A stretch of DNA of 64,000 nucleotides from a virus. Location: the IMG/VR virus record IMGVR_UViG_3300009320_000008, positions 1-64,000 of that record, one strand, 5' to 3'. Positions 1 through 64,000 of the stretch are shown piece after piece (the stretch's first letter is position 1; the number at the start of each line of letters is the position of its first letter). The position numbers and the translations under genes were made by a program. A model generated the notes under the pieces. The model searched no databases and was not told where the DNA came from. It saw only the letters and a list, made by a program, of their open reading frames with translations.

Positions 1-156
1 CAATTCCCAGGATATTGGGATGATAAATTTGGCAATCTTGGGTATGCTCGTGTCCAAACAACCGCCGAAATGATTAAATTTGGATTGGAGCTTTGGAAAA
101 ACAAGCCTGGAATTAGGGCGTATTGGCATAACCTACTCTTTTACAAGAGGATTTAA
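1..156 (+). CDS. C-terminal fragment of an unknown protein (cut by window start)
   Basis: Frame 1 is open from the first base to a TAA at 154-156, giving 51 codons ending in the residues YWHNLLFYKRI. The stop lies one base before the ATG of the HNH endonuclease, as expected for two genes read together. No family is recognised. It is on the plus strand like the structural genes at the far right, so it could be the end of a late operon if the genome is circularly permuted; that is inference. Confidence 0.45.
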   Translation, partial: QFPGYWDDKFGNLGYARVQTTAEMIKFGLELWKNKPGIRAYWHNLLFYKRI

Positions 157-157
157 G

Positions 158-785
158 ATGAGGAAAATAATTGTTGATAAAGGAACCAGGTTTGGTCGTG
201 GAATTGTTGTGAAGCAATCGCCTAATGGTAAAGTAAACCTAAAATGTGATTGTGGCAATTCCTACACCCCATTTTTTATCAGATGTTAGGAGAGGGTATA
301 CCAAGTCTTGTGGATGTTTGCAAAGGGATATTGTTGCGAGTAACAAAACGACTCATGGTATGACTGGAACTCCTATTCATAATAAATTTGTAGCTATGTG
401 GAATAGGGTTAAGTGTCGGTCTGATTATAAAAACAGACCTGTATGTGATCGATGGAAAAGCTTTGAGTTTTTTATGGAAGATATGAATGTGTCATTTGAA
501 GCGCATGTAAAAATATATGGATTGAAAAATACTACTCTCGACCGGATAGATAATGATAGTGGATACAGTCCTAATAATTGTAGGTGGGCAACACACAGAG
601 AACAAGCCGAAAACTCAAACCGTAGCAAGAGGTTTATGGCTAAGAATATAGAAACGGGAGAGATTGTAGTGGCTAACAACCAAAATAAATTCGCCAAAGA
701 AAAAGGATTGAATGTTGGTTGTTTAAATGGTGTATTGAATAAACGACACCGGCAACATAAAGGCTGGAAGTTTTGTTACATTTGA
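158..785 (+). pseudogene. HNH homing endonuclease, frameshifted
   Basis: ATG at 158 follows an AAGAGG ribosome site. The first frame gives a start typical of phage HNH endonucleases (GTRFGRGIVV, then KCDCGN) and stops at 287-289. The next frame continues the family at once with GYTKSCGCL, then THGMTGTP, the core [19 protein letters not shown] and a basic C-terminal DNA-binding tail. Reading the T6 run near 272-277 as T5 joins the halves into a protein of about 208 residues. It is either a recently broken free-standing homing endonuclease or an intact gene with a homopolymer sequencing error. It sits alone on the plus strand beside a bidirectional terminator, as inserted homing genes often do. 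Confidence 0.85.
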
Positions 786-831
786 TTTTCTATGAATTGA
801 TAGCTTAATTATAGCCCGTTCTTGCCTCTCA

Positions 832-914
832 CCGGCCATATAAGACAGTAAATAACGACTCAAATAAAAAAGGCATAGTCAGCTATGCCTTTTCTTTTCG
901 AACGTCTTAAAACG
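832..914. repeat. Dispersed intergenic repeat, copy 1
   Basis: This shares an exact block of about 30 bp (CCGGCCATATAAGACAG and onward) with 22798-22827, and the word CGAACGTCTTAAA with both other copies (22.8 and 42.4 kb). Read on the minus strand the order is CGTTTTAAGACGTTCG, hairpin, GAGTCGTTATTTACTG, GGCCGG, then a TATAAT-like hexamer near 809-814. It lies just downstream of a minus-strand gene end, so it may combine a terminator with a promoter. Confidence 0.7.
866..893. terminator. Bidirectional intrinsic terminator
   Basis: GGCATAG (872-878), loop TCAG, CTATGCC (883-889), flanked by A and T runs on both sides. It lies between the convergent ends of the plus-strand HNH gene and the minus-strand gene ending at 929, so it can stop transcription from both. 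Confidence 0.8.
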
Positions 915-928
915 TGATACAGAGCGTT

Positions 929-1339
929 TTAGTTTTCTTTTCTTGCTAATAGCGTAGAACATGGATCCCCTCTGAAATCTCTGAAAAGAGACAACATTTC
1001 TCTTATAGGATCTGATCCTAAAACCAATTGCATTGCAATCCTTTGGGCATTTGTAAAATCAAGATCAAGGGTCACAATTATATGTTCATGTCCTTCGCTT
1101 TTTGACGGATAGGATATATAGGAAACACCCCCATCGAATTCTTCCTTAATGCGTTCAATCCTCTGAAGGAATAATTCCTTATTAATATGTGAATCGATGT
1201 CAATTTGGAGTTCGTTCTTTTCCGGCACAAATATTTGGAATCCGTCTTCTTTCATTCTTTCGACATATTGTTCTCTGGATTCCAAATACGCTTCTACTTC
1301 AAGAACTTCCTTAAGTTCGTTATCGGTAATTACTCTCAC
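929..1339 (-). CDS. Conserved phage protein of unknown function
   Basis: 136 residues. GTG start chosen because AGGAGG lies 7 bases upstream. The protein begins with a charged helical segment rich in Glu and ends with LGSDPIREMLSLFRDF, a motif I associate with small phage replication-region proteins but cannot assign. It is the last gene of the long minus-strand run and is followed by the terminator at 866-893. Its start overlaps the end of the zinc-ribbon gene at 1320-1487. Confidence 0.75.
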   Translation of the reverse strand: MRVITDNELKEVLEVEAYLESREQYVERMKEDGFQIFVPEKNELQIDIDSHINKELFLQRIERIKEEFDGGVSYISYPSKSEGHEHIIVTLDLDFTNAQRIAMQLVLGSDPIREMLSLFRDFRGDPCSTLLARKEN

Positions 1340-1487
1340 GTTTTACCTCCTTTTCAGTATTATGTAAACTTTTTTGAACGCAGGAAGAACATGTAAAATC
1401 ACTTCCCTTTGCTGGTTTGTATTGTATTTTCTTTCCTTTGTGAAAAAGGTAATCTGGCTTCCCACATTTTACACAGAGTGCTTCCAT
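1320..1487 (-). CDS. Small zinc-ribbon protein
   Basis: 55 residues from an ATG at 1485-1487. It carries two CxxC pairs (CVKC at residues 5-8, CSSC at 33-36) with a basic stretch between, a treble-clef or ribbon arrangement that should bind one zinc. It overlaps the end of the gene before it and the start of the gene after it, the usual packing here. Function unknown; several similar tiny zinc proteins occur in the window. Confidence 0.65.
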   Translation of the reverse strand: MEALCVKCGKPDYLFHKGKKIQYKPAKGSDFTCSSCVQKSLHNTEKEVKRESNYR

Positions 1488-1795
1488 AATAATTCTCTCT
1501 TTCTTCTCTGTCTGTTTGAGGTTTTTCGCCGTTGTTTGAACATGAACAGGGACTCACCGATATGTCGTTTTGGATTGATCTTTTTCATCAATTTGGAGTA
1601 TCGTTTTCCTTTGTACATACTCTCCAAATTGAACAATGCTCTTGGGTTTTTCGGAAGTTTTTTCTCTTTGGAGAAGGGAACACAAAAAGGTTGTTTAATG
1701 TGTCTCCATCTTTTGATTGCACGGTTTGTGAATGCTCTTTGTTTCTCTTTCCATCCTTCCAAGACTTCTTTTGCTTTTTCTTTAATAGGAATCAT
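1469..1795 (-). CDS. Small basic protein, unknown
   Basis: 108 residues, strongly basic, especially the C-terminal third (repeated RR and KR). The ATG at 1793-1795 is preferred over an upstream GTG because AGGTGG lies just before it and it overlaps the stop of the glycosyltransferase as ATGA. The charge suggests nucleic-acid binding; no known domain was recognised. Confidence 0.65.
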   Translation of the reverse strand: MIPIKEKAKEVLEGWKEKQRAFTNRAIKRWRHIKQPFCVPFSKEKKLPKNPRALFNLESMYKGKRYSKLMKKINPKRHIGESLFMFKQRRKTSNRQRRKRELLWKHSV

Positions 1796-2742
1796 GTTGT
1801 CCACCTTTTTAGCCAGTCTTCCATCGTTGTAGTTATTTGGGATTTGATATGTTCTCGGTGATCTTTTTGAAGGTCAAACATTTTGTAGGTCAGATTTTGA
1901 AGATGTCCAATGTCACCTTTGCAATGTGCCATGAAATTTAAGGCAAATTCCTTGCCCCCGACCATGTATGCTGCAATTGCTTGATTGCGTTTATGGTCAG
2001 TATAATTCCAATGATACTGTCGTTTTGATCCATGATGGCAAAGGGGATGTCCAACCTTGATGTATTTTTTCATTCCCATTACTGACATGACATAATTAAG
2101 GAAGTTTTCTCCTCCTCCATATATTCCCAACTCGGTAGGCCATCCCCCTACTTTGTCATACAGTTTTCGGGACATCATGACACCGCAGGTAGACATAGCT
2201 GGAACTTCATAAATTGGAAATCCGTGGGCGGGTGGATTATATGCTGTGAATCGATAGTCCAACAAGGAAGTCGGTAAATCAATTCGGAGTTTGTATACCA
2301 ATTTGTGATATTCCATAATATGATATGTAAGTGGAAGGTGAAGTGTGGCATTTCCTTCCATAAATACTTCTTGCATCATAAAATGACGAAACATATCCCA
2401 AAGAGCATTCCGTGATATAATGCAATGAGCATCACAAAACCATAGGATATTGCCCTCAGAGTTTTTCACACCCATATTTTTGGCTTGCCAGTGTGACAGC
2501 TTATCTGTATAGTGCAGGACTTTCAGCCACGGATGGCCTTTTGCACAAGCAATGAGGTGTTCTCTTGTTCCATCATCCACTTTACCTCCTACTTGTGCCT
2601 TAACCTCATCACAAAAATTGTCTATGACGATGATTTCAAAGTCCACCCGATCCCGTAACTCCTCAGCAATGTTACGCACAGTGAAAAGAACTTGGGGCCA
2701 CTCCAGACAGGTGGGTATGATTACAGATAATTTATCTCCCAT
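1792..2742 (-). CDS. GT-A family 2-like glycosyltransferase
   Basis: 316 residues. It opens with KLSVIIPTC, the nucleotide-sugar-binding beta-strand of family 2 enzymes, followed by IIVIDNFCD. A DxD-like FCDAHC near residues 100-105 would bind the metal and sugar nucleotide, and GGENFLNY resembles the usual acidic acceptor-site motif. The second ATG is preferred because AAGAGG lies six bases before it. A second glycosyltransferase-like gene lies at 3406-4164. The substrate is unknown: modified bases, virion proteins or host surface sugars are all possible. Confidence 0.75.
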   Translation of the reverse strand: MGDKLSVIIPTCLEWPQVLFTVRNIAEELRDRVDFEIIVIDNFCDEVKAQVGGKVDDGTREHLIACAKGHPWLKVLHYTDKLSHWQAKNMGVKNSEGNILWFCDAHCIISRNALWDMFRHFMMQEVFMEGNATLHLPLTYHIMEYHKLVYKLRIDLPTSLLDYRFTAYNPPAHGFPIYEVPAMSTCGVMMSRKLYDKVGGWPTELGIYGGGENFLNYVMSVMGMKKYIKVGHPLCHHGSKRQYHWNYTDHKRNQAIAAYMVGGKEFALNFMAHCKGDIGHLQNLTYKMFDLQKDHREHIKSQITTTMEDWLKRWTT

Positions 2743-2965
2743 TTTCATCCTCTTTCTCTGCTATTGGATAATAAGCTTTAGGCCAAACTTTGACCTCATC
2801 TGAAAGTCTTACACCCAGCTCGATGGGTCCCACGAAATGATTCCTTTCAGTACAAGCTTTTATAGCACTTTCCTCTTCCCGAAAAGCTCCGAGAATCTCC
2901 CATGCCACTGTAGATTCATCGATTTGTTTAACGAATTTTCCAATGATCCAAATTTGTTCACTCAT
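2732..2965 (-). CDS. Hypothetical protein
   Basis: 77 residues, mixed charge, no recognised domain. Overlaps both neighbours by a few bases, consistent with translational coupling. A pattern of short strands (WIIGKFV, VAWEILGAF) suggests a small beta-rich fold of the kind used in phage accessory proteins. Confidence 0.6.
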   Translation of the reverse strand: MSEQIWIIGKFVKQIDESTVAWEILGAFREEESAIKACTERNHFVGPIELGVRLSDEVKVWPKAYYPIAEKEDENGR

Positions 2966-3149
2966 TTTTCCCTCCTATAAATCCTGCTTTTAAGGTCTCA
3001 AAGAATTTTCTTCTGTAACTCTGATCTTTTGGATTTTCACCTGCCAGATCCACTCCTATGGGATTTTGCATTACGGTTTTCAGCCATCTGGCTTCATCCT
3101 CTTCCAATATTAATGTAATTTTGATTGTACTTTCAGTATGGACCTTCAT
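2958..3149 (-). CDS. Hypothetical protein
   Basis: 63 residues starting MKVHTEST. The start is preceded by GGAGTGTAAA. No family recognised. Short acidic N-terminal strand-forming region, then a helix with WLKTVMQNP. Overlaps the next gene by eight bases. Confidence 0.55.
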   Translation of the reverse strand: MKVHTESTIKITLILEEDEARWLKTVMQNPIGVDLAGENPKDQSYRRKFFETLKAGFIGGKNE

Positions 3150-3150
3150 T

Positions 3151-3433
3151 TTACACTCCTATTCCTAAATGTGAGTCCTTGTCAATTTCAAACACCGACA
3201 TCCTATCAAACTCTGTTATCTTTTTCGGTGCTTTTGTTAGGTCATCATCTGTAAATCCCCCCAATGAGAAGATGATAAATTTACGCAGGTCAGATATTTC
3301 GTCTCTTCCAAGATATAGGTACTTAGGTTCCTTTTCCAGTTGTTGCCAAAAAGTCTATAGTTTTGACTTTTATGGTATTAACAATTTCAAAAGGATTGAT
3401 AATCTCTAAATCTGCTCCCACTCTGTGAACCAT
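3151..3433 (-). pseudogene. Small unknown gene, apparently frameshifted
   Basis: An open frame ending at TAA 3151-3153 encodes the coding-like segment EKEPKYLYLGRDEISDL and onward, but has no start codon before an in-frame TAG. The neighbouring frame, from ATG 3431-3433 (overlapping the glycosyltransferase end), runs MVHRVGADLEIINPF up to the A5 run at 3348-3352 (T5 on the coding strand). Reading four T instead of five joins both into one protein of about 93 residues. Function unknown. Confidence 0.5.
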
Positions 3434-4164
3434 GCTTTGTTTCCCTTTTTGGCCCAACCATGTTCAACCATCCAATGTCGTCCTATATCAACAATGGCTG
3501 GAGGGGTATTCTGTGGATGAAAACTTCCAAAACGGCATCCCATCCATTTTTTAAACCACGGCCATCTCCATTTCATTTGCTTTTCTGGATTAATTGATAC
3601 ACCAACATTATCGACCGCATCTATCGTAAAGTTCTTTCTGTTTAGGGAGGGATGCCCTGCAAATCCTATATGGCCTCTCTCCTCTTTTTTCACTTCGAAG
3701 TATTTTCCATTCCAGTCAAGAAATTGAGACCAGTTTTTACATGTTAGTTCGGTAGAAGGGGCTTTGGATAAACGAAGATGAATTACAGATTTATCCTCTT
3801 CCATAATGTTTACCATATTGTTAAAGTCAATTGGAATATCCAATCTCCAATCTTCTTCAAGATGGAATAAATATTCGCCTTCCCTTTTATTAGCACTATT
3901 CCATACCCATAAAAAAGCTGTTGGGAAGTGCGCTCTTGATGGGAATCGTACTCGGTGATATTCTCCAAAGCACTCACGAACGATATCTAATATCCTATCC
4001 TTTTTTTCATCCATTTCATTTGTATCACATCCAACAGGATCGACACTCATATGAAGATAAAACGTGTGATCGGATGGAACAAATAGATTGTCCAAAAATG
4101 ATTTGAATGTGATCTCAAGGAGTTCGGGACGAAGGGTCGCCGTTGTTGTTACGTCTATTCTCAT
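3406..4164 (-). CDS. Glycosyltransferase-like protein
   Basis: 252 residues. The N-terminus MRIDVTTTATLRPELLEITFKS resembles the first strand and helix of GT-A enzymes. FHLEEDWRLD near residue 100 is a candidate metal or nucleotide-sugar site of the type seen in distant family 2 relatives. Rich in Trp in the C-terminal half (KWRWPWFKKWMG), as in sugar-binding proteins. Second glycosyltransferase in this operon. Substrate unknown. Confidence 0.6.
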   Translation of the reverse strand: MRIDVTTTATLRPELLEITFKSFLDNLFVPSDHTFYLHMSVDPVGCDTNEMDEKKDRILDIVRECFGEYHRVRFPSRAHFPTAFLWVWNSANKREGEYLFHLEEDWRLDIPIDFNNMVNIMEEDKSVIHLRLSKAPSTELTCKNWSQFLDWNGKYFEVKKEERGHIGFAGHPSLNRKNFTIDAVDNVGVSINPEKQMKWRWPWFKKWMGCRFGSFHPQNTPPAIVDIGRHWMVEHGWAKKGNKAWFTEWEQI

Positions 4165-4429
4165 TTCTCATTTCCTTTTGGAGTTGTTCAAGTTCTGACT
4201 GGTCAGCAGAAACCTCCTTAATAAGCTGTTCTATCATTCCCACCACCGAAAGAAGCGAATTGAAAGTTTTCCTCAAGGCTATAATCATCTCCGGGTTTTT
4301 TCGGATCTCATCTTCCTGCATAATGTCAGGAATGGTTGCAATGTTCATGATTTCCACCTTTCTGTGGCGGCAAAATGAACTTACCAAATCAATAAAATCC
4401 TCATAGGTCACCTTATTTTTTGTTTCCAT
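4115..4429 (-). CDS. Hypothetical coiled-coil protein
   Basis: 104 residues from the ATG at 4427-4429 (METKNKV); a longer frame runs upstream, but this start lies just inside the end of the previous gene as is usual here. The C-terminal half is heptad-like (LLSVVGMIEQLIKEV), then polar Asn/Arg-rich residues. No family recognised. Confidence 0.55.
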   Translation of the reverse strand: METKNKVTYEDFIDLVSSFCRHRKVEIMNIATIPDIMQEDEIRKNPEMIIALRKTFNSLLSVVGMIEQLIKEVSADQSELEQLQKEMRNENRRNNNGDPSSRTP

Positions 4430-4647
4430 AATCTGTATACCCTTCCATGAAAAGTTGAAGATTCGGCTTTTGTGATAGCAAATGGAACTTTTAAATCCTT
4501 GAAATGATTCTTCCATCTTTCAAGGATTTTCTTGTCATTCTTTGTGTAGATTTCATCCACATAGGCAATAAGTTTTTTAAGAGGAATAGCATCGAATTCT
4601 TCTTCCATGAATTTGTCCACCACCCGTTCTTTAGAAAAATCCTTCAT
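4408..4647 (-). CDS. Hypothetical protein
   Basis: 79 residues, basic, mainly helical (MKDFSKERVVDKFMEEEF). It sits directly behind the SbcC C-lobe gene with a two-base gap and overlaps the following gene. No recognised domain. Confidence 0.6.
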   Translation of the reverse strand: MKDFSKERVVDKFMEEEFDAIPLKKLIAYVDEIYTKNDKKILERWKNHFKDLKVPFAITKAESSTFHGRVYRLWKQKIR

Positions 4648-4649
4648 AG

Positions 4650-5276
4650 TTATTCCCTCTCAATAGTTAGATAACTTTTCTTGCCCCTTTTTTCAACAAG
4701 GAAAGTACGGTCAGCCGCTGTGTTTATATTTTTAGCATGGGAGATCATAATGTGCTGAATTTTAATCTCCTCATTAATCTTTGTTATCATTTGGGATACT
4801 TTGTGCTGGAGATCCGGAGACACGTTTCTGAATGGTTCGTCCAAAACAAGAACAGGACGATTTTTGTCCAAACACCAGAATCCTACTTGCATGGCATAGT
4901 CGGCCACATCGCAGGGACCGAATCCTGAACTGTCCTTTGGCTTTTGCAGAACTCCGAATTCTTTGAACATAAGATGAAGTTCCATTGTGTTCCTGCCAAT
5001 TCTTACCTCCGCAGAAAACTCAGGCCATTGGTCAGAGACAGAGGACAATGCCATTGTGCCAAGACTGGACAGATGGACTTCGAGATTAGATACCGTTTCT
5101 TGAACTGTCTGTTGAACTATCTCTCGTGCTTCAAGTGTATGAGTGTACAGAGCTTCGACTCGTTTTTCTTTTTCTTCTAATGAAGTCAATTGTTTAGATA
5201 AGAAAGCGTGGTCGTCTGCCTCACCCTTGAAGGCTGATTGCATCTTGTAATATATGGCACGGTCGAATTCTACCAT
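4650..5276 (-). CDS. SbcC/Rad50-like C-terminal ATPase lobe
   Basis: 208 residues. A coiled-coil N-terminal third is followed by SSGFGPCDVADYA, matching the ABC signature region, then VLVLDEPF, a Walker B with the catalytic Glu, and a D-loop-like stretch, ending with a His-switch region (HIMISHAKN). These are C-lobe features of SbcC/Rad50. There is no Walker A. The matching N-lobe is the separate gene at 7652-8746, and a 85-residue coil gene (5270-5527) precedes it. Together with SbcD (5517-6449) they probably form a nuclease complex for recombination and replication-fork processing. Confidence 0.85.
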   Translation of the reverse strand: MVEFDRAIYYKMQSAFKGEADDHAFLSKQLTSLEEKEKRVEALYTHTLEAREIVQQTVQETVSNLEVHLSSLGTMALSSVSDQWPEFSAEVRIGRNTMELHLMFKEFGVLQKPKDSSGFGPCDVADYAMQVGFWCLDKNRPVLVLDEPFRNVSPDLQHKVSQMITKINEEIKIQHIMISHAKNINTAADRTFLVEKRGKKSYLTIERE

Positions 5277-5527
5277 TCGTAGTCCTCCCGCAACTTGTTG
5301 AACTTCTCCTTGATCTTGGTCCCAAGGTCGGCGGCTTCCGCTTTGAGTTTTACCAGACCCTTCTCTGCCTCCTCAGTGGAATCAAATCCGAACTCATCGG
5401 AAAGTCGAGACTCGTTGGTCTTAATGGAGCCCTTCTCCTGCTCCATTTCAGTCTTGCCCCTTTCTATCTCGCTTGACAGGAGGGTGAGTTCTCTTTCAAT
5501 ATTGACTTCCTGAATATTATTTTGCAT
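5270..5527 (-). CDS. Coiled-coil piece of the split SbcC
   Basis: 85 residues, almost wholly heptad-like and rich in Glu and Lys (LTLLSSEIERGKTEMEQEKG). It overlaps the SbcD gene before it and the C-lobe gene after it. Position and coil content suggest it supplies part of the arm that in ordinary SbcC joins the two ATPase lobes; it could also be a separate small partner. Confidence 0.65.
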   Translation of the reverse strand: MQNNIQEVNIERELTLLSSEIERGKTEMEQEKGSIKTNESRLSDEFGFDSTEEAEKGLVKLKAEAADLGTKIKEKFNKLREDYEW

Positions 5528-6449
5528 TTGCTTTCTCCATCCATCCGTTTATAATGCCTTGTGTTTGATCGTGGATATTATCCTTGTTTGCATTGACTTT
5601 TTCAATGAGGTTTTTCTTGAAGTTCAAACCTTTTACCTTTTCTTTGTTTCCTGATTCCCCAAGTTTTTTGACAAGAGCTTCCAGAGTCTTGTTTTTGTCC
5701 TTTTCTTCTTTGGCGGTGACAAGGTCGTAGACTTCTTCGAAAGGAGCAACGGGAATGAAATGCTGTTCTGCCTGTTTGGTTTCGGTGTCATAAATCCAGA
5801 AGCAGGGTTTGTGGTTGGCCTGATCTATATTCTTCCGCATAAGACTTCCACAGTTTATCAACCACCTCCCCCCTGCTTCGTAGTGAAACGACTGGTGATT
5901 ATCTCCTGATATAATGAGATCGAATTTGGTTGTGCGGAGAAGAAAATTGGCCCTTGTGAATTCCTCTTGGCTCTCCCATAGTTTATCATTGACAATCATT
6001 CGATGAGTGAGAAGGATGTTTGTAGCATCGGGATCTTGTATCTCAGGCACATCTTGATTCCATCCAGAGGGATATACATAAATGTCTTCTCCGGGGCATA
6101 TCATTGGAAAATCTTTTAGCACTTTAATAACTTGTGAGGCATTCAAAACTCCTATTGGAGTGTTCTCTATTGGGGATGTATGGTAGCGGAGATCATGTTG
6201 TCCCACAACGGTTATAACTCTTGTCAACGGGACGTTCTTGAAATACTCTATCCATTTTGTTTTCAATTTGTCGGGAGCAGTATGATGATCGAATAAATCC
6301 CCAGGACACAGAATATGATCACATCCTAATTGAATGGAGGTATCTATTATGTAAACTATTTTAGCTCTTTGGGAAGATGAATACAAATCCTTCCTGTTCT
6401 TTGGCTGTTTATCTGTTAGGTGTATATCTCCGACTATTGCAAATTTCAT
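5517..6449 (-). CDS. sbcD: SbcD/Mre11-like nuclease
   Basis: 310 residues. Calcineurin-like phosphoesterase motifs appear in order: GDIH (residues 7-10), GDLFDHH, GQHD in place of GNHD, LLTHR and SGDNHQ. These residues bind two metals in Mre11/SbcD (T4 gp47) nucleases. The C-terminal third is Lys-rich and helical, as in the SbcC-binding part. It lies between pieces of the split SbcC, supporting a shared complex that trims DNA ends during recombination-dependent replication. Confidence 0.92.
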   Translation of the reverse strand: MKFAIVGDIHLTDKQPKNRKDLYSSSQRAKIVYIIDTSIQLGCDHILCPGDLFDHHTAPDKLKTKWIEYFKNVPLTRVITVVGQHDLRYHTSPIENTPIGVLNASQVIKVLKDFPMICPGEDIYVYPSGWNQDVPEIQDPDATNILLTHRMIVNDKLWESQEEFTRANFLLRTTKFDLIISGDNHQSFHYEAGGRWLINCGSLMRKNIDQANHKPCFWIYDTETKQAEQHFIPVAPFEEVYDLVTAKEEKDKNKTLEALVKKLGESGNKEKVKGLNFKKNLIEKVNANKDNIHDQTQGIINGWMEKANAK

Positions 6450-6640
6450 CAGAAATCACTCTCGCTTTTTGGTTTTTCAGATTTGGTTATTGTAGAAATG
6501 CTCGCTGTTCTTATTGTTCCAACTCGTATCATTTTTTCACAATAGATGCAGGGTAAATGAAACACATCACTTCCATAGTATTCTGTATTTGTATATACAA
6601 CTGGTTTGACACAATCTTTCTTTTTTTGTAATGAGGGCAT
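6449..6640 (-). CDS. Small Cys-containing protein, unknown
   Basis: 63 residues from ATG 6638-6640 (a longer frame with start at 6694 overlaps the preceding gene). It has a CIYC pair plus a third Cys near the N-terminus and a Ser/Thr/Lys-rich tail. The stop overlaps the sbcD start. The start choice is uncertain because no strong ribosome site is visible. Confidence 0.45.
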   Translation of the reverse strand: MPSLQKKKDCVKPVVYTNTEYYGSDVFHLPCIYCEKMIRVGTIRTASISTITKSEKPKSESDF

Positions 6641-6657
6641 ATTGTAGTTTTCATTCT

Positions 6658-7002
6658 TTATCCTAATTTCTCTGATCTGAACGGTTTCCCACATTCAATA
6701 CACTTTTCTTGTAAATCATAGTCTTTACATACATGTGTCGGGTTTTTGTCTTTACAGTCGATCATTTCTTCTGGGAACCAGTCTAATTCATCCCTATCCA
6801 AAAGATATTCCATTGGACATCCGATGGCACTTGCTATTTTATAAAGAAGATCGGCTCCTATGTTTATGGGATGATTTTCAAGTTCCCATATATAAGATTT
6901 ACTTGTTCCTACAAGTAGCGCCACGTCTGTCATTGTGAGTCCGATTTTTTTCCGAAGACTCTTTAATCGTGGACCGATAAAGATTGTATTTTCCTCTTGC
7001 AT
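6658..7002 (-). CDS. XRE-type helix-turn-helix protein with zinc motif
   Basis: 114 residues. Residues about 10-65 form a typical XRE/Cro-like fold: RLKSLRKKIGLTMTDVALLVG, then SKSYIWELENHP, then the helix ending at MEYLL. After it come spaced Cys residues, including CIEC, which may bind zinc. It is probably a DNA-binding regulator. A second small regulator of this type lies at 23115-23378. Confidence 0.82.
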   Translation of the reverse strand: MQEENTIFIGPRLKSLRKKIGLTMTDVALLVGTSKSYIWELENHPINIGADLLYKIASAIGCPMEYLLDRDELDWFPEEMIDCKDKNPTHVCKDYDLQEKCIECGKPFRSEKLG

Positions 7003-7175
7003 GCGTTCTGTCCTTTGTGTTTTATTAATTCGTTAATCGCTTTGCTCGTTTTTGTTGCCATTGTTTCGCAATGACCACAGTATCCAATCATATAATCTAT
7101 GGTCTTCTTTTTTTTATCTATCCTCATAACAGGTAAGTGATTCCCACATATGTGGCACTTGATGTGGATGTTCAT
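6963..7175 (-). CDS. Small zinc-ribbon protein
   Basis: 70 residues with two pairs, CHIC near residue 7 and CGHC near residue 33, spaced as in a zinc ribbon, followed by a basic tail. Overlaps both neighbours. Function unknown. Confidence 0.65.
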   Translation of the reverse strand: MNIHIKCHICGNHLPVMRIDKKKKTIDYMIGYCGHCETMATKTSKAINELIKHKGQNACKRKIQSLSVHD

Positions 7176-7465
7176 ATCACTTCCTCACTTTCTAATTCGT
7201 CCAGCATTTTAAACTCATTTTCCATAGATTCAAGCTTATCTTTTAACCTGGCACTGAAAGACATTATCCGATTCTTTCTTCTCCGGATGGCTTCGAGAGG
7301 GGTCAGACAACAATCCTCTTTTAAAAATCGTCTGTTCCACCCAAAATGCCTGTTACCATGTTCGGATGAGTCCATACCATCATATATGTACATCTTAGGG
7401 GTTTCTCTCACCACAAGAGAGTACAATTTACCATTTACCACTGTATATATCATGCAATTTTTCAT
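7172..7465 (-). CDS. Hypothetical protein
   Basis: 97 residues, start preceded by GGAGGAATT. N-terminal beta-like part (IYTVVNGKLYSLVV, PKMYIYDGMD) followed by a basic helix (LEAIRRRKNRI) and an acidic coil. No family recognised. Confidence 0.65.
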   Translation of the reverse strand: MKNCMIYTVVNGKLYSLVVRETPKMYIYDGMDSSEHGNRHFGWNRRFLKEDCCLTPLEAIRRRKNRIMSFSARLKDKLESMENEFKMLDELESEEVI

Positions 7466-7475
7466 AATTCCTCCA

Positions 7476-7640
7476 ATGATTATGCCTTGTAGGGTATGCC
7501 CGATGTCAATTCACCGGCAAATTACTTATAGGCGGGATAGCGTTGTCGAGAAAGCGGCCACCTTCCCCCACTTTTCCTTTTCCCTATTCTCATTCGTGGA
7601 GCTCCAGGTGCACTCCGCATACCCGACAAAGCATAATCAT
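7476..7640. repeat. Inverted repeat pair flanking a short gap
   Basis: ATGATTATGCCTTGTAGGGT (7476-7495, continuing to 7500) reappears inverted at 7616-7640 with 22 of 25 bases matching. About 115 bp lie between the arms. The gap between the genes at 7465 and 7652 has only tiny open frames (one starts MLCRVCG inside the right arm), none convincing. It could fold as a large hairpin or be the footprint of a duplicated gene start. Confidence 0.6.
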
Positions 7641-7651
7641 ATCATTTTTCA

Positions 7652-8746
7652 TCATTTACTCCAATGTTTTTTATGTGCACCGCACTTTGTACAGTAGTCA
7701 AGTTGTTTTTCAAGAACAGATTTATCTAATTCCAACTTCTCACCCGCCTCAGATATGGCTAAAACTCGTTTGTTTGACTTCTGTATAGCGTTGCATAGCC
7801 CCAAAATTACGTTGCGTTTTTGAGCTATTAGAGATCGTTTATTTACAAGTTCCAGAATATCATTGACGGGCTTCTCCGCTTCGAGTAGAAACTCCTTGTT
7901 TTTTATAGACTCTTTTAATAATCCAATTTGTGTTATAAGAAGTGAAAGAGATTGGTAACGTTTTTGTTTATCCTTTCTTTTTGCTATTAGGTCTTGCAGA
8001 GCAGCAAGTTGTGGGGATGTTCCCTCAATCCATTTGTTAATTCCATCAACGTCTTCATAGGATCCTTGTAAATTGGTTATCAATGTTTGTAGACTGGATA
8101 TTTTATATTCCACCCGCAGTTTTTTTGATATAAGGACGTCAAGTTCCTCAAATTTCGTCTTTAGGGAGGGAACATGAGACAAAGCCTCCAATTTTTCTTT
8201 CGTTTCTTTTATGTCCGTTTTTACAATGTCCCTCTCATGTTTTCTCTTTGAAACATCGCTATTGGCTAATGCAAGGACCTCATTAATGATCTCCAATCCA
8301 ACAGCCTTGTTCACCTTCTTACCTGCTTGACCTGGTGAATCGTCAAGGATGAAGTATCCATCCCCTTGACTTCGCAAATTACGAGCATCCATTCCTGTGA
8401 TACTCTTTATCTCATCGGGAACTTTTCCACTTAATGCTTTAAGAGGATCGTTTTCTTCGTTTCCAGGAGCCCCCCATCTGTACAAGTTCTCCTTATTGTT
8501 GCGCTCTCGGCTAATCCACGAACCATCATCATAGCCTATAGCAGATATGGTGAAGTCTTTGGGATCAGCAAAATGAGATTTGAATCCGAATCCCGTAATG
8601 CTATTCAATATGGCCCATTTTATCGGGCGGAATACGGCAGACTTTCCATGATGGCTTGTACCTTTTATAACATTCACACCGTGGTGTGCTTTAAGTACAG
8701 CAGTTTGCCACGATTGGTAGAAGGTTATTTCAACTGTGTCGATCAT
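7652..8746 (-). CDS. SbcC/Rad50-like N-terminal ATPase lobe with zinc-hook-like end
   Basis: 364 residues, ATG behind GGAGATG. The N-terminus resembles SbcC/Rad50; Walker A is GTSHHGKS (residues 29-36). A region with SQGDGYFILDD follows, corresponding to the Q-loop area, and then about 190 residues of coiled coil. The protein ends with CTKCG (Cys 352 and 355), a CxxC that could be a zinc hook. There is no Walker B; that lobe is encoded at 4650-5276. In ordinary SbcC these parts are one chain of over 1000 residues, so this looks like a shortened, split version. Confidence 0.82.
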   Translation of the reverse strand: MIDTVEITFYQSWQTAVLKAHHGVNVIKGTSHHGKSAVFRPIKWAILNSITGFGFKSHFADPKDFTISAIGYDDGSWISRERNNKENLYRWGAPGNEENDPLKALSGKVPDEIKSITGMDARNLRSQGDGYFILDDSPGQAGKKVNKAVGLEIINEVLALANSDVSKRKHERDIVKTDIKETKEKLEALSHVPSLKTKFEELDVLISKKLRVEYKISSLQTLITNLQGSYEDVDGINKWIEGTSPQLAALQDLIAKRKDKQKRYQSLSLLITQIGLLKESIKNKEFLLEAEKPVNDILELVNKRSLIAQKRNVILGLCNAIQKSNKRVLAISEAGEKLELDKSVLEKQLDYCTKCGAHKKHWSK

Positions 8747-9311
8747 TCCACATCTCCATTATCAACTCTTTGTCTATTGCATCAAAAAAGTCTGATAGTA
8801 ATGTAACTATAAATACTTGGTCATTGTATGCAAAGGTAGAGAATTTAGGGAAATAACATTCCAAATTTGTTCTTTCTTCAATCTCTTCCAATAATTCTTC
8901 ATTGAATATAATAAATTTACGGTGGCTATCCCGTTTAATGATAAGGAGTGTAAAGTCTCGTCCTGCCAGATTCTTTTCCCTTTCGGCTTTATTCCACCAC
9001 TCCCAAATTACAGGAGGTTTCCGATTGTTCAATTTATCAACAAACCCAAGGATTTCAATGTCTTTTGTATAACCTCGTTTCAGTTCGAATAAGAACAGAT
9101 CGAACAAAGGATAAGCATCAGGATGGGTGGGGCAAAGATCCCCGTATTGATAGGCTGTTTTAAGACCAGACTTTGCTCGTTCTGTAGCACGTCCCCCACT
9201 TGAATGAGTATGCCACATCAGGTCATTACGATCTCCATTAGACCACCAAAATGATAGATACTTGGATATTTCCCGTTCGAAATTTCCGCCTTTGATACTC
9301 TTTTTAGCCAT
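8730..9311 (-). CDS. PD-(D/E)XK nuclease-like protein
   Basis: 193 residues. GGNFEREISKYLSFWW at the N-terminus supplies the first acidic residue of a restriction-like fold. GDLCPTHPDAYPLFDLFLFELKRG then gives the D...ExK active site (shown here only as motif: Asp, then FELKRG). Phage resolvases and repair nucleases often look like this. It overlaps the SbcC N-lobe gene. The exact substrate cannot be read; Holliday-junction or branched-DNA cleavage is a reasonable guess. Confidence 0.6.
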   Translation of the reverse strand: MAKKSIKGGNFEREISKYLSFWWSNGDRNDLMWHTHSSGGRATERAKSGLKTAYQYGDLCPTHPDAYPLFDLFLFELKRGYTKDIEILGFVDKLNNRKPPVIWEWWNKAEREKNLAGRDFTLLIIKRDSHRKFIIFNEELLEEIEERTNLECYFPKFSTFAYNDQVFIVTLLSDFFDAIDKELIMEMWNDRHS

Positions 9312-9651
9312 CCGCTTTTCCTTCCTCTGCTAATTTCACAACAGGATCGGAGGGGGTGATGTCTGAAAAGGGCTTGCCACATGCACAACAAACCGTAATA
9401 GGAAATTGGATGCGAACATCCGTTGGAGCTCCCAATAACATCTTGGGAATTATTTTGATGATGAAAACATCTGCGAATCTGGTACTTGTGCAGGGAACTT
9501 TCCCCTCCGCAGTTTCGAATACCCCACCACACTGTTTGGGTTGGTAGTAGACCCCTTTTTGCATGGCAGCTTGAAGCAGGTCCTGGTTTAATTGTTGCAT
9601 TTTCATTGCATCCCGTTCAGCTTGTCGTCTTTGCTGTCTCGAAAGTCCCAT
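9304..9651 (-). CDS. Hypothetical Cys-containing protein
   Basis: 115 residues, ATG behind GGAGGAATT. Starts with a basic, Gln-rich helix (SRQQRRQAERDAMKMQQLNQ) and ends with a Cys-rich part (CCACGKPF) that may bind metal. It lies between the flap endonuclease and the nuclease at 8730. No family recognised. Confidence 0.65.
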   Translation of the reverse strand: MGLSRQQRRQAERDAMKMQQLNQDLLQAAMQKGVYYQPKQCGGVFETAEGKVPCTSTRFADVFIIKIIPKMLLGAPTDVRIQFPITVCCACGKPFSDITPSDPVVKLAEEGKADG

Positions 9652-9659
9652 AATTCCTC

Positions 9660-10550
9660 CTATGCAAGATCAAGGAGATCCTGCCATTTCTTTAACCATG
9701 TATTTCTAAGCATAGATTCAAATCCGTAAGTTTCAAACGTGTTTATAAAATCGATAAGGTGTAAGCTGTCAGACGTTATTTTTATAGGTCTTGTTCCTTC
9801 GAATGGAAGAACAACTAACCTTTTATTTTTTTCAATCAGAGACTTAGAATGCATTATGTCCTGATATGCTTTCGTAGTTACCTTAAGCCTGTGTTTCATG
9901 TACTTAATGGCGGTCTTTTCTTTTACTTTGGGAACGTTTGGAACGTTGTCTGTTGTGCATCCTGCTATTGTTTTTACAGTAGCCCATTCATAAGGATATA
10001 TTCCCCATTCTTCAGTGAATGACTCCTGTGTTATATGCTTTTGCGTTACAGGATCGTACATCCATGTATTCTTGTTGATAAGTTGGAATAAATCATTATC
10101 CCTTGATATTATAACGAATTTATGATTGGGATTATTTTGGGTAATAGAGGCGATTATGTCATCCGCCTCCATTCCCGTCTGAGAAAAGGTGTTTTTGAAT
10201 CCGAGACTTTTAAGAAAAGAGGATCGAAGTGTGGAGAACTGCTGATAGATTATTTTGCTCTCCCGTTTTTCTTTTTCCGTTTGTTCAGGATATTCCCTCT
10301 TTTTGTAATCAGGATAAATGTCTTTTCGGAAGTTGACAATGCTATCCCAAGCAAAAATCATCTTGTGGGCATCTAAGTCCGATCCGATCTTGTACATCTG
10401 ATGAACAAAGGAAAAGATTATCTCTGTCCTAAGATCATCGTATGTGAGATTCACATTCCTAATGGCATTTTTAGCCCGATGGCATATGAAATTGCTATCG
10501 AATATCAGGTATGTGTTATCCGTATTTTGGTTCCCACCCAAGACGCACAC
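9660..10550 (-). CDS. 5'-3' exonuclease (flap endonuclease)
   Basis: 296 residues. Motifs of the FEN/T5 D15 family are present: YLIFDSN near the N-terminus, METADD-type MEADDIIA, SRDNDLFQLI, and a helix-hairpin-helix with KTIAGCTTDNVPNVPKV. The acidic residues bind two metals that remove flaps and RNA primers during lagging-strand synthesis. The start is GTG at 10550; a TTG nine bases later is an alternative. It is next to recA, consistent with a replication-recombination operon. Confidence 0.92.
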   Translation of the reverse strand: MCVLGGNQNTDNTYLIFDSNFICHRAKNAIRNVNLTYDDLRTEIIFSFVHQMYKIGSDLDAHKMIFAWDSIVNFRKDIYPDYKKREYPEQTEKEKRESKIIYQQFSTLRSSFLKSLGFKNTFSQTGMEADDIIASITQNNPNHKFVIISRDNDLFQLINKNTWMYDPVTQKHITQESFTEEWGIYPYEWATVKTIAGCTTDNVPNVPKVKEKTAIKYMKHRLKVTTKAYQDIMHSKSLIEKNKRLVVLPFEGTRPIKITSDSLHLIDFINTFETYGFESMLRNTWLKKWQDLLDLA

Positions 10551-11643
10551 CTTCTTCCTTTTCTTGCCATGCCGTGCCTACAATATTAGCAAGTTCATCC
10601 GCAATCTTGTTGTCGCGGATATATTTTGCCAGGTTTGCCCCTGTTCCTTCGAAGTCAAACTCTGGGGCTTTGATGGTTTGCTTTGATTTTGTCCACCATC
10701 CTACCTGGTCTAAGAATGTTATGTTGGCTCCAATATCATCAATTCCATAGTCGTAATAGATCGGGAAGTCAATCTTACGTTCCTTTCCTGTAAGTTTGTT
10801 CTTGGAGACTTTTATTCGGGTATCAACTCCAACCGGCATCTTTAGTTTTTTCCACTCTTTTTGATAGCGGCTTATGATGGACAGCCACATTTCATGGGTG
10901 GCATAGAATTTTAAGGCACGACCTCCAGATCGGACCTTTGTTTCAAATCCGAATCCGATGTTGTCCCGAGTTTGTGAGACAATAATGACCAGGGAGTCTG
11001 TGTCGGCCAAACCTTTTGTAATAGCTCGGAGCAGTTCACTTGCCCACCGAGCTTTTTCGGTCTTATAGCCTCCCTTTCCTTTTGGTTTTTTCTTGACCTC
11101 ATCATTGAACGTTCCATATTCCTTTGCCATTTTTTTGGAACGTTCAATTTCCTCATTTGATGTTAGACCATCCAAACTATCTTCGACCCACACGAAAGGC
11201 TTGCCTCTATCAATTAGGGTCATAACGTTGCCGTATAGATTCTGAATGGTGCGGGATGTCACATCAGTTCGTACTCTCTGTTCAAATTTAGGGCCAAATA
11301 AATATCCCATGTTAAAAGCAAGTGCGTTTTCCGCATCACTATAAAACAAATCATATTCATCGAACCTTGGCTGATAAACCATTTCGGCAAGGCCAGTAAG
11401 AACAAGTAATGATTTACCGGCTGAACTGTCTCCAATAGGATTGACAAGGGTGCCTTTGGCGTATCCCCCATCGGGTTTGTCAGAACACGCACAATTCAGG
11501 AGTGTGCTGCCTGTCGGGATTAAATTTTCATAATCCAAAACAGGGTTTACTGGCTCCATCGGTGTTTCGATTTCTTCGATGGGGGACATGGATGTTTCTC
11601 TAACTTGATCTACAGGAGATTTTGTTGAGAGATTCAGTTCCAT
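10516..11643 (-). CDS. RecA/UvsX-like recombinase
   Basis: 375 residues. Walker A is GDSSAGKS near residues 75-82; later come VIIVSQTRDN (strand with a polarised Gln/Arg sensor) and a segment with GGRALKFYATHEMWL, typical of phage RecA relatives. The first 50 residues are an extension beginning MELNLS, shared with the protein at 34356-35192. It should coat single-stranded DNA and drive strand exchange. The start overlaps the stop of the ssDNA-binding protein gene by one base (TAATG). Confidence 0.9.
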   Translation of the reverse strand: MELNLSTKSPVDQVRETSMSPIEEIETPMEPVNPVLDYENLIPTGSTLLNCACSDKPDGGYAKGTLVNPIGDSSAGKSLLVLTGLAEMVYQPRFDEYDLFYSDAENALAFNMGYLFGPKFEQRVRTDVTSRTIQNLYGNVMTLIDRGKPFVWVEDSLDGLTSNEEIERSKKMAKEYGTFNDEVKKKPKGKGGYKTEKARWASELLRAITKGLADTDSLVIIVSQTRDNIGFGFETKVRSGGRALKFYATHEMWLSIISRYQKEWKKLKMPVGVDTRIKVSKNKLTGKERKIDFPIYYDYGIDDIGANITFLDQVGWWTKSKQTIKAPEFDFEGTGANLAKYIRDNKIADELANIVGTAWQEKEEGVRLGWEPKYG

Positions 11644-12779
11644 TATGACGTTTTCCTCCTCGGTTGAAGTTTAGGCCTCCGCCGGGGTGTCGCATTTTTC
11701 TTTTCCTCTTTTTTGTCCTCGGCGGCGGCGTCTACTGCTGGAGCCTCAGGAGGTTGTTCTGTCAGGGGAGCAGTGGGAGCATCTTTCCCCCCGGCATTTT
11801 TGGCATCAAAGCAGGGATCGAAAATATCACATGTCCGACAGTCTTTCGACTCTCCAGTATTGACACCAAAAGCAAGACCTTTGGGGCATTTTTGTTCCTT
11901 GTCAGGAGGAGTGGGATCCTCCACTGTTTTTATGGGAACATCTTTCTCACGTCCAAAGTTTGAATCGTTTTGGACTGAAATAGGAGCAGAGGCATCGGCA
12001 ACTCCCTCTGGGAACCCTTTGTCCCATTCTTCAGCGGTGGGATGCATGTTGATTGTTTCATCCAGAGGGAATGTTTGTTCAAGAATATTGTCGGGAATGG
12101 CAGGTTCAAAACGGTCCACAAACTGGAAGCCTGTATATTCATGGCTGTCCTGCTTGTTACCCTGACGGTCTACATATTGACCTGTTACTTTGGCAGTAAA
12201 AGCCACTGATTTACCGTGATCGTGATGTGACCAGGCAATGGCACCCCCTCCTCGTGGGTTCTTGGAAATCTCGTCCACGTTCTTTTCGAAAAAGAAGTGG
12301 CTGATTTCCCACCATTTCAGTCCTTTGGCCTCCTCATCTGGTGTGGTATGGTCCCATACAAAATATACACACCGACGTTTTGAATTCAATGATTTCCATT
12401 GATCTGAGGACAAGTTCTGCACTTTCATATAAGTGCAAATTGAGTCCGGTTCTTTCCAGCCTCCCGTCTTCATTTGGCAAACCAAATGTGCATCACTTAT
12501 ACGATGTACCCATAAGTCAACGAGGTAGGCCAATCGACCTTCAGGTTTAAACGGATGTTGTTTCCCGGCATAGAAGGGAATCACATCAATAATGTATCCG
12601 GCTCCTTCTTTTGTAGGGGTGACTTTGAACTGTTCCATCCCTTCAGGGAATGCGTTCGGAAGAAATATGGACCCGAACGAATATCCTTTATCATCTTTTG
12701 TGTCCATCTGGTGCTGATGTTGATCTATCAGCTCCTGTTCTTGGTCTTTTGCACGATCCCGAAATGATCCCAGTCCCAT
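11643..12779 (-). CDS. Probable single-stranded DNA-binding protein (gp32-like role)
   Basis: 378 residues. The order clamp loader, this gene, recA matches phages where this slot holds the ssDNA-binding protein. The N-terminal half is a beta-rich core rich in aromatic residues (IDVIPFYAGKQHP, RLAYLVDLWVHR, RRCVYFVWDHT). Four Cys residues late in the chain (KCPKGLAF, CRTCDIFDPC) could hold zinc, and the tail is Pro/Ala/Glu-rich then very basic (RRRPKLQPRRK). A gp32-like assignment is by position and composition, not by a clear motif. Confidence 0.55.
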   Translation of the reverse strand: MGLGSFRDRAKDQEQELIDQHQHQMDTKDDKGYSFGSIFLPNAFPEGMEQFKVTPTKEGAGYIIDVIPFYAGKQHPFKPEGRLAYLVDLWVHRISDAHLVCQMKTGGWKEPDSICTYMKVQNLSSDQWKSLNSKRRCVYFVWDHTTPDEEAKGLKWWEISHFFFEKNVDEISKNPRGGGAIAWSHHDHGKSVAFTAKVTGQYVDRQGNKQDSHEYTGFQFVDRFEPAIPDNILEQTFPLDETINMHPTAEEWDKGFPEGVADASAPISVQNDSNFGREKDVPIKTVEDPTPPDKEQKCPKGLAFGVNTGESKDCRTCDIFDPCFDAKNAGGKDAPTAPLTEQPPEAPAVDAAAEDKKEEKKNATPRRRPKLQPRRKTS

Positions 12780-12894
12780 CTTTATCCTCCTGTTTTTTGA
12801 TTTCCGTTATTACAGCGTTTGCAATGACTTTAACCACTATGTGAAGGGCCACAAGCCCTCCAAAAATTATAATTGTAATCATCCACCATTTCAT
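12691..12894 (-). CDS. Small membrane protein
   Basis: 67 residues. MKWWMITIIIFGGLVALHIVVKVIANAVI is one membrane helix (about residues 4-28), followed by a charged tail. The ATG overlaps the stop of the gene before it as ATGA, supporting translation. Its last 30 codons overlap the start of the ssDNA-binding protein gene in another frame. Function unknown. Confidence 0.5.
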   Translation of the reverse strand: MKWWMITIIIFGGLVALHIVVKVIANAVITEIKKQEDKDGTGIISGSCKRPRTGADRSTSAPDGHKR

Positions 12895-13415
12895 TTTGGT
12901 ATCCTGTTTGTTCCACTTTCAAGTTCTTTTTCGTGGAGTGATCTTCGTAAGTTTTCGGATGTTTGTCTTTCAAGAACAGGGGTTGTCCAATATTCATCAT
13001 GGTAAAGCCTTTGGGCATCCGCCATATTGCCTTTCATATTACGAAACCCATCCATGGCGATTTTATAATCATCCCGGTCGGACTGTAGTTTTATCTGGTC
13101 TATCTTAGCTTTTATGTAATCGTCTTGGGTACGATAGAATGCTTCTGTCTGTGGACCGGTAGGTTCTTTTGAGAACCCATACTCCTTAAAATTAAGGCGC
13201 AGTTCAAGAATCCACTTGCTTCGGATAGTCTTTACCCGTTCTTCAGCCCTTCTCATCTTCCTACCAGTTTGCGCCCAAAGCTTTCCCCATTTGTCGGCAT
13301 CCAAAGCTTGTTTTTGCAAACACAAGTGAAGATTATTAAGGTCAACTTTTATGTCTTCCTCATAATCATAATTAGGCATAGACTCCAGATTTTTATCATC
13401 GAATTTTTCTTCCAT
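12891..13415 (-). CDS. Hypothetical helical protein of the replication operon
   Basis: 174 residues, mostly charged helices (LQKQALDADKWGKLWAQTGR, RRAEERVKTIRSKW). Lies between the clamp loader and the ssDNA-binding protein gene. Position and size would suit a recombination mediator (UvsY-like) or a loader accessory factor, but no motif proves it. Confidence 0.65.
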   Translation of the reverse strand: MEEKFDDKNLESMPNYDYEEDIKVDLNNLHLCLQKQALDADKWGKLWAQTGRKMRRAEERVKTIRSKWILELRLNFKEYGFSKEPTGPQTEAFYRTQDDYIKAKIDQIKLQSDRDDYKIAMDGFRNMKGNMADAQRLYHDEYWTTPVLERQTSENLRRSLHEKELESGTNRIPK

Positions 13416-13423
13416 GATCCCCC

Positions 13424-15517
13424 TTAAAATGAAATATCATCATTCTTGGTTCCTGATTTGCAAGCTAACAAGGTAGCACTTGTGAGTCCTGCCCTACCAA
13501 TATACATGAAGGAATCAAAAAATAGAGATTGTATTTTGAATAGGCGCATGGACTGTGCCATCGTTGTATCCTCATTCAACATTATCGCCTCAATATAATT
13601 GAGGATTCCCCTCCTTGTTTGCTCGGCATCTCCACTGAAGTTATTCAATGCCTTTCTTGCTCTTTCCCATTTGTGATTTCCAGAAGTTGAAGGGTCGATA
13701 AGAATCTTGACAAGATCCTCTGTTTGTCTTCCCCCTGTGCTGATCATTTGCAATGCTTCAATGGCAACTCGTGGGTCTTCGATGTCAATCACCTCGTCCA
13801 GCATCTTTAAAGCCTTACCAGGTGATCCATTTGACATGAGTGTTATTTCTTCAAGGACGGGTCTGAGTGGTTCTAATCCTTCTGCTCCACATATGTCATG
13901 CAACAGGGAGAGCAGTTCCCCACGAACAAGGGGTTTCGGTTCATATTGATGGCTTCTACGTTGGATAGCTTCTCTTAATATAGGCTTTATGATTTCCATT
14001 TCAGCCGTTGCCAATATGAAATGAACATGGGCTGGAGGTTCTTCGAGACTGGTGAGAAGGGCGTTCCATCCATCAACCGTGATCTTGTGGCAATTATGCA
14101 CCATAACATTATTGGCTATATACGAATGATCCTTTTCTATTTCTAAATCATAAAATTCTATAAATCCTTTATTTCTTTCTTTATCTTTGATAACACTTTG
14201 GAAAGATTGGTCATTACTTCCTCGTTGGTAAATCTCAACACTTTCCACCCTAATTCTTTCAGTCGATCCCCTTTCTTTTTGTCTAATGATATTTGTTTTT
14301 TTGTTCTGTGACCTTTCCCGTCCACTTCTACTCCCAACATTAGTTCTATGTTCGCTATATCCAATTTGTAATTTTTTGGATAACCTTTTCTCCATTTCCC
14401 CAATCCCACAGCTACTTCCATCGGCCATCCCAAAGCAGTGGCTAAAAGTATTTGTGGTTCTGTAAAATGTCCGTTCCCTCCACGTTTTCCTTTCCAAATA
14501 TGAAGTGATCCATTCAACCGCTTTACCTCTAACATTTTCTTTATGTTTTTTTTGTTTTTCATTGGGTTTTTGGTCTTCATTCGAATAGATCTTTTCAAGC
14601 GGAGACTTTTTGATTCTTCCGAATCTGAATTCCAAAATCTTTTTAAGGATGTTTTTTGCTTTTCTTTGGTTGATTGGGAATAGACTTTCTTTCTGAATTC
14701 CCCTTGGAAATTTCTCCATTTCCCAACACATTTTTGAGAGCAGAAACGATGTCCAATCGATCTTATTCCCAAAAATGTTTTCCCACAATGTTGGCATTGC
14801 ATTGGATTTCGTGTTTTGCATTCCAAACAGTATAAAGCGTTCCATGATTTTGGACAAAATTCTTTTTGGCATCCTTGACAAATAATCATTGATTTTAGTA
14901 TCCTTTTGTGAATTTTTGTTTAGCATTAATTCACTATCATAGCAAACCAATTCATGTTTGTCAAGAAATATAGCTTTTTTCCAACCATTGTCAGTATCAA
15001 ATTCATGTTCCTTAGAACAAAACATTGAACTTCCATTAGAAAAATTCAATCTAATAACACGATCAAGAGGAACTTTGTTTATGAATTTATTTTTTACGAT
15101 ATCAATTCCCTGCCTATTGAAAACAGACTCTCCCACCTCTATTTTTTCAATGGGAACCAATCCCTTTTTTACAGTTGTGATAGGTGTTCCTTTTGCAAAA
15201 CATTCATCGAAAAAATACGCTTTCTTCTCCCCATGAGCAGGGGCATAATGAGAGTCGGTAATGACATCACGGATTGTATCTATACCCCTTGTGTTGGCAG
15301 TGTTGTAGGCGTAGAAATCAGCATCATGGATGCTCAATGCATTTTGGATGATACGAGCTAAGGTTGTCTTCCCCGTTCCCGGACGGCCTGTGAAAAGAAA
15401 GGTTGAGGGGATTTTGTCAGGATCCCTTGCTAAAACAAGACCCAAAGATTCTACCAGGGCATCATTTCCATAAAATTCATCAAGACTCTCCGGCCTATAC
15501 GTAATGTGCAAGGGCAT
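13424..15517 (-). CDS. Clamp loader AAA+ subunit interrupted by an intein
   Basis: 697 codons. YRPESLDEFYGNDALVESL and Walker A GRPGTGKT (residues 44-51) mark an AAA+ clamp-loader (RFC/DnaX-type) subunit. The Walker B reads YFFDE, then an intein of 370 residues (106-475), then CHKITVDGWNALL, so the mature motif is FFDECHKI. LEEPPAHVHFILAT follows, with the sensor 1 region. After splicing the host protein would be 327 residues, normal for phage clamp loaders. It should load the sliding clamp at 20514-21542. No separate small subunit was recognised. Confidence 0.93.
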   Translation of the reverse strand: MPLHITYRPESLDEFYGNDALVESLGLVLARDPDKIPSTFLFTGRPGTGKTTLARIIQNALSIHDADFYAYNTANTRGIDTIRDVITDSHYAPAHGEKKAYFFDECFAKGTPITTVKKGLVPIEKIEVGESVFNRQGIDIVKNKFINKVPLDRVIRLNFSNGSSMFCSKEHEFDTDNGWKKAIFLDKHELVCYDSELMLNKNSQKDTKINDYLSRMPKRILSKIMERFILFGMQNTKSNAMPTLWENIFGNKIDWTSFLLSKMCWEMEKFPRGIQKESLFPINQRKAKNILKKILEFRFGRIKKSPLEKIYSNEDQKPNEKQKKHKENVRGKAVEWITSYLERKTWRERTFYRTTNTFSHCFGMADGSSCGIGEMEKRLSKKLQIGYSEHRTNVGSRSGRERSQNKKTNIIRQKERGSTERIRVESVEIYQRGSNDQSFQSVIKDKERNKGFIEFYDLEIEKDHSYIANNVMVHNCHKITVDGWNALLTSLEEPPAHVHFILATAEMEIIKPILREAIQRRSHQYEPKPLVRGELLSLLHDICGAEGLEPLRPVLEEITLMSNGSPGKALKMLDEVIDIEDPRVAIEALQMISTGGRQTEDLVKILIDPSTSGNHKWERARKALNNFSGDAEQTRRGILNYIEAIMLNEDTTMAQSMRLFKIQSLFFDSFMYIGRAGLTSATLLACKSGTKNDDISF
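14093..15202 (-). mobile_element. Intein in the clamp-loader Walker B (DE/CH)
   Basis: Cys1 begins block A as CFAKGTPITTVKKG, then VPIEKIEVGESVFN. The block B-like region holds SKEHEFDTDNGW. The C-terminal blocks are FYDLEIEKDHSYIANN and the terminal VHN followed by Cys+1. All splice-junction residues (Cys1, penultimate His, terminal Asn, Cys+1) are present. The middle about 230 residues resemble no nuclease in this frame, but the same bases encode one in another frame (14158-14889). Confidence 0.93.
14158..14889 (-). CDS. DUF559/Vsr-like homing endonuclease nested out of frame in the intein
   Basis: 243 residues from an ATG with AAAGGA about 11 bases upstream; the frame is +1 relative to the intein. 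The N-terminus is Cys-rich (CQGCQKEFC, CLEC, CQHCGKTF, FCSQKC), suggesting zinc ribbons. A NUMOD3-like KTKNPMKN follows. The C-terminal domain has LMLGVEVDGKGH, KGDRLKELGWKVLRFTNEEV, matching DUF559/Vsr-fold nucleases used as homing endonucleases. It lies wholly within the intein coding region. It is probably translated alone and cuts intein-less clamp-loader alleles. Confidence 0.85.
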   Translation of the reverse strand: MIICQGCQKEFCPKSWNALYCLECKTRNPMQCQHCGKTFLGIRSIGHRFCSQKCVGKWRNFQGEFRKKVYSQSTKEKQKTSLKRFWNSDSEESKSLRLKRSIRMKTKNPMKNKKNIKKMLEVKRLNGSLHIWKGKRGGNGHFTEPQILLATALGWPMEVAVGLGKWRKGYPKNYKLDIANIELMLGVEVDGKGHRTKKQISLDKKKGDRLKELGWKVLRFTNEEVMTNLSKVLSKIKKEIKDL

Positions 15518-15572
15518 TATTTTCTCCTTATCTTTAAGATATTATAACATAATTTGCCGAGTTCCGAACAAA

Positions 15573-16307
15573 TTATTTTTCATAGTTGCAATGATAGGAA
15601 TAAGGAGCGTTGATTACTCTTTCCATTTGTTCGATGGTGAATTCTTTGCTGAATTCATCGATGGTATTTCTAACCGCCACCAGATTCATTTTGGCTTTGA
15701 AAGCTTTGATTGCTCGTTGGACAGCAAGTTCAATCCCTGTTTTTCTGTTGTATTGTTCCATAGTCGAGGTGATTGCCATCCCGGTGGCAATTCTCCCTAT
15801 GGGATCGGTGATGTAAAACATAGTATAGGGATCCTTTTCTTCAAGCCGCAATATCACAGGTGCGATTTTGCGGAAGAAATTTGCGTGGTTGGATATTTCA
15901 TGAAACAATTGCTCATCCTCCCAAATAGAAGTGGGAATGTATATGTTGCTGTTCGGATCAATTAATTTTTTCATGTTTGATCTACATCGTTTTATGTATC
16001 CCGAATCTTTCATTTTTCCCTCCTTTTTTGGCGGTACATTAAAATCCATTTTTTCGCTTACGTATCTTGGGTAGGCAGGATCGATAGGATTGGGGGAAGA
16101 GGGCCATCCATCATTAGGAGTAAATTTAGTTATTCCTAAGCTTTTTTCAATTATTCCATTTCCCCACACCCCGGCAATCTTTTTGATGAGTTCTGAAGAT
16201 AACATTCCTTCAGGTATAAGTCCCTGCCGTCTGGGTAAATTCAAAATAATATCTTTATTTTCTTTGGACATCGGCCCGATTGTTCTTCCTGTAAGTTCAT
16301 TGCTCAT
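15573..16307 (-). CDS. Hypothetical protein
   Basis: 244 residues from ATG 16305-16307 (MSNELTGRTIG); a TTG nine codons upstream is also possible, and neither has a strong ribosome site. Predicted mixed helix/strand with RIATGMAITSTMEQYNRKTG in the second half. Located between DNA polymerase and clamp loader, so a replication role is plausible. No family recognised. Confidence 0.65.
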   Translation of the reverse strand: MSNELTGRTIGPMSKENKDIILNLPRRQGLIPEGMLSSELIKKIAGVWGNGIIEKSLGITKFTPNDGWPSSPNPIDPAYPRYVSEKMDFNVPPKKEGKMKDSGYIKRCRSNMKKLIDPNSNIYIPTSIWEDEQLFHEISNHANFFRKIAPVILRLEEKDPYTMFYITDPIGRIATGMAITSTMEQYNRKTGIELAVQRAIKAFKAKMNLVAVRNTIDEFSKEFTIEQMERVINAPYSYHCNYEK

Positions 16308-16343
16308 ATAAAAATCTTTTATTGTGTGCTTCAAAGATATTAA

Positions 16344-18974
16344 TCATAATTTATATTCCTTTGTTTCATACCAACTTGCGTTTATAGGGGCTACCTCATG
16401 TTCTATCTCCAAAGGTACGTTGATCCACGGAAAAACTTTTCTGACCTCTACGGTCCCAAAATGATCGATAGTTTCTATCACCCGTTTTAATTCTGACGGA
16501 TGTGTATTATGTATCATACAGTCATGTATTTGTCCCATCAACTTACTTTTCCATGATTCTTCTTTGGCAGTTCTAACAACCTGTATAATAGTCCACAGAA
16601 GAATATGGAATGCCGTTCCCTGTGTTTGATAGTTCGTACATTGGTTATAGGTCATATAGCCTTGGAATCTGAATCCCATATGACTATCGATGAATCCCAT
16701 TGACCTGTATTCTTCGTTGATCTCGTCTTTCCATTTATTATACGTAGGAAAGCGTTCGTTCCAAAATTTGTTTTCGTACTTTTGGCAGTGGTCTACAAAT
16801 GAATCAAAGCTTACAATTCGCATCCGAGTCATATGGTCTTTGACTCTGTATCCCTCCCGAATTTCAAGATCCATACAGTTTTCCCACAATGTTTTGGCGC
16901 ATTCTTTATACCATGATCCATAAAACTGTGGGAATACCCAACAATTCTTACTATAAAATCGGATCATCTTTGTAACTTCGTCCAAAGCGAGAATCCAAAT
17001 GTCGGATGCTGTATCTCTATGCATGTCGGTATTGGGATCTGTTACATATTTGATAAGGGCAGGGTCTTTATGGTAGCAACAACTCGTGCCGACCTCTACT
17101 CCACTGAAATCACTCTCTACAATTTGAAATCCTTCATAAGGCATGATGCCGGATCGTGTTAGTTTCTTTGCTTCTGGATCACGTTTTGGAATGTTTTGTT
17201 GATTCGGGTCATAACTTGAGGATCGAAAGCTGACCGGGATATTTAGGGCTATTGATGGGTGCATGACACCATTTATGGATGCTTCCAAGAATTGATTGGG
17301 ATAGGATATAACCTTACCCCATCTCCTTAGCCTTAAAACATTCCGTGTAAATTTGATGTTGATCTTTTTTAGGACTTCCTCATCGATTGACCAGTTCCCC
17401 TTATCTGTCTCCTTTGTTGGGGTGTGTTTAAGAATGTCGAACAGGATGATTTTCAAATGAGTTGGAGATATATCTTTCTCAACCTTTAAATTTTTTCCCG
17501 TATGCTCGTAGAAAAGAATTGCTTCCTCACTTTCCTCAAGGTCTTTTTTTACCTTCTTCATCTTTTCCACAAGATCGAGAATGGTTTTTGAATAGTATTC
17601 CGTGTCAGTAGGAATTCCGTTCATTTCCACGTCTGCGAGGGCAAGCGTACCTTCATGAAACAAGTCGTATGCCTCATAAAAGCCGGGGTTTTGCTCAAAT
17701 ATTGGAGTTTGACGATCAGCTAACCACAATTCATAGAGAGAATCCTTTCCCCCATACTTTAGTAATGAGTCAAGAGGACAGTCCATAATTGTATTGAACG
17801 CTTCTCCTGACTTAGCTTTCAGATAGGGATTTACAATTTGATTGTATGGAAACAATCCAAAGTTTAACATGATTTGAAAGTCAAGGGAGGTGATGCCTGA
17901 TCTGTTGTCAATGATATGGGAGGCCAACATTGTATCCCACTCCCATTCTTGAACTTCAACATCGAGGATCATCTTACTCCAAATATGTTCGAACTTGATA
18001 TTTTGAGCTATCTTGGAAATATTTTTGGCTTCAAGGATTTGACACCACAGGTCTTTAATTTGGTTTTGCTCATCCTGTGTGAAATGTCCTGCGTATTGAT
18101 ATGGAAATGACCATGCTGTTTTTTCGCCATTCGTTCCAGTGCAAGCAACACTTATGGTTGCTATTTTATGTCCTGGAATGTATGGTTTTATTCCAGTAGT
18201 CTCATAATCGAAAACAATCTCCGATTTATACCATAAAATATGATTAAGGATATCTATGACTTCATCGAATTTGTATAGGATACGAATGTCTTCCTCTGGC
18301 AGTTCTGGAATCTTATCTCCCTTTCTTACAAAGTCAAGGGCATAGTCCAGATCCCTTTCGAAAACTGACAGAAGGTTTTTGTTATTTTCATCACGAGAAG
18401 GATAAGAAGGATGAAACAAGGGCATTACCCATGCATTAAAACGTTTGTCGGGAATACGAAACCCTCTCCATTTTGTGATATTAAGATGCTTCCCTTCCAT
18501 TTCTTCTGCATACAGGGATTTTAAAGCTACACCTCCAAACACAAATATATATTCCGGTTTTAGCTTTTCTATTGTGTCAAACACTTTGGGACGGCAACAG
18601 GCTATTTCGTTATCGGTAGGAGTTCGATTCTTTTTCGTACCTGGAGTTTTGCCTTCCTCCCAAGGCCAGCAACTAATTGCATTGACTTTCCAGAAATCTT
18701 TGTCCAGATTGTAACCCCTCATCCTGAGCTTCTTTCTGAACCATTGTCCTATCTCTCCTTTCAACTGTTCTCCGAGTTCGTCTTCCGTTCCACCACTTGC
18801 TTCGAGAAGGATTAAAGTCTTTAGTTTTCCTTCACCTGTTACTTCCATTTTTGGGGAGAAGCATGTTCTATACAGACCACATTCAAGGCACTTCGGCCCG
18901 TCACTTGTAGCCCGAAAGTCAACACGGGTCTGGTCTTGCATTTCTTCAAGATCAAAGAATCCGGATTGTTTCAT
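16344..18974 (-). CDS. Family A DNA polymerase with N-terminal uracil-DNA glycosylase domain
   Basis: 876 residues. The N-terminal 215 residues resemble family 4 uracil-DNA glycosylases: Cys 29, 32 and later SCWPW and ACCRP for an iron-sulfur cluster, LEASGGTEDELG at the active-site loop, and HPSYPSR. A 3'-5' exonuclease follows (IVFDYETTG, NIKFEH, GGKDSLYEL). The polymerase has motif A SDFSGVEVG, motif B RFYSKNCWVFPQFYG and motif C QIHDCMI. SPO1 polymerase has a similar N-terminal domain. Should be the main replicative enzyme; the glycosylase part may remove or sense uracil. Confidence 0.93.
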   Translation of the reverse strand: MKQSGFFDLEEMQDQTRVDFRATSDGPKCLECGLYRTCFSPKMEVTGEGKLKTLILLEASGGTEDELGEQLKGEIGQWFRKKLRMRGYNLDKDFWKVNAISCWPWEEGKTPGTKKNRTPTDNEIACCRPKVFDTIEKLKPEYIFVFGGVALKSLYAEEMEGKHLNITKWRGFRIPDKRFNAWVMPLFHPSYPSRDENNKNLLSVFERDLDYALDFVRKGDKIPELPEEDIRILYKFDEVIDILNHILWYKSEIVFDYETTGIKPYIPGHKIATISVACTGTNGEKTAWSFPYQYAGHFTQDEQNQIKDLWCQILEAKNISKIAQNIKFEHIWSKMILDVEVQEWEWDTMLASHIIDNRSGITSLDFQIMLNFGLFPYNQIVNPYLKAKSGEAFNTIMDCPLDSLLKYGGKDSLYELWLADRQTPIFEQNPGFYEAYDLFHEGTLALADVEMNGIPTDTEYYSKTILDLVEKMKKVKKDLEESEEAILFYEHTGKNLKVEKDISPTHLKIILFDILKHTPTKETDKGNWSIDEEVLKKINIKFTRNVLRLRRWGKVISYPNQFLEASINGVMHPSIALNIPVSFRSSSYDPNQQNIPKRDPEAKKLTRSGIMPYEGFQIVESDFSGVEVGTSCCYHKDPALIKYVTDPNTDMHRDTASDIWILALDEVTKMIRFYSKNCWVFPQFYGSWYKECAKTLWENCMDLEIREGYRVKDHMTRMRIVSFDSFVDHCQKYENKFWNERFPTYNKWKDEINEEYRSMGFIDSHMGFRFQGYMTYNQCTNYQTQGTAFHILLWTIIQVVRTAKEESWKSKLMGQIHDCMIHNTHPSELKRVIETIDHFGTVEVRKVFPWINVPLEIEHEVAPINASWYETKEYKL

Positions 18975-19225
18975 ATTGTTTTCCTTGCATTGAATCCAAA
19001 TCCAAAATGTTTTCTCGTATTTGTTTTAATCACTTTTATTCCCATATATGAATATGGGGGAATTGGTAGTTGAGGATACCCGCCTTGGGCTTTTAGTCGC
19101 TTAAGCCATGGAACGAAAATATTGTATTCGACTTCTCCTAAGTATATAATTTCCGGAGTTCCATTAACTTTCATAGCTTCCGCTATTTTTTCAACAAATG
19201 CCAATTCCTTATTGGTTTGTTTCAT
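18971..19225 (-). CDS. Hypothetical protein
   Basis: 84 residues, overlaps the polymerase start (ATGA). Basic C-terminus (TRKHFGFGFNARK). LPIPPYSYMGIKVI suggests a short beta hairpin. No family recognised. Confidence 0.6.
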   Translation of the reverse strand: MKQTNKELAFVEKIAEAMKVNGTPEIIYLGEVEYNIFVPWLKRLKAQGGYPQLPIPPYSYMGIKVIKTNTRKHFGFGFNARKTI

Positions 19226-19515
19226 ATCTCACCTGTGTCTACAAACTTTTGGAGGATCGGAATCAGTTCTTTTACTTGATCTCTGGATAAATGCATACGT
19301 GTAGTCAAAAGAACGTCTTTTGGGATTGTGTATTTTGCCCATCCCGTCCCATTTGGTATGATTTTTGATGCCATAATTTGAGGATTGGCATCATCGATTC
19401 CAAACCATATTGCATCTTCAGTGGCAAGACTGCTTTTTTGAAGGGAATAGTTATTCTCATACAAGTCCACCATTTCGTAAAGAGCAAATCCTCTTTCCGT
19501 GTATTTCTTTTTCAT
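19222..19515 (-). CDS. Conserved phage protein of unknown function
   Basis: 97 residues from an ATG that overlaps the stop of the previous gene (ATGA). The protein has the pattern of a small conserved phage protein: a Tyr-rich start, an Ile-Trp-Phe-Gly core (AIWFGIDD), then MHLSRDQVKELIPILQKFV. I have seen this arrangement in replication regions of phages, but no function is known to me. Confidence 0.7.
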   Translation of the reverse strand: MKKKYTERGFALYEMVDLYENNYSLQKSSLATEDAIWFGIDDANPQIMASKIIPNGTGWAKYTIPKDVLLTTRMHLSRDQVKELIPILQKFVDTGEI

Positions 19516-20003
19516 ACTATACACTCCCTTTGTGACCATAGAAAAGGCTTGGTGTCTTTTGATAAATATAATGGATGATGGGGATGTCCATTTTTTGTTT
19601 CAGCCAAACAATATATATCAAGATTAAGAAGGTCTAATACTTGTTCATCCCGATCCATATGCTCTCCATTTGTTCCCCATGCTGCTATTACAAGATCGGA
19701 AGTCATGCATACACTTTGCAAGATGATATCATTATCTGGACCTATTGGATCAGGTTCTTTCATCATGCCTTCAGGTTTAGTGGACCTAAATGCAAACAGA
19801 TTTACCATAGCGATTTCGTTGTACCCCCATGCTTTAGCAAATCCAATACAGACACTAATGGTATTATCGTCAATATTTTCATCGGCTTTACTTGGATTTA
19901 ATCCAATAAAGGTCACTCTTTTTGTAGGAAAGAGACTTTCCCACCGGCGGTGAAGAACGTACCTATACTTCCTATCTGGAGAGAAGCTTGCAGATTTATG
20001 CAT
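19512..20003 (-). CDS. DUF1643 family protein
   Basis: 163 residues. The signature SPDRKYRYVLHRRW, FIGLNPSKADENIDDNTI, GFAKAWGYNEIAMVNLFAFRST is that of DUF1643, found in many phages and mobile elements. Its activity is not established. It sits between sliding clamp and polymerase genes. Confidence 0.85.
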   Translation of the reverse strand: MHKSASFSPDRKYRYVLHRRWESLFPTKRVTFIGLNPSKADENIDDNTISVCIGFAKAWGYNEIAMVNLFAFRSTKPEGMMKEPDPIGPDNDIILQSVCMTSDLVIAAWGTNGEHMDRDEQVLDLLNLDIYCLAETKNGHPHHPLYLSKDTKPFLWSQRECIV

Positions 20004-20247
20004 CCTCCACCTTCAGTCCTGGAAGTTTGTACATGTCAATACCGTGAGGAAGAACGAGGATTTTACAATCCTCTGGCAGAACACCTTTCCATTGATCTGT
20101 TATCATGGTCCTTTGTTCGTCTTCCATTTCGATAAAATGGTTATATAAATCGTGGTCTTTGAATTTTACAACAACCACATCCCCCGGCTTCGCCATCAAA
20201 CGTTTTACTTGAATGACCACGTCCTCAATCGCTTTTTGTTTGTCCAT
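19996..20247 (-). CDS. Hypothetical protein
   Basis: 83 residues, ATG 20245-20247 behind GGAAATTGCTG. Starts with a helix, then PGDVVVVKFKDHDLYNHFIEME, a beta-alpha pattern. Overlaps neighbours at both ends. No family recognised. Confidence 0.6.
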   Translation of the reverse strand: MDKQKAIEDVVIQVKRLMAKPGDVVVVKFKDHDLYNHFIEMEDEQRTMITDQWKGVLPEDCKILVLPHGIDMYKLPGLKVEDA

Positions 20248-20512
20248 CAGCAATTTCCTTTAATTTAAATAGGTATGCGTAATCATCTCCCATTTTACGT
20301 GTCATAATTTTTGCACATTCGGAACATAAAGACATAGCTCCTATTCCTAATCCCTTATGCATTTCTTTTTTTTCGACAGCGAAATACACAGGGGAATTTT
20401 CACAACGTTTCATAGGACGAGGACCGAGAGTCATAAATGATCCCATACGTTGTTCGGCTTGACATTGTTCTGGATCAATAGGTTCAACTTCTTGGATATT
20501 TAAGTCTTCCAT
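20225..20512 (-). CDS. Hypothetical Cys-containing protein
   Basis: 95 residues. KRCENSPVYFAV and SLCSECAKIM give Cys pairs spaced like a small zinc finger, with conserved-looking RMGSFMTLGPRPM before them. The following gene starts inside its end. Function unknown. Confidence 0.6.
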   Translation of the reverse strand: MEDLNIQEVEPIDPEQCQAEQRMGSFMTLGPRPMKRCENSPVYFAVEKKEMHKGLGIGAMSLCSECAKIMTRKMGDDYAYLFKLKEIADGQTKSD

Positions 20513-20513
20513 T

Positions 20514-21542
20514 TTACCCTACCATTGCCATAAGTATGTGTTTGAAATTGTCGGATTGAAACAGAACACGTTTTCGATCAGGAGAAATAATAACCTCCAC
20601 GGCTTTTTCGAGTACTTGAGAAAGGAATTCGGCATTCATTCCGACTTCAATTGCCTCCCCTTTATAATCGATATCCAATTCTTTCTCGATCCACTCCCTT
20701 CTTTCATTTGTTGTGTACGAACAAATAAGTTTTCCCTCTGCCAATTTTATAATCACTCCCTTTGGATCATCTTCTCTCTTTATGATCGTAACGGTTTTGA
20801 TCGCCTCCTTCAATTCTTTCCCCGGCAGAAGAAGTTTGTCTCCTTCAAACGATTTGAAGAATGGAGAATAGTCAGGGAACTGACCGACTATTTTCCGTGT
20901 ACTGAAGTTCAATCCGTCCTCTGTTCTAAAATGAATCCACGATTTGGATTGTGACACTTCGGTCACATAGTAGTTTGATATGTCCGGAGCAACAATGGCT
21001 TTGAGGAAGAAAGACTCCGTAATCTCTTTTGTCATCCTGAATTGGCTTACTCTCGTTCGATCCCCGGCATAAAGCATGTTGCCGATAGCATAAACACAGG
21101 TGGCGGTACCAAGTGACGCGTCCGAAGATGCCGAGAATGAACTGAGAAAAGCTCCTTCAACAAAGTCCTCTGGCAGAGGATGCCATTCTCCTTCGGCGGC
21201 CTGGTCTTTTATGGTCTGGATGCTTTCTGCGAGTTCATCTTCCTGCATCGTTCTGATTCCGGCTTTGATCGCTTTTCCTTCGATCTTGATACTTTTGCCG
21301 TCTTGTTTGACTTCGATAGTAGGAGAAGACATGTTCGACACCAGTCCGAAAAACTTATCGGCGGATATGCTGAAACCGAAATCAGTTTCGTATGGAAATG
21401 AAACCAGAACTTTGTCATTGAAAGTGACAACATCCTTTCCTGTGAACATAAAGTGGGACATCTGTTCGACCACTTTGGTTTTGGCAAGCCCGGGTTTAAG
21501 GGCTGTTAGTATGTCCTTTAGCTCCTGCCGTATTAGTAGCAT
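20514..21542 (-). CDS. DNA polymerase sliding clamp (beta-clamp-like)
   Basis: 342 residues from the internal ATG 21540-21542, chosen because AAGGAGG lies six bases ahead; the frame extends further upstream. The repeated beta-alpha architecture, the segment FSTRKIVGQFPDYSPFF (typical of the middle domain of beta clamps) and the end DNFKHILMAMVG support a DnaN-like clamp. It would tether the polymerase at 16344 and be loaded by the clamp loader at 13424. It overlaps the DpdA gene end by 47 bases. Confidence 0.8.
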   Translation of the reverse strand: MLLIRQELKDILTALKPGLAKTKVVEQMSHFMFTGKDVVTFNDKVLVSFPYETDFGFSISADKFFGLVSNMSSPTIEVKQDGKSIKIEGKAIKAGIRTMQEDELAESIQTIKDQAAEGEWHPLPEDFVEGAFLSSFSASSDASLGTATCVYAIGNMLYAGDRTRVSQFRMTKEITESFFLKAIVAPDISNYYVTEVSQSKSWIHFRTEDGLNFSTRKIVGQFPDYSPFFKSFEGDKLLLPGKELKEAIKTVTIIKREDDPKGVIIKLAEGKLICSYTTNERREWIEKELDIDYKGEAIEVGMNAEFLSQVLEKAVEVIISPDRKRVLFQSDNFKHILMAMVG

Positions 21543-22542
21543 TCTCCGCCTCCTTCTCTTTAAATACATTTCTGTATTCACTTTTGTGGTAATAAGAAAC
21601 CATTCGTAACCATTCTATATTATGCTCATTATAAAGAGCATTTATTTCATTGTTGCGGACCCCTACCCCTGCACTGTACAACTTCATAGTGTCAGTACCA
21701 CCAGATTTTATCATTGATACAGGTTTGGGAGGGGGAGCGAATAAATCATATGATTGAGGGATTGTAAAGGAAAAGGGCCACGGATCAAGATTTATCATAA
21801 CCGCTATAAAATATCTTGAATTGAGTTTGTCCCTCAAATAGAAGTTATTACACAGTCCTTCCTTGACTTTCGTTTCCTCATCATCTTCCCATGTCGATTC
21901 GCCTATTTCAAATCCGCATGACTCGAAATAAGCCGTTACTCTTTCCCGTTCCATGGGGGATAATGTTTCATAGTGTCCAAAGTCTTCTTTTTTATGGGGG
22001 GAGCGTGATGATATTTCGATTCTAACAGGAGCTTTTTTGTAATCGAACCTTCCATCTACGCATCTGGGAGTTAAAATGATGCCCATCCTACTTGTTGTCA
22101 ACCATGTTGAACTGTCAACCGACCACCATGGATAACGCATAATTAATTCCGTGGTTGTGAATCCCATGCCGTGGAACTTGGCAATGGGCATTCCATCATC
22201 ATCTGTGAGAAAGTCTGACCAAATCATATCAAGGTTTTTAATTCTTACGGATGTTGAAAGCTCAGTCAAAGCTCCAATACCTACATAATCCGAATCGGCA
22301 AGATACTTGGCAAGGTACTTGATAGGAGAAGCCGCATGATATACAGGCATGGGATCAAGTCCTGCTTCCTTCATGATCCTGAAGTTTTGCCAACTGGCTT
22401 CTCCATCTCCTATAACATCTAAGCTAACGTAATCGTCCAACAGATGTTTATGGTCGTGAAGGAATTGAATATAAACATCAAGGTCAAGGGTCTCACCTTT
22501 CCGCCATGCAGAATAAGCCCCGGAATCAAGCATAACCTTCAT
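21496..22542 (-). CDS. dpdA: DpdA-like DNA transglycosylase (preQ0 insertion)
   Basis: 348 residues. The N-terminus MLDSGAYSAWRKG with Asp6, then YVSLDVIGDG, PVYHAASP, GIGALTELS, KFHGMGFTT and YPWWSVDSSTW match phage DpdA-type relatives of tRNA-guanine transglycosylase. These exchange guanine in DNA for a 7-deazaguanine such as preQ0. The rest of the preQ0 pathway is encoded in the same window, which strongly supports DNA as the target. The C-terminal third is variable and not recognised. Confidence 0.85.
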   Translation of the reverse strand: MKVMLDSGAYSAWRKGETLDLDVYIQFLHDHKHLLDDYVSLDVIGDGEASWQNFRIMKEAGLDPMPVYHAASPIKYLAKYLADSDYVGIGALTELSTSVRIKNLDMIWSDFLTDDDGMPIAKFHGMGFTTTELIMRYPWWSVDSSTWLTTSRMGIILTPRCVDGRFDYKKAPVRIEISSRSPHKKEDFGHYETLSPMERERVTAYFESCGFEIGESTWEDDEETKVKEGLCNNFYLRDKLNSRYFIAVMINLDPWPFSFTIPQSYDLFAPPPKPVSMIKSGGTDTMKLYSAGVGVRNNEINALYNEHNIEWLRMVSYYHKSEYRNVFKEKEAENATNTAGAKGHTNSP

Positions 22543-22544
22543 AG

Positions 22545-22754
22545 TTACCTCTTATCTTGTAATTCATTATGGAGATTAATTCCGGGGTTTGGGCAGTCCC
22601 CATTGTTTCTAATGTCAGCCCATGACCATGGTTCCTCTCCGGTCACATGAAGAAGAAATCTTATCTCCCCTTCTGGTAATTCAAGATGGTTTGTGTCTCT
22701 AAGAATCTTTTGGACCTTGTCTGAAATATCTCTTTTTTGTGCTACAGAAAACAT
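22545..22754 (-). CDS. Small conserved phage protein
   Basis: 69 residues, start behind AGGGGGCAAC. The C-terminal half WSWADIRNNGDCPNPGINLHNELQDK is a pattern seen in small phage proteins of unknown role. First gene after the intergenic repeat at 22.8 kb, directly upstream of dpdA, so it may be cotranscribed with it. Confidence 0.65.
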   Translation of the reverse strand: MFSVAQKRDISDKVQKILRDTNHLELPEGEIRFLLHVTGEEPWSWADIRNNGDCPNPGINLHNELQDKR

Positions 22755-22775
22755 GTTGCCCCCTCATGTTGTTCA

Positions 22776-22791
22776 TATTAGCATATTATAG
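22776..22791 (-). promoter_or_regulatory. Candidate promoter -10 upstream of the dpdA operon
   Basis: On the minus strand GCTATAATATGC contains a consensus TATAAT about 30 bases before the gene start at 22754. The same GCTATA(A/C)T follows repeat copies 1 and 3. No good -35 is visible, so it may depend on another factor. Confidence 0.4.
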
Positions 22792-22797
22792 CGATTA

Positions 22798-22879
22798 CCG
22801 GCCATATAAGACAGTAAATAACGACTCGAAACAAAAACGCATAGTAAGGCATGCCCTAAAATTCGAACGTCTTAAAACG
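22798..22879. repeat. Dispersed intergenic repeat, copy 2
   Basis: Shares about 30 bp with copy 1 (CCGGCCATATAAGACAG and onward), and GCATGCCCTAAAATTCGAAC plus GTCTTAAA with copy 3 at 42.4 kb. It fills the gap between two minus-strand genes, downstream of 22882 and upstream of 22754. Confidence 0.75.
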
Positions 22880-22881
22880 CA

Positions 22882-23115
22882 CTACAGAAGCTTTTTTCCA
22901 TGCTCACATAAAGTTGGAATGTTTTTACTTATATCAAGTAAGGATGTTGATGTCTGATCGAAAGCTTTAAAAAGAACAGGAGAAATCTTTGAATCAGGAT
23001 CTATCATTCGTATCCCCAAATACATCCGAAGGAGTCTTAACGCTTCCTGATCAATTGAATTGATTACATTCTCCATTTGCTCGTAAACATTCTCGTCGGT
23101 TATTTCTTCTGTCAT
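22882..23115 (-). CDS. Hypothetical protein
   Basis: 77 residues from ATG 23113-23115, behind GGAGGAATA and overlapping the previous stop by one base. Helical, with LRLLRMYLGIRMIDP in the middle. Last gene before the repeat at 22.8 kb, so it probably ends a transcription unit. No family recognised. Confidence 0.6.
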   Translation of the reverse strand: MTEEITDENVYEQMENVINSIDQEALRLLRMYLGIRMIDPDSKISPVLFKAFDQTSTSLLDISKNIPTLCEHGKKLL

Positions 23116-23378
23116 TATTCCTCCAATTTTTGTTCGGCCATAATCCTGCAAGCGCAGATTAATACCATTGCAATAATGACATCCTCATGAACTATTTTTC
23201 GTCCTTTTTCAATATCGCAAACCTCACTGGGCTTTAGGCCAACAGCCCCTCCTAATTTACGAAAGGTAATCCTTGCTTTTGTTCTTGCAGCTTTTAGGAC
23301 TGCCTTAGGATCGTTTTCTTCTCCAGGAGACAATTCATCTCCAATATCGTCAATTATTATTTCAAGTTGGTCTGTCAT
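23115..23378 (-). CDS. XRE-like helix-turn-helix protein
   Basis: 87 residues. KAARTKARITFRKLGGAVG then LKPSEVCDIEKGRK is a typical XRE helix-turn-helix (about residues 30-65), preceded by an acidic arm. Probably a DNA-binding regulator of the modification genes around it; that link is inference from position. Confidence 0.75.
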   Translation of the reverse strand: MTDQLEIIIDDIGDELSPGEENDPKAVLKAARTKARITFRKLGGAVGLKPSEVCDIEKGRKIVHEDVIIAMVLICACRIMAEQKLEE

Positions 23379-23386
23379 TATTCCTC

Positions 23387-24058
23387 CTATAATTTATACC
23401 CGTGTTTCATCAAGGCCCGAAAAGTTTCCATCCGGCGTTGTTCGTCATACCCTCCCGCTAACATCTTTTCCAGATAAACAGGAATCTTATCGTATTCAAG
23501 GATCGGGTTTTCATACTCCTCAACGATGTCATTGTTAGTCAATGCTACCCACCGTCTGAAACAGGCAGTACACTGTCCGCAAGGCTTTTCAGTTTCAGCA
23601 TAACAGCTACGGGTAGACAGGAGTTTTTCGTAACGAGGATCGTGAACGTTGTCACAGTACCATTTTACCATGTTTGTTTTGGTCATTTCAGTGAATGGAG
23701 AATATACCTTAAAATCGAACATAAAACTCATTTGGGTCATGAATCTGTGTGTCCTGTCGGGAATGTCCATCTCCCCTTTTTGGACAACGAGAACAACAAC
23801 AGGAGCAGTATCTTTAACAGCATGTTTTGCTGCAATGAGGACAAGAAAGGCGTTCCTGTATGGGATGTTTGCGTCCGGCTCTTCCCAATCGCCGAGAAAC
23901 AAACGATCCTCAATTATCGTATCGGGAACAAGACGTATCACCTGATCGTGTTCAAATTTGGCATACCGATGCCCTATATCCACGTAAATGGTCTGAGGCT
24001 TTTCAAGGTAGTGCCATGCAATGTAGCTGTCCAGTCCTCCACTGAATAAAAGTATCAT
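23387..24058 (-). CDS. queC: QueC-like 7-cyano-7-deazaguanine (preQ0) synthase
   Basis: 223 residues. The PP-loop SGGLDS (residues 6-11) binds ATP, IPYRNAFLVLIAA matches the QueC core (usually VPGRN), and the zinc site is complete: Cys 152, 160, 163 and 166 in SCYAETEKPCGQCTAC. QueC turns carboxy-deazaguanine plus ammonia and ATP into preQ0. A second QueC-like domain is fused to an amidotransferase at 24954-26567, so this one probably serves base synthesis and the fusion acts later. Confidence 0.92.
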   Translation of the reverse strand: MILLFSGGLDSYIAWHYLEKPQTIYVDIGHRYAKFEHDQVIRLVPDTIIEDRLFLGDWEEPDANIPYRNAFLVLIAAKHAVKDTAPVVVLVVQKGEMDIPDRTHRFMTQMSFMFDFKVYSPFTEMTKTNMVKWYCDNVHDPRYEKLLSTRSCYAETEKPCGQCTACFRRWVALTNNDIVEEYENPILEYDKIPVYLEKMLAGGYDEQRRMETFRALMKHGYKL

Positions 24059-24306
24059 GATTCCCCCTTGGGTATAAATATGTAATTTTCAGGAACAAAC
24101 AAAAACGGATGATCATTAGGATGTTCTCGGCATAGTATCACCGCATAGAATTCGCAAGGACCATCAACAAGTCCAGGACGCTTGCCTTCCTTTAACATCT
24201 GACAGGCCTCCTCAAATATTTTCCACAATTCTTCTTTTTTGGTATGATAATGACCTTCTGAATAGTACTTTCCAGACTGTTTGAAATAGGTTATTGAAAC
24301 TTTCAT
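24055..24306 (-). CDS. Hypothetical protein
   Basis: 83 residues, overlaps queC by four bases. A beta-alpha-beta pattern with CEFYAVILCREH and FLFVPENYIFIPKGE. Conserved-looking but not recognised. Confidence 0.6.
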   Translation of the reverse strand: MKVSITYFKQSGKYYSEGHYHTKKEELWKIFEEACQMLKEGKRPGLVDGPCEFYAVILCREHPNDHPFLFVPENYIFIPKGES

Positions 24307-24308
24307 AA

Positions 24309-24647
24309 TTATTCCTCTATAAAATCCACAAGTCTTTTTTCACTTCCGTCAGGGAATTTCACCCACAGAAACTTTAAAAAACTATAGTAGGCATCCACAT
24401 TCCCACCACAATCAAAGTATTCATTAGGATATTCCCAAATGTCTCTACAAACATCTTTAACCTGATCCATTGAAACTATCTTTTCAAATGTGATCTCCGA
24501 TCCAAATATCTGACATTCATTCTGCTTTTTAATTGGTCGGATTTCAAAGAGTAAACCACCATAGTAATCGGCTATCTCCGAGATACCTGCGTCTTCACCT
24601 GCGGGACTTCCATCCAATATATGATAGTTTAAAATTTGGTTGCTCAT
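24309..24647 (-). CDS. Hypothetical protein
   Basis: 112 residues; ATG 24645-24647 overlaps the previous stop (ATGA). Acidic, with EIADYYGGLLFEIRPI and YYSFLKFLWVKFPDGSEK. No family recognised. Lies inside the modification cluster. Confidence 0.6.
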   Translation of the reverse strand: MSNQILNYHILDGSPAGEDAGISEIADYYGGLLFEIRPIKKQNECQIFGSEITFEKIVSMDQVKDVCRDIWEYPNEYFDCGGNVDAYYSFLKFLWVKFPDGSEKRLVDFIEE

Positions 24648-24961
24648 ACCTCCTCCATCCTGCATGAGTCATTATCAATATAAAGATCGGCTCGAAACTT
24701 TCCCATAATTAGGTAATGAAACATGACTTCGTGTTCCATAAGCCATTCTAAGGTCGATTTATATCCCTCCCAAGGACGGGCGGTATAAATGACAACATTA
24801 TTGTATTTGGCAAGGTTGTTAACCTTGTCTATATTCTCTTTGATTGGAATCATTTTTGGATAGTATAAATGAAAGTCCATCCATTCTATTATTCCTTCTG
24901 GAGCTGTGCATAGGGTTTCGTCCAGATCAACAGCTATGCTTTTTCCTTTTATTTCATCCAC
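24644..24961 (-). CDS. HAD-like phosphatase
   Basis: 105 residues. AVDLDETLC holds the nucleophile Asp and the general acid Asp (DxDxT), YTARPWE supplies the Thr of motif II, and KFRADLYIDND the late Lys and acidic pair. This is a minimal HAD fold of the kind found in phage nucleotide phosphatases. Located between amidotransferase-QueC and queC, it may act on nucleotides of the modification pathway, but the substrate is unknown. Confidence 0.8.
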   Translation of the reverse strand: MDEIKGKSIAVDLDETLCTAPEGIIEWMDFHLYYPKMIPIKENIDKVNNLAKYNNVVIYTARPWEGYKSTLEWLMEHEVMFHYLIMGKFRADLYIDNDSCRMEEV

Positions 24962-26567
24962 TGTTTAATTCCTTCACGAATGATAATAGCTTTTCCTTTG
25001 CACTGTCGGGTAATTCAAGACGGGAGATAATATTGCTGACTGAAGCAGTTTTAACCTTCTCTGCCATCTTGGGACGTTCCCTCAGTATTCCTCCAACATC
25101 TGCAAACTTTCGTTTGTCCTCAACTCCGGCTCTATCTGCGGCAATCATGGACAGTTTGGTACTACCACAATATGTGCAAAGGATATGATGTGAGTAAAAT
25201 GTTACAGGATTGTCACAACTGATTGTATGTTCAAATGGAAATATCATTGCATCCCCAAGCACCCATGCCTCTGTCTTGGTAATGTTTCGCATGACCGGCA
25301 GGAATTTGATATACTCCCCTGTAATCGTCCCGTACTTTCGCATCATATCTATGGCCTCCGCGAATTGAAAGGAGTTGTCAGGGTAGCCTCCCGTCTCCTC
25401 TGACAACTGCGCCCAACCAGCGGCAATATATACCTCATTTACATTTTGGGATATAAGGTACGTCTCCGCACAGGCCAATAGATACGATGTGAAAATGGCA
25501 TTCCTGGCTGGAACCCATGCAATTGTGGACTTGATATTATCTCCTCCGCTGTCAATCTTTATGTCTGAATCTGTAAGCATTCCATTCCCTGAGAAATGCA
25601 TGAACTGGTCTGTCAAATCAAATTCAAACATCTGGATGCGGAGTGCTCCACTCAGAGTTTGTGCTGCCCACCTTTCTGCTGATTCTGCTTTTTGTCCGTA
25701 TCTGAAGTGTATCATAACAGGTTCATATCCAGAATGCTTCAATATGTAAGCTGTTAATCCACTATCGATGCCTCCAGAAGCAGAAACGAACACCCGTTTT
25801 TTCTTGGCGGGTTGAGGATTTTTGAATGTGGGATGAATGAAATTGGGGGAGTAGGTTTGCTTGTGCTGCATTCCACTGTCTAAATCGGTTTCGATGATGG
25901 TGTATCCTTCAACGTAATGATGATACCAGTTCTCCCATACGTTCATCCCGTCTTTGCGGCATCCGGTCATGCTATACAGGGCTTCTTCCAATGCATCATT
26001 GTCCGAATGCATGAAGTATCCAACACCTTTTACATACATATGAGCAAGAGGATTGAAAGATGTTACCGCATACATCTTATTTTTGTTTCGATCTATCATG
26101 ACAAAGGCAAACGAACCACTTAGATATTCCATGGTTCGTTTCATGTCCCTACCCTGCTGTTCGTATGCAGCAAGGATAATCTCGGAGTCGATTTCAGTAG
26201 CATAATTAAAAGATAATATACGAACGGATTCTGTCACTCCTCCATTATGAATAAGGAATTTGCCGTCACTAAAGATGGGTTGTAGCATACTCTTATTCGT
26301 AGATTTTTCAGTTTCGGGAGTAGCTCTGCTACAGAACAAAAGGACATCCCCAACGTTCATGTATTCTTTTATCCATAATATAATTTCTTCCACTTCTATC
26401 TTTTTTGGATTTAAGATCCAATGGGAGGAAGGAATCCCATCTCCATCACATACTATGCAAGCCCCAAATCCATCTTGTCCTCTCTTACCTGCCTCTAAAA
26501 TAAGAGTTTCAAGGGTTTTAAAATTTGGGATTGATTCCCTTGCCCAGAACGCAAATATTCCACACAT
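24954..26567 (-). CDS. Glutamine amidotransferase class II-QueC fusion (Gat-QueC)
   Basis: 537 residues. MCGIFAF places the nucleophile Cys2 of class II amidotransferases; SRATPETE, IHNGG (about 106-110) and GSFAFVMID follow. A QueC-like domain starts with the PP-loop SASGGIDS (262-269), then WVPARNAIF. Gat-QueC proteins make archaeosine in tRNA of some archaea and are linked to archaeosine-type bases in phage DNA. Here it probably converts the DNA nitrile left by DpdA to an amidine. The usual fourth zinc Cys is missing (LCTYCGST), with His-His nearby. Confidence 0.9.
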   Translation of the reverse strand: MCGIFAFWARESIPNFKTLETLILEAGKRGQDGFGACIVCDGDGIPSSHWILNPKKIEVEEIILWIKEYMNVGDVLLFCSRATPETEKSTNKSMLQPIFSDGKFLIHNGGVTESVRILSFNYATEIDSEIILAAYEQQGRDMKRTMEYLSGSFAFVMIDRNKNKMYAVTSFNPLAHMYVKGVGYFMHSDNDALEEALYSMTGCRKDGMNVWENWYHHYVEGYTIIETDLDSGMQHKQTYSPNFIHPTFKNPQPAKKKRVFVSASGGIDSGLTAYILKHSGYEPVMIHFRYGQKAESAERWAAQTLSGALRIQMFEFDLTDQFMHFSGNGMLTDSDIKIDSGGDNIKSTIAWVPARNAIFTSYLLACAETYLISQNVNEVYIAAGWAQLSEETGGYPDNSFQFAEAIDMMRKYGTITGEYIKFLPVMRNITKTEAWVLGDAMIFPFEHTISCDNPVTFYSHHILCTYCGSTKLSMIAADRAGVEDKRKFADVGGILRERPKMAEKVKTASVSNIISRLELPDSAKEKLLSFVKELNSG

Positions 26568-26570
26568 AAT

Positions 26571-26771
26571 TCACCCCTCCAACAATCTTTTAAAATTAGT
26601 ACACGATATAGGATCTGGGATTCCTTTAAGAATTAAATCTGGAAGTGTGGGGTGATCGTCTGTGCCAATAATTTCATACACCTTATTCTTTTCAAGGCAT
26701 GACATTAAAGGTAAAAATCCGCATTGCTGAACGAAATCCCCTTTCTTCATCAAATTATATTCATTACTCAT
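26571..26771 (-). CDS. Small hypothetical protein
   Basis: 66 residues; ATG overlaps the stop of the radical SAM gene (ATGA). MKKGDFVQQCGFLPLMSC then a short strand-rich end with two further Cys. Sits between the radical SAM protein and Gat-QueC. No family recognised. Confidence 0.55.
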   Translation of the reverse strand: MSNEYNLMKKGDFVQQCGFLPLMSCLEKNKVYEIIGTDDHPTLPDLILKGIPDPISCTNFKRLLEG

Positions 26772-27796
26772 TTTATTATCCTCTCTGACCATTTTTGTTT
26801 AGGAATATGTTTTCCGGCATGTGACGAAAAGATTTTCTTTCCAAACTTTGGTTCTCTTTTCTTCCAATAATCATACATCCATGGATATGACCATCCGCAT
26901 CTTGGGCATTGCATGGCATCGTCAAACACACTAAGCCTCCACTTCTCCCATTTGTCAGGCAAATCGAATATCGACATTTGGGAAGTGAGTTCTCCCTTTC
27001 TGTATCCACAAACACGCAGAGAACCATCCGCGTCGATGGTAGGACCTCCATATGGATTGCCTAAACAATGCCAATTCATACTAATAAGGTGTGAATAGTC
27101 TCCAAAAAACATTTCCCGATTTTGAATGAGATTATTCCTTGAGCTTATGGCTTTGTGGATTTCATATTTGAGTGCGGGGTGATCGGATTCTCTAAAAAGC
27201 AGATCTTCAATTTTGTATCCTTCAGGAAAAAAGTCAAATCCTCCGCCTTTGTTCCAATGAATGAAATTTATTCCCACATTGATACCGAGTTTAGATAGTT
27301 CCTTCACCGTATCCGAAACAAATTCATAATTTCCTTTATGAACTGTTATTGTGCCTTGGCAGTCTATGTGTGGATAGTTCTTTCTGGTAAACATTAAAGC
27401 TTTCCATCCATTATAAGACTTCTGCTCGTCATGGGACATCATATCCCATTTCAAATACTTCAAGTGTGAAATGGGCCAATCAATTCCGCATGACAGGTTA
27501 TCTAACCCTGCATTGAAATTATTATAATACCATTTTTCAAATAGTTCAGGGGGAGCTGAGGTATATAAGGCATAGGGCACCTTATTCGCCTTGATGATAT
27601 ATCTTAAATCGTTTCCCAATAACCATGTTTCATTTCCAAGGATCAGATTGAAGTCAACACCCATTTTATGTAGGATATCAAAAACCTCTATCCATTGTTT
27701 TGCATTGAGTTCTGGATTTTCTAAGTTGGAATCTCGGAGTCGGCAGTAGTCACATTTCCTTGGGCATCGTCTTGTCAGGTAAGTTAATGAATTCAT
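26768..27796 (-). CDS. Radical SAM protein of unknown substrate
   Basis: 342 residues. RRCPRKCDYC (Cys 11, 15, 18) is the CX3CX2C motif that binds the [4Fe-4S] cluster of radical SAM enzymes. GTITVHKGNYEFV and GINFIHWNKGG fit the barrel. The C-terminus has further Cys (WHCLGNPYGG, RVCGYR, MQCPRCGW), resembling a SPASM/twitch-type auxiliary-cluster region. It is sandwiched between Gat-QueC and the SDR gene. It may modify the deazaguanine further or replace an archaeosine step, but no specific family was recognised. Confidence 0.85.
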   Translation of the reverse strand: MNSLTYLTRRCPRKCDYCRLRDSNLENPELNAKQWIEVFDILHKMGVDFNLILGNETWLLGNDLRYIIKANKVPYALYTSAPPELFEKWYYNNFNAGLDNLSCGIDWPISHLKYLKWDMMSHDEQKSYNGWKALMFTRKNYPHIDCQGTITVHKGNYEFVSDTVKELSKLGINVGINFIHWNKGGGFDFFPEGYKIEDLLFRESDHPALKYEIHKAISSRNNLIQNREMFFGDYSHLISMNWHCLGNPYGGPTIDADGSLRVCGYRKGELTSQMSIFDLPDKWEKWRLSVFDDAMQCPRCGWSYPWMYDYWKKREPKFGKKIFSSHAGKHIPKQKWSERIIK

Positions 27797-28452
27797 GCCG
27801 TTAATCCCCCATCAACAACGATGTTTGCCCCTGTCAGAGAAGGTGAAGTAAGGATATAAAAAACTATGTTGGCGATTTCTTTGGGTTGAATCTCCCTTTT
27901 GAGGGGAACCAATTCTCTTAGATGTTTGGGAAGTCTTCCAGGAACAAGGTTTGTGTTTGTAAATCCGGGGCTGATGCAGTTCACTCTGATTCTTTTTGGA
28001 GCGTAAAGTTTGGCGAAGGATTTTGTCATGTGGATCATGGCGGCTTTTGCAGCTCCATACATGGGCTCCTCCGGGCTTGCTTCTATTCCAGAAGTTGAAG
28101 CAATGTTAATAATATTTCCCCCGTTTTTTATTCGGAGATTTTTGGCGATCATGAAAGGGGAAAGAAAGTTCAGCTTTAGAAGCTCCAGCTCAATAAAATT
28201 TTCATTGAATCGCAAAGCTCCGGCATTGTTCACCAGAAGATCAACCTTTCTTCTTCCTATCCTTTTATGGATACGTCTGACAGCAGTGTAATAATTCCTG
28301 CGTTTGGAAAGGTCAACATCGGACTTTGAAATACCGACTATTGACCACATACCCATTGGAGAGAATACTCCCTCTTTTTTTAATAGGTCGGCTATTGCCT
28401 TCCCAATACCAGAAGAATGACCTGTTATAACGGCAATGTTTTCCCTGAGCAT
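27793..28452 (-). CDS. Short-chain dehydrogenase/reductase
   Basis: 219 residues. TGHSSGIG near residue 10 is the NAD(P)-binding glycine motif, LVNNAG the next conserved motif, INIASTSG holds the catalytic Ser, and YGAAKAA the Tyr-x3-Lys pair. The end (TGANIVVDGGL) is typical. It overlaps the radical SAM gene by four bases and sits beside FolE. Phages seldom carry an SDR; its place in the deazaguanine cluster suggests a pterin or base-modifying reduction. Confidence 0.93.
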   Translation of the reverse strand: MLRENIAVITGHSSGIGKAIADLLKKEGVFSPMGMWSIVGISKSDVDLSKRRNYYTAVRRIHKRIGRRKVDLLVNNAGALRFNENFIELELLKLNFLSPFMIAKNLRIKNGGNIINIASTSGIEASPEEPMYGAAKAAMIHMTKSFAKLYAPKRIRVNCISPGFTNTNLVPGRLPKHLRELVPLKREIQPKEIANIVFYILTSPSLTGANIVVDGGLTA

Positions 28453-28455
28453 TTT

Positions 28456-29028
28456 TTATCCCCTTTGTGATAATTCGATAAGCTGTAATGCTTCCATTTT
28501 TACCTCTTGCTCATAGAATATCCCATTTATGGCGGAGGTTGTCATTCCGGATCTATTACTTTGTCTTACTCCACGGCATTGCATGCAACCATGGGAAGCT
28601 CTCATTACAATCATAGCTCCTTGGGGTTTTAATTCTTTAACAAAAGCATTTAATACTTCCCTACCGAGATTTTCTTGTATCTGAGGACGTCTTGCATAAT
28701 GGTGAATTAGTCTGGCACATTTTGAGGCACCGATCAGTTTATCTTGTGGGATGTATAATACCCAAGCAAGACCAATGAAAGGTAAGAAGTGATGGGAACA
28801 TGTGGAAGTAAAGTCGATGTTATCCAACATTACTATTTGATTGTCTTTTGAAGAATTGGGAAATGATTTGAATCCATCAAACTTTTTCCCAACCCTTGAA
28901 AAGAGTTCTTTACAATACATTTTAGAAACTCTTTTCGGAGTATCTTTGAGATTAGGGTCGTTGATATCGAGTCCCAAACCCTTTGTGATTATCTCCGAAA
29001 AGAGTTTTTCAATGAGATCCTTGTCCAT
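28456..29028 (-). CDS. folE: GTP cyclohydrolase I
   Basis: 190 residues; ATG 29026-29028 is preferred to a TTG two codons earlier, though neither has a strong ribosome site. The zinc and active-site residues are in place: CSHHFLPF and HGCMQCRGV. It converts GTP to dihydroneopterin triphosphate, the first step towards preQ0. It is followed by the SDR gene and preceded by a more GC-rich gene. Confidence 0.95.
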   Translation of the reverse strand: MDKDLIEKLFSEIITKGLGLDINDPNLKDTPKRVSKMYCKELFSRVGKKFDGFKSFPNSSKDNQIVMLDNIDFTSTCSHHFLPFIGLAWVLYIPQDKLIGASKCARLIHHYARRPQIQENLGREVLNAFVKELKPQGAMIVMRASHGCMQCRGVRQSNRSGMTTSAINGIFYEQEVKMEALQLIELSQRG

Positions 29029-29035
29029 TGTCAAT

Positions 29036-29629
29036 CTACTTCTTGTCCGATGTCGGGGGATTCACCGCAGTGATGATGGCGGTGGCCGCTTCCTTTTCCC
29101 CTTGCTCATTGAAGACCCATCCCCACTTCTTTTTGCAGTAGCCGATGTGTCCTTTGAGTTGGGCCAGGTTCCATTCCTTTACCTGGAGGCCTTTTTCCTT
29201 GGTGAAGGCATTGGCCCCGGCAACGATGTCCACCAGTTTGTTCCCTTCGACCAACATGGCGTTGACTTTTTGGGTGGTGGTTTTGGGATCGGCCACGGTC
29301 TTTTTCAATTCGTCCAGGGACTTGCCGAGAGAAGATCCGATTTTCAATCCCTTTGGCCGTCCCTGCCCACCCGATTTTTTGGCATTGGGATCGGGGGCCG
29401 GGTCCTTGGCCTCGTCCGACAGATTGTCATTGTAGAACTGAATGCAGATTTCCGGAATTTCTGCTTCCGCTTCGTGCATTTTGACCAGGTTGGCCTCAAA
29501 GGTCTCGATCATGACCGTTTTGGCGACGCCGACAGTCCGCATGGGTGGCTCAATTTTACATCCATCATTCAATGCCACAATAGCAGCCTTCAATTCTCCA
29601 AAAACAATGTTTGGTGCGGTTTTAGCCAT
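29036..29629 (-). CDS. Hypothetical protein, GC-rich, with HIxYxxKxG-like tail
   Basis: 197 residues, start behind GGAGG. Base composition is richer in G+C than its neighbours. The middle is a Lys/Gly/Pro-rich linker (KKSGGQGRPKGLK). The end, VNAMLVEGNKLVDIV ... LKGHIGYCKKKWGW, resembles the tail of the proteins at 51173-51946 and 55420-55836, where IKAFIRHR-type segments occur. The similarity is weak here. Function unknown; it lies between folE and queE in one operon. Confidence 0.65.
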   Translation of the reverse strand: MAKTAPNIVFGELKAAIVALNDGCKIEPPMRTVGVAKTVMIETFEANLVKMHEAEAEIPEICIQFYNDNLSDEAKDPAPDPNAKKSGGQGRPKGLKIGSSLGKSLDELKKTVADPKTTTQKVNAMLVEGNKLVDIVAGANAFTKEKGLQVKEWNLAQLKGHIGYCKKKWGWVFNEQGEKEAATAIITAVNPPTSDKK

Positions 29630-29694
29630 TTGCGTTCCTCCTTTTCGTTGTGCGTTAATTTGTGGGACTGTACCCTGTCTAAACGTTCAATAGT

Positions 29695-29703
29695 ACTATA
29701 GCA
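29695..29703 (-). promoter_or_regulatory. Candidate extended -10
   Basis: TGCTATAGT on the minus strand, about 70 bases before the gene start at 29629, inside a 153-base gap between queE and the next gene. It resembles the GCTATAAT-type elements at 0.8, 22.8 and 42.3 kb; no clear -35. Confidence 0.3.
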
Positions 29704-29782
29704 TACTTTTGGGTTAGCCGCCCAGGAAAAATGAAAATTTTTTCACATTTTTTCGAAACTTGCATTTTTCCTCAAGAACGAT

Positions 29783-31390
29783 CTATTTGACTTCTTTCAG
29801 ATCGATAAGTTTATGGAGCTGTGTGTTAATAACCACCTCGTGGAGATTGTGTTTATTCAGCTCTTTTAGGATGTCAGGAACGCTGATATCCGCAAATCCC
29901 GTATTTACCGGAGATATTGCCATCCTCGCCGCAAGTCCCATCCCATTAAACATTTTTATTTTATTGATGGCAAAATCAAGGTCATTATTCCCATCTACTA
30001 CAAATTTAACGAAATCCTTATAGTTTAGTTTCCTGACGAAATTTAACCTGCCTATTACATAATGAGCCATTCCAGAACTTGGACATTTATAATCTACCAC
30101 CCAATTGGCAGCTAATGTGGGAGGAATCCATGTTCCATTTGTTTCAATTGTGACCACAATATTTTGTCCCGCAAGTTTTGAAACAAGATGTGCGACCTCA
30201 TCGATTTGAAGGAGAGGCTCACCTCCTGTTATAGTCACTTTGGCCGTTCCAAGTTGCATGATTTGATCAAAGACCTTTTTTACAGGGGTTTCGGTTCCTG
30301 AATCAGGAGATTGTGCGTACTTGGTGTCGCAGTTATGCACCCACATATAATCTACAAGATAAGAATTATATGGAAAGCATGATATGTTCCACACTTTTAG
30401 TGGTTTTGGGCGGGTTGAAGGCGGATAATCATTTCTATCTATATGTTTTATTTCTTCTACTTTATACCCGTTTAATGCTGTCAGTCTGTTTCTACTTTTG
30501 ACGGAAAGGTTCTTTCCGTCTTTTCTTTCTCCCCTCCAAAAACTATATCCTCTTTTATGAATCTTGTTATGACAAGGATAACAAGAAATAAGGAGGTTCT
30601 CCCAATCATCATTTTTCTTATCTGCGTCTTTATGATGGACACAACATTTTATATTGGTCTTCCCACACTCTTTACATGTATTTATTATTCCTTTCTTGCA
30701 CAGATTTTTTAGGTAATTATAATTTGTATTTATTCCCCCTCTCCAATTCGGATTTTTATCACCCATCATTTTAAGAGATAATTTCTTTTTTGTTTCCTTA
30801 TACTTCCTCTCAGATAAAGTACTAAAGGGATGTAAATAAATGCCTTGTTCCTGTTTTTTCTTAATGCTTGATGATATTTTTATACCTATTTTTTTATAAT
30901 CTTTTCCCTTCCCTGATTTCCGTGCCACTCTGGGATCTTTCATTGGGTTTCTTTCGCCCATTTTTGAGAATGATGCTTTTTGATTTGGGGATGAATGAAG
31001 GATCATATCTCCTATTTTTAAATTTTTGGTTTTAATCATTCCCTTAGTTGTGAAAAACGGATGCTCCTCCGTCACAAAGTAGGACACACCATTTATTTTC
31101 AACCTAAACCAAGAATTGACCTCTCTCGTAATTACCTCTTTTACTTCTGTTTCAACAAGGTTTTTGTTTTCATCAAAAGTCATTAACCAATCCCCAACTT
31201 TCATATCCATCAATTTTTTATTGGGAACTCTTGACGTTATTATTCTTGGAATTTTTCTTCCATTTATAATTCCAAAACAATAGGCGCATTTGATGTTACA
31301 TCCCGCAAGTCTTACAAATACAGTTTGCGTTCCTTGTCCATACCAATTAACTTCCCCATCTATCGATTTGAAAATGCTGAAAACGTTCAT
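29783..31390 (-). CDS. queE: QueE (7-carboxy-7-deazaguanine synthase) interrupted by an intein
   Basis: 535 codons. FKSIDGEVNWYGQGTQTVFVRLAGC is the QueE start; the radical SAM motif CNIKCAYC is split by an intein before its third Cys (Cys 31, 35 and 354 in the precursor). After the intein come CDTKYA, VTITGGEPLLQ, TIETNGTW and VDYKCPSSGM, all QueE motifs. Spliced size is 219 residues, normal for QueE. The enzyme makes carboxy-deazaguanine from the QueD product. The next gene upstream is queD, so the step order matches gene order. Confidence 0.95.
   Translation of the reverse strand: MNVFSIFKSIDGEVNWYGQGTQTVFVRLAGCNIKCAYCFGIINGRKIPRIITSRVPNKKLMDMKVGDWLMTFDENKNLVETEVKEVITREVNSWFRLKINGVSYFVTEEHPFFTTKGMIKTKNLKIGDMILHSSPNQKASFSKMGERNPMKDPRVARKSGKGKDYKKIGIKISSSIKKKQEQGIYLHPFSTLSERKYKETKKKLSLKMMGDKNPNWRGGINTNYNYLKNLCKKGIINTCKECGKTNIKCCVHHKDADKKNDDWENLLISCYPCHNKIHKRGYSFWRGERKDGKNLSVKSRNRLTALNGYKVEEIKHIDRNDYPPSTRPKPLKVWNISCFPYNSYLVDYMWVHNCDTKYAQSPDSGTETPVKKVFDQIMQLGTAKVTITGGEPLLQIDEVAHLVSKLAGQNIVVTIETNGTWIPPTLAANWVVDYKCPSSGMAHYVIGRLNFVRKLNYKDFVKFVVDGNNDLDFAINKIKMFNGMGLAARMAISPVNTGFADISVPDILKELNKHNLHEVVINTQLHKLIDLKEVK
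30332..31279 (-). mobile_element. Intein with HNH endonuclease in QueE
   Basis: Residues 38-353 of the precursor (316 residues). Cys1 starts CFGIINGRKIPRIITS. Block B-like EEHPFFTTKG and the end VDYMWVHN before Cys+1 are intact. An in-frame HNH nuclease lies in the middle: CKECGKTNIKCCVHHKDADKK, NLLISCYPCHNKIHKRG; an NPMKDPRV piece before it resembles a NUMOD DNA-binding motif. It should splice itself out and home into intein-less queE genes. Confidence 0.95.
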
Positions 31391-31402
31391 TCCTGGTCCT
31401 CC

Positions 31403-31807
31403 TTAAAAATATTGATCTTCTCTTCTCCACTCGGCGTAACAGGTTTCGGTTTCCCACAGACGAACACGGGAGACACTTCTGAAACTTGAAAAGGGCTTTG
31501 TTCCTCCTTCTTTCGGTTCTTCCAGTTTTTCCCGAAGGATTGAAACTATATACAAAATCATATGCTCGGCGGTGGGGTTACCGAAGGTGTCATTTAACAG
31601 TTCGTGATCAAATTTTTCCACCACAGGTCGCACTATTTCTTTCAGGTCAGCAAAATCCATCACCATACCAGAAACAGTAGAAATCGTACCTTTTATTTCG
31701 ACTTCCAGTTTATAACTATGCCCATGGAGGTTTTGGCATTTCCCCACATGTAAAGGCAGCCGGTGGGCAGCTTCAAATGTAAACCTCTTACATATTCTTA
31801 TCAGCAT
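31403..31807 (-). CDS. queD: QueD (6-carboxy-tetrahydropterin synthase)
   Basis: 134 residues, start behind AAAGGAGG. Zinc-binding His 15, 28 and 30 (AAHRL, LHGHSY), catalytic Cys24 (GKCQNLHGH), and FDHELLND plus PTAEHM are the QueD/PTPS family motifs. It turns dihydroneopterin triphosphate into carboxy-tetrahydropterin, feeding QueE directly downstream. Confidence 0.95.
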   Translation of the reverse strand: MLIRICKRFTFEAAHRLPLHVGKCQNLHGHSYKLEVEIKGTISTVSGMVMDFADLKEIVRPVVEKFDHELLNDTFGNPTAEHMILYIVSILREKLEEPKEGGTKPFSSFRSVSRVRLWETETCYAEWRREDQYF

Positions 31808-32015
31808 TTTTTACCTCCTTTAGTGAGGACAACATAATGATTATCCCCTGTATGATTCGTTCTCCTTCGTCTGTTTCTCCAGGAACGATGGATGTAATTA
31901 TCCATATCAAAAATATACAGACCAACAATCGCAATCTATCCCAGACTCGTTTCCAACCAACAAGAACGCCTGTCCATTTGATCTCAGAAGTTTGGTGTGT
32001 CATTAAGTTTTTCAT
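31788..32015 (-). CDS. Small membrane protein
   Basis: 75 residues, ATG behind GGAGGGAGTTTA. One membrane helix (LLVCIFLIWIITSIV, about residues 30-44) and a charged end. Its end overlaps the queD start. Function unknown. Confidence 0.6.
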   Translation of the reverse strand: MKNLMTHQTSEIKWTGVLVGWKRVWDRLRLLVCIFLIWIITSIVPGETDEGERIIQGIIIMLSSLKEVKNADKNM

Positions 32016-32116
32016 TAAACTCCCTCCATTGTGTGTCTTTGATATGCATTATTGGGAATAAGGGGATTTTATTTCCCTCAAAAGAAAGATCCTCTGGTGA
32101 TCTATATAAATTGCAT

Positions 32117-32830
32117 TCATAGTTTTTTTGAGGAAAGACCAAAGCCAAGAATAACGTCTGTTGGATCAGTTAAAAATCTGTTGCAGGTTGTGGACGGTAA
32201 ATCTGAACATCCTAACCAACTATTGGCATGTGCCTTTTGGATAATACCTCCACTCACCCACATTTGAAATACTATAGAGAAGGGGACACATATAGCCGCT
32301 GATGTTCTCTTTGAAAGTTCTTTGAACAATTCAGGTTCCGTTCCAATGAATTTGTGAATCCCAACTAATGAATGCCTCCAGAATACCCAATAAAGCTTAT
32401 GAGCAGGACGTTCTATCAACCATTGTTTGTGTTTTGTTACCTGGAAATTATACAAGTTACAATGATTTCCATTACATACAGATTTGCTTTCATATCCTTC
32501 CTTTTTTCTCTTACTATACACATCCATTTTAACGCCTGTTACTTTGGATATCGTTCCACTTCTCTCTCGTGCATAGGGAATGATATGATTGGAATTTTTT
32601 ATTGGGAATAGCCTTGTATGGATCAATCCTCCGAATATTCCCGCTGTAAGACATTCGAAGAACAATCCCATTTTTACATGTGCGGTTTTAGGTTTAAATC
32701 TTTTGTGAGGCATTCCTGGAATTAAGCATTGCTTCATTCTTCCCCGGGTCGATCCAATAACCGTGATATTTTTCTTCCAAGATTTGTAGGTTTTAGTTCC
32801 TATTAGCATTTGTGGAAATGGGGAGGGCAT
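32117..32830 (-). CDS. Unknown protein, end probably frameshifted
   Basis: 237 residues from ATG 32828-32830, behind GGAGATAG and two bases into the DnaB-like gene end. No family recognised; contains GLFFECLTAGIFGGLIHTRLF and a Cys/His-rich centre. The frame stops at the T7 run 32124-32130 (A7 on the coding strand). Skipping one base there continues for about 46 codons (KNYECNLYRSPEDLSF to TGA at 31984-31986), overlapping the next gene start as usual. So the true protein may be about 283 residues. Confidence 0.6.
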   Translation of the reverse strand: MPSPFPQMLIGTKTYKSWKKNITVIGSTRGRMKQCLIPGMPHKRFKPKTAHVKMGLFFECLTAGIFGGLIHTRLFPIKNSNHIIPYARERSGTISKVTGVKMDVYSKRKKEGYESKSVCNGNHCNLYNFQVTKHKQWLIERPAHKLYWVFWRHSLVGIHKFIGTEPELFKELSKRTSAAICVPFSIVFQMWVSGGIIQKAHANSWLGCSDLPSTTCNRFLTDPTDVILGFGLSSKKL

Positions 32831-32831
32831 T

Positions 32832-34346
32832 CTATCTCCATTCGCTGTCAACGACCATCTGTCCAGCGTCCAGATTTTGCAGTACCATACATGTCTCGTC
32901 TCCACAATCTCTATGACGATGGAGGAGTGTACTGATCCGTATAACATTGGCTCTTTTCTCTGCTTCGGTTTGACTCATGGCAAGCATAGCGTCCACATGC
33001 CCAAGCTTACCTACCCATTTTGCCGTGTGAGATTGTCTGACTTGCACGGCGTCCAAAGCATCTTTGTTTACCTGTGTGGGAGTAACCACCAAAGATTTCT
33101 TCTCTGCTGCTAATTGGGAGAGGGCTATCCATGTTCTGTCTTCTTTTTCTACACCTATAAGCCCTGCTTGTTCTGGTTTTAGGATGTCGGCATAGTCGAT
33201 TACTATGATATCCGGGAGAAACCCTTCGGTTTTCTCAAGGAGATATAAATCCTGTTTAATGTCAGATATATTTGCTGTAAAACGGGGGTAGGGCATAAAT
33301 CGAAAGTTATCCCCATACATTTCTTCGATAGACATTACTTGCTTTGTGACCAAAGAGCTTTCCATTTTGGGACGGTCTAACATTTCATACCATACGTCCT
33401 TTTTGAATTGCTCTCGCCAATCCTTTTCGGGATGATTTCGACAGAACGTACAAGGTTTGTATCTATTTTCAAGATCGAAATCAGGTTTACGTCCTTCGTC
33501 GTCAAACAGCTTGATATGGTTTTCTCTTTGATGCATTGTGCAAGTATCATCTTGGTTTAACAAGCAATCGAAAAGTGGGTATCTTAACTCCCCTCCTTTA
33601 TCCCATGTGCCTGTCAATCGTTTGTAAAGACGTTCCTCTGTAGATTCTTCGCTCATTTCCAAAGAGAAAAAAGCAACTTTTAAGTGATTTAAAAATCCAA
33701 GGATGGCGAATTCTTGAGCAAACCAAGTTTTACCCCGTTTGAAGGGAGCAGATATTCCAATAAGCCACCCTCTTTTGTAATCGCCCAAGAACTCTCCTAA
33801 TGCTCCAGGGAATTGAAAGAACACCTCATCGGGAAATTGAAAGAACTTGGAAATAGATCGCTCGGAAAAAGGATTTACCCATTGTGACGTGGTTTTGGAG
33901 ACTTTGTTGAATCCAAGCACCCTGTCTTCAGCTTCTTTAACTTTATCCGTGCTTAACAAATACCTTAGTTCGGCGTTTAGTAAAGACAGGGATTGCTTTT
34001 TGAAGTACATTGTGGTATCATCATACAAAAGAGGAATGTTGATTCCCTGCTCATTTTCGAATTTCTTGGAGGCATCTGTAAGTATCCGGCTGATCAGTGT
34101 TAGCTGATCGGGTTCAATATTATCCCTGTTAGCCAAAAATATATCCTGTATACTCTCCATTGGAGCTTTTTCGTAGGTCTCAAAATGTTCCATACACCAC
34201 TTCGCAATTGTCTCGTGGTATTCGTTTTGGAAGTACTCAAGACGAAACATGTCCTTTATTTTGATGATGTAATCTGTGGAGACTATCAGCCCAATTACAA
34301 TCCGCTTCTCAAGTGTAGTTTCAACTGTCTCTCGTGTGAATCCCAA
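32832..34346 (-). CDS. DnaB-type replicative helicase
   Basis: 504 residues from a TTG behind GGAGAGCTAA. A DnaB-like N-terminal domain is followed by a RecA-like core: GISAPFKRGKTWFA (Walker A), VAFFSLEMSEE, IIVIDYADIL (Walker B) and VVTPTQVNKD. An insertion of about 80 residues between the strands holds CTMHQ and CTFCRNHPEK, a probable zinc finger not found in ordinary DnaB. It should unwind the fork with the primase at 35720 and the loader-like protein upstream. Confidence 0.88.
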   Translation of the reverse strand: MGFTRETVETTLEKRIVIGLIVSTDYIIKIKDMFRLEYFQNEYHETIAKWCMEHFETYEKAPMESIQDIFLANRDNIEPDQLTLISRILTDASKKFENEQGINIPLLYDDTTMYFKKQSLSLLNAELRYLLSTDKVKEAEDRVLGFNKVSKTTSQWVNPFSERSISKFFQFPDEVFFQFPGALGEFLGDYKRGWLIGISAPFKRGKTWFAQEFAILGFLNHLKVAFFSLEMSEESTEERLYKRLTGTWDKGGELRYPLFDCLLNQDDTCTMHQRENHIKLFDDEGRKPDFDLENRYKPCTFCRNHPEKDWREQFKKDVWYEMLDRPKMESSLVTKQVMSIEEMYGDNFRFMPYPRFTANISDIKQDLYLLEKTEGFLPDIIVIDYADILKPEQAGLIGVEKEDRTWIALSQLAAEKKSLVVTPTQVNKDALDAVQVRQSHTAKWVGKLGHVDAMLAMSQTEAEKRANVIRISTLLHRHRDCGDETCMVLQNLDAGQMVVDSEWR

Positions 34347-34355
34347 TTAGCTCTC

Positions 34356-35192
34356 CTATATTGAATTCCCCTGTGTAAAAAGTCCTGCTTTGTTAATTGC
34401 TTCGGGAACACGTTCAAACACCCAGTCCCCGGCCATCCAATGTATGTTTATCTTACTCCTGTTGCCATAAGCGGCTTCCAATGCTGCATCAAATAGGACA
34501 TCAGCCATTACTCCGGGACGACTTGTGATGCCTGGTAACATTCTGCCGTTGTTTAATCGGAATATATTCATTAGGAGGAAGGATGATTTGCGGAATACGT
34601 TTTCCTCTCGTACTGAGAAGTCACGTTTAATTCCTCCTTGGCATTCTTTGATATATTTCTTTTTGATGGAATTGGTAAGAGCGGGACATCGATCATCGAT
34701 CAGTGGTATAAGGAGTTCGGGGCGATTCTCGTGGAAGTGTAAAAACCAGCTTTTTTTCACTGCGTATTTGTTGTATAGGAAGGTGGGTAAGGACAGACCA
34801 GAAAGGAGTTTCTTGTTCTTTGGTTTATAAAGGGGACTTAATGAAGAATTTAATCTGTCCACGGATGTCATAAAATCTTCGGGGGTGAATTTGGTGTCGG
34901 TATATTTGGGATCAATTCCCTCCAGCCCCCTGTAGAACCCTTTTCTGAATAGCTTTTGCAAACCAGACACGCATTTTTCATGGGTAAGGGTTCCCTTTCG
35001 ATGTGTAGTACCCCCGAATTTGTTCCAGTAAAGAAATGCCTCTTCCACCTCGTTTTTGATAAAGTGGGTTTTCTTGGCGGCGATTTTTAACTTGGGTTTC
35101 TTGGGTTGAAGTTCCTCCCTTTCTCTGAAGGTAATGCTTCCATTTGCTTTTTTGTTGGTAAGGATTGCTTTCTTTGACAGATTCAACTCCAT
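34356..35192 (-). CDS. Probable phage replication initiator or helicase loader
   Basis: 278 residues from ATG 35190-35192, behind GGGAGG. VEEAFLYWNKFGGTTHRKGTLT and the helices after it resemble the DNA-binding part of phage replication proteins that recruit DnaB, and the gene lies directly upstream of the DnaB-like helicase. The N-terminus MELNLSKKA nearly repeats that of the RecA protein (MELNLSTKS). The assignment is by pattern and neighbourhood. Confidence 0.55.
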   Translation of the reverse strand: MELNLSKKAILTNKKANGSITFREREELQPKKPKLKIAAKKTHFIKNEVEEAFLYWNKFGGTTHRKGTLTHEKCVSGLQKLFRKGFYRGLEGIDPKYTDTKFTPEDFMTSVDRLNSSLSPLYKPKNKKLLSGLSLPTFLYNKYAVKKSWFLHFHENRPELLIPLIDDRCPALTNSIKKKYIKECQGGIKRDFSVREENVFRKSSFLLMNIFRLNNGRMLPGITSRPGVMADVLFDAALEAAYGNRSKINIHWMAGDWVFERVPEAINKAGLFTQGNSI

Positions 35193-35559
35193 ACTTGTTA
35201 CCTCCCAATGCATTTGCAAGCCGAAACACAGTCGGGTTAAAAAAACCCGACTTAGATACTACTTGAAGGACAAAGGGATATACGAAGTATATCACTTTAT
35301 CCAAGAGTAGTATAATATATATTTTTTTATTTTTTATTTTCTCTTTTTTCTTTGGTTCTTTCTTTTTTCTCTTTTCTTTTTTGTTTTTTTGGGATGATGG
35401 GAAAATCTCGGGGAGAAATGGTATGAAACCAGCGTATGTCCCGGTCATGTGAGAATGGGATGGGATGCTTATATGTTCAGAACCGGTAAAGAGGGGGGAA
35501 TCGGTTGATACGATCAGGTTGGTCAGGGCGACCAAAGGAAGGAAGTTTTGAAACTTCAT
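34978..35559 (-). CDS. Questionable open frame with a strong ribosome site
   Basis: 193 codons from an ATG preceded by AAGGAGGGAAT. It starts MKFQNFLPLVALTNLIV, runs through a Lys-rich tract caused by the homopurine run, and overlaps the initiator-like gene by over 200 bases in another frame. The ribosome site suggests that something is translated; it may be a short leader peptide or a hydrophobic N-terminal part only. Confidence 0.3.
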   Translation of the reverse strand: MKFQNFLPLVALTNLIVSTDSPLFTGSEHISIPSHSHMTGTYAGFIPFLPEIFPSSQKNKKEKRKKKEPKKKEKIKNKKIYIILLLDKVIYFVYPFVLQVVSKSGFFNPTVFRLANALGGNKYGVESVKESNPYQQKSKWKHYLQRKGGTSTQETQVKNRRQENPLYQKRGGRGISLLEQIRGYYTSKGNPYP

Positions 35560-35719
35560 ATTCCCTCCTTACCAGTTCTGAACATATAAACAAACATAAA
35601 AACACCTCATTTTCGTAGTGTCTCAAGTTTTACAGGGCGTTGCACCCTGATCACATCGCTTCAATTCCCATAGAGTGTTTGAATCGTTGCATAAAATAAA
35701 ATCTTTGTCAAGAACTTTT
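35193..35719. other. Structured AT-rich intergenic region, candidate replication origin
   Basis: A 527-base gap between primase and initiator/helicase genes. It holds a perfect hairpin AGTCGGGTT/AACCCGACT (35231-35254), a second GATATAC-GAA-GTATATC (35277-35293), a 75-base pyrimidine tract (35316-35390) and an inverted repeat TTATATGTTCAGAACCGG (35469-35486) matching 35572-35589 in 17 of 18 bases. An AT-rich tract bordered by inverted repeats beside replication genes is what an origin would look like. Alternatively, the hairpins may be processing or termination signals. Confidence 0.45.
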
Positions 35720-36664
35720 TTATTTTCCAAACACCAAGCTTCGTAAATGTTTGATATCCTCGGGGTTCATATCGCCCGGATCGCCTTCGTCCAAAGTTAT
35801 TTTTTCTACATGATTTACTAAGGATGATAAATTGGATGCAAGTTTTCTGGCTAATCTTTGGGCTTCATCCTCAGCATCCAACATGATAAAAACCCGTTTA
35901 TATTGAGACAGAAGAAGCACCTGTTTTTGGGTATATTTCATGCCACAAAGTGCCACACACCCATCCCCAATTCTCCACACATCTGTTGGTCCTTCCACAA
36001 CGATAATTGTGTCCCTTGCGTTGTCTGTATTGTACAGTTCTGATTTTGGGTGGGTCTGGCTTTCGTCCACCGGCTGATGTAGATAGGGAATATTGTTAGT
36101 TCCTGTTATATCCCTTGCTGTGAATGTTACTTTCTTTCCATGCTGATAAAACGGGACCACGATCCTGTGGTGATACTTGCCGATTGATCCCCCGCAATAT
36201 AGACCATACTTTTTTATCAAGACAACAGGATCGAAATTCCTTCCTACAATATACTCAACATATTCGGGGAATAAATCAGGGCTTATCATTTCATCTGAGA
36301 ATACACTATCAACAGATTTAAAATCCCTGAGCATACCGGCCTGTGGCTGTTCAAAATGTGGGTTGTCATAGTCATGTATAGTACGATATGCCTTGAAATC
36401 TGAAAGCGTTTTAAGGGCATTTGAGAAGCCGCAACCATCAATTTTCATAGCCAATGTAATGATGGTGCCTTTGGCGGGACATCGCCAACAGTTGAAGCCT
36501 CCAGTAGGACTAATACCAAGATGGTTGGAACGATCATCACAAAAGAGACAACGGATATTAGTCCAACCGTCTTTTACGTTCTTTCCTTCTGTATAGATTG
36601 TGATGTTTCGTGATTTCAGGTAGTCGGAAATGCTGACTAATGATAGGTCGAGTTGATCAGACAT
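35720..36664 (-). CDS. DnaG-type DNA primase
   Basis: 314 residues from ATG 36662-36664, two bases after the previous stop. The zinc-binding part is CLFCDD ... FNCWRCPAKG. The TOPRIM domain has IIVVEGPTDVWR and MLDAEDEAQ with the acidic metal ligands. It lacks a helicase domain and should act with the DnaB-type helicase. The longer frame up to 36781 is unlikely to be translated. Confidence 0.92.
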   Translation of the reverse strand: MSDQLDLSLVSISDYLKSRNITIYTEGKNVKDGWTNIRCLFCDDRSNHLGISPTGGFNCWRCPAKGTIITLAMKIDGCGFSNALKTLSDFKAYRTIHDYDNPHFEQPQAGMLRDFKSVDSVFSDEMISPDLFPEYVEYIVGRNFDPVVLIKKYGLYCGGSIGKYHHRIVVPFYQHGKKVTFTARDITGTNNIPYLHQPVDESQTHPKSELYNTDNARDTIIVVEGPTDVWRIGDGCVALCGMKYTQKQVLLLSQYKRVFIMLDAEDEAQRLARKLASNLSSLVNHVEKITLDEGDPGDMNPEDIKHLRSLVFGK

Positions 36665-36666
36665 AA

Positions 36667-36873
36667 TCAAGTCACCATACTCATAATCGTGCAAATCAGG
36701 TCTTTGAGATCCACTTCGGATTTGTGTGGAGGGTTTATCATCATTTGTTCTGAGTAAAACGATTCTTCGCATACCTGACATACTTCTTCGTAGGTATTTG
36801 GATCGTAGGTCCCAAACAGATGAAACTTGTCGCTACACTTCCCACAAACGATTAACGGAATTTTTATTTCCAT
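36667..36873 (-). CDS. Small zinc-ribbon protein
   Basis: 68 residues from ATG 36871-36873 behind AAAGGA. CGKC and CQVC pairs, 20 residues apart, form a likely zinc ribbon (LIVCGKCSDKFHLFG, EVCQVCEES). Just upstream of the primase. Function unknown. Confidence 0.6.
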   Translation of the reverse strand: MEIKIPLIVCGKCSDKFHLFGTYDPNTYEEVCQVCEESFYSEQMMINPPHKSEVDLKDLICTIMSMVT

Positions 36874-36875
36874 AA

Positions 36876-37034
36876 TTATATTATTCCTTTCGATACTAAC
36901 ACTGCAACAATAATTCCTGCAATGATTATTCCGGATATGGTGCATATAAAACCATCAAGAAGACCTCTTTTGTAAAGGTCTTTGTTATCCTTTTCAAGTT
37001 TCTTCATGAGTTCTATGAATTCGTCTTGGTTCAT
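36876..37034 (-). CDS. Small membrane protein
   Basis: 52 residues from ATG 37032-37034, behind AAAGGAAAAAGAA. An N-terminal charged helix (EFIELMKKLEKDNKDLYK) followed by a membrane helix (TISGIIIAGIIVAVLV). Tail-in type small membrane protein; function unknown. Confidence 0.6.
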   Translation of the reverse strand: MNQDEFIELMKKLEKDNKDLYKRGLLDGFICTISGIIIAGIIVAVLVSKGII

Positions 37035-37045
37035 TTCTTTTTCCT

Positions 37046-37429
37046 TTAAAACAACGTGGTTTGTTTGTTCATGATTTTAGGGTTGGCGGAGTCGGGATTC
37101 GAACCCGTAGAGTTGCGCTCCCCTACCGATGAGGACCGACTCTCCGCCGAAAGTTTTAGCTTTAATTTCGGCTTTTTATCATCTTTCTTTGGAGAAAGCA
37201 ACAGCCTTTGTTTTGTGTTTCCTTCAACTTTTGGATGATTAAAATAATAACGACATTTCTTGGCATATTCTACATCCCCATTCATTTTGTTGCAGCATAT
37301 ACAAATCCCGATTCGTTGGATGTTGAACATATATTTAAAATTTGGACAACCAACACATCCTGGAGGAATTGATCCCTGCAAATGCTTGAATTTTCTATGG
37401 AGGTATTCTCTGGTTTTTATTTCATCCAT
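37046..37429 (-). CDS. Cys-rich protein with a tail read through a tRNA-like sequence
   Basis: 127 residues. The first 60 carry eight Cys (GCVGCPNF, GICICCNKM, KKCRYYF), suggesting a zinc or iron-sulfur site. The C-terminal third, from SAESRSSSVGERNSTG onward, is low-complexity and is simply the translation of a tRNA-like element at 37084-37148. The original end of the gene may therefore have been earlier. Function unknown. Confidence 0.6.
   Translation of the reverse strand: MDEIKTREYLHRKFKHLQGSIPPGCVGCPNFKYMFNIQRIGICICCNKMNGDVEYAKKCRYYFNHPKVEGNTKQRLLLSPKKDDKKPKLKLKLSAESRSSSVGERNSTGSNPDSANPKIMNKQTTLF
37084..37148 (-). other. tRNA-like element, incomplete
   Basis: On the minus strand GGCGGAG (37148-37142) pairs with CTCCGCC (37091-37085), followed by an A at the discriminator position. 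Before it lies CGGGTTCGAATCCCG, a perfect T arm with the GTTCGAAT loop. A D-arm-like CCTC-ATCGGTA-GGGG is also present. Only 65 bases lie between the ends, about 10 too few, and no anticodon arm can be drawn, so it is not a working tRNA as read. It may be a tRNA remnant, an att site copy or a tRNA mimic. Confidence 0.55.
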
Positions 37430-37431
37430 TT

Positions 37432-38211
37432 TTAGTTTAGACTCAAATAATAATGTTCTGCCAGAAGTTCGGTCAATTTTAACGTATCATCATGATTTAA
37501 TTCATCTGGTATAATTTCGTGTAGGGTTTGACTTTCTGCTTCTCCCCTTCCTTGTTCTTCATATGCTTCGTGAATGTCCTCAAACTCATCTTCCCAATCA
37601 CGTACATATTCTGGTTTCAGTTCGTTAATCCTTTCGTAAATCTCGTCTTCTGGATTATTGGAAACTATTTTGTCGAATAAGGTTTTTATTTTATCCATTT
37701 CTTCCTCCTCTTTCAGACCACATCGAATGATCGTGAAGTCGAAATTTTCAAGGATAGTTTGCATGTCTCCGGCCCCGACAACTGATCCTTCAACCACAGG
37801 CTTTATCAATTGAATTGTAGGGCAAGCAAAATAACGATGGTCGGATTTCTCTGGTTTTTTATAGGTGATCGCCATTTCGTTTTCGAATCGGATGTCTAAA
37901 TCATATTCCTTAAACATGATTCGGCAAGCTTCATAGGCTTCCACGTCATAGCAATAAATATCAACATCACCGGGAGGGGCAGGGGATTGGGTAGGGGAGG
38001 CCATGTACCGGACGTAACCACCACAGATGAAGGTGTTTTTGTCTTCCAGATCCATCAAGAGGCATTTGATTTCGTACAATCCCCTTCGAATCATCACGGT
38101 TTCAAATCCATCTTTTGAAACGTAGGATGGTTTGATTGGTTCGTTCTTTTCATCCGCGGTTGCTTCTTCATATTGCCGGAGATTATTTTCCGTCGATTTC
38201 TTTTTCGCCAT
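37432..38211 (-). CDS. Nucleotidyltransferase of the poly(A) polymerase/CCA-enzyme head type
   Basis: 259 residues. FICGGYVRYM followed by GDVDIYC is the GG...DxD motif of pol-beta nucleotidyltransferases; the Asp pair binds metal. IQLIKPV and ILENFDFTIIRCGL continue the fold seen in CCA-adding enzymes and phage relatives. The C-terminal part is very acidic. The gene adjoins the tRNA-like element, so adding nucleotides to an RNA end is an attractive but unproven role. Confidence 0.75.
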   Translation of the reverse strand: MAKKKSTENNLRQYEEATADEKNEPIKPSYVSKDGFETVMIRRGLYEIKCLLMDLEDKNTFICGGYVRYMASPTQSPAPPGDVDIYCYDVEAYEACRIMFKEYDLDIRFENEMAITYKKPEKSDHRYFACPTIQLIKPVVEGSVVGAGDMQTILENFDFTIIRCGLKEEEEMDKIKTLFDKIVSNNPEDEIYERINELKPEYVRDWEDEFEDIHEAYEEQGRGEAESQTLHEIIPDELNHDDTLKLTELLAEHYYLSLN

Positions 38212-38431
38212 TGTTATTTACCTCCATCACGTTTTTGAATACCTGATCTACGAAATGAGTATCAGGAAAATTATTGGTGTGAACTTCTGTCACTTGCGGT
38301 TTTATTTCGGATAGTTGCGTGTGGATTTTAATCAGGGTAATTGTGCATATAATTATAAGTCCCAATATTGTTCCTCTCCAAAGGAAAAGGAAAATATAAT
38401 CTAATATTTTTCCTACAGTCCCTTCTCTCAT
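38183..38431 (-). CDS. Small membrane protein
   Basis: 82 residues from ATG 38429-38431 behind GAGGAAAAAGAA. One membrane helix (YIFLFLWRGTILGLIIICTITLI, about residues 12-34) and a polar outer or inner tail with THFVDQVFKNV. Could be a holin- or spanin-like protein, but no hallmark is present. Confidence 0.6.
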   Translation of the reverse strand: MREGTVGKILDYIFLFLWRGTILGLIIICTITLIKIHTQLSEIKPQVTEVHTNNFPDTHFVDQVFKNVMEVNNNGEKEIDGK

Positions 38432-38640
38432 TTCTTTTTCCTCAGCATGAGTTTTTGTGGAAATAACTCGTCCATTATTTGGGCTTGTTCGCAGGTGTTG
38501 TCGCATAGACCACAACTATTCACCAATCTTCTTCCTCTGCACATTTCGGGGGTTAGGGGATGTGCGTATGCCTTGCAGAAAAATTGGTTTCCTTTAACAT
38601 CATATAATCGTTGTTTCTCTCTGGATATTTTTAGTTTCAT
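38428..38640 (-). CDS. Small Cys-rich protein
   Basis: 70 residues from ATG 38638-38640. Five Cys (FFCKAY, EMCRGRR, SCGLCDNTC) in the second half suggest metal binding. Overlaps the membrane protein gene after it. Function unknown. Confidence 0.6.
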   Translation of the reverse strand: MKLKISREKQRLYDVKGNQFFCKAYAHPLTPEMCRGRRLVNSCGLCDNTCEQAQIMDELFPQKLMLRKKK

Positions 38641-38843
38641 TCCCAAAGTTCATCCTCCTCCCAAGATTCATCATCGTACCAACAATGGGTAGAATCCCAT
38701 GTGAAAACGGGGAAATCTTCACACTCCTTAATAATTTTTTTTACTAAGGTTTCCCGTTTTTCGGCCTCTACAATCATGTCTGTGGTAATCTCTCGTCTAT
38801 CAGATTGATTAACAACACATTGCAATGTTTGGTTAACTATCAT
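38637..38843 (-). CDS. Hypothetical acidic protein
   Basis: 68 residues, ATG behind GGAGG. N-terminal TDMIVEAEKRETLVKKIIKE helix and a Trp/Glu-rich tail (CWYDDESWEEDELWE). No family recognised. Confidence 0.55.
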   Translation of the reverse strand: MIVNQTLQCVVNQSDRREITTDMIVEAEKRETLVKKIIKECEDFPVFTWDSTHCWYDDESWEEDELWE

Positions 38844-38852
38844 TTTTGCCTC

Positions 38853-40223
38853 CTATAACCATCCATTCTCTGTATAGATTGACACACGTTCTCCAAATTG
38901 ATCGATAAGAAAGCGGTGGCATGGATCAAAGAAATCGATAATTACACCCTGTGTTTTCCCTTCGGATTTTCTGAGCGTTCGTCCTACGATTTGGAGAGTG
39001 GCAATGAATGACTTCCCACCACCTCCAATAATTGCTCCGCCGAGTGTGGGAACATCAATACCTTCCCTCCATATTGTTGTGACCACGCACATAATATCCT
39101 TTTTAATCATGGCGTGTCTGATCTCCGCCCGAATATCGCCAGATGAATCACCTCTTACAAACTTGGCTTTTACACCATGTTGGTCAGCACACCTCATAAG
39201 ATTGTCACCATGCTCTATTCGGGAAATCATAACGACAAGTGACATTCCTTTATTGTTGTATTCTTTTACGATCCTCATAATCTGATTGTTCCTGGGTTCG
39301 TTATCTATTACCGCGCGTCTGTAGACCTCGTTATAATCCGTCACCGATCTGATTTTTAGAACCCCTTCAGATTTGAATATGCGAACCTTTGGGGGAACGA
39401 TGATTCCAGCTTCGATTGCTTCATCTATGGAAAACGTACCGATCATGCCTCCAACGAATGCTTCAATTGCCAGAATTTGTTCCCACTCATCCGGCAATGT
39501 TGCTGTGAATCCGAAACGTGTAGGAGCATAGCATTGTCCAAGAACTCTGGCATAAAAGCCTGTGAATTTGGAAACATGGTGAGTCTCGTCCACTATTACA
39601 ATGTCAAATTCATTCCTATACACTTCGGGGTCCATTCTGTACATTGTTTGGACTGTAGCCACATTGATTCTTCCGAATGTTCCTTTAAATGGCTTTCCTC
39701 CTCCAATTTGCAGAACATCGTCAAATTTGTATTTCTCGAAATCCTCTCGTATTTGGATTACGAGGTCTGTAGTGTGAACGAGGATGAGAATCCTTGCTTT
39801 CGGAAAACATGAAAGGATTCCCAAAAAGGTAACAGTTTTGCCAAATGCGGTAGCGGCTTGAATCACACCCTGTCCCATATGCATAGCATCCTCTATAAAC
39901 TCAAGCTGTTTGTCATGGAATACTATGCCGGGAAGATATGGATCTTCGGTAGGAATAGCCCTGATCCTTTCGGGCCGAGTCACTTTGCACTTGATTCCCT
40001 TTTCATCACAGTAGTCAAGGATTCGGTCAATGTGTCCTGTATAAAAACTGACTCGTTTTCTGACCTTGTTGATATAGCAGGTCGCTTCGTATTCTTCCTC
40101 CGTTTTATGATGTCTCCCTTTTCTCCAATACGTTTTGGTGTATGTAAGGCAGGGTTCAATCAGATTGAAATCCTTGGAAGACATGTGGCTAATTATTAGG
40201 TTAATAACTTTGATTTTAATCAT
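38853..40223 (-). CDS. UvsW-like superfamily 2 DNA helicase
   Basis: 456 residues from ATG 40221-40223 behind GGAGG. Motif I is ATAFGKT, Ia VHTTDLV, II DETHH, III FTATLP, with later motifs VVMISR, WREGIDVP and QIVGRTLR. Order and size match phage SF2 helicases such as T4 UvsW, which remodel recombination and replication intermediates. It fits with RecA and SbcCD in a recombination-dependent replication scheme. Confidence 0.92.
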   Translation of the reverse strand: MIKIKVINLIISHMSSKDFNLIEPCLTYTKTYWRKGRHHKTEEEYEATCYINKVRKRVSFYTGHIDRILDYCDEKGIKCKVTRPERIRAIPTEDPYLPGIVFHDKQLEFIEDAMHMGQGVIQAATAFGKTVTFLGILSCFPKARILILVHTTDLVIQIREDFEKYKFDDVLQIGGGKPFKGTFGRINVATVQTMYRMDPEVYRNEFDIVIVDETHHVSKFTGFYARVLGQCYAPTRFGFTATLPDEWEQILAIEAFVGGMIGTFSIDEAIEAGIIVPPKVRIFKSEGVLKIRSVTDYNEVYRRAVIDNEPRNNQIMRIVKEYNNKGMSLVVMISRIEHGDNLMRCADQHGVKAKFVRGDSSGDIRAEIRHAMIKKDIMCVVTTIWREGIDVPTLGGAIIGGGGKSFIATLQIVGRTLRKSEGKTQGVIIDFFDPCHRFLIDQFGERVSIYTENGWL

Positions 40224-40356
40224 CTGGACTGCCTCCAAGTGCTATATATATTTCTTTGGCTATTCCCTTTCCGAAAGATTCGCAGTGGGATTCAAATGCA
40301 CTCCAATTTGTAGATATAAAATCAAAAATTATATCCATCATCCATTGTTTTACCAT
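40216..40356 (-). CDS. Small hypothetical protein
   Basis: 46 residues from ATG 40354-40356 with TAAGGAG just upstream. Sequence MVKQWMMDIIFDFIS, then a short helix AKEIYIALGG. Overlaps the helicase start and the preceding gene end, consistent with a real coupled gene. No function recognised. Confidence 0.55.
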   Translation of the reverse strand: MVKQWMMDIIFDFISTNWSAFESHCESFGKGIAKEIYIALGGSPDD

Positions 40357-40748
40357 GAATCACTCCTTAACACATCCCGTATCTCGTTTATGCTTTGTTG
40401 GGTTCTTTTTCGTGTCCAACCTAATTTCCCTGTCATATACCGTTTGATTCTGGCAAGAGTCAGAGCTTTGTCGGATGAGTTCATTACTATTTGGGTGAGA
40501 TCGGAGGGAGTATCAAAGATTATTTTGAGGACAGTTTTAGCGGAAGAAGAAAGGTCGAGTAACGCTTCACGAAACCCGATTTCTCGGATAATATTTCTAT
40601 CTGTTGTTAAAGGACAATCTTCACAGGGAAGATAATTATGCTGTTGGTATACTTCTAAGGCGGAGAGGAGGTTTCCTTCCCCCTTTTTTTCTATCATTTT
40701 CGCTACTTCCAGAAACTCCTGTCGTGCTTTTGTGTTTCTTGGGGACAT
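40350..40748 (-). CDS. Conserved phage protein with C-terminal helix bundle
   Basis: 132 residues. PCEDCPLTT carries a Cys pair; the second half (SSAKTVLKIIFDTPS, LARIKRYMTGKLGWTRKRTQQSI) is helical and basic and could bind nucleic acid. It overlaps the RHH gene by 113 bases. Function unknown. Confidence 0.6.
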   Translation of the reverse strand: MSPRNTKARQEFLEVAKMIEKKGEGNLLSALEVYQQHNYLPCEDCPLTTDRNIIREIGFREALLDLSSSAKTVLKIIFDTPSDLTQIVMNSSDKALTLARIKRYMTGKLGWTRKRTQQSINEIRDVLRSDSW

Positions 40749-40872
40749 GTTTTGTCTCCTTTTCTAAGATTCCGTTTAGCCAATTTGAGAAGCTCCGGTT
40801 CTGTTCTTTCGCTATCTTCTTTGCGGTTTTGTGAAGATCAGGATCAATGTAAATGGTGGTTCTAATGTTCAT
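40636..40872 (-). CDS. Ribbon-helix-helix (CopG-like) DNA-binding protein
   Basis: 78 residues. RTTIYIDPDLHKTAKKIAKEQNRSFSNWLNGILEKE is the classic ribbon-helix-helix (residues 4-38), followed by a polar basic tail. Such proteins bind operators as dimers. It may be one of the regulators that recognise the dyad operators elsewhere in the genome; no direct link can be shown. Confidence 0.85.
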   Translation of the reverse strand: MNIRTTIYIDPDLHKTAKKIAKEQNRSFSNWLNGILEKETKHVPKKHKSTTGVSGSSENDRKKGGRKPPLRLRSIPTA

Positions 40873-40884
40873 ACGCTCTCCTGT

Positions 40885-41151
40885 TTATTGTTTCCAGAGA
40901 ATATTTCGGATGTCTTGTAACATAGCAATGTAGTACTCCTCGGCATGATCTCCCAAATTAGCTTCATTTTTCTGTTTTATCGCCATGTCAATGAAGTCCG
41001 TTGCTTCTTGAATCCGCCTGAGTGCGGCGATCCTGTTTTGGGAAAAGTTCCGATGCTTGAAAGCGGTCTTGAGATTTTCCATGATACTGTGGGTGTTGCG
41101 AACTGCCTCCTCAAGTTTTTCTGACATGTATTGTTCAGTTTCTTTGTCCAT
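40885..41151 (-). CDS. Hypothetical helical protein
   Basis: 88 residues, mostly helix (EQYMSEKLEEAVRNTHSIME, RIAALRRIQEATDFIDMAI). Overlaps the gene before it. No family recognised. Confidence 0.6.
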   Translation of the reverse strand: MDKETEQYMSEKLEEAVRNTHSIMENLKTAFKHRNFSQNRIAALRRIQEATDFIDMAIKQKNEANLGDHAEEYYIAMLQDIRNILWKQ

Positions 41152-41368
41152 TTAATTTCTCCATAATCTCTTTGGCAGCAGAAGGTTTTCTTTTTCCATG
41201 TTGATTTAAGATCAATATAGCTTTTCTCCAATTCCGCTTGCTGAGATAAAGCCTTATTTTATTGTAATGATAAGGACCTACTCCTGGATAGATATATTGT
41301 TTGGGTGTCTTGGAAAATATAATTCCAAGTTCTTGTTCTGTCTGATTGTAGAACGTTATTTGGAGCAT
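41135..41368 (-). CDS. Hypothetical basic protein
   Basis: 77 residues, basic in the second half (IRLYLSKRNWRKAILILNQHGKRK). Strand-like start (LQITFYNQTEQELGIIF). Overlaps neighbours on both sides. No family recognised. Confidence 0.6.
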   Translation of the reverse strand: MLQITFYNQTEQELGIIFSKTPKQYIYPGVGPYHYNKIRLYLSKRNWRKAILILNQHGKRKPSAAKEIMEKLNGQRN

Positions 41369-41598
41369 GGTGTTTCCTTTGATAGGAATGTTAATGGACG
41401 AACATCGCTAATGATAGGAAAGGATAGATTTATTCCAATTCGTTTTAACTTCTGTTTGAATTCGGAAAGAAAAATGGTTAATGCTTCTTCTTTGTTATTT
41501 GCTTTCACCACTGTTTCAGATAAAACAATAGTATCAGTGGCAAAAGATTTATGGATTACAACGAACATGGAGCTGTCTTCCGAATAATATGTTTTCAT
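41356..41598 (-). CDS. Hypothetical protein
   Basis: 80 residues, ATG behind AGGAGATGAA. FVVIHKSFATDTIVLSETVVKANNKEEAL looks like a small alpha-beta fold. First gene after the hairpin leader at 41616-41669. Confidence 0.6.
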   Translation of the reverse strand: MKTYYSEDSSMFVVIHKSFATDTIVLSETVVKANNKEEALTIFLSEFKQKLKRIGINLSFPIISDVRPLTFLSKETPCSK

Positions 41599-41615
41599 TT
41601 CATCTCCTATAAATT

Positions 41616-41669
41616 AGGGGCCAGGACGCTTGGTGGAGGTAAGCTTTCAGACCAAACGCCCCGACCCCT
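41616..41669 (-). other. Long RNA hairpin in a 5' leader
   Basis: Arms of 19 bases (41616-41634 and 41651-41669) pair with only four non-Watson-Crick positions, mostly G-U if transcribed. The loop is GGAGGTAAGCTTTCAG read on the plus strand. It precedes the gene starting at 41598. It may be a terminator for the gene at 41741, a stability element or a regulatory RNA. Confidence 0.5.
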
Positions 41670-41740
41670 CCCCAACTGTGTTGTTATGTCATTATTAATA
41701 ATAGTAGCATAACTTTTTGCTAACCGTCAACACTTATTTT

Positions 41741-42241
41741 TCAAGTCCTGAAAATATTTGTATTTCTGTCCATATAGAACTCATGACCGATGTATTCGGC
41801 CCATTTTGGAATACGTCCTGCCAATGCCATTGGCGTTCGTCCTTTTAGAATGGGTCCTATCTCATCACATGTATCCAATCCTTTTAGAACTACACCAGGG
41901 AGGCTGAGATCATGTACCAGTCTATGTCCTTTTGGACTTCGTTCCTCAATCCACGCATGAAACTCAAAGGGAGGGTGATATTCGAACCCATAGGTAGCGG
42001 TGTGTTCGGCGTCCCACACTTTCATTTCTCCGAAAACCAAGACTCCCCTGTTGATGTGTTTCCACACCAACATGGCTTTTTTCTCGCAATCCCAATTTAG
42101 CTTTAGTCCTTTGCATTGTTCCAGCAGAGATTCAATTTCTTTCTTAGGGATACCCCACCCGAGAATTGGGTATCTCTCTTTCCCGGTCATAATGGGCTCC
42201 CCAGGTGTCATAGAGTTTGTAACAACGGAAGGTTTTGTCAC
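41741..42241 (-). CDS. Hypothetical protein
   Basis: 166 residues from a GTG behind AAAGGAGCTAAAA. It has GWGIPKKEIESLLEQCKGLK and a Pro/Trp-rich centre (FEYHPPFEFHAWIEE). An ATG upstream at 42272-42274 with GGGGGTAAGTAAGAA before it opens a different short frame of 56 codons; that may be a leader peptide. No family recognised. Confidence 0.6.
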   Translation of the reverse strand: MTKPSVVTNSMTPGEPIMTGKERYPILGWGIPKKEIESLLEQCKGLKLNWDCEKKAMLVWKHINRGVLVFGEMKVWDAEHTATYGFEYHPPFEFHAWIEERSPKGHRLVHDLSLPGVVLKGLDTCDEIGPILKGRTPMALAGRIPKWAEYIGHEFYMDRNTNIFRT

Positions 42242-42285
42242 TTTTAGCTCCTTTCTTTGTTTTTAGGGTACTCATTTCTTACTTA

Positions 42286-42323
42286 CCCCCGTCATTTTAT
42301 CTATCGGGGGCTATAGTATAGCC
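42286..42323. promoter_or_regulatory. Dyad operator overlapping a -10-like hexamer
   Basis: GGCTATAGTATAGCC (42309-42323) is a perfect 7+1+7 palindrome whose minus strand contains TATACT. CCCCCG (42286-42291) pairs with CGGGGG (42305-42310) just beside it. On the minus strand this precedes the gene at 42241, so it may be a repressible promoter plus leader. Confidence 0.45.
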
Positions 42324-42362
42324 GTTTCTCCCTGATTCTGGCTTGCTGAGAGCGGGTAGGCG

Positions 42363-42418
42363 GCGTTCAAAATAAAAAGACATAGTAAGACATGCCCTAA
42401 AATTCGAACGTCTTAAAC
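42363..42418. repeat. Dispersed intergenic repeat, copy 3
   Basis: CATAGTAAGACATGCCCTAA and AATTCGAACGTCTTAAA match copy 2 almost base for base; the first 40 bases of copies 1 and 2 are not conserved here. It again separates two minus-strand transcription units. Confidence 0.7.
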
Positions 42419-42435
42419 CCAGTCTACATTGAATT

Positions 42436-42666
42436 TTATCCACCTGCTTTGACTTCCATCATTAAAGAACTCAGTATTTCGAATCCGGCTTCCTCGCTTA
42501 CTTCTCCCTTTTTTATGGAATCAGTGATTACGGTAGACAATTCCCCCAATGTTTGTGCTCCAAGATAAAAAACACCTTTGCAAAGCATTATCTCTTTATA
42601 GGAGCATCCTCCTTTTTCCAATCCTGCCGCAGCTATCTTCCATCGACTTTCAAATAGGGGAGACAT
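42436..42666 (-). CDS. Hypothetical early protein
   Basis: 76 residues with the block's standard leader (AGGAGGTAAGAAATG minus strand). Helical; CSYKEIMLCKGVFYLGAQ. Last gene of the early block before the repeat. No family recognised. Confidence 0.6.
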   Translation of the reverse strand: MSPLFESRWKIAAAGLEKGGCSYKEIMLCKGVFYLGAQTLGELSTVITDSIKKGEVSEEAGFEILSSLMMEVKAGG

Positions 42667-42669
42667 TTC

Positions 42670-43473
42670 TTACCTCCCTTCCATGTAGGCATCACAGGCT
42701 TTTTTGATTTCCGAATGTCCGATTTCTTTTAGTGATTCGGCCACCGCTTTTCTGTCAGCTTCCGCATATGATGTATCATAAATACGGTCTGCCAGAAAAC
42801 TGTAAAGCTCGTCCACATCATTATAGAGGTACTCTGAAAGCCAGGATGAATGGTCATACTTGTCCCAATGTGGATTTTCTTTCTTCATTTGGTTGGACTT
42901 TTCTTGATACTGTCCACAGTCGTCGCATTCGATCATTCCAAGTGCGGCATCTCCACAAGCATCATCTAACCAGGACAAAAGTTCCCGGGCCTGATTTCCT
43001 GCCCACCCATCATCGTTGGATTTGAGAACCACCACTCTGCCAAATCGAACGATTGAATTAACCATACCTTTTATATATTGCGATGCATTATGGGTTCTCA
43101 TTTTAGGAGGAAAACACCCCTTTAAGAACTTCCCCAAATTTTCGGGCATATATCCACATCCAGTGAACAGGCAAAGTTCATCCTCTCTTTTGTCTATCCC
43201 TTCTACTTTGATGATTTCGGCGTTGAACATGATTCCATTGTTCCGGACAAACTCCTCGGCTGTTTTCAAACTATTTAAGCAGAAGATTCCTGGTGTGTTG
43301 GGAACGGACTGGACTATTTCCCCATTTAAGTACTTAGGGAAAAACTCCGGATGTTTTGAAATAAAGGTTCTGCTCTCTCCCGGCCCGGACATTCCATATT
43401 TCATGAGGATTGCAATGTTGGATCCTTGCCGGGTCTTCTCATCGATTACTTTCCAAACAACTTCTCGTTTCAT
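42670..43473 (-). CDS. Hypothetical early protein
   Basis: 267 residues, leader AAGGAGGTAAGAAATG. Mixed alpha/beta with GYMPENLGKFLKGCFPPKMR and a Cys pair ECDDCGQY in the second half. The C-terminus is helical and acidic. Probably one of many early host-takeover or accessory proteins; no family recognised. Confidence 0.65.
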   Translation of the reverse strand: MKREVVWKVIDEKTRQGSNIAILMKYGMSGPGESRTFISKHPEFFPKYLNGEIVQSVPNTPGIFCLNSLKTAEEFVRNNGIMFNAEIIKVEGIDKREDELCLFTGCGYMPENLGKFLKGCFPPKMRTHNASQYIKGMVNSIVRFGRVVVLKSNDDGWAGNQARELLSWLDDACGDAALGMIECDDCGQYQEKSNQMKKENPHWDKYDHSSWLSEYLYNDVDELYSFLADRIYDTSYAEADRKAVAESLKEIGHSEIKKACDAYMEGR

Positions 43474-43499
43474 TTCTTACCTCCTTATGTGGTTGGGGT

Positions 43500-43934
43500 T
43501 TAGCTTAATACAACAGGGCGAATTTCAATGGTTCGTACAATCCAAATTTCCTCTCCCAATTTCATCTTTTGGTCGTGTATTCGTTTTTCCAATTCAGCCA
43601 AAGAAAAAACATCCTTAAATTTTCCATCTTTGCTAACGTGAACAGCAAATTTTTTCATCCCTTCACGTTTCTTTCCCGGCTTTTTTCTGGGATGTTGCAC
43701 AACGAAATTATCGAATTTTGGATTCATCCTATATAACGAATGTCCGTCTTTATCTCTGATAACAGCTCCTTTGCTTACAAGGTTGGCTAATGCTGTGTAC
43801 ATATATCCTATAGGCTCATTGACCTCATGGGCTATTTCACGAGGTGTCATCCAGCCCCTATTTTTCCTAAGGAGCTTGAATACATTATACACAATGGTCT
43901 CCTCATAGAAACAGACCGAATTTTCGTTTGTCAT
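43500..43934 (-). CDS. Winged-helix-like DNA-binding protein
   Basis: 144 residues. VYNVFKLLRKNRGWMTPREIAHEVN, then GYMYTALANLVSKGAVIRDKDGHSLYRMN, forms a winged helix (about residues 15-70), with a basic linker (RKKPGKKREGMKK) and a second small domain. Could regulate early genes. Leader AAGGAGGTAGGAAATG. Confidence 0.7.
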   Translation of the reverse strand: MTNENSVCFYEETIVYNVFKLLRKNRGWMTPREIAHEVNEPIGYMYTALANLVSKGAVIRDKDGHSLYRMNPKFDNFVVQHPRKKPGKKREGMKKFAVHVSKDGKFKDVFSLAELEKRIHDQKMKLGEEIWIVRTIEIRPVVLS

Positions 43935-44005
43935 TTCCTACCTCCTTGGTTGGTTGGGGTTAACTTCCCACTACACACGATTTTTTAATCATGTGTAGGA
44001 GGCTG

Positions 44006-44140
44006 TTAATCTTTAGTTTCGTAGTCTCCCCTAATGATTCCAGCAGCAACTTTGCAAATGCATAGGAATAGAACAACAGGAAGCAAACAAAATATTCCTT
44101 TCAGAACAAACGACAGAACAGTTACCATTAAGTCTTCCAT
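44006..44140 (-). CDS. Very small membrane protein
   Basis: 44 residues from ATG 44138-44140, behind GGGGGTAGAT. Almost entirely one hydrophobic helix (TVLSFVLKGIFCLLPVVLFLCICKVAAG) with a short charged end. Function unknown. Confidence 0.55.
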   Translation of the reverse strand: MEDLMVTVLSFVLKGIFCLLPVVLFLCICKVAAGIIRGDYETKD

Positions 44141-44142
44141 AT

Positions 44143-44550
44143 CTACCCCCATACCAAATGGGCACCACCTAAATCCGACACCCGTTTTACAATAGCTGTT
44201 ACCAAAGGAGCATCGTCCTCTACACCTGTGTATTCTTTTCGATCACGTTCTCCCACCATACGGATAAGTTCTAAGTCAATAGAGGGAATAACATAAGCGT
44301 ATTCAAATGTGTGGATCTTCTGTCCTTCGTATTTTTTGAGTATGGAGAGATGTCGGTTATGATCATACAGGTTTATATTCCCGAGCCATATCTCCGAATG
44401 AAATTTATCGTATAGGTGGATCAGGGCGATGGAGCACATGTTAACATATTCCAAATCACTTTCATTTGGACATCCCCATTCTGGATCTACTGACCCCATA
44501 ATATTGTCCATAATTTTCTTTCGTGATTTTTCAAACTCCTCTCTTGTCAT
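44143..44550 (-). CDS. Hypothetical early protein
   Basis: 135 residues with the block's leader. Starts with a basic helix (REEFEKSRKKIMDNIM) and has EYVNMCSIALIHLYDKFH in the middle. No family recognised. Confidence 0.6.
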   Translation of the reverse strand: MTREEFEKSRKKIMDNIMGSVDPEWGCPNESDLEYVNMCSIALIHLYDKFHSEIWLGNINLYDHNRHLSILKKYEGQKIHTFEYAYVIPSIDLELIRMVGERDRKEYTGVEDDAPLVTAIVKRVSDLGGAHLVWG

Positions 44551-44573
44551 TTCTTACCTCCTTGTTTGGGGGT

Positions 44574-45023
44574 TTAAATCATCCAGCTTCCGTTTTTGTC
44601 AATGTACTTGATCCAGTCACGCTTGTTCCATGCAACTGCGGGAACCGCCGGGGGAGTGAAAGTAAAGTTGTTTCGGTCGAACAACATCATTTTCGTTCGG
44701 TCGTCCAGAGGGTACAATCCATCGTAGATGTACTCCTTGAACACAGGCGTTACCAGAATGTTGATAGTAACAGGATCATTCCTGTTATTGGGATGGCATC
44801 GATGGCGGAACGAATGATACCATTTACCAACGTCAAGGCTCCACGTTCCCATGTACTGCCAATTTTCTCCGTTGTTGTAGCAGACGGTAGGAGAAGGATT
44901 GTCTTTGTTTATGTCTTCCTCTCCAAGTAATGCCCACATCTTGTCCCATTCAACATCGGGACGCCCCACCATGAAATACACTGTCCCGTCTTCCATGATG
45001 TGTTTAGTCGTTGAAGGACTCAT
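44574..45023 (-). CDS. Hypothetical early protein
   Basis: 149 residues from ATG 45021-45023, behind CGGGAGGTGACT. Trp-rich (WQYMGTWSLDVGKWYHSF), probably a compact beta fold. Overlaps the end of the preceding gene. No family recognised. Confidence 0.6.
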   Translation of the reverse strand: MSPSTTKHIMEDGTVYFMVGRPDVEWDKMWALLGEEDINKDNPSPTVCYNNGENWQYMGTWSLDVGKWYHSFRHRCHPNNRNDPVTINILVTPVFKEYIYDGLYPLDDRTKMMLFDRNNFTFTPPAVPAVAWNKRDWIKYIDKNGSWMI

Positions 45024-45693
45024 AGTCACCTCCCGTTATTTTTCGGATTCGGCCACACCAATCCAAAACATCATTCCACCATCCATCCAGGGCCAACTGG
45101 ATGAACCGGCCCATGATTCTGGGGAGTCCCATGTTTTTACAGGCAAGCTCCGCCGCTTCTTCTTTCGAGTAGTGGTAGAACCTTTGGGGGTCAGCCCACA
45201 TTCCCCAATGGCTTTTTTCTGATCCGTACATCCTTATGAAATTTCTCTTAGAAGACTCCACCTCCAAACTGTACGCCTCCTTGTTCCAACATTCTTCGTG
45301 GATTTCTGCGGCTTTGGTTATTACCTTAGCCAGTTTTTCCACGTTGAACTCGGCGGAGAAAGGTGTATAGTCTTTTATTTCCTCGAAAGACATAGGCCAA
45401 AACCCATAGTTAGAACCATCTCCCGGATGGGAGCCGAAATACACCGATTCAGGGGCGATGTTTTCCATAAGATCAAACAGCTCTTCCCACACCGTCATGG
45501 CCTTTTCTTCATCGTTCATTTCATCCCATTCTTTTCGAATGGATTTAAGAAGTTCCTGATCACTGAGAGATAATTGCCTTTCTATCCCAATTTCCTCAAT
45601 GAACTCAAGGATGGCGTCCTTTACATCATCCTCAATCATCGTGGCATGGGACACGGAGATTCCTATGTACCCGCATGTCAATTTAAAGCTCAT
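45004..45693 (-). CDS. Hypothetical early protein
   Basis: 229 residues, leader AAGGAGGTAGGAAATG. Acidic, helical first half (ILEFIEEIGIERQLSLSDQELLKSI), then a central region with SHPGDGSNYGFWPMSFEEI. No family recognised. Confidence 0.65.
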   Translation of the reverse strand: MSFKLTCGYIGISVSHATMIEDDVKDAILEFIEEIGIERQLSLSDQELLKSIRKEWDEMNDEEKAMTVWEELFDLMENIAPESVYFGSHPGDGSNYGFWPMSFEEIKDYTPFSAEFNVEKLAKVITKAAEIHEECWNKEAYSLEVESSKRNFIRMYGSEKSHWGMWADPQRFYHYSKEEAAELACKNMGLPRIMGRFIQLALDGWWNDVLDWCGRIRKITGGDYESFND

Positions 45694-45715
45694 TTCCTAC
45701 CTCCTTTGTTGTGGG

Positions 45716-46084
45716 TTATATGTTATCTACATCCGTTCTGTATTTGCAGAATAAATTTGTCATGAATTTTCCGAATAAATTTGTCATGAATCTGTGGCAG
45801 TATCGGACATAGGGGGAGCATTCTGAAACATTCAACCTGGTGAAATGGCAAAATATTTGAGATACAATCCGGTCATCAACTTTCATATCAAAACTTCCGC
45901 ACCACAGAGGCAAACACGAAAAATCAAGATCAGCTCCCCGAAGATCAGCTCTCCGAAGATCAGCTCCCCGAAGATTAGCTCCCCGAAGATCAGCTCCCCG
46001 AAGATCAGCTCTCTTTCCTATTGGCCTATTATCCAACCACATTTTGTGATCAGATAAAATGGTTTGCAAAGACTCCTTTTTCAT
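45716..46084 (-). CDS. Pentapeptide-repeat protein
   Basis: 122 residues. Residues 25-53 are seven pentapeptide repeats of A(D/N)LRG type (KRADLRGADLRGANLRG...), which fold into a right-handed quadrilateral helix; longer members mimic DNA and inhibit gyrase, but this block is very short. The DNA shows the 15-base unit (GAAGATCAGCTCCCC) repeated at 45926-46015. The C-terminus has a second duplication (FMTNLFGK/FMTNLFCK, from an 18-base repeat at 45748-45790). Confidence 0.8.
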   Translation of the reverse strand: MKKESLQTILSDHKMWLDNRPIGKRADLRGADLRGANLRGADLRRADLRGADLDFSCLPLWCGSFDMKVDDRIVSQIFCHFTRLNVSECSPYVRYCHRFMTNLFGKFMTNLFCKYRTDVDNI

Positions 46085-46154
46085 TTCTTACCTCCTTATG
46101 GTTAATAAAACCTTCGTAGGAGAGAAGTTCTCAAGTTTCTCCCCTCTAAAGGAT

Positions 46155-46778
46155 TTATGTGTGTACGGACACACGGCCATTTTGCACCAACAGCCCACCG
46201 GCGTAGGCCCATTGACTGGTGTTGTTCCCATGCCAGTTGATTGCCCCATCGACCCGTTCCTTTGCCCGGTCGAACAAAGTAAACTCCGCAATGTTCTGGG
46301 AGCCGTGTTGGACAAACGGAGTGAAGATGGCCTCCGGCTTTATCGTATTCCGGCTGCAGGTGTCCATCAATGTCACGATACCAAGGTAACGATCCATGAT
46401 GTCTTCCTTGACTTTATCGGCCTCCTCTTCACCGATCAGCTTTTCCAGGGATTCGATCAGTCCCTGATACGAAATGACCTTGTTGAGATTCAACACGATG
46501 TCCATATTCTCGCCGTTCCGCCATGTCGGGGGGATACAAGCGACCCGAAAATTTCTCGGCATTAGGGGGATCAGAATCCTCCAGATGTCCGAGAAGTTAT
46601 TGATTCCGAACAGCATCAGGGTAGACACGATACCGATGAGAACACCTTTGGCACGGTCGATTGATGCCCCGCTTGCCGGATCGAGATAGTACAAGGCGTC
46701 CTGAACTCTTGCCCATGCGGGATCTTTGGGATTGATGAAGATTCCATGCTTGCCGTCCTTCGTTAGGATGTGATTCAT
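46155..46778 (-). CDS. Hypothetical early protein
   Basis: 207 residues, leader AAGGAGGTAAGAAATG. A possible membrane-like segment (GVLIGIVSTLMLFGI) near residues 45-59, then a helical part (LNLNKVISYQGLIESLEKLIGEEEADKV). More GC-rich than the replication genes. No family recognised. Confidence 0.65.
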   Translation of the reverse strand: MNHILTKDGKHGIFINPKDPAWARVQDALYYLDPASGASIDRAKGVLIGIVSTLMLFGINNFSDIWRILIPLMPRNFRVACIPPTWRNGENMDIVLNLNKVISYQGLIESLEKLIGEEEADKVKEDIMDRYLGIVTLMDTCSRNTIKPEAIFTPFVQHGSQNIAEFTLFDRAKERVDGAINWHGNNTSQWAYAGGLLVQNGRVSVHT

Positions 46779-46816
46779 TTCTTACCTCCTTTAAACGTTG
46801 TGGGGTTGGGGTTTTA

Positions 46817-47149
46817 CTACGTGATTTCGGGTTTCAAGATGCGTTGATGTTCCACGAAGCCTTGCTCCCCCGTCCAGATATGTATCTCATCTGTGTCGTC
46901 CAACAGGTCGGGGAACTCCGCTCTGTCTCTGTCCGTGACATAGAATATGTCAATGGGAATGCCGCAGGTCTTACCATCGATCAGCAAGTCCCCTGTGTCG
47001 TCCTGCATCCCGTCCATCATCATGTCGTGAAAGTACGGAACGAAAATCGGCTCCCCTTGGAACTTGCCGGGGTGGATGCAGAATTCCTCGTTTTCATCCG
47101 TCCCGTATTGTTCGATGATTTTCTTCCGCTTTTTGCCGATGTCCTTCAT
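46817..47149 (-). CDS. Hypothetical early protein
   Basis: 110 residues from ATG 47147-47149, behind AAGGAGGCTTTT. Begins with KKRKKIIEQYG; acidic thereafter (DDTGDLLIDG, LLDDTDEIHIW). No family recognised. Confidence 0.6.
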   Translation of the reverse strand: MKDIGKKRKKIIEQYGTDENEEFCIHPGKFQGEPIFVPYFHDMMMDGMQDDTGDLLIDGKTCGIPIDIFYVTDRDRAEFPDLLDDTDEIHIWTGEQGFVEHQRILKPEIT

Positions 47150-47159
47150 AAAAGCCTCC

Positions 47160-47408
47160 TTAAAAAGTATCAATCCTTATGATTTCGATTTCGGAAAGAT
47201 GATGGAATGCAACCCCCCCATCTTCAAAATGAACCAAGAAGGGAGTGTCCTCTTTGATTGGTCCTATAGTAATTAGGGTGTCAATCAATTGGGTTGGATT
47301 TATGGAACCAACCTCCTCTCCTGCCTTAACTTGAATGTAGTATGATTCCATAGGCCAATCTGCATTGGTGCAGACCTTCACCGCTTCGTACAACTCTTGT
47401 GGACTCAT
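47160..47408 (-). CDS. Hypothetical early protein
   Basis: 82 residues. SPQELYEAVKVC helix then ESYYIQVKAGEEVG strands. Preceded by the hairpin at 47443-47473 and AGGAGGTAAGAATG. No family recognised. Confidence 0.6.
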   Translation of the reverse strand: MSPQELYEAVKVCTNADWPMESYYIQVKAGEEVGSINPTQLIDTLITIGPIKEDTPFLVHFEDGGVAFHHLSEIEIIRIDTF

Positions 47409-47486
47409 TCTTACCTCCTTTGTTGTGGGTTAGTAATACTCGAAACGACACGGGTCTCCAATCCATGTCGTTTAAAGAACCACTAA

Positions 47487-48230
47487 CTAATGCACCTGAT
47501 CTCTATTGCTGGACAGATGCACATGTTTCCCGGCGTTTACTCCGTTGAGGTAATGTTCGTCAAACCTGATTCTTGGTCCTCCTTTTGCTCTTTTAGTAAT
47601 GGGGAACTCCAGATCCCTTCTGTTCTTTGCCAGATCCTTGTTGTACAAGGCAATCTCCAAGCAGTCGGAGGGCAGATTCTCCTTCACCCGTTTGTATAGT
47701 TCTCTAAGTCGAAGGAGGATACGTCCAACCATGCCCATTGCGAATGTGTGCTGGACCTTAATCCTTTTGTCGTAGATCTCACAGGCTCTCCCAATCTCGT
47801 TCTGGCAATAGTCAAAGAAATAGACCACCAATGCCACATCCTCGGGAACTCCCATGAATGCCATTTTGGGGTCACAATCGTACTTTTTTGACCTGGGATT
47901 CACATACCACTTTCCCCAAGTTTGAATGCACTCGACCTCGAAAATTGGAGCAATGCCCCATGCCAGGTTAAACTCCCAATTGCTGTGGCCTTTGGAGTAG
48001 AAGAAGCAATCGGCATCCTCTCTATCGGTCATTTCGTCTACGCTTCTGGTGGTCTTGCGCTTTGCCTGAACCTCAGCCATTTCGATCTTGTATTTCTCCA
48101 TGATCTTGGTGGCCCGGTACATGGCAAGTTCAGCCTCCGCAGAAGTGGCTCCCTTGTCATTCGCCAATGCCATAAGTTTGGAGACTTTGGCAATGGTGTT
48201 CTCTCGGACTTGCTGATTCATTTCCTGCAT
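47487..48230 (-). CDS. DUF2786-domain protein
   Basis: 247 residues. Near the N-terminus IAKVSKLMALANDKGATSAEAELAMYRATKIMEKYKIEMAEV matches the DUF2786 helix pair (leading K.LALA...T.NE.EA..A), common in phage and bacterial proteins of unknown role. The rest has a metal-free central part (FNLAWGIAPIFEVEC) and a basic end. Leader AGGAGGTAAGAAATG. Confidence 0.75.
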   Translation of the reverse strand: MQEMNQQVRENTIAKVSKLMALANDKGATSAEAELAMYRATKIMEKYKIEMAEVQAKRKTTRSVDEMTDREDADCFFYSKGHSNWEFNLAWGIAPIFEVECIQTWGKWYVNPRSKKYDCDPKMAFMGVPEDVALVVYFFDYCQNEIGRACEIYDKRIKVQHTFAMGMVGRILLRLRELYKRVKENLPSDCLEIALYNKDLAKNRRDLEFPITKRAKGGPRIRFDEHYLNGVNAGKHVHLSSNRDQVH

Positions 48231-48312
48231 TTCTTACCTCCTATGTGGTTTGGGGTTAAACATTCACGGGTTGGGACGATAAGCTCGTCCCTCACCGTCA
48301 AGGTTTAATCCT

Positions 48313-48663
48313 TCACACAGCTTCCATCTCAATCAATTCCCAAATCCCGAATGTGACGTATCCTCCATCGATTCCCTCTGCTACTTTCTTGAACAGCCCG
48401 GTGGCGAAACATTCCTCATTGACCAACAATCCTTCACTGTATTCCTTGACGAAGAATTGGTTCTTCTTGAGGGGAGCTGGGAGCATTTCTTCCAATTCGG
48501 GGTGATTGACAGACAAATTGCCAACGGGATTGCCTTGATTGGCATTCCCAATCATAATAGCACAATGACCGTCAAAATACTCTCCCCGGTACAGATGTCC
48601 TTTGCAGTCTCTGACTTGGGGAAAACTGACTCTCTCCTCTGTGATTCTTACGGGTTCTTTCAT
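48313..48663 (-). CDS. Hypothetical early protein
   Basis: 116 residues. Beta-rich, GHLYRGEYFDGHCAIMIGN and ECFATGLFKKV. Preceded by hairpin 48701-48727 and AAGGAGGTAAGAAATG. No family recognised. Confidence 0.6.
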   Translation of the reverse strand: MKEPVRITEERVSFPQVRDCKGHLYRGEYFDGHCAIMIGNANQGNPVGNLSVNHPELEEMLPAPLKKNQFFVKEYSEGLLVNEECFATGLFKKVAEGIDGGYVTFGIWELIEMEAV

Positions 48664-48737
48664 TTCTTACCTCCTTGTTTGGGTTAGTACAATCTCGGAG
48701 GGGCAGGAGCCTCCTTGTTTCCTGCCCTACCGGCATT

Positions 48738-48881
48738 TTACTCTCCCAACACTTCGTATTCCACCTTGCGCTCCCATGCTTCGTAGTACGTGCCTTTCAG
48801 CAGGTGCTTGTTACCGAGCTTGCACACCCAGTAGTTACCGGGGCCGATGTACTTGAGTTTTGCGACCTTGGGTTTTTTCAT
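48738..48881 (-). CDS. Very small basic protein
   Basis: 47 residues from ATG 48879-48881, behind AAAGGAGGTAGGAA. KKPKVAKLKYIGPGNYWVCKL is a short basic beta-hairpin-like start, then a helix. Its leader contains hairpin 48917-48957. Function unknown. Confidence 0.6.
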   Translation of the reverse strand: MKKPKVAKLKYIGPGNYWVCKLGNKHLLKGTYYEAWERKVEYEVLGE

Positions 48882-49000
48882 TTCCTACCTCCTTTTGGTT
48901 ATGGGCTAAGTTATTCAAGGACAGGGCGGGCTGACCATTACCACGTTCCCTGTCCTTTGATAACCTAACTCATGTTCTCACCTCCTTTCATCCATGTACT

Positions 49001-49435
49001 CTAAGCCTCCCCGATCAGTGTGAAGCCGACCCGATCAACGGCATAGTATTTGGTAGGACGATTCAAGCCACCTCTGCTAATCACGTCCCCGACAGATGTG
49101 GAACGTGTTTTAGTTTTCACCACGTGGAGATCGTTATTATCCCACCAGGGATTCTCAAAGGAGTTGGTCATAACATATGCCTCCTCCAGATGGAATCCAC
49201 CAACGGCAGCAGCAACCAGTTCAAAGTCACTCCGTTTGAATGCTTTAGCCACGGTCCAGAAATCAGTCTGCCGTTTGTGGTACACAAACAGGACATCCGT
49301 GATCGAAACATCGGTGCAAGCACGAGCGATTTCGGGATTGTTGCTCCTGCAACAAATACAGACGACCTCGCTCGTGGGATTGCCGAAGCAACCTACACCC
49401 TTTTTGCATTTCTCTTCCAGTTCTCTCAAACTCAT
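49001..49435 (-). CDS. Hypothetical early protein with Cys cluster
   Basis: 144 residues. CKKGVGCFGNPTSEVVCICCRSNN gives five Cys within 25 residues, a probable metal site; then VLFVYHKRQTDFWTV and a beta-rich end. Leader hairpin 49469-49498. No family recognised. Confidence 0.6.
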   Translation of the reverse strand: MSLRELEEKCKKGVGCFGNPTSEVVCICCRSNNPEIARACTDVSITDVLFVYHKRQTDFWTVAKAFKRSDFELVAAAVGGFHLEEAYVMTNSFENPWWDNNDLHVVKTKTRSTSVGDVISRGGLNRPTKYYAVDRVGFTLIGEA

Positions 49436-49535
49436 ATCTTACCTCCTTTGTTGGGGTTCATCTCCTATCATAGTTACACATTGAGATATGTAACTATGAA
49501 GGAAGACGAAAATTTCTCGTCTCCTCCAGCGAGTC

Positions 49536-50447
49536 CTAAGCCGCTTTCAGATAGTGTTCATGGTTGTGAAAGATACGGGCCACCTTCTGGGCCTTTTCAA
49601 CCCGCACCATGTCCGATTCGATCTCATGGGACAGAAACTGGGTAGCGACATTGTGGAAGGCCATTTTGTTGACCTTGTCTGCGGCCATCCACTGATTCAG
49701 TGTTTCCTGCGTTGATTTCTCCGGCAGGGCAAGAATCTCGTCGGTGTGGCGATTCCCAAATGGCAGGGCGTCCACGAGCTTCTCCGTTTGAAGTGCTGTG
49801 AACTCCGTCTCCGCCCATGCTCCCCATATGGCGACCTGTTCATCGAATCTGTCCAGTGTGGGAATCACATGTTCGTTGATCTCGTCCACATCCAGCGTCT
49901 GTCGATGTTTTTTGTTCATCTGGGATTCGATCTGGTAGGCCACCATGCCGTTGGTGCACACCAGGCGAATGGCTCCGATGAACGTAGCGTATTCCCAACA
50001 CATGTCCAGACTTGACTTGAAGCCACACCGGGGTGAAATATCCTGGCCGACCTTGGGTCCATTCTCTCTGACAGGCTTTACCATTTCAGGGAAATCCACG
50101 TTGCACAGAAAACGGCCACCGTCTTTGGGAAAGGCAAAGTCAAACAGCGGTTTGCCAAAGGCTCCTTCGTAACGATCAATGACTTCCTCGAACTTCTTCG
50201 TGAGGACTTCATACCGGATGAACTTGTATTCATCCGAACGGACGCCGACAACTCGGGGAGTGTCTTCCATCGTTTCGGGGTCCTTCTCCCAGATCACATT
50301 TGCCACCCTACCGGGAATGGCGGGCATGTCATGCCATCCTGCCAGTTGCAGCTTCTCCGCGCTGACTTCCGGCCATGCGACATCGGGATAACGTTCGCGG
50401 ATCTCTGCCACCATGTCTTTCTCCTCTTCCTTGGATACATTACACAT
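49536..50447 (-). CDS. DUF932 family phage protein
   Basis: 303 residues. YEVLTKKFEEVI, GGRFLCNVDFPE, and DISPRCGFKSSLDMCWEYATFIGAIRLVCTNGMV match the DUF932 (LGT_TIGR03299-like) family found in phages and plasmids, whose function is unknown. A Gln/Lys-rich helical C-terminus follows. Leader hairpin at 50491-50540. Highly GC-rich compared with the replication block. Confidence 0.75.
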   Translation of the reverse strand: MCNVSKEEEKDMVAEIRERYPDVAWPEVSAEKLQLAGWHDMPAIPGRVANVIWEKDPETMEDTPRVVGVRSDEYKFIRYEVLTKKFEEVIDRYEGAFGKPLFDFAFPKDGGRFLCNVDFPEMVKPVRENGPKVGQDISPRCGFKSSLDMCWEYATFIGAIRLVCTNGMVAYQIESQMNKKHRQTLDVDEINEHVIPTLDRFDEQVAIWGAWAETEFTALQTEKLVDALPFGNRHTDEILALPEKSTQETLNQWMAADKVNKMAFHNVATQFLSHEIESDMVRVEKAQKVARIFHNHEHYLKAA

Positions 50448-50559
50448 GTCTTACCTCCTATTTGTGGGGTTGTCGAGCAAACTGCTCCTTGGTGGTACAA
50501 GCCCATGTCCGGGGCAGCTAACCCTTAGACTTGTACCACCTCAGCGCACAGTGCGCGTC

Positions 50560-50736
50560 CTACTTATCATCGCCTACAATTCTACGGAAGTAACGCATTA
50601 CTCTCCAGTACAAGATGCGATCCGAACGTCCGGATACATACTTGTAATTGTTCTTGAGGTAATGGTAGTCTTCGGGTTTGATCTCATAGATTTTGGGATT
50701 GTCTGCCCGATTCAAATTGAGTTTGTAGACCTTCAA
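50560..50736 (-). CDS. Small basic protein, TTG start
   Basis: 58 residues. TTG at 50734-50736 lies behind GGGGGAAGTC and overlaps the stop of the preceding gene (TTGA), indicating coupling. Basic and Tyr-rich (PEDYHYLKNNYKYVSGRSDR, YWRVMRYFRRIV). Function unknown. Confidence 0.55.
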   Translation of the reverse strand: MKVYKLNLNRADNPKIYEIKPEDYHYLKNNYKYVSGRSDRILYWRVMRYFRRIVGDDK

Positions 50737-50882
50737 GACTTCCCCCAGAAGTCTTCCTCGCCCTCAGGTGGGCCAGGAGCGAATTCTGGATACATTTCAG
50801 GGGCTTCCTCTGTACAGACCATAACATATTGTCTGTCAAAGTAGTCCACACCAATGTGAATGGTACTGATTTCCTCATTCAT
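50733..50882 (-). CDS. Small acidic protein
   Basis: 49 residues from ATG 50880-50882, behind AAAGGAGAAGTC. IHIGVDYFDRQYVMVCTEE then a Pro/Glu-rich end. Function unknown. Confidence 0.6.
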   Translation of the reverse strand: MNEEISTIHIGVDYFDRQYVMVCTEEAPEMYPEFAPGPPEGEEDFWGKS

Positions 50883-50892
50883 GACTTCTCCT

Positions 50893-51087
50893 TTACCTTG
50901 TCACAGTGCCATCCGGGGCAACATAATGTCCTTTGGTGATTACCTCGTTGTATGATCTCCGCAATTGAATGTTTTCCCATGTTGCGTGAAGCAACAGGTT
51001 TTCTAACCGTTCAAGATACGACCTCTTGACAATGACGGTTTGTTCTTCCGCAGGATACGGAATCACCTTCGCGGCTTTATTCATCAT
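50893..51087 (-). CDS. Small hypothetical protein
   Basis: 64 residues, leader AAAAGGAGGTAAGATATG with hairpin 51123-51154. VKRSYLERLENLLLHATWENIQLRR forms a long helix. No family recognised. Confidence 0.6.
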   Translation of the reverse strand: MMNKAAKVIPYPAEEQTVIVKRSYLERLENLLLHATWENIQLRRSYNEVITKGHYVAPDGTVTR

Positions 51088-51172
51088 ATCTTACCTCCTT
51101 TTGGTTTGGGGTTTGTACTGTGAGGGACATAAACCCTCCTTCGCTTATGTCCCTACCAGTGAAAACTCCAGT

Positions 51173-51946
51173 TTACGCGGCTTTCTTCTCCTCTTCCGGG
51201 GCCGCTTTTTCGACTTCCATCACGGTGAACTTACCGGCTTTCTTGCCGATCAGCCCTACCGCTTTGTAATGATCGCCGGTGACTTGCACTTCCAGGCCGA
51301 CAACGTTCACCCGATGTTTAATGAACGCCTTGCAGGAGCCCTTCGTGCGGAACTCCTTGTGATCTTTCCAATCCGGCTCACTGTCCCGCAGGGCTTTTAT
51401 GAAGTCGACCATTTCCTGCAGGGTGTGTCCCTGAATGAGCAGACGGTCCATGGTGGCAGTGAAAGGCACGACCACGTGGCTGTTCTCCGTCAGCCATGCA
51501 ACCCGCTGATCAAACGTATTGAACTTGGGCGGATTGACGTGTCCCTTGAATCGAACGAAGCGATTTCCACGGGCTACCGTTGCCGTAGAGGGATCCAGGG
51601 GCTTGTCCTTCTTCGCCGCTCCGGCCGCTTTGATGGCATCGGAGCAGGCTCCGTAGGTGTCGACCTGTGTCTTGAAACACTTTTCACACAGCTTGGAGTC
51701 CTGATCCTTGCCGAATGCTTTGGTCAGGCACAGTTTGCCGTGATCAACCTTCGGCTCGTCCTTCGTGCTGTCCCCGTTCCCCGCATCGTCCTCAGTCTCC
51801 TCGGACGTGATGGGGGCCGGTTGGGCCTTGAGGGCTTCCAGCTTGTCTTTCAATCCTGGCACTTTCCAGCCTTTGGGATCGAAGTTCGGATCGAGTTCCG
51901 CAATCGCCTTTACCAGTTCCTTTCTCTCTTTACTTTGCTTACCCAT
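51173..51946 (-). CDS. Unknown protein, paralogue of 55420-55836
   Basis: 257 residues, leader AAAGGAGGTAAGACA. N-terminal SAP-like helix pair (ELVKAIAELDPNFDPKGWKVPGLKDKLEAL), an acidic linker, a Cys region (CEKCFKTQ), then FKTFDQ-type NTFDQRVAWLTENSHVVVPFTATMDRLL and KGSCKAFIKHRVNV. The last 100 residues clearly resemble the protein at 55420-55836 and, weakly, the end of 29036-29629. It is GC-rich and seems highly expressed. Probably nucleic-acid binding; function unknown. Confidence 0.7.
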   Translation of the reverse strand: MGKQSKERKELVKAIAELDPNFDPKGWKVPGLKDKLEALKAQPAPITSEETEDDAGNGDSTKDEPKVDHGKLCLTKAFGKDQDSKLCEKCFKTQVDTYGACSDAIKAAGAAKKDKPLDPSTATVARGNRFVRFKGHVNPPKFNTFDQRVAWLTENSHVVVPFTATMDRLLIQGHTLQEMVDFIKALRDSEPDWKDHKEFRTKGSCKAFIKHRVNVVGLEVQVTGDHYKAVGLIGKKAGKFTVMEVEKAAPEEEKKAA

Positions 51947-52043
51947 TGTCTTACCTCCTTTAGTAATGTGGGTTGTTGGTTAATGGGCGAAATGCCCCGT
52001 GAAGGATCAAGATTTCTCTCAATCCCCCAAGGGGAACAACGCA

Positions 52044-52268
52044 TTACCTCTTCCAGCCTCCTCTTTTGCTGATTTCTTTCTCCATTCTCATATGAAAGGC
52101 GCATAGACCAGACTTGTGGTCTGTCCTTTCTACTCTTGCCATGTAGCCTGTGGTCATATGTATTCCTTTAGTGAATACCCTCACCACATCTGCGCTGTCA
52201 TTTGTCTCGGAAGCACATTTTTGATTGCACTGATATCCCAAGCTGTTAAGGTGCTTGCATCTTGCCAT
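52044..52268 (-). CDS. Small Cys-rich protein
   Basis: 74 residues from ATG 52266-52268, behind AGGAGG six bases upstream. RCKHLNSLGYQCNQKC at the start and LCAFHMRME near the end give Cys/His pairs typical of a zinc-binding module. Function unknown. Confidence 0.6.
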   Translation of the reverse strand: MARCKHLNSLGYQCNQKCASETNDSADVVRVFTKGIHMTTGYMARVERTDHKSGLCAFHMRMEKEISKRGGWKR

Positions 52269-52278
52269 GTTCATCCTC

Positions 52279-52455
52279 CTATGGGATCAGGTAGTCAAGT
52301 GCATTTACGGCAATCCCGCTTGCAACTACAACCGCGAGGCAGGGCCACCACATAGGCACAGGGCAAAGGAGAATGACAGCCGCCATTCCCGATCCAAACA
52401 TCATGTAAATAAACATCCTTGCCATCACAATTTTAATGTAATCCAAATCCAGCAT
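52279..52455 (-). CDS. Small membrane protein
   Basis: 58 residues, leader AAGGAGGTAAGAAATG. Two hydrophobic stretches (MFIYMMFGSGMAAVILLCP, PCLAVVVASGIAVNAL) separated by MWW, so probably a two-helix membrane hairpin. A holin-like role is possible but nothing specific shows it. Confidence 0.6.
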   Translation of the reverse strand: MLDLDYIKIVMARMFIYMMFGSGMAAVILLCPVPMWWPCLAVVVASGIAVNALDYLIP

Positions 52456-52479
52456 TTCTTACCTCCTTGTTATGGGGTG

Positions 52480-52740
52480 TTAGTAAATGTCTCTCCTGCT
52501 TTCTCGCAGGGCAAGTATCAGCCGCCAGGTGTCGATCCGTGCCATTTCAAGCCATGCTTCAGGTGCGTCGTCGTAATCGACATCCATGAAGCACACCTGC
52601 ATCAAGGCGTATGCTGTGGGCATTGGGGTATCAATACCTGTTGCATCAAAGACCTCAAAGCCAACGTGGTCGGGACTGCCATAAATGATCATCCCCGGCA
52701 CTCGCATGCCCAATGAGGTGGGCGTACCTATTTTAATCAT
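52480..52740 (-). CDS. Hypothetical early protein
   Basis: 86 residues with the block's standard leader. GMIIYGSPDHVGFEVFDATG then an acidic helical end ending in RRDIY. Hairpin 52774-52801 precedes it. No family recognised. Confidence 0.6.
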   Translation of the reverse strand: MIKIGTPTSLGMRVPGMIIYGSPDHVGFEVFDATGIDTPMPTAYALMQVCFMDVDYDDAPEAWLEMARIDTWRLILALRESRRDIY

Positions 52741-52813
52741 GTCTTACCTCCTTTGTTAGAGTAAATCCTCGTCATGGCGTATCCAAATAGGCATACGCCA
52801 TCAAAAGGAGCTA

Positions 52814-53188
52814 CTATTTATCCCCGAAAACTTCGTTCTTGAACATGGTGAAATCTGCCAGAAACACGGTTAACAAACTCTGGCGGGCATTGAACAAGAA
52901 TCCACAAATCACGCCCATCTCCTTGATGAACTCGGGATTATGTCTATCATCATGATCAGGATCATAGTAAAAGGACTGAACTTCGTCATTGACGAGGAAC
53001 AGCACGTTGATAGGATCCCAAGTCTCGGCATAAGCCATAAGGATTTCAATGTCCGTCTCCTGAAATACTACACGCTTAACAAAAGTGGGATCAACAGCTT
53101 TGGGCATCGGGTCATTCAAATTGATGTGACCAAATTGCGCTTTAATTTCATCCCACAATACATCATCGATTCCTAATGCGTTGTACAT
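52814..53188 (-). CDS. Hypothetical early protein
   Basis: 124 residues, leader AAAGGAGGTAAGACATG. Acidic alpha-beta (VLWDEIKAQFGHINLN, FYYDPDHDDRHN). First gene of the early block in the direction of transcription; hairpin 53214-53264 lies in its leader. No family recognised. Confidence 0.6.
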   Translation of the reverse strand: MYNALGIDDVLWDEIKAQFGHINLNDPMPKAVDPTFVKRVVFQETDIEILMAYAETWDPINVLFLVNDEVQSFYYDPDHDDRHNPEFIKEMGVICGFLFNARQSLLTVFLADFTMFKNEVFGDK

Positions 53189-53779
53189 GTCTTACCTCCT
53201 TTGTTTGGGGTTAGTCTTGCTTCTGGTCGCACAACATATCAGGTTATACAGCCAGAAGCAAGACCAACATACTGTCTGGTCTCGCAAAATCCCACACCAC
53301 GTGGCTACTGTTATTAGGCATAACAGGTCATAGCCACATGATGTAAGACGGAGGTAAGTAAGAAATGAGTATCCTCGTCCTCGTGTTCTCGACTTGAAAA
53401 GCAGGTCTTGGCAGGGAGTCACACCCTGCTCGCTACGCCATCATGGTCGCACTTTATGGATTCGACTCGGCATTTCGAGTAAGAAGACGGATTATCGGGG
53501 CATCCTAATTTCTCTGCCAGAATGAGGGATTCTAACAGATTTGGCATACCCTTTCATAACTACTCATCCGATATCAACTCAGGTTTTCTCAGATCAAAAT
53601 TTCTCGGATTTTCGGCCAATCCACGCCAGACAGACTTTCACTGCCCGGTTGCGTGACATGCGGGGATTGGGGCAACCTGTCTTTCTGCACTCAGGGCGGG
53701 TGCTACAGGCCGCTGTTTTTCGGATTTTCTGCCATCTTGCACAGGCGTATCCTTGAACGCCTCAGATTGGGCTTACTTC
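53189..53779. other. Gap with hairpins and a remnant Cys-rich frame
   Basis: No convincing gene. A strong hairpin GTGGCTACTGTTAT (53301-53314) pairs with ATAACAG (53320-53326) and TAGCCAC (53331-53337), with a four-base bulge. It is followed on the plus strand by GGAGGTAAGTAAGAAATGAG (53351-53370) and a ten-codon frame. On the minus strand, frame without start codon encodes CSTRPECRKTGCPNPRMSR and related Cys-rich residues, possibly a decayed zinc protein. Confidence 0.6.
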
Positions 53780-54112
53780 CTAATGGGCTCCGTGGGCGGG
53801 CATACCTTCGCCACTAAGCATGATTCGTACCTCGCTATCGCTCTCCGCACATTTCACGAGGGCTTCCTCATTGAGACTATCTGACCTGCAAGAGTCAGCG
53901 CACTGTATCCCGCATCGACGCGGCTTATTGGGGCAGTAGAAGGATTGCAGCAGATGCCCCTCATCCTCGGCCTTATTAATACTACAGGCCACCTCACCAG
54001 GCTTTTCAGCCAGTGCAAAACCTGCTCTGTCGCATCCGCCACACAGGCCGAATGAAACAGCAAAGCCCCTACGCGAATCCTTGGGGCTGTCAGTTTGAGG
54101 TTTTGCTATCAT
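53780..54112 (-). CDS. Cys-rich protein behind the early promoter
   Basis: 110 residues, ATG behind AAGGAGTAAGAAAGAC, 23 bases after a strong sigma70 promoter. Eight Cys (LCGGCDRAG, YCPNKPRRCGIQCADSCRSD) suggest metal binding. It would be the first early gene. No family recognised; another frame is also open for part of the region, but without a ribosome site. Confidence 0.55.
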   Translation of the reverse strand: MIAKPQTDSPKDSRRGFAVSFGLCGGCDRAGFALAEKPGEVACSINKAEDEGHLLQSFYCPNKPRRCGIQCADSCRSDSLNEEALVKCAESDSEVRIMLSGEGMPAHGAH

Positions 54113-54135
54113 GTCTTTCTTACTCCTTGAACTAC

Positions 54136-54165
54136 ATTATAACATTAAAAATAACATAAAGTCAA
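54136..54165 (-). promoter_or_regulatory. Sigma70-type promoter for the early minus-strand genes
   Basis: On the minus strand TTGACT (54165-54160), 18-base AT-rich spacer, TATAAT (54141-54136) with a TG-like GT before it. It points at the gene at 54112 and the early block beyond, and is the best promoter in the minus direction. Confidence 0.85.
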
Positions 54166-55117
54166 CATAAAAGTTATGTCATACCCATCTTTTCTATTCA
54201 CTTCTCGGTAATTTTTCTAAGTTTCTGAATTAACTGCACTTATTGGGATAAAACACAGTAAGAGGATTGATACAAACACGCTGAACTCCCTACTCCCACG
54301 CCTCTCCCAGATATTAAAAAACTATATCCCAAGGCATTATACAACGGATATAAGGGATATTAACATCCAGCATAATAACACAGGATATATAAGGGAGATG
54401 TCAATCCCTCCAAGATAACGCCCAATCTCGGATACTACATCCTGCTATCCATGCACCTGACCTGATCAAGGAACAACAGATTCCCATTATCAGGAGACAA
54501 TATCCCATACCCTAAGGTGCACTATAACCCCACTCCTTAATCAAGACCACTCTAATCAATCCTCAAAACATGTAGCATACGTCCTCAAATAATGAGGATG
54601 CATAATCCATAAGTCCAGGTAGCATACTACCTCACATGTCAGGTAGACAACAAATCAACTACATCCCTTACCAACATCCACTCTATCCGCAACCAATCCC
54701 CGACAATCAGGTAGTATAAATAACTATTAAGGTCTTTGGTCATAAGGATAGACATCCAATCCCAAGTCCTATCATACGGGGTTAACGACATCCCTACCGC
54801 AGTCCCTAACCGATCAACCTAATAAGATCCACGTCAATCCCCGAATACGACCAATCCCTCTCCCAACTCACTGTCCAGTAAGACCCAGATAACAGCTCCA
54901 CTCTATCCAAAGACCATCAACAATGCCTCCCTAACCATACCTGAAAGCAGATCGTATAGAGCCGGATTCAAGATAGCTAAGGATAACAAAGGCTGGGAGG
55001 TCACTCCCTATATGACAATAACCAAATACCTGCTCCTGACCCCGCTAAAAACCCGATAGTAAGACCTCATCCCTAAAATCACCTTGAATCGATCTGCTTC
55101 CTCAAAACTTTGAAGTA

Positions 55118-55260
55118 TGCCAAAATGGCACACCTGCATATTTTGATGATATCACTTTGTGGCACTTTAAAAGTTTTAATACTCTATTTTGGCACATACC
55201 CCAAAATGGCATAGGCCATTTTAGACTATTAAACTTTTTAACACCGCCAATTTGGCATAG
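55118..55260. repeat. TGCCA/TGGCA dyad cluster
   Basis: TGCCAAAATGGCA (55118-55130), GCCAATTTGGC (55246-55256), and AAAATGGC-ATAG-GCCATTTT (55203-55222) share the half-site TGGC(A). Extra half-sites occur at 55160 and 55190. The cluster lies downstream of the gene at 55420 and may be a binding array for a dimeric protein. Confidence 0.6.
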
Positions 55261-55267
55261 GCCAAAA

Positions 55268-55302
55268 CGGCATAGTAGTTTTAGGGCATACTCTGCTATG
55301 GC
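55268..55302. repeat. Partial inverted copy of the dispersed intergenic repeat
   Basis: Read on the minus strand, GCCATAGCAGAGTATGCCCT followed by AAAACTAC resembles CATAGTAAGGCATGCCCTAA of copy 2, but lacks the CGAACGTCTTAAA part. A weaker fourth copy. Confidence 0.4.
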
Positions 55303-55353
55303 TTTTTTATTTCACCCTGTTTTTAAAAGGCTACAGTTCGAATTCAGCCACAA

Positions 55354-55387
55354 AAAATGCCCTACAGCTTTCGCCATAGGGCATTTT
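55354..55387 (-). terminator. Intrinsic terminator after the gene at 55420
   Basis: AAAATGCCCTA (55354-55364) pairs with TAGGGCATTTT (55377-55387); in the minus direction the stem is followed by T6. The hairpin is 33 bases beyond the stop at 55420. Confidence 0.85.
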
Positions 55388-55419
55388 CAGTTTCAGCCTG
55401 TCAGATACAGGCCAGATTT

Positions 55420-55836
55420 TTACAGTTTGCCGATGAAACTGTAACGTTCGTTTTCAAGGCAATTTTCGTCGAGCACGTAAGCCCGTTTCAAAGTAACAGT
55501 ACGATGCCGAATAAAGGCTTTAATTTGCGATGGCCGTCTGAAATCTTTGAAGTGTTTTTTGCATGAGCCTGATTTGCCCATGCAAGCTGAAGCAACTGCC
55601 ATCAATTCTTCAGCCGTAAGCCCGTCTGAAGTGTTAATCAAGGCACGATCTAATGCCGCTGTAATGGGCCTGTTGACTTTCGCCCCGACGCCGTTCAGCC
55701 ATTCTGAGGCTTCTTCAAACGTCTTGAACGATGGCACGTTCTTGACTGCCGTAGCGTAACGACAGTAACGCCCTCTGCGATCATTGCCTTTCTGTCGAAT
55801 TACTTTCACTCTTTTTTTGTTAGCTGCTTTTGACAT
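55420..55836 (-). CDS. Unknown basic protein, paralogue of 51173-51946
   Basis: 138 residues from ATG 55834-55836, behind AAAGGCAGGGCAAC; the frame extends to 55929 but the longer start has no good ribosome site. N-terminus very basic (KKRVKVIRQKGNDRRGR). Then FKTFEEASEWLNGVGAKVNRPITAALDRALIN, and IKAFIRHRTVTLKRAY, parallel to the end of the 51173 protein. It is an isolated gene inside the control region between two dyad arrays, so a DNA-binding regulator is plausible but unproven. Confidence 0.7.
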   Translation of the reverse strand: MSKAANKKRVKVIRQKGNDRRGRYCRYATAVKNVPSFKTFEEASEWLNGVGAKVNRPITAALDRALINTSDGLTAEELMAVASACMGKSGSCKKHFKDFRRPSQIKAFIRHRTVTLKRAYVLDENCLENERYSFIGKL

Positions 55837-56100
55837 GTTGCCCTGCCTTTCGCCTCTTTTGAGGCTGCTATGTGTTTCTGCCCAGTACGGGCATTGCTTT
55901 CTTTTATAAGCAATTGTTGTGCCAAACATATAAAAGACTTATCATTTCAGCGTGTTATGAAAGGCAGTTTATGGCAATGTTATGTTAGAATTATGTTATA
56001 CTATTATAGTAAAATGCATAACGTATTGATATACTTATATATAAAAATTCAAGTAGCTACTATTTGTATACAATGTAGCTATACGAAAACGGGCATCCTG

Positions 56101-56501
56101 CTACAAACTATGTAGAAAAAACTACAAAAGATGTAGACCACATAGTTTGTAGCATAAACATCATAGTATGTAGGGCAGCATGATTTGTACGTAGTGTTAC
56201 GTTTCGATACAGCTACATATTATGAGGATGTTTTCGACATTTTGTGTAGTAGGGCTACAGAGTTTGGGAATTGATGACTTGTGCGTAGACATATGTTACA
56301 TTTCGATACACTGTTTCATATCGTAACACATCCTCATAATTTGTAGTATCTACATAGTTTGAGGTAACACAATTATATCATCTACATAGTTTGAGGTACA
56401 ATGTCTGATAACATGTATTATGTAAACTTTTGCACTATATGTGCAGGGATATGCACAAATGATGCATCAAATAATGAGGATAGCCCCTACATATTATGAG
56501 G
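56101..56501. promoter_or_regulatory. Array of 15-bp dyad operators (CTACA/CCTCA-N5-TGTAG/TGAGG)
   Basis: Perfect or near-perfect 15-bp dyads of half-site TG(T/A)(A/G)G start at 56101, 56122, 56138, 56159, 56213, 56235, 56332, 56350, 56382, 56465 and 56487, for example CTACAAACTATGTAG and CTACATAGTTTGAGG. Pairs 56101/56122, 56138/56159, 56213/56235 and 56465/56487 are 21-22 bp apart, two helical turns. Other dyads are mixed in: TGTTACGTTTCGATACA at 56195, with relatives at 56294 and 56312, and TGCACTATATGTGCA at 56431 with one at 56452. Confidence 0.75.
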
Positions 56502-56783
56502 TGGCCCCTCGATTTACTTTGAAGCCGCCCCTTTGTCGTCTGGCCGGGGGTACCCACCATAAAATTTTTTCCACACTTCTCCAGAAAGTGTTTTATCCCA
56601 CCACCCATATAAAAACGGTACTTTAACCCCCTCCCTGACTCATCAACGACATCCCCGCCTGTCAATAAGATTAAATGGACTACGGAGTGGGCAAATTAAA
56701 GAATACATAGTAATCCCCATTGTTTATCGTTTTAACCTATCCATCACTTAGTAGAACTCTTACGGGGCGAAAATTAAAAGTAC

Positions 56784-56812
56784 TTGACAGGGATGTGTGG
56801 TTTTTGTTATGA
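56784..56812 (+). promoter_or_regulatory. Sigma70-type late promoter
   Basis: TTGACA (56784-56789), spacer of 17, TTATGA (56807-56812). It lies 87 bases upstream of the terminase gene and points into the packaging and head genes. Confidence 0.75.
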
Positions 56813-56899
56813 ATTGTTATGTGGAAGTTATGTTGTTTTCCCGATTGTGGACTCATAATCTACTCGATGTACATCTTTTAAGGACAAGGAATTTTATCC

Positions 56900-57505
56900 A
56901 TGGCACATGTATTTCCCCCCAAATTTAGAGAGAACCACGGGAAGTTAATGATAAGGAAGGGAGAGTTTTATACCATTAACAACCTGTTTAACACATGGGA
57001 GATTATACCGGATTGTACTGCGTTTCATCCAAATCCTTGTGTGGCAATGAATATGTGCCATCATGGTAAGGAGGTTGGAAGTAAGTGCGGAGTACAGACC
57101 GAGTATATGGAAGTAATCACCGAAATTATTATCAGGAACTTCAAGGAGGAGCTGTCGGAGTCGGATTTGTACAGGGTAGGGATGCATCTTATCCCATTGT
57201 ATAATGTCTTATGTAAGCTGAAGATTGCTATGGTAGGGGTGGAGCAGGTTACTGTCCACGGTCCTCGGGGAGGGATTGCTATGCATCCGATCTTTAAGGA
57301 GTTTCGGCAGCAGATCAAGATTATCGAGGATACGTGGAAGAGTATCGGTATATCGGAGTTCCCTGATCCTCATAGTCCTTTGGGACCACGTAAGAAGAAG
57401 GGTAAACGTCCGCCTTTGGGTATGAAGAAAGCGGGAGATGGACACGTTACTTACTACTCCAAGATGGAGGCGGAGGCCTTGGGTAATGGAACTCCTTCTA
57501 AGTAA
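56900..57505 (+). CDS. Probable terminase small subunit
   Basis: 201 residues; AAGGA nine bases before the ATG. It directly precedes and overlaps the large terminase. The segment HPIFKEFRQQIKIIEDTWKSIGI resembles the helical core of P27-type small terminases, and the C-terminus is basic (GPRKKKGKRPPLGMKKAG). Cys pairs (NPCVAMNMCHHGK) near residue 50 are unusual for the family. Confidence 0.7.
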   Translation: MAHVFPPKFRENHGKLMIRKGEFYTINNLFNTWEIIPDCTAFHPNPCVAMNMCHHGKEVGSKCGVQTEYMEVITEIIIRNFKEELSESDLYRVGMHLIPLYNVLCKLKIAMVGVEQVTVHGPRGGIAMHPIFKEFRQQIKIIEDTWKSIGISEFPDPHSPLGPRKKKGKRPPLGMKKAGDGHVTYYSKMEAEALGNGTPSK

Positions 57506-59384
57506 ACGGACTATAGAGGCCCATGCTCCAAGGGTTTATGTTCCGGGAGATTATAGGGACGGGGCGGAGGGGATGATAGATTGGTGTAATACCCATGTCT
57601 GTGTTCCTATATATCCGATCAATGAGGATGGGAAAGCGTTGTATTCGGAATGGTGTTTGTTAGGGGAGTTGCCGGATACCTTACATCCTAAGACCAAAAA
57701 ATCATATAAACAGATGTGGGAGGCGCAGCAGGAGATACTCCGGGAAGCCTTACGAATGGAAGATGGAGAGTTCGTATACCGGTTGCTTATCTTCTGTTGG
57801 ATGCGTGGTGAAGGGAAGTCGTTATTAGCGGTCTTAATACAATTGTGGAAGTTTTTCAACTGGCCGCGTCAACAGATCATGCTTGGTGCTAACTCGAAAG
57901 ACCAGGTTAAGTTCGTTCACTTTGATATTATGAGGGATATTATCATCAACAGTCCCCGGTTGATGGAGATGGTCGGCCCTCGGGGGAATATACAGGAGAA
58001 GGAGATACGGCTGAAGGACGATTATGGGGACATTAAATCCCTGATTCGCAGTATCTCATCTTTTAGTGGTATCGTGTCTAATATTACGGGGTATACGTTC
58101 TCCGAGATATTTGACATGAAGAAACCGAAATTCTTTACTCAGCTTGATGGATCTATTCGTAACATTCCCAATGCCCTCGGTGTGATCGATTCTACGGTAT
58201 CATCCAAACTGCATGTTTTGTACCGGTTGTATGAAAACTTTACTTTAGGGAAGACCAAGGCGGTCTTCTTTTCATACCGGTGTTCGACTGATGCTGATTT
58301 ATTGGATTATTGGAATCCCAATATGACGGAAGATCAGTTGTCAGATTATCAGGTTAAGTTTCCCTTTGGGGAGTTCGAACGGTACTTCCAGAATTTGTGG
58401 AGTGCAGGTATCGACCAAGTGTTTTCATCGGAGATGATTGAGGAGATGGGGATACTTGGATGTGATGGAGGGATATTGAATCACTCTGATATTAGGGAGA
58501 CATTGGTTGAGAGGAATAAGCTTGTAGAGGTGTTGGGGGAATTGAAGGGAAGGGGACTCAATACCAAGTTTAGGCGAATACAGGATGCTACATTCCGAGT
58601 AGATGCATATAATGATCGGTTGAAGTCTGTCGAGAATCTTTACCATATAAGCGAATTCAATGCTCCGTGTGTTCCGGACTTCTTATCGTTTCAGAATTTG
58701 ACGGACGTGTTTGATACCCATTTTGCATTGATGGCTGGAGTTGACTTTGGGGATCCTTTTGCCCTTAACTCTCCTGCCAAGACGATACTGGTAGTCGTTG
58801 CCAAGGGACTACCGGGAAGTAGATCCTCCCCCTACCAATTTGTGGCAGGGCAGTCCGATCCTCGTTATCTATACCTGGTATTATATGTTACCGCTATTAA
58901 CAAGCACGATCATGGTCTTGTCAAACAGGAGCTGGATGTTATTCATACAGGGTTTGAAGGAGTGGACGTTCTTTGCTCGGAGCGTTACGGTGCTTGGGAT
59001 ATTCAAGGGTGGTGTGACGACCGGGGAATTGACTTCCAACCTATACATCCTACGTATGATAAACAGAAGGAAGCTTTCAAAGCGGTTCTTGAGCCTGTAA
59101 GGGATGGGAGATACAAATGCCCCCCAACGGGAGTTCCTGGAGTTAAAAAGAGAGATATCATTCAGGAAGAGTTCGCTATGTTCAATCATGACGATAACAA
59201 GAAGTGGTTTGGAAGCACTGAAAAGGGAGAGAACGCTGGAGTGCAGGATGACTTCATGTTTGCTAATGCGTGGTGTATATATGGTGGACGAAATCTGTCT
59301 GTGGCTGATTTCCGCATCAGACAAGGCATATTGAACTTCGGTACGTTTGTTCCTGGAACTGGCCTGTTAGGAAATTACGCTTAA
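57486..59384 (+). CDS. Terminase large subunit
   Basis: 632 residues from ATG 57486-57488, preferred over a frame starting 48 bases earlier because GGAGG lies nine bases before it. ATPase motifs: WMRGEGKSLLAVLIQ (Walker A) and YTFSEIFDM (Walker B region with acidic residues). The nuclease half starts with MAGVDFGDPFA, with further acids around DYWNPN and RYGAWDI. This is the DNA packaging motor and nuclease. Confidence 0.9.
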   Translation: MELLLSKRTIEAHAPRVYVPGDYRDGAEGMIDWCNTHVCVPIYPINEDGKALYSEWCLLGELPDTLHPKTKKSYKQMWEAQQEILREALRMEDGEFVYRLLIFCWMRGEGKSLLAVLIQLWKFFNWPRQQIMLGANSKDQVKFVHFDIMRDIIINSPRLMEMVGPRGNIQEKEIRLKDDYGDIKSLIRSISSFSGIVSNITGYTFSEIFDMKKPKFFTQLDGSIRNIPNALGVIDSTVSSKLHVLYRLYENFTLGKTKAVFFSYRCSTDADLLDYWNPNMTEDQLSDYQVKFPFGEFERYFQNLWSAGIDQVFSSEMIEEMGILGCDGGILNHSDIRETLVERNKLVEVLGELKGRGLNTKFRRIQDATFRVDAYNDRLKSVENLYHISEFNAPCVPDFLSFQNLTDVFDTHFALMAGVDFGDPFALNSPAKTILVVVAKGLPGSRSSPYQFVAGQSDPRYLYLVLYVTAINKHDHGLVKQELDVIHTGFEGVDVLCSERYGAWDIQGWCDDRGIDFQPIHPTYDKQKEAFKAVLEPVRDGRYKCPPTGVPGVKKRDIIQEEFAMFNHDDNKKWFGSTEKGENAGVQDDFMFANAWCIYGGRNLSVADFRIRQGILNFGTFVPGTGLLGNYA

Positions 59385-59535
59385 AAATCATTTATTTATA
59401 TTGGTATGCGTAACTAAGTGTTACGGAGTGCTGATTAGGACTATTGACTTTTACCTTGAAGTGTGTTTTCCTGGAATCATATTTATTCTTTTGCGTGTTT
59501 TGGGATCATACGATATGTAGTATAAAGGGCTTTAA

Positions 59536-61143
59536 ATGGACGCTTTAAAAGATTTCGATAAAAACCTGAATATGCTGAAAGAGGTTCCTGCCGAAGTTCT
59601 CCAAAGAATTTCTTTTACTATGCCGTGGCAACATGACCCAAACACCGGTGATTACGTTGATCCCGATGGGTTTTCACCTGTTTGGGATATAAATAAAGAA
59701 GAATCCGCCGCTGTTCGTGATCTTTTACAGGCAACTTGCTGGAATAAATTCCAAAGAAACCCCCAAATCAATACAGCAGTCCGTGGAATGATGGGCAGAT
59801 TAACGGGATTTGGTTACGAATCCTCATCTGGGGAGTGGAAAGTCCAGCAAGCCATTGAGGAAATTGAGGAAGATCCTCGAAATCGCTTGTATACCTTCTG
59901 GCCCAAGTATGTTGGAAGGGCTTACGTAGAAGGTGAATTGTTCCTTCTTCTCACATTACACCTGGATGGGTTTGTTGAAGTGGACTTTATCGACCCAAGG
60001 CTTGTTAAGGGAGGGGGAACAGACGATACAGGAATTATCTTTCACTCTCGTAAACGAACTATGCCTTTATTCTATAACGTTGATTTTGATGGGAACGGGG
60101 AGTTTGAGCAGATTCCATCGATTTTCGTAGGCCGGTACCCTTCTCTTGTGGCTGATGCACAGGCCCAAAAGAGCTTTGAAGGGAGTTATGATCGGAAACG
60201 ACAGTCGGCAAGCCGGTCTTTAAAGCACAAATTCAGACCGTTGGGAGGCTACAGGCGTTTCATGGTATCTTGGGATATGGGACTCATAACTCGGAGATCT
60301 GTCTCTTACCTCAGGACGACAATCCAATGGCTCAATCATTATGAAAATCTTAAGCGGTATGAAATAGACCATAAAAAGTCGAGTGGAGCTTACGCATGGG
60401 TTTTTAGTTTTGAGGATGTGAAAGCTTTTCAAACTTGGTTATCCCTTACAGACGACCAAAGACGGAAAACAGGAATCGCTCAGAAGATGGTACCCGGTAG
60501 TAGACTTGTTCTTCCCCCTGGAATGACTGTCAAGGCCGAAAATCCCAATCTTACCTCCATTAAAGATCAAGATACGGATATTCTTCAGATGGTCATTAGC
60601 GGGCTGAACGAACCATCCGATGTTACTACCGGGAGCCCTTCTGGGCCATTCTCATCCGTTAAAGCGGCAAGGGGGCCGATGTCGGATAGAACATCCGATG
60701 AAATTTCCTATTTCGAGAATTTCCTCAGATTCGACTTTTGGGGGAGTATCTTCTTTCTGAAGAAAACAATTGGAACATTTCCTGAGTTCTTGAGAGTCAA
60801 AAAGGCTGTTGGGTGGGAAGAACAAGAACCCGTTTTTAAAAAGGTCCCACGCAGACCGGAGAAACTGATCGAATTTCAATTCCCGACTTCAGAGACAATC
60901 GATTCCGAAGGTAGGGCAAGGGCATTTCTTGGGGTTAAGCATGGTCCGATATCAGAAACGCTCGGAATTCCCAATAAGGAAGTGGCGAGAAGACTTGGTG
61001 TTGGTGGTTATGCTAAAGCTCGATTGGACAAAGCGACAGAGGATGATACGTATCCTGAACTTGTTTATACAGTTGATGCGGAGTCTTTGCAAGAAAGCAC
61101 GGAAGGTGAACCTTCTAAAAATGATAAGAAAGAGAACGAATAA
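59536..61143 (+). CDS. Portal protein
   Basis: 535 residues, located between the large terminase and the head protease, as portal genes are. LQATCWNKFQRNPQINTAVRGMMGRLTGFG is the typical opening of lambda- and Mu-like portals. The middle is rich in Arg/Ser (KRQSASRSLKHKF) and the end acidic. It would form the dodecameric DNA channel. The gap of 151 bases before it has a weak ribosome site (AAAGGG). Confidence 0.85.
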   Translation: MDALKDFDKNLNMLKEVPAEVLQRISFTMPWQHDPNTGDYVDPDGFSPVWDINKEESAAVRDLLQATCWNKFQRNPQINTAVRGMMGRLTGFGYESSSGEWKVQQAIEEIEEDPRNRLYTFWPKYVGRAYVEGELFLLLTLHLDGFVEVDFIDPRLVKGGGTDDTGIIFHSRKRTMPLFYNVDFDGNGEFEQIPSIFVGRYPSLVADAQAQKSFEGSYDRKRQSASRSLKHKFRPLGGYRRFMVSWDMGLITRRSVSYLRTTIQWLNHYENLKRYEIDHKKSSGAYAWVFSFEDVKAFQTWLSLTDDQRRKTGIAQKMVPGSRLVLPPGMTVKAENPNLTSIKDQDTDILQMVISGLNEPSDVTTGSPSGPFSSVKAARGPMSDRTSDEISYFENFLRFDFWGSIFFLKKTIGTFPEFLRVKKAVGWEEQEPVFKKVPRRPEKLIEFQFPTSETIDSEGRARAFLGVKHGPISETLGIPNKEVARRLGVGGYAKARLDKATEDDTYPELVYTVDAESLQESTEGEPSKNDKKENE

Positions 61144-61163
61144 TTTTAACGGAGGATAGGAGG

Positions 61164-62351
61164 ATGGCTAAAAAACTGGAGAAAGTCCCGAATGGTGCAT
61201 TAAGGCTTGTCGATGTTGGTTCTTCTGTTGCCTGTGCGTTTGCCGAAGACGGAGCCGATGGAAAAAAACTCCGTATGGTGGCGTATTCAGGGGGTATAAT
61301 CAAGGACCATTGGTGGTGGGATGATCTGGCAATCGATGTTTCCGGAGTGAAGTTTGATCGTGCTAAGTTCCCGGTTTTGGAACAGCATGATACACGGAAG
61401 AAGGTTGCGTTCTCCAAGAAACCCCTCAAAGAAAACAATCAGCTTGTTCTCAATCCAGATACGACTGTCTTTGTAGACACCCCTTTCAGTGAGGAGTTCC
61501 AAAAGCTGTCTCAACAGGGCTTTCCTTATCAGGCAAGTATTTATGCCATTCCAACAAAGGTTGAGCGTATTTCGGAGGGATCAAAAGCTGAAGTGAATGG
61601 TTTTACGATGAAGGGTCCGGCAACGATTTGGCGTGAATGTTTCTATCAGGAAGCATCTGTCTGTGTGTTCGGATGGGACAAGAAAACCGAGTCCCGGGCT
61701 TTTTCACGAGAGGAAAAGACCGAGCTTGAAATTGAGGAGCTTGGACTCAGCGTCGATGAGGACGTACAAGATGAATCTTCAACCCAGGAAGAGGAGGTGA
61801 ATTCGATGGATCTCAAAGAGTTTAAAGAGAAATTTGCGGATGTGGCGGAGGAATTCGCTATGGAAATCAGGCTTGCCGTTACCAAGGAAAAGGACAAAGA
61901 GTTCGACAAGGAGCGTGAGACCTTTAACTCCCAGTTGGGCGATATGTCCAAGCGGCTGGATGAAAGCGATGAGCGGATTGCCAAATTCGAAAAATCGGAA
62001 ACGATCCGGACCGAGAACGAACTCCGGGTGGAGGCCGACAAGATTTGGGATGTTGCATTGGCGAAATCCGAACTCCGGGAAAGCCTGTATCCCAAGGTCC
62101 GCAAGCATGTTTCTTACTCCAAATTCGTGAATGAAAACGTTTTGGACGTGGAGAAGTTTGCGGAGACCGTTGCTGGAGAGATTTCGGATTGGGAAGGCCG
62201 TACCAAATCTGAGGACGTGGTTCTTGGCACAGGAACCGGAGGCCGTTCCGCACTTGGTGCCGATGGGGCGGATGACGACAAGGAAAAACTCGCAAACAAG
62301 GAACGTACCAGTTCCCTGCTTGCCTTGGCGGGACACAAGGAGGACAAATAA
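61164..62351 (+). CDS. Head maturation protease fused to scaffold
   Basis: 395 residues, start behind GGAGGATAGGAGG. The first 190 residues resemble prohead proteases of the Mu I/ClpP-unlike type: FPVLEQHDTRKKVAF with a possible His, and QGFPYQASIYAIP with a possible catalytic Ser. The second half is a highly charged coiled coil (EFKEKFADVAEEFAMEIRLAV to LDESDERIAKFEKSE), typical of scaffolds. An internal start at 61806 would make the scaffold alone. Confidence 0.75.
   Translation: MAKKLEKVPNGALRLVDVGSSVACAFAEDGADGKKLRMVAYSGGIIKDHWWWDDLAIDVSGVKFDRAKFPVLEQHDTRKKVAFSKKPLKENNQLVLNPDTTVFVDTPFSEEFQKLSQQGFPYQASIYAIPTKVERISEGSKAEVNGFTMKGPATIWRECFYQEASVCVFGWDKKTESRAFSREEKTELEIEELGLSVDEDVQDESSTQEEEVNSMDLKEFKEKFADVAEEFAMEIRLAVTKEKDKEFDKERETFNSQLGDMSKRLDESDERIAKFEKSETIRTENELRVEADKIWDVALAKSELRESLYPKVRKHVSYSKFVNENVLDVEKFAETVAGEISDWEGRTKSEDVVLGTGTGGRSALGADGADDDKEKLANKERTSSLLALAGHKEDK
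61806..62351 (+). CDS. Nested scaffold protein (internal start)
   Basis: 181 residues in frame with the protease. ATG 61806-61808 follows GAGGAGGTGAATTCG, a strong ribosome site in the middle of a reading frame. This copies the arrangement of lambda C/Nu3 and Mu I/Z, where protease and scaffold share one C-terminus. Confidence 0.7.
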   Translation: MDLKEFKEKFADVAEEFAMEIRLAVTKEKDKEFDKERETFNSQLGDMSKRLDESDERIAKFEKSETIRTENELRVEADKIWDVALAKSELRESLYPKVRKHVSYSKFVNENVLDVEKFAETVAGEISDWEGRTKSEDVVLGTGTGGRSALGADGADDDKEKLANKERTSSLLALAGHKEDK

Positions 62352-62413
62352 TATAGGCAAATCGTTTGTTGCAATTGGAATTAATTTAAAACCATTTGAG
62401 GAGGTGAAAACTT

Positions 62414-63100
62414 ATGGATATTCCTGGAGTGATCATCGGACAACAGAAGGATTACAAGGAGATTTACGTCTATGGGGATGAGGGGGTCTTGAAGATTCCG
62501 AGCATTACCCTCCAGTTAGGCTACGGGTTAATCGAAGCGGGTTCAGCTTTGGCTAAAAATCTGTCGGCGGCTGGAAACCTGGCGAAACTCGTTCCTTACA
62601 ATCCGACAACCTTTACCGGCGGTGCCAGTGAAAACCATCCGGGACGTGCCTATCTGGTAGCGAATACCGGAGCAACGGCAACGACCTGTAATGTGACGCT
62701 GGATGATAGCTACAAGTTTGCGGTAGGGGATGATCTTATTATCAATGATAACGTCACCTCCGCGGAGAATCTTGGAGCCATCACCACAATCGACCGGACC
62801 ACGTATTCAAATTACGCGGTCATCACTTTCACCACAGCAATCGGCGGAACAGCCTTTACCACGGCGCGTTTCGGTCATGTATTTGTTGAAGCCGGAACTT
62901 CCGGTAACAACTATTCCGACTGTGTGGGTATTCTCGAAAAGACGGTTGATACCGGCACCGGCGTAAACGCCAAGGGAGCAGTTGCCACATTGGTGTGGGG
63001 GAACTGTGCGCTTTGGAATGGTATGCTCACGAATGTTGATGCGGCGGCACGGACTGACATTTCTGCCACCGTTTTCGGCCAACAGCTTATGATCAGGTAA
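62414..63100 (+). CDS. Head decoration-like protein
   Basis: 228 residues, start behind GAGGAGGTGAAAAC. It lies between scaffold and major capsid protein, the usual place of decoration proteins. It is rich in Thr, Gly, Ala and Val (GATATTCNVTLDD, TAIGGTAFTTARFG), suiting an exposed beta structure, and begins MDIPGVIIGQQKDYKEIYVYG. Identity is by position; no motif is diagnostic. Confidence 0.6.
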   Translation: MDIPGVIIGQQKDYKEIYVYGDEGVLKIPSITLQLGYGLIEAGSALAKNLSAAGNLAKLVPYNPTTFTGGASENHPGRAYLVANTGATATTCNVTLDDSYKFAVGDDLIINDNVTSAENLGAITTIDRTTYSNYAVITFTTAIGGTAFTTARFGHVFVEAGTSGNNYSDCVGILEKTVDTGTGVNAKGAVATLVWGNCALWNGMLTNVDAAARTDISATVFGQQLMIR

Positions 63101-63128
63101 GCACCCCAAGAGGGGAGGTGAAGTAGAT

Positions 63129-64000
63129 ATGAAGAAAAGCGAACTTATTAAAATGTTGGCCGAAATGGGTGTGGATGTAAATCAGTTTGCACGTGGAAGC
63201 GCAGACATCCCGGATCTGAAGTTGGAAGTCATTCAGGATTTTATGACTACCTTCATGAAGCCCCCGGAGTTGGTGCTTTCGAAACTGTTTCCTGTTTCCG
63301 ACTCTCCGTCCAGCACGATCAAGTGGGAATCTCAGCGTGGTGGTAGGGGAATGACTCCGTTTGTTGCCCCCGGCGCACCTGCCCCGGTAACTGCTCCGTT
63401 TGGGTTTGCGAAACACCGGGCGGAAGCGGCATACTGGAAGGAGAAGATGTATTTTGATGAGGAATTCCTCAACAATCTCCGCAAGCCCGGAACCGATTCC
63501 GTTTACGACGAGGCCCGCGAAAAGGTCGCAACCAACCTGGCGGCATTATCGGCTCGTTCCGACCGAAGGCTGGAGTGGATGTTCTCTCAGATGCTTTCCG
63601 GTGGTACCATCACCTATGAGGTACAGGGTGGTTACAAAATGACCTTGGACTATCAGATTCCGTCTGATCATATCGTCTCCTTGACGAGTGATTATTATTG
63701 GGATACGGGTTCAAGCCGAAACATCCTCAAGGACATTCAGGACGCCAAGATCAAGGTCAAAAAGGCGTGTGGGGCAGTTCCCAATTACGCCATTTTCAAT
63801 TCCCAGGTGCTGAAACATCTGGCAAACGACACCACGATCCGGCAGCTTCTTCAGAAGAATTATTTTGGAGATGGTCGCCTGTTCAATGGTACTGGAGGTT
63901 CTGCTTCTGGTATCCATGAACTGATCGGTGTCAATCCGTCCATTATTGGAGGGCTTCTGGACATCGAAAACTTTGTGGTCTTCGATGAAATGTATGAGAT
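63129..64000 (+). CDS. Major capsid protein, cut by window end
   Basis: At least 290 codons from ATG 63129-63131, behind GGGGAGGTGAAG; the frame runs off the window. KPPELVLSKLFPVSDSPSSTIKWE and EEFLNNLRKPGTDSVYDEAREKV match lambda gpE-type capsid proteins, and GSASGIHELIGVNP the later region. It is the last visible gene of the head operon. Confidence 0.85.
   Translation, partial: MKKSELIKMLAEMGVDVNQFARGSADIPDLKLEVIQDFMTTFMKPPELVLSKLFPVSDSPSSTIKWESQRGGRGMTPFVAPGAPAPVTAPFGFAKHRAEAAYWKEKMYFDEEFLNNLRKPGTDSVYDEAREKVATNLAALSARSDRRLEWMFSQMLSGGTITYEVQGGYKMTLDYQIPSDHIVSLTSDYYWDTGSSRNILKDIQDAKIKVKKACGAVPNYAIFNSQVLKHLANDTTIRQLLQKNYFGDGRLFNGTGGSASGIHELIGVNPSIIGGLLDIENFVVFDEMYE

What the first reader, a model, noticed from the sequence alone, without database searches (positions are those of the whole stretch)
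14093..15202. Homing endonuclease gene nested out of frame inside an intein
The clamp-loader intein reads through as one chain with normal splicing motifs, yet its middle is meaningless in that frame. The same bases, shifted by one, encode a 243-residue DUF559/Vsr-like nuclease with its own start and ribosome site. So two long frames stay open over 732 bp. Free-standing Vsr-like homing endonucleases between split inteins are known; an overlapping gene in a continuous intein would be a new variant or an intermediate of intein splitting.
Basis: partly seen in the sequence, partly recalled or inferred. Interest (0 to 1): 0.88.

Follow-up and report, generated by a model that had tools for sequence, protein, structure and literature searches.

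The report
Homing endonuclease gene overlapping an intein
In this phage, and in over 80 related loci, a self-splicing protein insert (intein) and the DNA-cutting enzyme thought to spread it are read from the same DNA in two different reading frames, whereas in ordinary inteins the two are fused in one chain.

Summary
A DnaX-like phage clamp-loader gene (13424-15517, minus) contains one continuous intein (14093-15202). A 243-codon DUF559/EDxHD-type nuclease gene (14158-14889) lies wholly inside it, one frame off.

It is neither an artefact nor a one-off. I found 84 loci (72 non-redundant) with the same arrangement in clamp loaders and helicases, including cultured Corynebacterium, Pseudomonas and Vibrio phages. 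All use the same relative frame. None has a stop in the intein frame across the nuclease core, where about 3-17 per locus would be expected. Free-standing DUF559 genes show normal stop numbers.

The overlap's middle is predicted disordered in the intein frame. Its last ~36 codons are dual-coding: part of the predicted splicing fold in one frame, the nuclease C-terminus in the other. Four mini-inteins lost the nuclease but kept this stretch.

Near-identical intein-free alleles exist (phi674 against phi673, about 99%), so the element looks mobile.

Best reading: a cis-splicing intein whose homing endonuclease is translated separately from an overlapping gene. Splicing, separate translation and homing are inferred, not shown. 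I found no description in the open papers held; nearest precedents are in-frame inteins, 'fractured gene' split inteins, and the non-intein hidden HNH of phage ShiLan.

The parts
13424..15517 (-). Host gene: DnaX-like phage clamp loader, 697 aa precursor; N-extein 15203-15517, C-extein 13424-14092
   Evidence: Open ORF; PHROG clamp loader E 2e-43, NCBIfam dnaX_nterm, Pfam AAA and DNA_pol3_delta2
14093..15202 (-). Continuous intein, 370 aa, Cys1 to terminal His-Asn, followed by Cys+1; inserted in Walker B (FFDE|CHK)
   Evidence: Motifs; Pfam Intein_splicing; Foldseek and sequence best match gp41-1 intein; intein-free 90% identical allele L148
14918..15202 (-). N-terminal part of the splicing fold (intein residues 1-95), not overlapped by the nuclease gene
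   Evidence: AlphaFold2 pLDDT ~96-98 over residues 1-80, falling to 78-89 by residue 100
14270..14905 (-). Predicted disordered linker in the intein frame (residues ~100-311); the same bases encode most of the nuclease
   Evidence: pLDDT ~50; intein-frame conservation close to that imposed by the nuclease frame
14158..14889 (-). Nested homing-endonuclease gene, 243 aa, Zn-finger-like N-terminus and DUF559/EDxHD-type nuclease domain, in the intein +1 frame
   Evidence: Pfam DUF559; AlphaFold2 mean pLDDT 93; Foldseek best match I-Bth0305I catalytic domain
14162..14269 (-). Dual-coding stretch: intein residues 312-347 (strand 316-324 and following helices of the splicing fold) and nuclease residues ~207-242
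   Evidence: Recoding test z 14.9, 13.8, 7.2, 9.2; confidently folded in both frames; kept in nuclease-deleted mini-inteins
14093..14157 (-). C-terminal end of the intein downstream of the nuclease stop
   Evidence: Sequence; conserved YDLEV..H.Y.A...VHN
14901..14906 (-). Shine-Dalgarno AAAGGA, 11 nt before the nested ATG (14889)
   Evidence: family-wide SD of 5+ nt at 38% of first ATGs against 5% of internal ATGs
14936..14964 (-). Sigma70-like promoter match (TTGACA-17-TATGAT, 11/12, TG before -10) 47 nt upstream of the nested ATG; tentative
   Evidence: not clearly enriched family-wide

Best explanation
This is a mobile intein whose two functions are encoded as two overlapping genes. Frame 1 runs through the host clamp-loader gene: the Hint splicing domain folds from intein residues ~1-95 and ~312-370, a ~210-residue disordered stretch loops out, and the chain splices in cis between the Walker B Glu and Cys. 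Frame 2 (intein frame +1) is a separate gene with its own Shine-Dalgarno and ATG; it makes a free EDxHD/DUF559-type homing endonuclease that cuts intein-free alleles near the conserved DE|CH-coding site, so that the whole unit is copied in by recombination. Because the nuclease's last codons also encode a strand and loop of the splicing fold, neither gene can be lost or moved freely. Shown here: both open frames, their conservation and fixed register, dual coding at the 3' end, predicted folds, intein-free near-identical alleles. Inferred: splicing, independent translation, nuclease activity, homing.
For: 84 loci (72 non-redundant) with the same register and no stops in the intein frame across the nuclease core, against 3-17 expected each. 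T-ending codons before AA/AG/GA: 0/3545 in nested genes, 2465/8035 in exteins, 334/1437 in free-standing DUF559 genes. Dual-coding z 7-15 at the 3' end with an internal control near null; nuclease frame conserved throughout. AlphaFold2: Hint folded, middle disordered, nuclease pLDDT 93; structural matches gp41-1 intein and I-Bth0305I. SD enrichment at nested starts. Nuclease and non-overlapped intein N-part distances correlate (r 0.43, p 0.001). Exact empty alleles: phi674 lacks 906 bp of phi673, phage 138 lacks 1059 bp of CP-T1, with Cys+1 replaced by Val or Ala; L148 lacks the window's intein. Mini-inteins lost the nuclease but kept the dual-coded 3' part.
Against: No experiment on splicing, nested translation, cutting or homing. 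Some nested genes lack a recognisable SD or ATG. The recoding null does not model shared ancestry, although the middle of the overlap serves as internal control. Exact catalytic residues were not proven.
Confidence: 0.85

Rival explanations
1. Sequencing or assembly indels put an ordinary in-frame intein endonuclease out of frame.
For: Single-base indels are a common cause of apparent frame shifts.
Against: Identical gene in a second record; same register in 84 loci including cultured phages; expected stops in the intein frame are absent.
Confidence: 0.005
2. The nuclease is made only as a fusion to the intein N-part by programmed frameshifting, not from its own start.
For: One shift just upstream would join the N-part to the nuclease; some nested genes have a weak SD.
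Against: In most loci a stop in the nuclease frame lies within 60 nt upstream of the first ATG, leaving a tiny window; SDs are enriched at the nested ATG. No shift motif was looked for systematically.
Confidence: 0.06
3. The segment is a group I/II intron or translational bypass inside the intein, so that the intein frame over the nuclease is never translated.
For: EDxHD endonucleases do occur in group I introns (I-Bth0305I; PMC3943268).
Against: No Rfam match over the region. Stop avoidance in the intein frame would not be selected. The 3' overlapped part is folded, conserved intein.
Confidence: 0.02
4. A transient or decaying intermediate on the way to a split intein.
For: L022 has one in-frame stop with a possible later ATG; L045 has a stop just inside the nuclease gene followed by ATGs.
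Against: Conserved across deeply diverged loci with both frames under constraint; 84 continuous against 2 interrupted.
Confidence: 0.06

Closest known systems
Canonical bifunctional inteins (PI-SceI type, LAGLIDADG or HNH)
   Same: Hint splicing domain with a homing endonuclease at the usual insertion place between its N and C parts; mobile
   Different: There the endonuclease is an in-frame domain of the same chain (PMC3943268); here it is a separate overlapping gene in another frame. The same phage carries an apparently ordinary in-frame HNH intein in queE
'Fractured genes': gp41-1-type split inteins with EDxHD/Vsr-like endonuclease genes (Dassa et al. 2009)
   Same: Closest solved intein is gp41-1; nuclease is structurally closest to the EDxHD enzyme I-Bth0305I
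   Different: By recall and citation only (paper not held), there the endonuclease stands free between two separate intein halves; here the intein is continuous and shares codons with the gene
ShiLan element: hidden out-of-frame HNH in a phage methylase (PMC11855218, 2025)
   Same: Endonuclease gene hidden out of frame in an insertion with no stops in the host frame
   Different: No splicing domain and no detectable RBS there; HNH type; host residue disordered insert stays in the protein. Here there is a folded intein, DUF559/EDxHD type, SDs and dual-coded 3' end
I-Bth0305I (EDxHD homing endonuclease in a phage group I intron)
   Same: Nuclease fold (Foldseek prob 1.00, TM by target 0.62; hmmsearch E 0.001)
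   Different: Intron-encoded, not overlapping an intein
Putative intein in the phi673 helicase (PMC6132909, 2018)
   Same: Is a member of this family; authors noted the intein in phi673 and its absence in phi674
   Different: The passages found do not mention the nested gene

Membership tests
Intein (Hint, Cys1 type) | Cys1, block B His, penultimate His, terminal Asn, Cys/Ser/Thr +1 | tested here: met
   C1, H66, H369, N370 invariant or nearly so over 51 inteins; Cys or Ser at +1
Intein (Hint, Cys1 type) | Hint fold | tested here: met
   AlphaFold2 model matches gp41-1, DnaB and RecA inteins
Intein (Hint, Cys1 type) | Protein splicing | not testable with these tools
   Needs expression
Canonical bifunctional intein | Endonuclease domain in the same frame as the splicing domain | tested here: not met
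   Always the +1 frame relative to the intein
Split intein | Two separate ORFs for the intein halves | tested here: not met
   One continuous ORF in the window and in 84 loci; possible exceptions L022, L045
EDxHD/Vsr-like homing endonuclease | Catalytic fold of I-Bth0305I | tested here: met
   Best Foldseek hit 3r3p, E 2.7e-3, prob 1.00; sequence profile E 0.001
EDxHD/Vsr-like homing endonuclease | Exact E, D, H, D catalytic residues | tested here: inconclusive
   E188, D190, H194, D203 conserved, but residue correspondence to I-Bth0305I was not mapped
Homing endonuclease | Cuts the intein-free allele and drives copying | not testable with these tools
   Consistent: exact intein-free alleles
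DUF559 (PF04480) | Profile match above the curated cut-off | tested here: met
   46.7 bits against 20.6; 45 of 45 members match
ShiLan-type hidden endonuclease | Insertion without a splicing domain in the host frame | tested here: not met
   Complete Hint domain in the host frame

The most novel reading that the evidence does not exclude
Overlapping-gene inteins are a third standing intein architecture beside fused and split ones: splicing domain and homing endonuclease are bound together by shared codons, and a single stop in the intein frame can turn them into split inteins with a free-standing endonuclease, i.e. they are the source of 'fractured genes'.
Probability: 0.35. Interest if true: 0.92.

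Novelty: new variant of a known kind. Interest (0 to 1): 0.86.

Why it matters
Inteins are taught as single chains with the endonuclease built in, or as split pairs. Here two unrelated folds share codons over ~36 residues, and a ~200-residue linker seems to be kept free of stops only so that the host protein can still be made and spliced. This gives a natural overlapping-gene pair with a clear division of labour, explains why the endonuclease cannot easily decay out of the intein, and offers a concrete possible route to split inteins. Cultured phages with and without the element (phi673 and phi674 on C. glutamicum) make it directly testable. It also means that endonuclease genes are being missed inside annotated phage helicases and clamp loaders.

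Tried and rejected
Sequencing indel: rejected. Group I/II intron or other RNA element: no relevant Rfam hit. In-frame DUF559-intein fusion among relatives: none seen. Family-wide internal promoter upstream of the nested gene: not clearly enriched, although the window has an 11/12 match. Dassa et al. 2009 is not held, so the comparison with fractured genes rests on citations and memory. Searches for an out-of-frame endonuclease in an intein found only ShiLan-type cases without an intein. Conservation of the overlap's middle in the intein frame (for example the invariant Leu-Gln) was considered as intein function and rejected: it is mostly what the nuclease frame imposes.

Full report
Observation. 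The clamp-loader ORF 13424-15517 (-) is continuous and contains an intein with Cys1 after FFDE and ...VMVHN before Cys+1. A 243-codon DUF559 ORF at 14158-14889 (-) lies inside it in the intein +1 frame. An IMG/VR record from another sample is identical (L001).

Family. Scans of viral contigs and genomes with the nested nuclease, and tblastn in cultured phages, brought in relatives. In 84 of them (72 non-redundant at 85% nuclease identity) the nuclease sits inside a continuous ORF in the same relative frame. Both splice junctions were located automatically in 67. Five more nested members came from a separate scan with the intein alignment. Hosts fall into helicases (41 of 67; ResIII, DEAD, SNF2) and DnaX-like clamp loaders (21), plus a few others. 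Nearly all are inserted at Walker B DE|C or DE|S; the flank consensus is GA.GA.|TG.cA. Cultured examples are Corynebacterium phi673, Pseudomonas MR14 and Vibrio CP-T1, 159E43-1b and 1.088.O. A tree of the nuclease needs three changes between the two main host classes at face value, at least one on well-supported branches.

More than chance. Shuffling synonymous codons inside each nuclease gives about 3-17 stops per locus in the intein frame; 0 are observed in all continuous loci, while 30 free-standing DUF559 genes carry about the expected number. The stop rule shows as T-ending codons before AA/AG/GA: 0/3545 in nested genes, 2465/8035 in exteins of the same host genes, 334/1437 in free-standing relatives. 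The 72 loci exclude five with stops in or next to the region (L022, L045, L053, L065, L084), of which the last three are not inside a recognisable continuous intein, and also L008 (nuclease deleted) and L034 (truncated).

Dual coding. I recoded each nuclease synonymously without creating stops and asked whether the intein frame is more conserved than expected. Over most of the overlap it is near the null (z about -2 to 3.5), apart from a few columns near the 5' end present in only part of the loci (z 5-8). Over the last ~45 nuclease codons z is 14.9, 13.8, 7.2 and 9.2. The reverse test shows the nuclease frame conserved throughout, that stretch included. AlphaFold2 agrees: intein residues 1-80 and 321-370 have pLDDT ~96-98, the middle ~50; the nuclease has 93 overall. 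Strand 316-324 and the helices at 331-345 of the splicing domain are encoded by codons that also encode the nuclease C-terminus. Four mini-inteins (L142, L144, L147 and L008, which is the same record as L143) have lost most of the nuclease but keep this 3' part; in L142 the nuclease frame there has a stop while the intein frame is open.

Identity. Profile and fold searches place the intein next to gp41-1 and the nuclease next to NGO0050 (3hrl) and the homing endonuclease I-Bth0305I. No intron-like RNA was found.

Expression. First ATGs of nested genes have an SD of 5 or more nt in 38% of cases against 5% of internal ATGs; here it is AAAGGA, 11 nt away. In most loci a stop in the nuclease frame lies within 60 nt upstream of that ATG, which argues against fusion by frameshifting. 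An 11/12 sigma70-like promoter match lies 47 nt upstream in the window, but no clear family-wide enrichment was found.

Mobility. L148, from another sample, has a 90% identical clamp loader without the intein. Phi674 has a helicase gene about 99% identical to that of phi673 but lacks exactly the 906-bp intein, and its +1 codon is Val (GTG) instead of Cys (TGT). Vibrio phage 138 lacks exactly the 1059-bp intein of CP-T1 and has Ala instead of Cys. The phi673 authors noted the intein and its absence in phi674 (PMC6132909).

Comparison. Ordinary inteins carry the endonuclease in frame (PMC3943268); this phage has one such, in a queE gene, with no long ORF in its other frames. ShiLan shows an out-of-frame endonuclease without an intein (PMC11855218). 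Split inteins with separate EDxHD genes are the nearest relatives part by part; that paper is not held. I found no open paper describing such an overlap inside an intein, which does not exclude one in a subscription journal or database.

Limits. Splicing, separate translation, cutting and homing are inferred. The recoding null does not model ancestry. L022 and L045 may be split forms or broken copies.

Noticed in passing
window 29783-31390 (-), insert 30332-31279: A queE gene holds an apparently ordinary intein (PT-HINT match, HNH-like middle in frame) inserted in the radical-SAM CxxxCxxC motif (CAY|C...VHN|CDTKYA); 30-32 stops in its other frames.
   Followed up: partly
L118 against L151; L120 against L152: Intein-bearing helicases have Cys at +1 where the near-identical empty alleles have Val or Ala, as if the mobile unit brings its own splicing nucleophile codon.
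   Followed up: partly
L045 2991-3010; L022 3111-3113: Two relatives have a stop in the intein frame with a later possible start, a configuration that could give split inteins.
   Followed up: partly
L065 1-435 and 336-2189: A related endonuclease gene appears to stand free just upstream of an intein-less helicase gene (contig starts inside it).
   Followed up: no
L084 2962-3683 (Polaromonas glacialis): Free-standing relative whose intein frame still shows a vestige resembling the intein C-part (VEGVEVLERG...VNDFEV), with two stops.
   Followed up: no
L085 (Ktedonobacter racemifer chromosome), L086, L087: Nested members also occur in bacterial genome contigs, perhaps prophages.
   Followed up: no
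window 16344-18974 (-): DNA polymerase A gene with an N-terminal uracil-DNA-glycosylase-superfamily domain in one ORF.
   Followed up: no
window 24954-26567 (-): QueC domain fused to a glutamine amidotransferase-like domain, near the queE gene: a deazaguanine-type DNA modification pathway is likely.
   Followed up: no
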